Below are positions 1 through 15,820 of a DNA stretch of 15,820 nucleotides, piece by piece; position 1 is the first letter of the stretch, and the number at the start of each line of letters is the position of its first letter. Location of the stretch: positions 1 through 15,820 of the forward strand of contig JAHLWT010000027.1 in NCBI GenBank assembly GCA_019057775.1. Reading direction: 5' to 3'. Source of the DNA: Promethearchaeota archaeon (GTDB taxonomy: Archaea > Asgardarchaeota > Lokiarchaeia > Sigynarchaeales > SOKP01). The notes under the pieces are model-generated. The model was not told the DNA's origin. It worked only from the letters and a program-made list of their open reading frames with translations, and ran no database searches. Made by a program: the position numbers and the translations under genes.

Positions 1-113
1 TGAGGAATAATAACCTGATAACGCTTACAATACCAGATAACATAAACGATCCTAAACAAAAATATATTATTACTGAAAAGGGTAAAAGACTGATCGGTGG
101 TCTGGATATTTAA
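1..113 (+). CDS. 3' end of a gene entering from the left edge; winged-helix-like C-terminus
   Basis: A reading frame is open from base 3 to the TAA at 111-113 and gives 36 residues that end in YIITEKGKRLIGGLDI. The 'xxITEKGKxLI' ending is the typical last helix and strand of a winged helix-turn-helix domain. It is seen at the C-terminus of many Bacteroidota regulators, including those with an AlbA_2-type DNA-binding or Fic domain. Only the tail is visible, so the family cannot be named. It is read toward the AbiE operon, which is on the other strand. The call that this is real coding sequence rests on the uninterrupted frame and the wHTH-like ending. Confidence 0.5.
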   Translation, partial: RNNNLITLTIPDNINDPKQKYIITEKGKRLIGGLDI

Positions 114-263
114 GTTTATTCCAAATCTCCGGGATAAGATGATAATATAATTACCCCAAAAATTAGGACAGCGATTTTATTTTTTCCCGAGCAAAGTGCT
201 CACTTTCACCGGATTTTCCAGCCATGTGTTAGTATTAAATTTTGGACATCCTCATAAAACACC
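114..263. other. Intergenic spacer between two converging genes
   Basis: This short A+T-rich spacer lies between the stop of the left-edge gene and the stop of abiEii. It holds one small perfect hairpin, GAGCA-AAG-TGCTC at 189-201, which is too weak and too far from a T-run to call a terminator with any confidence. No open frame or known motif was seen. Confidence 0.4.
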
Positions 264-1184
264 TTAGAAAAGCACATCTTTTAAAGCTCCCACTAACTGT
301 TCATGTTTGTGACGGTTTTCCTTTATTAGTTTATTAATATTTAGAAGTTTCCATTGCACAGCCGGCAAGTCTTTTATGACCTTATAAGGAAATATCTCCC
401 AGTCTGGATTACCTTTTTCAAAACCACATATCAGTTTTTTGTCTTCTTCTGTCAGGCTTTCATTAATCTTTTCAATAAGTTGATTCCGGGTATTTTCATA
501 ATCATCATAACTAAATTCAATAGCAGTCATTCCTGAGAATTGTGAATCATACGCTGATTTTTGATCTTTTAGTATTGGACTTATTAACTCATGAATTGGT
601 TTTTTGTGGCTCAACAAGCCAACAATAAAACCATAACGGACTTCATCCGAAAATCCTTCATTATCAAATAAAAGCCTTACATCAAATAAGTCACGGGGAT
701 GTTGCCTGTCTAAAGCAGCACAAATTTTTCCTCCATATAACTCAGCATGGGAAACTATATTTATTGCTACAAATTTTCCGAATTCATTCTGAACTTTATC
801 TGTTACCTGCATAAACCTGGTAGGTAAAAAATGCCCGCGAATAGTTGTATTAACTTCAATCTTGATTTGAGCATTTTGGTATTGGCAATTCAATTTCACA
901 TCAGTTTCGAAATTAAGTGGAACTGTTGTTACTTTTAATCCTTTTATTGCCGATTCTATAGCTTCTTTAACTCTTCCAAGGGCATCATGGATATTCTGAA
1001 AGGCAAACTTCCTCGTATCAAATGGAAGATAAGTTAAATCCATATCAACAGACAACCGGGGTAATTCACGGATAAACAGGTTTATTGCCGTACCTCCGTT
1101 CAATGCAAAAATTTCTTCTTTTGCCACATATGGCAAAATTTGGAGTATGAGGTCAACTTGGGCCCGATATGCTGGTGCAATCAT
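264..1184 (-). CDS. abiEii: AbiEii-type nucleotidyltransferase toxin of a type IV toxin-antitoxin system
   Basis: This 306-aa protein belongs to the AbiEii / DUF1814 nucleotidyltransferase family. The family motifs are visible in order: GGTA at about residues 30-33 (motif I, nucleotide-binding loop), DMD at 47-49 (metal-binding acids), the IEVN strand at about 109-112, and YGGKICAALDRQHPRDLFDV at about 150-169 (motif III/IV Lys and Asp region). All expected catalytic residues seem present and the length is normal, so it is probably active. Family members (AbiEii, MenT) transfer nucleotides onto RNA targets such as tRNA and cause reversible growth arrest, used in abortive phage infection. The exact target here cannot be read from sequence. 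Its start overlaps the stop of abiEi (ATGA at 1181-1184), so the antitoxin is translated first and the toxin by coupling. Confidence 0.9.
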   Translation of the reverse strand: MIAPAYRAQVDLILQILPYVAKEEIFALNGGTAINLFIRELPRLSVDMDLTYLPFDTRKFAFQNIHDALGRVKEAIESAIKGLKVTTVPLNFETDVKLNCQYQNAQIKIEVNTTIRGHFLPTRFMQVTDKVQNEFGKFVAINIVSHAELYGGKICAALDRQHPRDLFDVRLLFDNEGFSDEVRYGFIVGLLSHKKPIHELISPILKDQKSAYDSQFSGMTAIEFSYDDYENTRNQLIEKINESLTEEDKKLICGFEKGNPDWEIFPYKVIKDLPAVQWKLLNINKLIKENRHKHEQLVGALKDVLF

Positions 1185-1948
1185 AATTCTGCTAATTCTT
1201 TTGGTATAGTTATTTGATATTTTGATATGTAAACCCCACCCTCTGTAATTCTTCTATTGCCATTTCCCAAATTAAACGATGATATATCAATAAATTTTAA
1301 CCATTGGTGATTTGCCTTTTCACATAAATATAAGAAAAGTCGTTTCACCTGTACTGAATTACATTTTTGCAGTAATTCCTGTACAAGTTTGGGTTTTAAA
1401 TTTACCAATCCCTCCATTAAATGATAGCACTCAACAAGGTCAAGGGTTTTGGGTGCCAGATATAGGCATTCAAACATGGCACGTTCCGGAGAAGATATTT
1501 TTATGGAGAAGTTTTTCTCTTCATGTTCTACTATGCCTAAATCCATGGGCAAAAAGGCAGTTTTTTGTTGGTTTATTGGATTACCCCAATTATAGCTCTG
1601 AAACCATTTTGGCAAATTGGTTTTAGGTGGTGAAAACAAAAATACCTTTTCCTCATTCAGCCGAAAGTAATGACTAAATCCCTGCATGGATAACGCAGTT
1701 ATTGCACCAACATACACATTGAGTTTCGCCTGGTATTGCAGAGCATAAAGGGCTCCCTGCCATTGCACCTTTTCCCCCGGTCTTTTAAAAGCCCCCCTGC
1801 CCATTGATTCCAACCAACCACTATTTCGGTAGTGTTTCTGCAAATTTCTGGATATACCAAGCTCTTCCAACCATGAAGCCAGACCAACCGTCTCCGGTTT
1901 CATGTTTTTTATTAGGGTTTTTAATTTTGTCTCATTTTGAGTAGTCAT
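1181..1948 (-). CDS. abiEi: AbiEi-type antitoxin / autorepressor
   Basis: This 255-aa protein is placed directly upstream of abiEii with a 4-nt overlap. The N-terminal ~70 residues (LKTLIKNMKPETVGLASWLEEL...GWLESMGRGAFKRPGE) form the winged-helix of AbiEi antitoxins, including the characteristic 'GWLExxGRGAF/YxRPGE' wing. The remaining ~180 residues match the AbiEi C-terminal antitoxin region (ITALSMQGFSHYFR, PERAMFECLYL). In the family this C-terminal part neutralises the toxin without stable binding, and the winged helix represses the operon by binding two inverted repeats in the promoter. Two copies of GTAGT-n3-ACTAC lie upstream, one of them centred on this start codon, in agreement with autoregulation. 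The start chosen is the ATG at 1946-1948, which is close behind a good Bacteroidota promoter box. Confidence 0.88.
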   Translation of the reverse strand: MTTQNETKLKTLIKNMKPETVGLASWLEELGISRNLQKHYRNSGWLESMGRGAFKRPGEKVQWQGALYALQYQAKLNVYVGAITALSMQGFSHYFRLNEEKVFLFSPPKTNLPKWFQSYNWGNPINQQKTAFLPMDLGIVEHEEKNFSIKISSPERAMFECLYLAPKTLDLVECYHLMEGLVNLKPKLVQELLQKCNSVQVKRLFLYLCEKANHQWLKFIDISSFNLGNGNRRITEGGVYISKYQITIPKELAEL

Positions 1949-1953
1949 ACTAC
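1941..1953. promoter_or_regulatory. Inverted repeat GTAGT-CAT-ACTAC over the abiEi start codon, candidate AbiEi operator
   Basis: A perfect 5+5 bp inverted repeat is centred on the start codon (the CAT spacer is the start ATG on the minus strand). The same arms with a different spacer occur at 2047-2059. AbiEi proteins are known to repress their operon by binding two inverted repeats. Function here is inferred from position and duplication. Confidence 0.5.
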
Positions 1954-1964
1954 CAATATTTCAG

Positions 1965-1998
1965 CAAATATAACGAATATCAATCGAATTAACTCAAT
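1965..1998 (-). promoter_or_regulatory. Candidate promoter of the abiE operon
   Basis: On the minus strand TATATTTG (1972 down to 1965) is an exact match to the Bacteroidota -7 element TAnnTTTG. An ATTG 22 nt further upstream (1998-1995) could serve as a weak -33 element (consensus TTTG, usual spacing about 19-21). Transcription would start about 10 nt before the abiEi ATG, so the operator over the start codon would lie on the initiation region. Confidence 0.45.
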
Positions 1999-2046
1999 AA
2001 AAGTACCTGTTTTTTTTAAAAATTAGTTATTATTATCCTTCTATCA

Positions 2047-2059
2047 GTAGTACAACTAC
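2047..2059. promoter_or_regulatory. Second inverted repeat GTAGT-ACA-ACTAC, candidate upstream AbiEi operator
   Basis: The arms are identical to the repeat at 1941-1953. The centres are 106 bp apart, close to ten helical turns, so both sites face the same side of the DNA. Shared flanking bases (ACTACC followed by an AATA a few bases on) make the repeat longer than the five-base arms alone. This supports cooperative binding or looping by AbiEi, by analogy with the two-repeat operator known for this family. Confidence 0.45.
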
Positions 2060-2161
2060 CCGAATAGTGGTAATTGTAACGAATAATTCAGATTTAATTT
2101 ATTCGAATAATATAAGCTGTATGAGGTTGAAGATTCATAAGAATCTAAATTCTCTTAAAAA

Positions 2162-2184
2162 AAATTTGCTCAGTGAGCAAATTT
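2162..2184. repeat. Perfect 23-bp palindromic hairpin with 11-bp arms
   Basis: The arm AAATTTGCTCA, a single central G, and the arm TGAGCAAATTT form a perfect hairpin preceded by a run of A (2157-2164). It borders the GC-rich element that follows. As RNA it could act as a bidirectional terminator-like structure; alternatively it is the edge of a REP- or MITE-like repeat. Confidence 0.6.
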
Positions 2185-2185
2185 A

Positions 2186-2270
2186 GGGCAGCGCCGTCTC
2201 CGCCAGTTGGCGGATCTGGCGGCCGATGGTAGGAGAATTTCGCTCAACGACCAGCGGGAGGTAACCCGCC
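2186..2270. repeat. GC-rich multi-hairpin element, REP-like or remnant of a mobile element
   Basis: The base composition jumps from A+T-rich to strongly G+C-rich for about 85 bases. It contains TCCGCCA-GT-TGGCGGA (2199-2214), an alternative pairing of CCGCCAG (2200-2206) with CTGGCGG (2216-2222), and GCGGG-AGGTAA-CCCGC (2254-2269). No open frame explains it. Its compact stacked hairpins and sharp composition change suggest a dispersed intergenic repeat or a transplanted piece of foreign DNA. It lies just before an integrase tail, so a recombination role is conceivable but unproven. Confidence 0.45.
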
Positions 2271-2441
2271 CAACTCCACCTTTCTTCTTCAGATGTTAAT
2301 CTTGGTCTTTTTATACCTTCTGACTTTCCAGGATAGTTAGCAAAGTTTGGTCTTTCATAGCAAACTTTATTGCTTCATTTAGCTTTTTGAATCCTACAAC
2401 ACATTTGGCCGGAAAGTCCTTTAGTGTCTCAGTAATGTTAG

Positions 2442-2672
2442 TTAACAGGAGTTAATATTGGAGTTCTGTCTAAGACTCTGGGACATTCTTCAATTCAGGT
2501 CACCCTTGATTCCTATGCTTCTGTTATGGATGAATTAATGATGAATAACGTGCGGATGATCCGAGAGAAATTAGTGGCAAAAGATGAAAGGTTTGAAATT
2601 TATGAATTGAAGAGTAATTCTGCTGTTAGCGAATTATTGAAGGATTCTATTTGTAAGGAAAATCAAAATTGA
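2442..2672 (+). pseudogene. C-terminal remnant of a tyrosine recombinase / phage-type integrase
   Basis: A frame of 76 codons ends at the TGA at 2670-2672 and is preceded by an in-frame TAG. It begins LTGVNIGVLSKTLGHSSIQV and continues TLDSYASVMDEL. This is the end of the catalytic domain of tyrosine recombinases: the LGHSSI box with its conserved His, then the active-site Tyr region (here DSY). The upstream Arg and HxxR boxes and the whole N-terminal part are absent, so the protein cannot be active. About 45 residues follow the Tyr, within the normal range. It marks an old integration event and ends 14 nt short of the stop of the convergent zinc-ribbon gene. Confidence 0.7.
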
Positions 2673-2686
2673 AAATTTATTATCTT

Positions 2687-3553
2687 TTAAATAAGAGTTT
2701 CAATCACCTTTCTTAAAACCTGAGCAGCATCTTCAAATTCTTCAAGACTGAGAGTTACTTTTTTCCCAAGTAATTTTCGGTCTTGTGGAATTAATCTTAC
2801 GTACTTATCATTGATAATTCCTTTATTATGCTTGCTTACATGTCGCTTTTGAAATACCCGCCGTAGAATTAAATATTCCTTATCGGTTAAACTCGTTATA
2901 ATATCTATTTTTAAATGAGAATTTTTGAAATGTTTTCTTGAGTCTGCTATATTTTGGAAATTAATATCTGATAATCCATGCTTTTTTGATATGCTTGAAC
3001 ATGTAAATTCGAATGTAGAAACTAAATCATCATAAGCATGCCTTAATGCACGGTGTTGATCTTTTGCTGATTGAATTTCATTTCTGATTATAGTAAGATT
3101 TGCGTCATAAATCATAATATTTTCAGTTCGGCATAAAGGGCAATAACCAAATATTCCGTAAACTTGAAAATCAGTATTACAATCTGGACAATTAATTTCT
3201 GAATCTACTTTTTGTTCCTTGATGGATCTGGTCTTAAAGGAGTCCCAATTAATTTTTGTTGAGGTGAATTTGACATCATTGCTCCCTTTAAAAACTCTTT
3301 TAAGCATCTTTTGCATTTCATCAACTACATCTTCAGTTGAAACTCTTATTGCTTCATTTTGAATATACTTTTCTTGTTCAGGAGTATACAATTCCTTCTC
3401 CTTGACTTCTGTTCCACAATATGGACAATATAATACTGCCCCAACCTTATCATCACTTATCTTGAAATATTTTCCACAGGAATTAAACGGGCATTTTTGC
3501 CCAAAGTATCCTTGATCAGTTGGAAGTGTTATTTTAAAGTATTTGGTACTCAT
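2687..3553 (-). CDS. Zinc-ribbon protein with C-terminal Rx4H (HEPN-like) motif
   Basis: This 288-aa protein is counted from the ATG at 3551-3553. A longer frame reaches 3631, but its extra 26 codons run through an inverted repeat and look non-coding. The visible order is: C21-x4-C26 with C43-x2-C46 (first zinc ribbon), a charged helical stretch, C122-x2-C125 with C138-x2-C141 (second zinc ribbon), a helical segment at about 155-190, then a C-terminal block around 223-288 containing FQKRHVSKHNKGI. R237 and H242 form an Rx4H motif like that of HEPN ribonucleases, and the helices on both sides suit that fold. There is no membrane segment. I do not recognise a named family. A plausible role is an RNA-targeting effector with metal-binding sensor domains, which would fit a defence island; this is inference from one short motif and context. 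Confidence 0.6.
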   Translation of the reverse strand: MSTKYFKITLPTDQGYFGQKCPFNSCGKYFKISDDKVGAVLYCPYCGTEVKEKELYTPEQEKYIQNEAIRVSTEDVVDEMQKMLKRVFKGSNDVKFTSTKINWDSFKTRSIKEQKVDSEINCPDCNTDFQVYGIFGYCPLCRTENIMIYDANLTIIRNEIQSAKDQHRALRHAYDDLVSTFEFTCSSISKKHGLSDINFQNIADSRKHFKNSHLKIDIITSLTDKEYLILRRVFQKRHVSKHNKGIINDKYVRLIPQDRKLLGKKVTLSLEEFEDAAQVLRKVIETLI

Positions 3554-3570
3554 AATGATTAAATTTCTCG

Positions 3571-3670
3571 CCCCCCTTGGAGTGGTTTTAAAACCATTTG
3601 GACGAACAATGATTGGGCGGCATTCCCACATTTCATGGGGGTTGTGAAAGAAAAACCACTCCTTGGGGGG
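3571..3670. repeat. Inverted repeat with 19-base arms upstream of the zinc-ribbon gene
   Basis: The left arm CCCCCCTTGGAGTGGTTTT (3571-3589) pairs with the right arm AAAACCACTCCTTGGGGGG (3652-3670) except at the two central TT positions. The left arm also contributes to the palindrome TGGTTTTAAAACCA (3583-3596). The right arm can fold alone as CCACTCC-TTGGGG-GGAGTGG (3656-3675). The arms are unusually G/C-tract-rich for this region. It could be a transposable-element remnant or a structured 5' leader of the gene at 2687-3553. Confidence 0.6.
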
Positions 3671-3742
3671 AGTGGTCGGTAATAGACCAAAGTGGAGCGT
3701 ATCAGACCATTACCCACCCCTTTTAAGTGATTATTTCACAAC
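3641..3742. repeat. Overlapping inverted repeat GTTGTGAAA ... TTTCACAAC with nested stems
   Basis: GTTGTGAAA (3641-3649) is the perfect reverse complement of TTTCACAAC (3734-3742). Inside lie the 7-bp hairpin at 3656-3675 and a second stem GGTAAT (3678-3683) with ATTACC (3709-3714), also flanked by repeated AGACCA words. The 102-bp unit has the shape of a small non-autonomous element (MITE-like) or of a folded RNA. No coding frame covers it. Confidence 0.45.
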
Positions 3743-4106
3743 ATCTTATCTCACACCCGAATTTCAATGGTACAAGAAAGTGCTACTTTTTTTCGCTTTT
3801 TTTCTAAAGAACTCTGTCCTTTTACGAAGATAACAAATTAAAGTTAAATATTGAAAAACAGAATATTGACTCCTATTTAACAGATCACTCTGGTCTGTTC
3901 ATTCTGGATTTTGATAAAAGTATTGATCATTTTTTAAACAAAACTCAAACGAAATAAGCATTGATACTAGAAAATACTTAAAAATCCATATCAATTATTA
4001 CTTTTAATACAAAATATCTTACTTTTATGGCTAAAAATGCAATAAAATAATTTAATTTCTTGTTTTTTGTTAAAAAAAAGTCTATTATTGTTTAAAAATA
4101 GCCGCC

Positions 4107-5396
4107 ATGATATCAAAACTACACATAAAAAATTTTCGGTCAATAAAAGATGAAATTGAATTAAGTTTTACACCGACATCAATAAGAGGGCTTGGGGATA
4201 ACTTGCACAGATTGACAAAAAAAGATAGACTTTTAAAAACAAATGTCATTTTTGGGCCGAATGCCTCTGGAAAAAGTAATATTTTAAGAGCAGTTAGGGC
4301 AATTGAGTTTTTGATTCATCAATCGTCAGAGTTTAAACCTGGGGATGAAATAGACCCATATGAGCCCCATGCTTTAGACACAAGAACCGCAGAAGAGCCT
4401 GTTTCCCTGGGCATTGAATTTTTTGCTTCGAATAAAATTAAATATGAGTTCCAATTTACATTTTGTTCAAAAAAGATACGTAACGAATCATTATTTTACT
4501 ATCCAAAAGGACAGAAAACACTGCTCTATAAAAGAGAAGAAAAAAATCCTATCAAATTCGGAGAGTCATATAGAGGAGGTCAAAAAATAATTGAAAAACA
4601 ATTACTTGAGAATCAATTATTCTTCTCCAAAGCTGCTTTGAACAATGCAGAATCTGTTCTTGTGCCCTTTCAATTCCTCCTGGAATCTGTAAGAACATAT
4701 CCATTCCTTGGAACATATACAGATAGCAGATTAAGTAGATTATATGCGAAACGTATAGCTGAAGAAAAAAAAACATCTTTTGCTAAAAAATTCAACATGC
4801 TCATCTGTGCTTTTGATACTGGAATTCATAAAATAATCTCAGAGGAGGTTGATTACGAATTCCCGGATAATATACCTAAAGAAATAAAGGCTAATTTCAA
4901 AGAAGAATTTAAATATGATATACAATCGTTCCATAAAGTTTTTGAAGATGAGAAAGAAGTTAAGATTATCCCATTTGATATTGAAGATGAATCAGTTGGG
5001 ACACAAAGATTATTGGTAATAGGTGGATTAATAATTGATGCACTTGAGAATGGTTCTGTTCTTGTTGTAGATGAATTTGAAAAAAACCTTCATCCCGAAA
5101 TAACTCAATACTTAATCAAGTTATTTCATAACCCTATTACAAATCCTCATAATGCACAATTGCTCTTTGCCACTCACGATTTAACTCAATTAGATAGTGA
5201 TATATTTAGAAGAGACCAGGCATGGTTTACAGAGAAGGATGAATTTGGCGTTACGTCCTTATATAGATGCTCTGATTTTAAAGGCCTTAAGCTAAATACC
5301 CCTTTAGCCAAATGGTATAAAAGTGGAAGATTTGGGGCTACACCAATAATTAGTGACCTGAACTTTTTATTAGAAATGCAACAAGATGCCAAGTGA
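4107..5396 (+). CDS. AAA15/OLD-like ATPase, RloA / AbiLi type
   Basis: This 429-aa soluble protein carries an ABC/SMC-type ATPase split over the chain. The N-terminus MISKLHIKNFRSIKDEIELSF is the usual opening strand of this family. Walker A GPNASGKSN is at 50-58, a degenerate signature ESVGTQRL at 295-302, Walker B VLVVDEFEKNLHP at 318-330 (D322, E323), and the switch His in ATHD at 355-358. The C-terminal YKSGRFGATP is typical of RloA-like proteins. Such ATPases pair with an RloB/AbiLii Toprim-type nuclease partner and provide abortive phage defence. The next gene, overlapping by 11 nt, is exactly such a partner but truncated. The intact motifs suggest this protein still folds and hydrolyses ATP, although without a full RloB the pair is likely inactive unless a partner is supplied elsewhere. 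Confidence 0.85.
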   Translation: MISKLHIKNFRSIKDEIELSFTPTSIRGLGDNLHRLTKKDRLLKTNVIFGPNASGKSNILRAVRAIEFLIHQSSEFKPGDEIDPYEPHALDTRTAEEPVSLGIEFFASNKIKYEFQFTFCSKKIRNESLFYYPKGQKTLLYKREEKNPIKFGESYRGGQKIIEKQLLENQLFFSKAALNNAESVLVPFQFLLESVRTYPFLGTYTDSRLSRLYAKRIAEEKKTSFAKKFNMLICAFDTGIHKIISEEVDYEFPDNIPKEIKANFKEEFKYDIQSFHKVFEDEKEVKIIPFDIEDESVGTQRLLVIGGLIIDALENGSVLVVDEFEKNLHPEITQYLIKLFHNPITNPHNAQLLFATHDLTQLDSDIFRRDQAWFTEKDEFGVTSLYRCSDFKGLKLNTPLAKWYKSGRFGATPIISDLNFLLEMQQDAK

Positions 5397-5631
5397 AGTA
5401 TATAAAAGAATATTGATACTTTGTGAAGGACAGACAGATTTGCAATATGCAAAAGCTCTAAAACAAACTTTACCTCGCCAGGTTCAAAGAAATATTAAGA
5501 TTGATATCGATTCATATAGAAAAAAAGACCCATTAAATCTAGCGAAAGAAGCAAGGCGAAGAAAACAAAAGGCTAGAACTGAGAAAAATGCTTATGATCA
5601 GCTGCATAAAAAGTATAATCCTCATGTTTAA
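5386..5631 (+). pseudogene. Truncated RloB-like (Toprim-fold) partner of the ATPase
   Basis: An 81-codon frame overlaps the ATPase stop by 11 nt. The start, YKRILILCEGQTDLQYAKAL, is the first strand and catalytic Glu loop (EGxT[DE]) of RloB/Toprim proteins, and DPLNLAKEA follows in the usual place. Family members are around 200 aa. They continue after a 'xxYDxxW' segment into a DRD-type metal-binding strand and an SxPxFE box. Here the frame reaches KNAYDQLHKKYNPHV and stops, so those parts are absent and no continuation was seen in other frames. The break falls about 140 bases before the five-gene operon, which suggests that the insertion or rearrangement bringing in that operon removed the 3' half. 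It is called a pseudogene from the missing catalytic acids. Confidence 0.7.
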
Positions 5632-5682
5632 AATATTATGTCATCTACTTTAAAACAGCATCTATCAATAAGTTCACATTGT

Positions 5683-5712
5683 TTTGGAATATTAATAATT
5701 ATAATACTTTTT
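5683..5712 (+). promoter_or_regulatory. Candidate promoter of the five-gene operon
   Basis: TTTG at 5683-5686 and TACTTTTT at 5705-5712 resemble the Bacteroidota -33 (TTTG) and -7 (TAnnTTTG, last base differs) elements, with an 18-nt gap close to the usual 19-21. Start would be near 5718, before the operator palindrome. Two tandem copies of TTATATTTAA (5727-5746) each hold another -7-like TATATTTA without a good -33, so the exact promoter is uncertain. Confidence 0.3.
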
Positions 5713-5745
5713 CATATGAAATAATATTATATTTAATTATATTTA

Positions 5746-5764
5746 ATTATTGTATTACAATAAT
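5746..5764. promoter_or_regulatory. Perfect 19-bp palindrome before the HTH gene, candidate operator
   Basis: ATTATTGTA-T-TACAATAAT is a perfect inverted repeat with 9-bp arms and one central base. It lies 7 nt before the ATG of the Cro/C1-type regulator and so covers or adjoins its ribosome-binding region. The operators of small Cro/C1 and restriction-modification controller proteins have this size and position. A pair of 10-bp direct repeats (TTATATTTAA, 5727-5746) adjoins it. Autoregulation of the operon is the natural reading; it is inferred, not shown. Confidence 0.55.
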
Positions 5765-5771
5765 CAGGAAT

Positions 5772-5969
5772 ATGATTAAAGAAATTCTAAAGGAACAAGG
5801 TAGAACTCAAGCTTGGCTTGCAGAAAGAATTGGAAAAAGTTATGTGATTGTAACTAACTATTGTAATAACAAAACACAACCAAGTCTTGAAGTACTTAAA
5901 ACTGTCGCCGATACACTAAACGTTGATATACGTGAATTACTCATACCAACAAAGAAAGTAAACTTATGA
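5772..5969 (+). CDS. Small Cro/C1-type (XRE) transcriptional regulator, controller-like
   Basis: This 65-aa protein consists almost only of a lambda-repressor-like helix-turn-helix: MIKEILKEQGRTQAWLAERI (helices 1-2), GKSYVIVTNYCNN (recognition helix), PSLEVLKTVADTLNVDIREL (helices 4-5). The start at 5772 was chosen because the 31 codons before it in the longer frame are hydrophobic, A+T-driven and run through the promoter and palindrome. An AGGAAT-like sequence sits just upstream. Its TGA overlaps the ATG of the methyltransferase (ATGA, 5966-5969). Size, position in front of a DNA methyltransferase and the palindrome at 5746-5764 suggest a role like that of restriction-modification controller (C) proteins, which delay expression of the nuclease until the host DNA is methylated. 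Confidence 0.85.
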   Translation: MIKEILKEQGRTQAWLAERIGKSYVIVTNYCNNKTQPSLEVLKTVADTLNVDIRELLIPTKKVNL

Positions 5970-7231
5970 ATTTCATTGATAATAAAATCGGTTCGGCAAT
6001 AGATAATCTAAAGAGTCCAATACATAATTGGTATAAATTTACTGCTGGCTTCTCACATAAATTTGTTGATGAAATAATTTATCATGAAAATCTAAAAACG
6101 AAAAAAAAATCAGTAATATTCGACCCTTTTGCCGGATGCGGTACTACGTTAGTTTCAGCTCAAAAAGAGGGAGTAAGAGCAATTGGAAATGAAGCTCATG
6201 CCTTTATGTATGATATTATTAGAGCGAAAATAAATTGGAAAATAAATCCAGCAATTATTAAATCACATATCCACGAAATCGAGAATTTAATATCCAATAA
6301 TTTAAGTAAAATTGACATCGACAGTATTGCACATCCTTTGATGGTTACTCTCTATGACCCTGAAAAATTAAAATTACTATATTTAATAAGAGACTATATA
6401 TCTAGTATTGAGAACATAAAGTATCATCTTTTTCTAAAATTAGCCTTAAGCCAGACTCTTCACAAAGTCGCTCTTCATCCTATTGTTCCATATATATCAA
6501 GAAAGCGAACTATTAATTCTGACGAACCAGTATGGCAAGTATTCTCAAATTTATGTCATCAAATGTATAATGATACCCTCCTATTCAGTACCAATCAAAA
6601 AACATCAAAAATTTACAAGCACGATTCTCGCAAAACTAATAGATATATATCAGATAATTCTTGCAACATTAGCATCACATCTCCTCCGTATTTAAATAAT
6701 TTAGATTATGGTGAAGTTTCTAAAGTACACACTCACTTTTTTGAGATAACTTCAAATTGGAATGACATTACAGAGAGAGTTAGAAAAAAATTAGTTACCG
6801 GTTCGACTACACATTACTCAATTTCAAAATTCAACCTTAATTCTTTTTTATCTAAAGAATTCTCAATTGTAAACAGAGAAATCTTACCTGAGATTTTAAG
6901 TAAGTCACAAGAGATTAGAGAGATTTCCAAAAATAGAGCAGGCAAGAAGAGTTTTGACATTCTAATTTTACACTACTTTAATGATATGTTTCAAGTATTA
7001 AAGGAGATAAGAAGAATAATTAGACCTGGAGGAGCATTATATATGATTTTGGGTGATAGCGCTCCTTATGGAGTATATATTCAAACAACAGAGATACTAG
7101 GAAAAATTGCCACAAGAATTGGATTCAATAGTTATGAAATTCAAAAAATTAGAACTAGGGGCACTAAATGGAAAAATCTTAAATACAGACATAACCAACC
7201 ATTAGCAGAGAATGTCTTAATATTAAAATGA
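5966..7231 (+). CDS. DNA methyltransferase (SPPY type, probable N4-cytosine or N6-adenine)
   Basis: This 421-aa protein begins with a conserved-looking leader (KSPIHNWYKFTAGFSHKFVDEII). The S-adenosylmethionine-binding motif I DPFAGCGTT is at 53-61, followed by IGNEAHAF. Catalytic motif IV TSPPY is at 238-242, continuing YLNNLDYGEVSKVH and then TERVRKKLVTGSTT (269-282). A late strand RPGGALYMILGDS is at 353-365. An SPPY box favours N4-methylcytosine, but adenine cannot be excluded. Motif I precedes motif IV with about 175 residues between them, unlike the common beta-class N4/N6 enzymes in which the order is reversed. The spacer, and the roughly 50 residues after the TERVR block, are candidates for target recognition. 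It is coupled to the regulator before it and the 335-aa gene after it by 4-nt overlaps. I infer that it marks self DNA for the operon. Confidence 0.85.
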   Translation: MNFIDNKIGSAIDNLKSPIHNWYKFTAGFSHKFVDEIIYHENLKTKKKSVIFDPFAGCGTTLVSAQKEGVRAIGNEAHAFMYDIIRAKINWKINPAIIKSHIHEIENLISNNLSKIDIDSIAHPLMVTLYDPEKLKLLYLIRDYISSIENIKYHLFLKLALSQTLHKVALHPIVPYISRKRTINSDEPVWQVFSNLCHQMYNDTLLFSTNQKTSKIYKHDSRKTNRYISDNSCNISITSPPYLNNLDYGEVSKVHTHFFEITSNWNDITERVRKKLVTGSTTHYSISKFNLNSFLSKEFSIVNREILPEILSKSQEIREISKNRAGKKSFDILILHYFNDMFQVLKEIRRIIRPGGALYMILGDSAPYGVYIQTTEILGKIATRIGFNSYEIQKIRTRGTKWKNLKYRHNQPLAENVLILK

Positions 7232-8235
7232 CAACGATATTAGAGCTATGTAAATCTGAAAGAATTAAGTTGCCTTATTTAAGTTTAACTGAGTTTAGAA
7301 ATAAATTTGACAAGGGTTGGAGTTATTTCTATGTTTATTATTTTAGAGAAATCCGAGACATTTATCTCGCTGTAAGAGAATTTGGATATTCAAGTTTGAA
7401 GAGTTTTACTAATACTGTAATTAATGTATTAAAAATTCGGCCAGTGGATACGGAATGGGATACTGATGGTCGCCGAATTCTGGAACATATTAATGCATTA
7501 ATTTCATTAGGACTTTTGAATAAAAAATATGAGATAGTTAACCGTCAAGCATTCCTCAATTCCACAATTGGAGACGATTTATCATTACAAGATAAACAAG
7601 ATTTTAAATTTTACTTTTTTCGATATTACAGGTTCAAAGAAATTTTGTCTTGGTTTATTAATCCATTCGACCCAGACAGAGAAACATTAATTGATAACCT
7701 TTCTGAGGAATCTATAAAGAAAAATTCCAATGTGCTTTATACATATTCAAAATATAGTAGGTTCTCAGATTCATTCATATTTGAATTAGAAAACAATACT
7801 CCAATATATTATATTGACAGAGAGAATGAAGATTTTATGAGGTTTTGGGATGTCTTCCTAGCATGGACTAAAGAGCTTGGGCTAATTGAGAAATTTAATC
7901 TTAAAAATCTAGATTATAGGATTTCTGATACACATAAGTCACTAACTTGTGTTTACTTTATTAATAGTGATATACCTAGGATTAACTTACTTGAATTTAT
8001 CAAAACAAATTATAAATCTAAATACATAAATGTCCCAAAACTAGTGTTTAAATTATGTGTCCGTTACCGCTTGCCAATTGATATGTCTAAGACCATAATT
8101 GTCTCTCAATGCAAGGAATCAAGTGATAAAATAAGTATGCAACGTACCTCTGAGGTTTTCATTAGGGATAAAACAGAGCTTGATTTTGTGCCAATAGTAA
8201 AGAATTCATACATCTCACACTTAATGATATTATAA
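7228..8235 (+). CDS. Unknown 335-aa protein of the five-gene operon, winged-helix-like segments
   Basis: I do not recognise the family. The protein is soluble, rich in aromatic and charged residues, with no signal peptide, membrane segment, metal site or catalytic motif that I can see. Residues about 45-110 (IYLAVREFGYSSLKSFTNTV ... RRILEHINALISLGLLNKKYEIVN) resemble a winged helix, and 203-235 (FWDVFLAWTKELGLIEKFNL) may be the start of a second. Its start overlaps the methyltransferase stop (ATGA, 7228-7231) and its stop overlaps the ATPase start (TAATG, 8233-8237), so it is probably made in fixed ratio with both. A role as a DNA-binding adaptor or specificity subunit between methyltransferase and ATPase would fit, but that is a guess from position and the helical segments. 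Confidence 0.75.
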   Translation: MTTILELCKSERIKLPYLSLTEFRNKFDKGWSYFYVYYFREIRDIYLAVREFGYSSLKSFTNTVINVLKIRPVDTEWDTDGRRILEHINALISLGLLNKKYEIVNRQAFLNSTIGDDLSLQDKQDFKFYFFRYYRFKEILSWFINPFDPDRETLIDNLSEESIKKNSNVLYTYSKYSRFSDSFIFELENNTPIYYIDRENEDFMRFWDVFLAWTKELGLIEKFNLKNLDYRISDTHKSLTCVYFINSDIPRINLLEFIKTNYKSKYINVPKLVFKLCVRYRLPIDMSKTIIVSQCKESSDKISMQRTSEVFIRDKTELDFVPIVKNSYISHLMIL

Positions 8236-9563
8236 TGGAAGTAGATAGAAAATTATTAGACCTCTTAAAAAATAAGGAAATAGCCACCCTAGATAATTTG
8301 AATTATAAAAAGCTAGGACTGAATTTTAATCCATTTCCAAAAGCGGGAATTTCTGACATAAACAGTAGTGACTTCATTAATAGCAACTTTAGTCCAGTTG
8401 ATGAAGATGTTGAGCAAGCGATTAATGAATTTATCATTGATTCATTATTTCCAAAAAATCCCTATTCCAAAGATAAATATATCAGTGCAGTAATCCGGGG
8501 CGATTATGGCTATGGAAAGACTCAGACTCTAATGTATATTAAATTCCTTCTTGAATCTTTTAAAGAAGCAAAAGAATATCGTAAGAGTCCATATGTTATT
8601 TATATTGACAATCCTGGTGCAAAATTGACAGAGTTAATTGGTACTATTATTTATAAAATTGGGGAAGAAAATTTCAAAAAATACCTTTGGAACATTGTCA
8701 TTGTCTCCATTCGAAAAAACGAAGATTATAAAACTCAGCTTCTTGATTATATCCCAGGTGGGTATTCCTTGTTCAGCACTGAAAAATATGACCCCTTCTC
8801 TACTGAGAATACAATTAATTACAAGAAATTTATTGATGGTTGGTATCAATTCTTTCAAAAAGATACAAGAAAGAAAAAGAGATTTCAGGATAATTTGAAG
8901 GAAATAATTATTTCTCTTTTTACAGCTAAGTTTCAAAATACGACTGTTGCAATTTATTTCTATGAGCTTCTCTCAGAGAATATTGGGATTAATAAAACTT
9001 GGGAATTGTTAACAACAGGTGATGCAAAAAATCTTGAAAAAAAAGAAGTATACATAATTAGGGCAATTGTCGATTTGATTCACGAACAAGGATTTACTGA
9101 TTTCCATATTTTGGTTGATGAATTTGAAGCTGTTACCACCGGTAGACTATCAAAATCTGAGATAGATAGATATGTGGCAAATTTAAGGGCATTAATAGAT
9201 AAGGAAAGAAATTGGTGTGCGGCATTTTCAATGACAGGATTGGCATTGTCAAGTCTTAAGAGGGTATCACCCCCTCTTGCGGACAGAATAACAAGTAAGG
9301 TTATAGACCTAAAGCCGCTTAATAAGACTAGCTCTAATAAATTATTATTAAATTATTTAAATCTCGCTAGAGAGAAATCAGACTCAATTTTCCCTTTTGA
9401 TGAATCTGGTGTCGATGAACTGTTGACTCTTTCAAATAACATACATAGAATTTTCCTTAAATCTTGTTTCCATTTAATCCAGAGAGCTAATGAGAATCTT
9501 AAAAGTGAGGAAACTATTAACTCTGAATTTGTTACGAAATTTTTTCAAATCGAAGAAGAATAA
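8235..9563 (+). CDS. P-loop AAA-type ATPase of the five-gene operon (ORC/ExeA-like)
   Basis: This 442-aa protein opens with LGLNFNPFPKAG (27-38), like the GLxxNPF leader of ExeA-, TniB- and ORC-like ATPases. Walker A GDYGYGKT is at 89-96, a strand YVIYIDN at 120-126, an unusually long insert at about 130-285, Walker B ILVDEFEAV at 292-300 (D295, E296), a sensor-like strand AAFSMTG at 329-335, and PPLADRI (346-352) whose Arg could be the arginine finger. A helical C-terminal domain (about 360-430) resembles a lid. The Walker A and B style also recalls the BREX BrxC/BrxD ATPases, but the protein is much shorter than BrxC. Likely role: ATP-dependent loading on DNA or switching that activates the PIN nuclease gene product next to it, 10 nt downstream. 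Confidence 0.82.
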   Translation: MEVDRKLLDLLKNKEIATLDNLNYKKLGLNFNPFPKAGISDINSSDFINSNFSPVDEDVEQAINEFIIDSLFPKNPYSKDKYISAVIRGDYGYGKTQTLMYIKFLLESFKEAKEYRKSPYVIYIDNPGAKLTELIGTIIYKIGEENFKKYLWNIVIVSIRKNEDYKTQLLDYIPGGYSLFSTEKYDPFSTENTINYKKFIDGWYQFFQKDTRKKKRFQDNLKEIIISLFTAKFQNTTVAIYFYELLSENIGINKTWELLTTGDAKNLEKKEVYIIRAIVDLIHEQGFTDFHILVDEFEAVTTGRLSKSEIDRYVANLRALIDKERNWCAAFSMTGLALSSLKRVSPPLADRITSKVIDLKPLNKTSSNKLLLNYLNLAREKSDSIFPFDESGVDELLTLSNNIHRIFLKSCFHLIQRANENLKSEETINSEFVTKFFQIEEE

Positions 9564-9573
9564 AAGGACAACA

Positions 9574-10653
9574 ATGGAGAGTTGGAGTGACGAGCCGTAT
9601 AGACAATTTAAAATCAAGATTTTTCTTGATACAAATATTTTAACATGTATTGTCGATAAAACTCATGATGGATTATCGAAATCTATAGATATTTTAAAAT
9701 CTTTAGAATTCGTAGATTTAGTGAGTTCAACATTTGTTGCCTTTGAATTTGCGGGTATTCGTAAAAGAGAACATTTCTTACGACAAGTTATTCTGAAATC
9801 AGCGTCAAGCTCTTCCGGTCACTTTAATTATAGTTCAATATTTCAAATTAGAAATAATTTCCAATCAGAAGATGTTAAGTTTGAAGATATACAACCTGAT
9901 ATCCAAAAATCAGTTGAAGATGAAATTGAAGATATAATCAACTCATATGAAATTAATTATTCCAATAATATATTTCATAAAGAACTTTATAAGCCAACAT
10001 TAGATATTTGTCTAAATTCAAGAGTATCCAAAGAAGATAGCTTTGTGTTAATTTCAGCAATACTCCCACAACCAGGTAGCCCTGAAAAGAATGTAACTAT
10101 TTTAACTAAGGATAAGGATTTTATCAAATCATATTATGAATTTCCTTTGGATTCGATATTTAGCAAGTATGGATTAACTGAACCTAATATATTAGATATT
10201 AGAAATATAAAATTATCTAGTGGTAGAAATATTAATCTATTGCAAAATATAATAATCAACTTGACTAAATTTTGGAAAGATAAAATATTGGAACTAATCC
10301 AAATGTATAACAAAGATAAATTCCTTGGTTTAACATTCACACCAAAAGGTGCAACCTTCCCGAAGGATGTAATTTGCTTCACTTTGCCGTCAAATACTCA
10401 ACTCAATAGTAATATTTATGTTTCAATTATCGGCCATAACCTTGATTTTATCTATACCACAAAGTTCAGAGTAGAAGATTTTTGGAATAATGGTTCAATT
10501 GGCACTTATCCTTTTATAAGTCAAAAAGATGCCTACATATCTTTTAAGATTTTTGAATTTGACGATGGCGCTCAGTCCACTCCATTACCAATATCACAAA
10601 TAAATAAATTAAGAGAAAATGGTAATCTTGTTTTCATCCATGATGATTCGTAA
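9574..10653 (+). CDS. PIN-domain nuclease with extra C-terminal beta-rich domain
   Basis: This 359-aa protein is counted from the ATG at 9574, which follows AAAAGGACA and the ATPase stop by 10 nt. A longer frame from 9490 would overlap the ATPase by 74 nt and adds only basic, non-homologous-looking residues. The N-terminal ~190 residues carry the PIN signature: FLDTNIL with D19, E58 in FVAFEFAGI, D155 in SKEDSFVLISA, and D180/D182 in ILTKDKDF. All four acidic positions needed for a two-metal nuclease are present. An insert at about 75-145 lengthens the usual 130-aa domain. From about 225 on a strand-rich domain follows (LGLTFTPKGATF, ICFTL, IYVSIIGHNL, AYISFKIFEF) of unknown role. PIN enzymes cut RNA or single-stranded DNA. 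No small antitoxin gene accompanies it, so control probably lies with the ATPase and methylation. Confidence 0.82.
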   Translation: MESWSDEPYRQFKIKIFLDTNILTCIVDKTHDGLSKSIDILKSLEFVDLVSSTFVAFEFAGIRKREHFLRQVILKSASSSSGHFNYSSIFQIRNNFQSEDVKFEDIQPDIQKSVEDEIEDIINSYEINYSNNIFHKELYKPTLDICLNSRVSKEDSFVLISAILPQPGSPEKNVTILTKDKDFIKSYYEFPLDSIFSKYGLTEPNILDIRNIKLSSGRNINLLQNIIINLTKFWKDKILELIQMYNKDKFLGLTFTPKGATFPKDVICFTLPSNTQLNSNIYVSIIGHNLDFIYTTKFRVEDFWNNGSIGTYPFISQKDAYISFKIFEFDDGAQSTPLPISQINKLRENGNLVFIHDDS

Positions 10654-10674
10654 ATATTACTCTATTTAATTTTT

Positions 10675-10878
10675 TACCAAAAGGACAACCAACTTAGATA
10701 CCTTAAACACTATACTGGATTGAATTTGAGCTTGCAAATTTCTCCAGAAAAGGCAATCGATGTTATTAAAGATATACAACAATTAACATATCAATTACCA
10801 TTATCTAAAGAAATAAAATCGAAAATTCTCAATCTAAATGAGAATCAGGAAAAATTACTAAAAATTGCCAAATCCTAA
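10675..10878 (+). pseudogene. C-terminal remnant of a transposase (IS4/IS1634-like)
   Basis: The frame is open from the PIN stop to the TAA at 10876-10878 and becomes protein-like at about 10675. It reads RYLKHYTGLNLSLQISPEKA and then AIDVIKDIQQLTYQLPLSKE, ending with LNENQEKLLKIAKS. The 'isPekai-x-ii-x-l-...-LP-x-s...iL-L-x-x-xQ-x-x-Ll' pattern is, from memory, the tail of Bacteroidota IS1634-type transposases. No start codon or DDE residues are present, so it is an inactive scar. A 7-bp hairpin ATTCTCA/TGAGAAT lies inside it. The element borders the five-gene operon on the right, in line with transfer by insertion sequences or homologous recombination at them. Confidence 0.5.
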
Positions 10879-11238
10879 AATTGGGTCATGCGTTGCACAA
10901 AACAGGAGATGAGCCCTAATCCAAAAGATAGATTACTCAATATAATTATTTTCTTAACAATAAGGCAGTTGTTCAGTCATTAACAATAGATCAATGAATA
11001 CAATGATTTCTTTTTGGAAACTTTCAAATATTGGTGGAGTAGAAGAGATACTTTTTTTGCAGCAAGTCTGACTTCTAAATCATTTTTTATTTCATTGATT
11101 TTATTTAAATGTACATAATAAGGTATTTCCTTAAACCTGAATGGATTAATTCTTTTTAGCTTAAATTTAAAAACTTCATTATGAACTGCAATATATTCAT
11201 CCAACAGGTCATTAACATCTTAGCCAAGTAAAAAAATA
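10879..11238. other. 360-base stretch of decayed sequence, with a weak minus-strand open frame
   Basis: After the transposase tail no clear gene follows. On the minus strand a frame of about 79 codons (open from 11219 to the stop at 10980-10982) has no ATG, only a TTG at 11202-11204, and begins right after an in-frame stop. Its protein (LDEYIAVHNEVFKFKLKRIN..., ending in a Lys- and Leu-rich segment) has plausible composition but matches nothing I recognise. It may be the tail of a gene cut off when the island was rearranged. I would not count it as an intact gene. Confidence 0.35.
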
Positions 11239-11523
11239 TTATAAAGAAATTAGAACTGTCCCAATCAAATAAAATATAATTATGAGATAAGTACTAACCT
11301 TTTCCCAAGTAAGAGATTCACTCAAAGATTTGGGACGAATATTATCTCTGCAAAAAAGATTTGCAAAAGTTGCAGAAATAAAGAAACCTCCTCCAATTAA
11401 GTCCATTGAGACAACCTTATTAGAATTTTTTCTCAATAAAATAATCAGTGCAAAAACACTTATGGTTACAATTAAATATATGCTTATCGCTTTAATAACT
11501 GGGTTAATTTTTTGTTTCTTCAT
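11239..11523 (-). CDS. Small three-segment membrane protein coupled to hsdS
   Basis: This 94-aa protein has three hydrophobic segments: about 10-30 (IKAISIYLIVTISVFALIILL), 38-58 (around DLIGGGFFISATFANLFC) and 77-94 (TYLIIIFYLIGTVLISL). The N-terminus MKKQKINP is positive, so it probably starts in the cytoplasm. Its ATG overlaps the hsdS stop (ATGA at 11520-11523), the same coupling as between hsdM and hsdS, so it is read as the fourth gene of the type I restriction operon. Membrane proteins are not standard components of type I systems. It may be an associated accessory (for example a membrane anchor or an abortive-infection pore), or a gene that happens to follow. The family is not recognised. 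Confidence 0.6.
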   Translation of the reverse strand: MKKQKINPVIKAISIYLIVTISVFALIILLRKNSNKVVSMDLIGGGFFISATFANLFCRDNIRPKSLSESLTWEKVSTYLIIIFYLIGTVLISL

Positions 11524-12674
11524 CTTTTATCGGTATAAATATATTTCTCCCCCTTAAACGCCCCCTGCAACAAACTCTGAAATAGTTCCTCACTCTTTTG
11601 AAGGCTTTGTTGGGTGAGTTGTTTTTGTTGTTCGATACTATCTATAATTGATGCAAATCTATTTTGCATCTCAACTGGCGTTTTCGGTACTTTCACAGCG
11701 TAAAGATCATCTTTTGAGATATTAATAAATGTACTGCCATCACTTGTTTTTTGAAAAATATTATACATAGCTTTCAACAGTAGAAAAATATACTTGTTGG
11801 TAACACTACTCTTGCTTCTTATTGCAGCTAGCCCCCTTCCAATACAATACTTCTTGTCTGCAAAATTCATTCGGCCGGCAGTGGCTCCCCTGACACAAAA
11901 TAGAATGTCATCTGGTTTACATAACTTTCTTGGTTCAGTTGTCCATTGTTTCTCTGTCGGATTATTCTCCCCAAACTCTGTTGGCCCATTTAAAAGTGGT
12001 GTTCCTTGTCCTGTAACGTTATAAGATTCACCCTTGGGTGATTGCCCCATAATTATTTCACATAGTTCCCCTAATTCAATAATTATCCATCCCTTGGAAT
12101 TAAGATAAGGATCCCCAAACATCTCCAAAAACACACTCTGGGCGAGTTGGTCGTATTTTTCAAGGATCTTTTTGTCGTTGCGGCGTAACTCATCAGCCTT
12201 GTCCAATATAGTCGCGATCTTTTTCTGGGTTTCAAGGGGAGGAAGGGGAATTTCTATCCCTTCAATTTCAGATAGCCTAATACTTGGATATGATTCATCA
12301 ACAATTAGCCTTGATGGCCCAAACCATTGAAAAAAGTACTTTAAGAAAAGTGGTGAAAATCTACCGGATGGCAGAATAGCAGCCAAATGGCTAACAATGT
12401 AGGCGGGGGTTGTGGTTTGAAATACTCTATTCTTCATTGCACTCATACCACTTTTTGCAAAAAGGATTGTGTCAGCAGGCATTAGCTTTAATTTTAACCT
12501 TTTAGCAGTTTCATGATCAACTTTAGGCAAGATAGATTCTGATTCTCCTTTTAATAAATTCTCAAGATGTCCCGCCCTAATAAAAGGATAACCCGAGATC
12601 CCAAAATCTGCATCTCTAGGAGCAGCTTGTCCAGTAGCCACTTTGGCAATTTCTGATAGGTTAATAAACCTCAT
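11520..12674 (-). CDS. hsdS: Type I restriction-modification specificity subunit
   Basis: This 384-aa protein has the classical two-target-domain plan. The first target recognition domain runs about 1-145, followed by the conserved helical spacer with IPLPPLETQKKIATILDKAD and LRRNDKKILEKYDQLAQSVF (about 146-188). The second target domain is about 195-345 (GWIIIELGELCEIIMGQSPK opens it), and a closing conserved region has EMQNRFASIIDSIEQQKQL and SEELFQSLLQGAF. The two target domains differ, so the recognised DNA site is bipartite and asymmetric; the bases cannot be read from sequence. It starts inside the hsdM stop (ATGA, 12671-12674). Length is slightly below the common 400-450 aa but all segments are present. 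No inverted second hsdS copy or invertase was seen, so no sign of phase variation. Confidence 0.93.
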   Translation of the reverse strand: MRFINLSEIAKVATGQAAPRDADFGISGYPFIRAGHLENLLKGESESILPKVDHETAKRLKLKLMPADTILFAKSGMSAMKNRVFQTTTPAYIVSHLAAILPSGRFSPLFLKYFFQWFGPSRLIVDESYPSIRLSEIEGIEIPLPPLETQKKIATILDKADELRRNDKKILEKYDQLAQSVFLEMFGDPYLNSKGWIIIELGELCEIIMGQSPKGESYNVTGQGTPLLNGPTEFGENNPTEKQWTTEPRKLCKPDDILFCVRGATAGRMNFADKKYCIGRGLAAIRSKSSVTNKYIFLLLKAMYNIFQKTSDGSTFINISKDDLYAVKVPKTPVEMQNRFASIIDSIEQQKQLTQQSLQKSEELFQSLLQGAFKGEKYIYTDKR

Positions 12675-14245
12675 TTGATTAATTTCTCTAATTCATTTAG
12701 TAAAGCTATTCTCTGATCAATTAGCATTCTAATACCTGGCTCTCCCTCCTTTCCATTTATTATTTCATTCGGATTATCATATTCAATCTCCTCATATACA
12801 ATCTCCTTGTATCTATTAATGCTCAGATCATACCCGTTATCCTTTATCTCATCCACAGGAACAAAGAAGTGCTTTGCTTTCCGGTCATCCTCCTTCACCT
12901 TTTCTCTTACGGTCCAACTCTTCAGAATATCCGGAATATCGTTCCTGTCAATCTTATCCCGTTTATCATCCAATGAGTAACCATCGGCCTCCATATCATA
13001 AAACCACACTTTTTCTGTCTGACCGCCCTTAACAAATATCAATACAGCAGTACTCACTCCTGCATAAGGTTTGAATACACCACTTGGCATAGAGACAACT
13101 CCTTGCAGCTCACATTCGTCTATCAGCAGTTCCCGGGCTTGTTTGTGGGCTTTACTGGATCCAAATAATACTCCATCAGGCACAATCACCGCAGCACGTC
13201 CACCCATCTTCAGGGAATTGAAAATCCGGTTTATAAATAAAAGTTCTGTTTTGGTTGTACTCAACCTGAATCCTTCATTAATATCCCCCTTATCAATACT
13301 ACCTTTAAAAGGCGGATTGGCAAGGCTCACATCGTATTTATTATCCTCATTGTATTTCTTGCTCAAAGTATCCACCAGGTCAATATTGGGTTGGGAAATT
13401 CCATGTAACATCAGGTTCATCAATCCAACCCGAACCATTGTATTGTCAAAATCATAACCAAAGAAGGTTTTTTCCTTTAGCTGAATCCATAATTTCTCAT
13501 TTGTCAGCTTATCCCCAAAAGTTCCTTTAACGAATCCATTCTCATCTGTAAATCGCCTACCCTCTGAAGTGTACTGTGTTAATATATGCTGATAAGCCCC
13601 CAATAAAAAGCCACCGGTTCCACAGGCAGGATCACAAACAATTTCTCCTAACCTTGGATTCACCATTTCCACCATCATCTGGATGATATGCCTTGGGGTT
13701 CTGAACTGACCATTCTTCCCTGCAGTAGCAATCTCAGATAGAAGAAGTTCATACATGTCTCCCTGTGTGTCCTGAAAGGTTTGACCTGACTCACTTTCCT
13801 TCTCTATTTCCAGATAAATATTGTCTATCAAATTTATGGATTCAACAAGCAATGAAGGCTTAGGTATAATAAATACAGCATCCCTCATATGCCTGCCAAA
13901 AGCAGACTCACCGCCGTTTAATTGCTTTATAAAAGGGAAAACTTTGCTTTGAACATGCGCCAACATCTCTCCTCCTTCCATCTGCTTGAAATGACTCCAC
14001 CTAAGAGTTTCTTTATCCACATCTTCATTTAAATTTGGGACTTGAAAGGGTCCTTCAAAGACGGATTGATATTTCTCTCCGGAGAACTCAGCCTTTTTGA
14101 TATTATTCAGATCAACCTCGTCAAGTCGACGCATAAATAAAAGATAGCTGATTTGCTCAATAGCTGTTAAAGGATTACTGATTCCCCCGCTCCAGAATTT
14201 ATCCCAGAGTTTTTTTATTTCTGATTTAATTTTTGATGATAACAT
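12671..14245 (-). CDS. hsdM: Type I restriction-modification DNA methyltransferase subunit
   Basis: This 524-aa protein has the N-terminal helical HsdM_N domain (KSEIKKLWDKFWSGGISNPL and TAIEQISYLLFMRRLDE) and an N6-adenine methyltransferase core: motif I DPACGTGGFLLGAY at 205-218 and catalytic NPPF at 310-313. GQFRTPRHIIQMM (179-191) is the characteristic HsdM lead-in. Length is typical. Together with HsdS it forms the methylase (usually M2S) that protects host DNA at the target site, and with HsdR the restriction complex. The start lies 3 nt after the hsdR stop, and the stop overlaps hsdS by 4 nt. Everything points to an intact enzyme. Confidence 0.95.
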   Translation of the reverse strand: MLSSKIKSEIKKLWDKFWSGGISNPLTAIEQISYLLFMRRLDEVDLNNIKKAEFSGEKYQSVFEGPFQVPNLNEDVDKETLRWSHFKQMEGGEMLAHVQSKVFPFIKQLNGGESAFGRHMRDAVFIIPKPSLLVESINLIDNIYLEIEKESESGQTFQDTQGDMYELLLSEIATAGKNGQFRTPRHIIQMMVEMVNPRLGEIVCDPACGTGGFLLGAYQHILTQYTSEGRRFTDENGFVKGTFGDKLTNEKLWIQLKEKTFFGYDFDNTMVRVGLMNLMLHGISQPNIDLVDTLSKKYNEDNKYDVSLANPPFKGSIDKGDINEGFRLSTTKTELLFINRIFNSLKMGGRAAVIVPDGVLFGSSKAHKQARELLIDECELQGVVSMPSGVFKPYAGVSTAVLIFVKGGQTEKVWFYDMEADGYSLDDKRDKIDRNDIPDILKSWTVREKVKEDDRKAKHFFVPVDEIKDNGYDLSINRYKEIVYEEIEYDNPNEIINGKEGEPGIRMLIDQRIALLNELEKLIK

Positions 14246-14248
14246 ATT

Positions 14249-15820
14249 CTATGCAACTAAATGTTTAGCAAACTTCATTATTTCTCTAATTTCCCCCGGC
14301 TTAAATACCCCAATAATTCCATCAGGGTCGATCCTGGTAAAAGGTTCCTTGACAAGATCTTTTTTATCAATGGCACCTTTTCTCAAGATGAATGTTTGCA
14401 AGGTTAAAATAAACTGTATTTGTTGTTCACTGTATGTGTTGTGCTCTGCAATGAAAGAGGCAAATGCTTCCGATACTTCTTCTGTGAATGATTTTAATTG
14501 TTCCTGTCCAAGCATATGCTTGATGAATTGAATGAATTTTGCCCGTTTGTTGTCATAAACCTTTTGTAATAATTCTTCAGTAACCCAGGGATCACGGCTC
14601 TCAAGAATATTTGCCAACTGTTCAACCTCCTGTTCCGTTATCTCCCGGCCCAACTGTAATTTCTGAAGTACAAAGTTCGAACTCACCATTTCATTAACAA
14701 TAGCTTCAACTTTATCCCTATATTTTTTCACCGTCATTCGTTCATGTTCCGGACCAAACTCTACGTGTTTTTTCTCTGCCACCTCATCGCGGATATCCAA
14801 TTTCTCTTCACCAGGCTTTTCTTCTCCTTTATACCTCATTAAAGGTCCCAAACGGGTAACAAGTTCTTCCAAATCATTATATGTAAATCTGTGCCACCAG
14901 CTTGGTTGCAAAACAGTTTCAATATACTCCTTCTCTTTTCTTACAATATTGATGGACATTGGTAACTCATCAATCTGTTCGATAACAGCATCCCTGATAG
15001 TCTCGTATTTCTCAAGCTCCTTCCTCAGGTGAGCAGTAGCCATATCAACCAAATTAATTTCAAAACGCATTGATTTAAAATCACCCTGCGATTTAGCACG
15101 CATTACCGGAGCTATCACTTTGCGTAAATCATCTATCTTCTCTTCGGAAATAAATTTCCAATAGTCTTCTTCTATTACAGGAGCAAGATCTGAATGAGCT
15201 TCCAAAACAATAACTGAATTTTGTGGCAGTTCTGCAATCTCGTCTCTTAAATGCCGAATAACACTATTCTTAACATCAATATTATTGGCTTCCATAGAAG
15301 CGGATAATTCGTCCAGCCTGGCTTCAAACAAGCGTACAGGTAAAGCTTTTTGTCCCTTAGCTTCTTTACCCTTGGGTATTTCCTTAAAATATTCAAAGTT
15401 CTCCCACATATCTATAATAAGAAACCTGTCTTTTTCCAGGCACCATGGTTTCAATTTGTCTTCATTCAGCACTCTTGTGCCACGACCAATCATTTGCCAG
15501 AACTTGGTATAAGAATACACCGGTTTAGCAAACACCAGGTTGACAATTTCAAGTATGTCAATTCCGGTATCAAGCATATCTACACTTACAGCAATACGTG
15601 GCATATCTGTAGTCTTGAATTTATCGAGCAATCCGCCTTTGCCATAGACACCTTTTATACCGGAAATCAAAACCTCCGCAATTTGTCCTTTGTATTCAGG
15701 GAAAAGCCGGTCAAAGGTTTCAACCAATCTGTAAGCATGTTTCTTGCTTATGGCAAAAAAGATAGTTTTGCCCGGCAAAACCCCATCAGGGCTTTTTATA
15801 CACTCCTCCATAAATTCACG
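14249..15820 (-). CDS. hsdR: Type I restriction subunit, C-terminal part (EcoEI-like), cut by the window edge
   Basis: The last 523 codons are visible; the frame is still open at the right edge (three more codons before the ATG at 15809-15811), so that ATG is internal. The fragment begins in the second RecA-like helicase domain: KTIFFAISKKHAYRLVETF, the RIAVSVDMLDTGIDI strand and motif V, then FWQMIGRGTRVL as motif VI. After it comes the long helical C-terminal domain found in EcoEI-type R subunits, which contacts the methylase (WWHRFTYNDLEELVTRLGPL is part of it). The N-terminal nuclease domain and Walker A/B lie beyond the window. HsdR translocates DNA and cuts at collision sites when the target is unmethylated. 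No disruption is visible. Confidence 0.93.
   Translation of the reverse strand, partial: REFMEECIKSPDGVLPGKTIFFAISKKHAYRLVETFDRLFPEYKGQIAEVLISGIKGVYGKGGLLDKFKTTDMPRIAVSVDMLDTGIDILEIVNLVFAKPVYSYTKFWQMIGRGTRVLNEDKLKPWCLEKDRFLIIDMWENFEYFKEIPKGKEAKGQKALPVRLFEARLDELSASMEANNIDVKNSVIRHLRDEIAELPQNSVIVLEAHSDLAPVIEEDYWKFISEEKIDDLRKVIAPVMRAKSQGDFKSMRFEINLVDMATAHLRKELEKYETIRDAVIEQIDELPMSINIVRKEKEYIETVLQPSWWHRFTYNDLEELVTRLGPLMRYKGEEKPGEEKLDIRDEVAEKKHVEFGPEHERMTVKKYRDKVEAIVNEMVSSNFVLQKLQLGREITEQEVEQLANILESRDPWVTEELLQKVYDNKRAKFIQFIKHMLGQEQLKSFTEEVSEAFASFIAEHNTYSEQQIQFILTLQTFILRKGAIDKKDLVKEPFTRIDPDGIIGVFKPGEIREIMKFAKHLVA

What the first reader, a model, noticed from the sequence alone, without database searches (positions are those of the whole stretch)
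5683..10653. Candidate new defence system: HTH regulator + SPPY methyltransferase + unknown wHTH-like protein + AAA ATPase + PIN nuclease
Seen: five genes on one strand with ATGA, ATGA, TAATG and 10-nt junctions. All key motifs are intact: DPFAGCGTT and TSPPY; GDYGYGKT and LVDEFE; D19, E58, D155 and D180 of a PIN fold. They are flanked by a truncated rloB and a transposase tail inside a defence island. Known: the methyltransferase-plus-ATPase logic recalls BREX, DISARM, MADS and similar systems, but none that I know uses a PIN effector with this small core and a controller-like HTH. Inference: methylation marks self, the 335-aa protein and ATPase sense unmodified or replicating foreign DNA, and the PIN enzyme cuts RNA or single-stranded DNA.
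Basis: partly seen in the sequence, partly recalled or inferred. Interest (0 to 1): 0.88.

Follow-up and report, generated by a model that had tools for sequence, protein, structure and literature searches.

The report
Methylation-gated four-gene system with PIN nuclease
This is a conserved, apparently mobile set of four bacterial genes - a DNA-marking enzyme, a likely DNA reader, an ATP-driven motor and a VapC-like nuclease - that looks like an undescribed anti-virus system and differs from its known cousins in having a PIN nuclease as its only cutter.

Summary
In detail: genes, junctions and motifs are as described. A genome scan seeded only with the ATPase gave 25 loci (19 distinct at 90% identity). 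All 25 carry 335-aa protein - ATPase - PIN in the same order and strand (one, L025, with broken frames), and 24 carry the same methyltransferase just upstream. The 25th (L021) has an unrelated SPPY methyltransferase of reversed motif order in that slot. A similar HTH gene precedes only one of the 25, so the system is four genes. The 335-aa protein matches no Pfam, PADLOC, NCBIfam or PHROG family; its high-confidence model is a multi-winged-helix protein, best matched by the FokI DNA-binding region, with SspB also in the list (moderate scores). The ATPase family is BrxD-like (ORC/Cdc6 AAA+). The PIN protein is VapC-like with all four acidic residues invariant and a C-terminal beta-barrel. The eight answered literature searches listed no such set. 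I read it as a compact relative, in logic, of BREX/Ssp systems: methylation marks self, reader and ATPase scan DNA, and an unmarked target unleashes the PIN nuclease, probably an RNase acting by abortive infection. Defence activity, mark and nuclease target are inferred, not shown.

The parts
5772..5969 (+). XRE-type HTH regulator, accessory and not conserved (1 of 25 relatives has a similar one)
   Evidence: Pfam HTH_3 E 1.4e-13; overlap ATGA with MT
5966..7231 (+). MT: SPPY-type amino-DNA methyltransferase (N4-cytosine likely by motif, a recalled rule), 421 aa
   Evidence: PADLOC MTase_II E 3.5e-51; motif I residues and SPPY invariant in 19 of 19; 24 of 25 relatives
7228..8235 (+). U335: likely multi-winged-helix DNA reader, FokI/SspB-like fold, family without a name
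8235..9563 (+). ATP: BrxD-like ORC/Cdc6 AAA+ ATPase
   Evidence: 29 of 30 family members hit PADLOC BrxD and 26 of 30 Pfam BrxC_BrxD at E<=0.01; the window protein itself is not among them (BrxD E 0.02); Walker A/B invariant in 30 of 30
9574..10653 (+). PIN: VapC-like nuclease domain (residues 14-223) plus C-terminal beta-barrel (247-358)
5746..5764 (.). perfect 9-bp inverted repeat 7 nt before the HTH start, possible operator for the HTH (weak, AT-rich)

Best explanation
A four-gene, horizontally moving, modification-gated anti-invader system. MT methylates host DNA (shown: intact methyltransferase motifs; inferred: N4-cytosine, self-marking). U335 is the DNA-reading subunit, and the BrxD-like ORC/Cdc6 ATPase loads it on DNA and powers scanning (fold and family supported; complex inferred). 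An unmarked or replicating foreign target makes this complex release or activate the PIN protein (inferred). The PIN protein, VapC-like, then most likely cleaves RNA and stops the infected cell, that is abortive infection (inferred; DNA cleavage not excluded). The HTH is an optional local regulator.
For: An ATPase-only scan recovers the same gene order in 25 of 25 loci, 24 of 25 with MT. Junctions overlap or lie within 18 bases in 24 of the 25 loci (exception L025). The one locus lacking MT (L021) has an unrelated DNA methyltransferase, with motif order SPPY then DPFGGSGT, overlapping U335; this indicates that the methylation function is what is kept. Among 395 genomes of the phylum, U335, strong PIN and strong MT occur in the same 4 and none of them alone (these 4 genomes were already known). 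Distances of the four proteins correlate (Mantel r 0.86-0.97, 0 of 2000 permutations), as expected of joint inheritance. Catalytic residues are invariant. U335's best fold match is FokI, with SspB fourth, the class to which PMC12839542 compares BrxA/DUF4007. ATP is BrxD-like. PIN is VapC-like. The window is a defence island and relatives lie beside AbiE or an ABC-type ATPase, or on a near-identical segment in different genera. In L025 only ATP and PIN are frame-broken while MT and U335 are intact, as when a restriction arm is lost first.
Confidence: 0.55

Rival explanations
1. Same modification-gated complex, but the PIN protein cuts the invading DNA itself, i.e. a direct ATP-dependent restriction system.
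For: The set has the parts list of an R-M system: methyltransferase, likely DNA reader, ATPase, nuclease. A FokI-like reader normally delivers a DNA nuclease (established knowledge).
Confidence: 0.25
2. Addiction module of mobile elements: MT, U335 and ATP restrain a PIN toxin, and loss of the module kills the cell; phage defence is secondary.
For: VapC-like PIN; 17-kb segment 98.4-100% identical in loci named Aequorivita, Zunongwangia and Membranihabitans with a TraG/VirD4-type conjugation gene next to the set; HTH regulator in this locus.
Against: No conserved small gene lies next to PIN in the loci; methyltransferase, reader and AAA+ ATPase are costly for simple addiction; the window and several relatives sit beside defence genes.
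Confidence: 0.12
3. U335 and ATP belong to the modification machinery (as SspB/SspC in Ssp systems) and PIN is an independent downstream effector.
For: In Ssp systems the triple-winged-helix SspB and ORC/Cdc6 SspC stand in for the modification partners DndE and DndD (PMC10853773 section 19).
Against: A SPPY methyltransferase needs no such helpers in ordinary R-M (established knowledge); PIN co-varies most tightly with ATP and U335 (r 0.967, 0.964); the methyltransferase can be another one while U335 and ATP stay; in L025 MT and U335 stay intact while ATP is broken.
Confidence: 0.08

Closest known systems
BREX (types 1-6; PMC12839542: abstract/outline, sections 20, 24, 28, 34, 35 part 1, and passages seen)
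   Same: DNA methyltransferase, ORC/Cdc6-type AAA+ ATPase with BrxD similarity, and a FokI/SspB-like multi-HTH protein comparable to BrxA
   Different: no PglZ, BrxC, BrxB, BrxL or helicase among the four genes; nuclease is PIN; methyltransferase is closest to type II models, not PglX/BrxX
DUF499-centred BREX-related (BR, Hma) systems
   Same: compact methyltransferase plus ORC/Cdc6-like ATPase plus nuclease logic
   Different: no DUF499 match and no helicase-nuclease gene; a separate reader and a PIN protein instead
Ssp (SspB/SspC/SspD/SspE)
   Same: multi-winged-helix reader together with an ORC/Cdc6 ATPase
   Different: methylation instead of phosphorothioation; no PAPS reductase, no SspE (roles of SspD/SspE partly recalled)
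MADS (gene count recalled)
   Same: 9 of 30 ATPase relatives hit mad8 (best E 1.8e-6); methylation-associated
   Different: four genes instead of eight; U335 and PIN match no mad model; a mad3 hit (E 1.7e-10) falls on the neighbouring ATPase 4107-5396, which matches AbiLi far better (E 8.9e-83)
DS-3 and DS-5 (DefensePredictor, PMC13092281, passages seen) and VapBC
   Same: PIN nuclease needed for defence (DS-3, DS-5); VapC fold
   Different: no methyltransferase or AAA+ ATPase described with them in the passages; PIN here has a C-terminal barrel and no antitoxin-like neighbour

Membership tests
BREX | PglZ gene in the locus | tested here: not met
   No PglZ match in the five window proteins. 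The PglZ family rings in 24 of 25 host genomes, but none of its 29 places can lie in the loci (8 kb or less each side): each is outside by coordinates or has no frame of that length in the locus (a frame cut by a locus end could be missed)
BREX | BrxC/BrxD-type ORC/Cdc6 ATPase | tested here: inconclusive
   Family similarity: PADLOC BrxD in 29 of 30, Pfam BrxC_BrxD in 26 of 30 at E<=0.01; but the window protein alone has E 0.02 and 11.9 bits against the NCBIfam BrxD cut-off of 350
BREX | BrxA-like multi-HTH DNA-binding component | tested here: inconclusive
   [not shown]
BREX | PglX/BrxX methyltransferase | tested here: inconclusive
   Best PADLOC match is MTase_II, E 3.5e-51; no PglX model among the 25 shown of 50
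BREX-related DUF499 (BR/Hma) | DUF499 ATPase and SF2 helicase gene | tested here: not met
   No DUF499 match in 30 ATPase members at E<=0.01; no helicase among the four conserved genes
Ssp | PAPS reductase SspD and SspE | tested here: not met
   No such match in the 10 window proteins searched
Ssp | SspC-like ATPase next to an SspB-like reader | tested here: inconclusive
   [not shown]
MADS | mad1-mad8 gene set | tested here: not met
   Only mad8 hits in 9 of 30 ATPases; U335 and PIN have no mad hit; mad3 hit only on the neighbouring AbiLi-like ATPase
VapBC toxin-antitoxin | VapC-type PIN fold | tested here: met
   [not shown]
VapBC toxin-antitoxin | small antitoxin gene adjacent | tested here: not met
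   PIN follows the ATPase within 18 bases in 24 of 25 loci and no small gene (50 aa or more, shared by 3 or more unrelated loci) follows it; frames under 50 aa were not examined
Any anti-phage system | measured protection | not testable with these tools
   needs phage plating

The most novel reading that the evidence does not exclude
A restriction-modification-like system whose cutting arm is an RNase: the methylation state of DNA, read by a FokI-like winged-helix protein on an ORC/Cdc6 AAA+ motor, switches on a PIN ribonuclease fused to a translation-factor-like barrel, so that unmarked DNA triggers shutdown of translation instead of DNA cleavage.
Probability: 0.45. Interest if true: 0.87.

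Novelty: new variant of a known kind. Interest (0 to 1): 0.74.

Why it matters
It would be a compact form of the methylate-scan-destroy logic seen in BREX and Ssp, with a PIN protein as the only nuclease. Four genes of about 4.7 kb are easy to clone, so how an ORC/Cdc6 ATPase and a winged-helix reader couple DNA marks to an effector could be tested directly. It also gives function hypotheses to two protein families without names (U335, and the PIN family with 223 database hits).

Tried and rejected
Sought in phage, plasmid and viral collections: no relatives of ATP in viral contigs, plasmids or phages; U335 none in plasmids or viral contigs; PIN none in viral contigs. U335 and PIN were not searched in the phage records, nor PIN in plasmids. 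So it is not a common plasmid or phage cargo at that sensitivity, though it can lie beside conjugation genes.

Profile comparison of U335 with DUF4007 (5 sequences) gave nothing (probability 2.7%). The 35 U335 alignment members gave only single weak hits at E<=0.1: 9 Pfam families (3 of them winged-helix, best E 0.011) and 1 PADLOC family (PglX, E 0.019), each in one member. PIN alignment: PIN_8 and PIN_12 are each reached by one of 38 members at E<=0.01. No PDB sequence relative at E<=1e-3 for ATP, U335 or PIN; for MT three weak amino-methyltransferase sequences at about 6e-4 to 9.6e-4 and one more within 1e-3. VIA rows are a second look at Foldseek hits; families not listed are not excluded.

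Rejected: HTH as core part (1 of 25 relatives; upstream genes of the other loci were not all tested for dissimilar HTHs). Chance adjacency (25 of 25). Scattered homologues: U335 in 4 of 395 genomes and 1 of 247, all 5 already known, so these surveys add no new loci but show no stand-alone copies. MT relatives at E<=1e-10 occur in 31 of 395 genomes; the 4 strong ones (690 bits or more) are exactly the genomes with U335, the other matches score 137 bits or less, and the best of these (L071) lies beside different genes. PIN survey: 9 of 395, 4 strong and in the same genomes, 5 at 20-24 bits that I treat as chance or distant PINs. These searches score only the best few first-look candidates per genome.

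Rows dropped: L025 (broken frames), L010 and L011 (near-copies) and L021 (other methyltransferase) were left out of the 22-sequence distance test (21 loci plus window). The alignments are samples: A1 30 of the 120 listed hits of 432, A2 35 of 64, A5 38 rows (37 distinct of the 120 listed of 223, P0236 entered twice), MT 19 rows (18 loci plus window). The PADLOC look at flanks used 10 proteins that I picked; 4 of 10 matched at E<=1e-8, without a background control. The genome scan is limited to contigs carrying two peptide patterns (402 stretches, 26 confirmed, 25 loci).
Full report
OBSERVATION. Around them: AbiEii/AbiEi (264-1948), a protein matching the PADLOC candidate family PDC-M14A (2687-3631), an AbiLi/RloA-like ATPase (4107-5396), an rloB fragment of 81 aa (5386-5631) and, on the other strand, Type I hsdS/hsdM/hsdR-like genes (11520-15820; the hsd names are read from the sequence, not from a search). 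The four core genes have 29-31% G+C against 39% for the Type I genes.

IT IS A CONSERVED UNIT. A database search with the ATPase found 432 proteins, with U335 64 and with a PIN profile 223. A scan of one genome each of 84,980 species using only the ATPase alignment gave 25 loci: by record title 23 Bacteroidota, one Balneolaceae, one Acidobacteria. Profiles and queries of the four proteins run on all open frames show U335, ATP and PIN in the same order on the same strand in 25 of 25 (in L025 as broken pieces), and MT directly before them in 24 of 25. Genes overlap or lie within 18 bases in all but L025. By U335 at 90% identity these are 19 distinct loci. Flanking genes differ, apart from two groups of near copies and a few shared conjugation genes. 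A U335 survey of 395 genomes of the Bacteroides phylum found 4 and of 247 genomes of the Acidobacteria locus's phylum 1; all five are genomes already found by the scan, so they are not new evidence of spread. PIN strong hits and MT strong hits are in the same 4 of 395, so no stand-alone copies turned up. Pairwise distances of the four proteins over 22 sequences correlate at r 0.86 to 0.97, never reached in 2000 permutations; this shows joint inheritance, not by itself a complex.

THE HTH IS NOT CORE. Only one of 25 loci (L023) has a similar HTH upstream. In the window it is coupled to MT by an ATGA overlap and preceded by a perfect 9-bp inverted repeat, so it may regulate this copy.

MT. It matches MTase_II models (E 3.5e-51). 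Motif I (FxGCGTT) and SPPY are invariant in 19 of 19. MT is the most conserved of the four (mean identity 0.58 against 0.33-0.43). SPPY usually goes with N4-cytosine (recalled rule). L021 (Cytophagales) lacks this MT; its slot holds a 463-aa protein with HEAT repeats and an N6_N4 methyltransferase domain in which SPPY (216) comes before DPFGGSGT (404), the reverse order, overlapping the U335 start. A different class of DNA methyltransferase in the same slot indicates that base methylation itself is the required function; it is a single case.

ATP. Walker A, Walker B and three arginines are invariant in 30 of 30. 29 of 30 family members match PADLOC BrxD (best E 1.1e-9) and 26 of 30 Pfam BrxC_BrxD; the window protein itself is the weak one (BrxD E 0.02). 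PMC12839542 calls BrxD an ORC-Cdc6 AAA+ ATPase.

MECHANISM. Shown: co-inherited operon, intact active sites, methyltransferase function retained through one replacement, reader-like, motor-like and VapC-like parts. Inferred: MT marks self; U335 and ATP scan DNA; unmarked DNA activates PIN; PIN attacks RNA. PIN distances follow ATP and U335 most closely (r 0.967 and 0.964), which would fit a physical complex. In L025 ATP is in three frame pieces and PIN in two, while MT and U335 are whole, the pattern expected if the destructive arm is lost first, although sequencing error is possible.

MOBILITY AND SETTING. A 17,206-bp segment containing the system is 100% identical between loci named Aequorivita (a MAG) and Membranihabitans and 98.4% identical in Zunongwangia, with a TraG/VirD4-type conjugation gene upstream (tested in L009; the others by similarity). 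Contamination of one assembly cannot be ruled out. L013 has AbiEi/AbiEii just upstream, and L014, L015 and L022 have homologues of both genes there. L020 has an AAA_15/DUF2813-type ATPase and a DUF3226 gene. Of 10 further flank proteins that I picked, 4 match PADLOC at E<=1e-8; no background was measured.

COMPARISON. The parts fit the methylate-scan-destroy logic of BREX, BR and Ssp, but defining features of each fail: no PglZ in the loci, no DUF499 match, no helicase, no PAPS reductase. Papers: the eight answered literature searches (one search returned an error) listed no four-gene set of methyltransferase, such a reader, BrxD-like ATPase and PIN; I saw the listings and read parts or passages of four papers (PMC12839542, PMC10853773, PMC13092281, PMC7641849). 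In the passages seen of PMC12839542 PIN is named as one of the backup endoRNases; DS-3 and DS-5 in PMC13092281 (passages) are PIN systems without a methyltransferase or AAA+ partner described. The library lacks most subscription papers and bioRxiv's own preprints, and supplements were not available to me, so a mention there is possible.

VERDICT. Real, conserved and unnamed in the sources searched; a new variant of the known methylation-gated kind. Defence activity is unproven.

Noticed in passing
L021:3452-4843: HEAT-repeat plus SPPY methyltransferase of the opposite motif order stands in place of the usual MT in front of U335 (non-orthologous replacement).
   Followed up: yes
[not shown]
   Followed up: partly
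L025:8001-10394: ATP in three frame pieces and PIN in two, while MT and U335 are intact; decay of the destructive arm or assembly error.
   Followed up: partly
L009, L010, L011 (whole): 17-kb segment 98.4-100% identical in three differently named genera, with a TraG-type conjugation gene beside the system.
   Followed up: partly
window 2687-3631: Zinc-ribbon-like protein matching PADLOC candidate family PDC-M14A (E 1.8e-15), function unknown.
   Followed up: no
   Followed up: partly
window 5746-5764: Perfect 9-bp inverted repeat just before the HTH start, possible operator.
   Followed up: no
L071:7512-10986: Distant MT relative (137 bits) followed by genes that look SIR2-like and DUF262-like (from the sequence by eye, not tested), perhaps another methyltransferase-coupled defence set.
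   Followed up: no
L031, L033, L034, L035: DUF4007 genes overlapping the start of a P-loop-bearing frame of about 500 aa or more, the same reader-then-ATPase layout as U335-ATP (by sequence; ATPase family not tested).
   Followed up: partly
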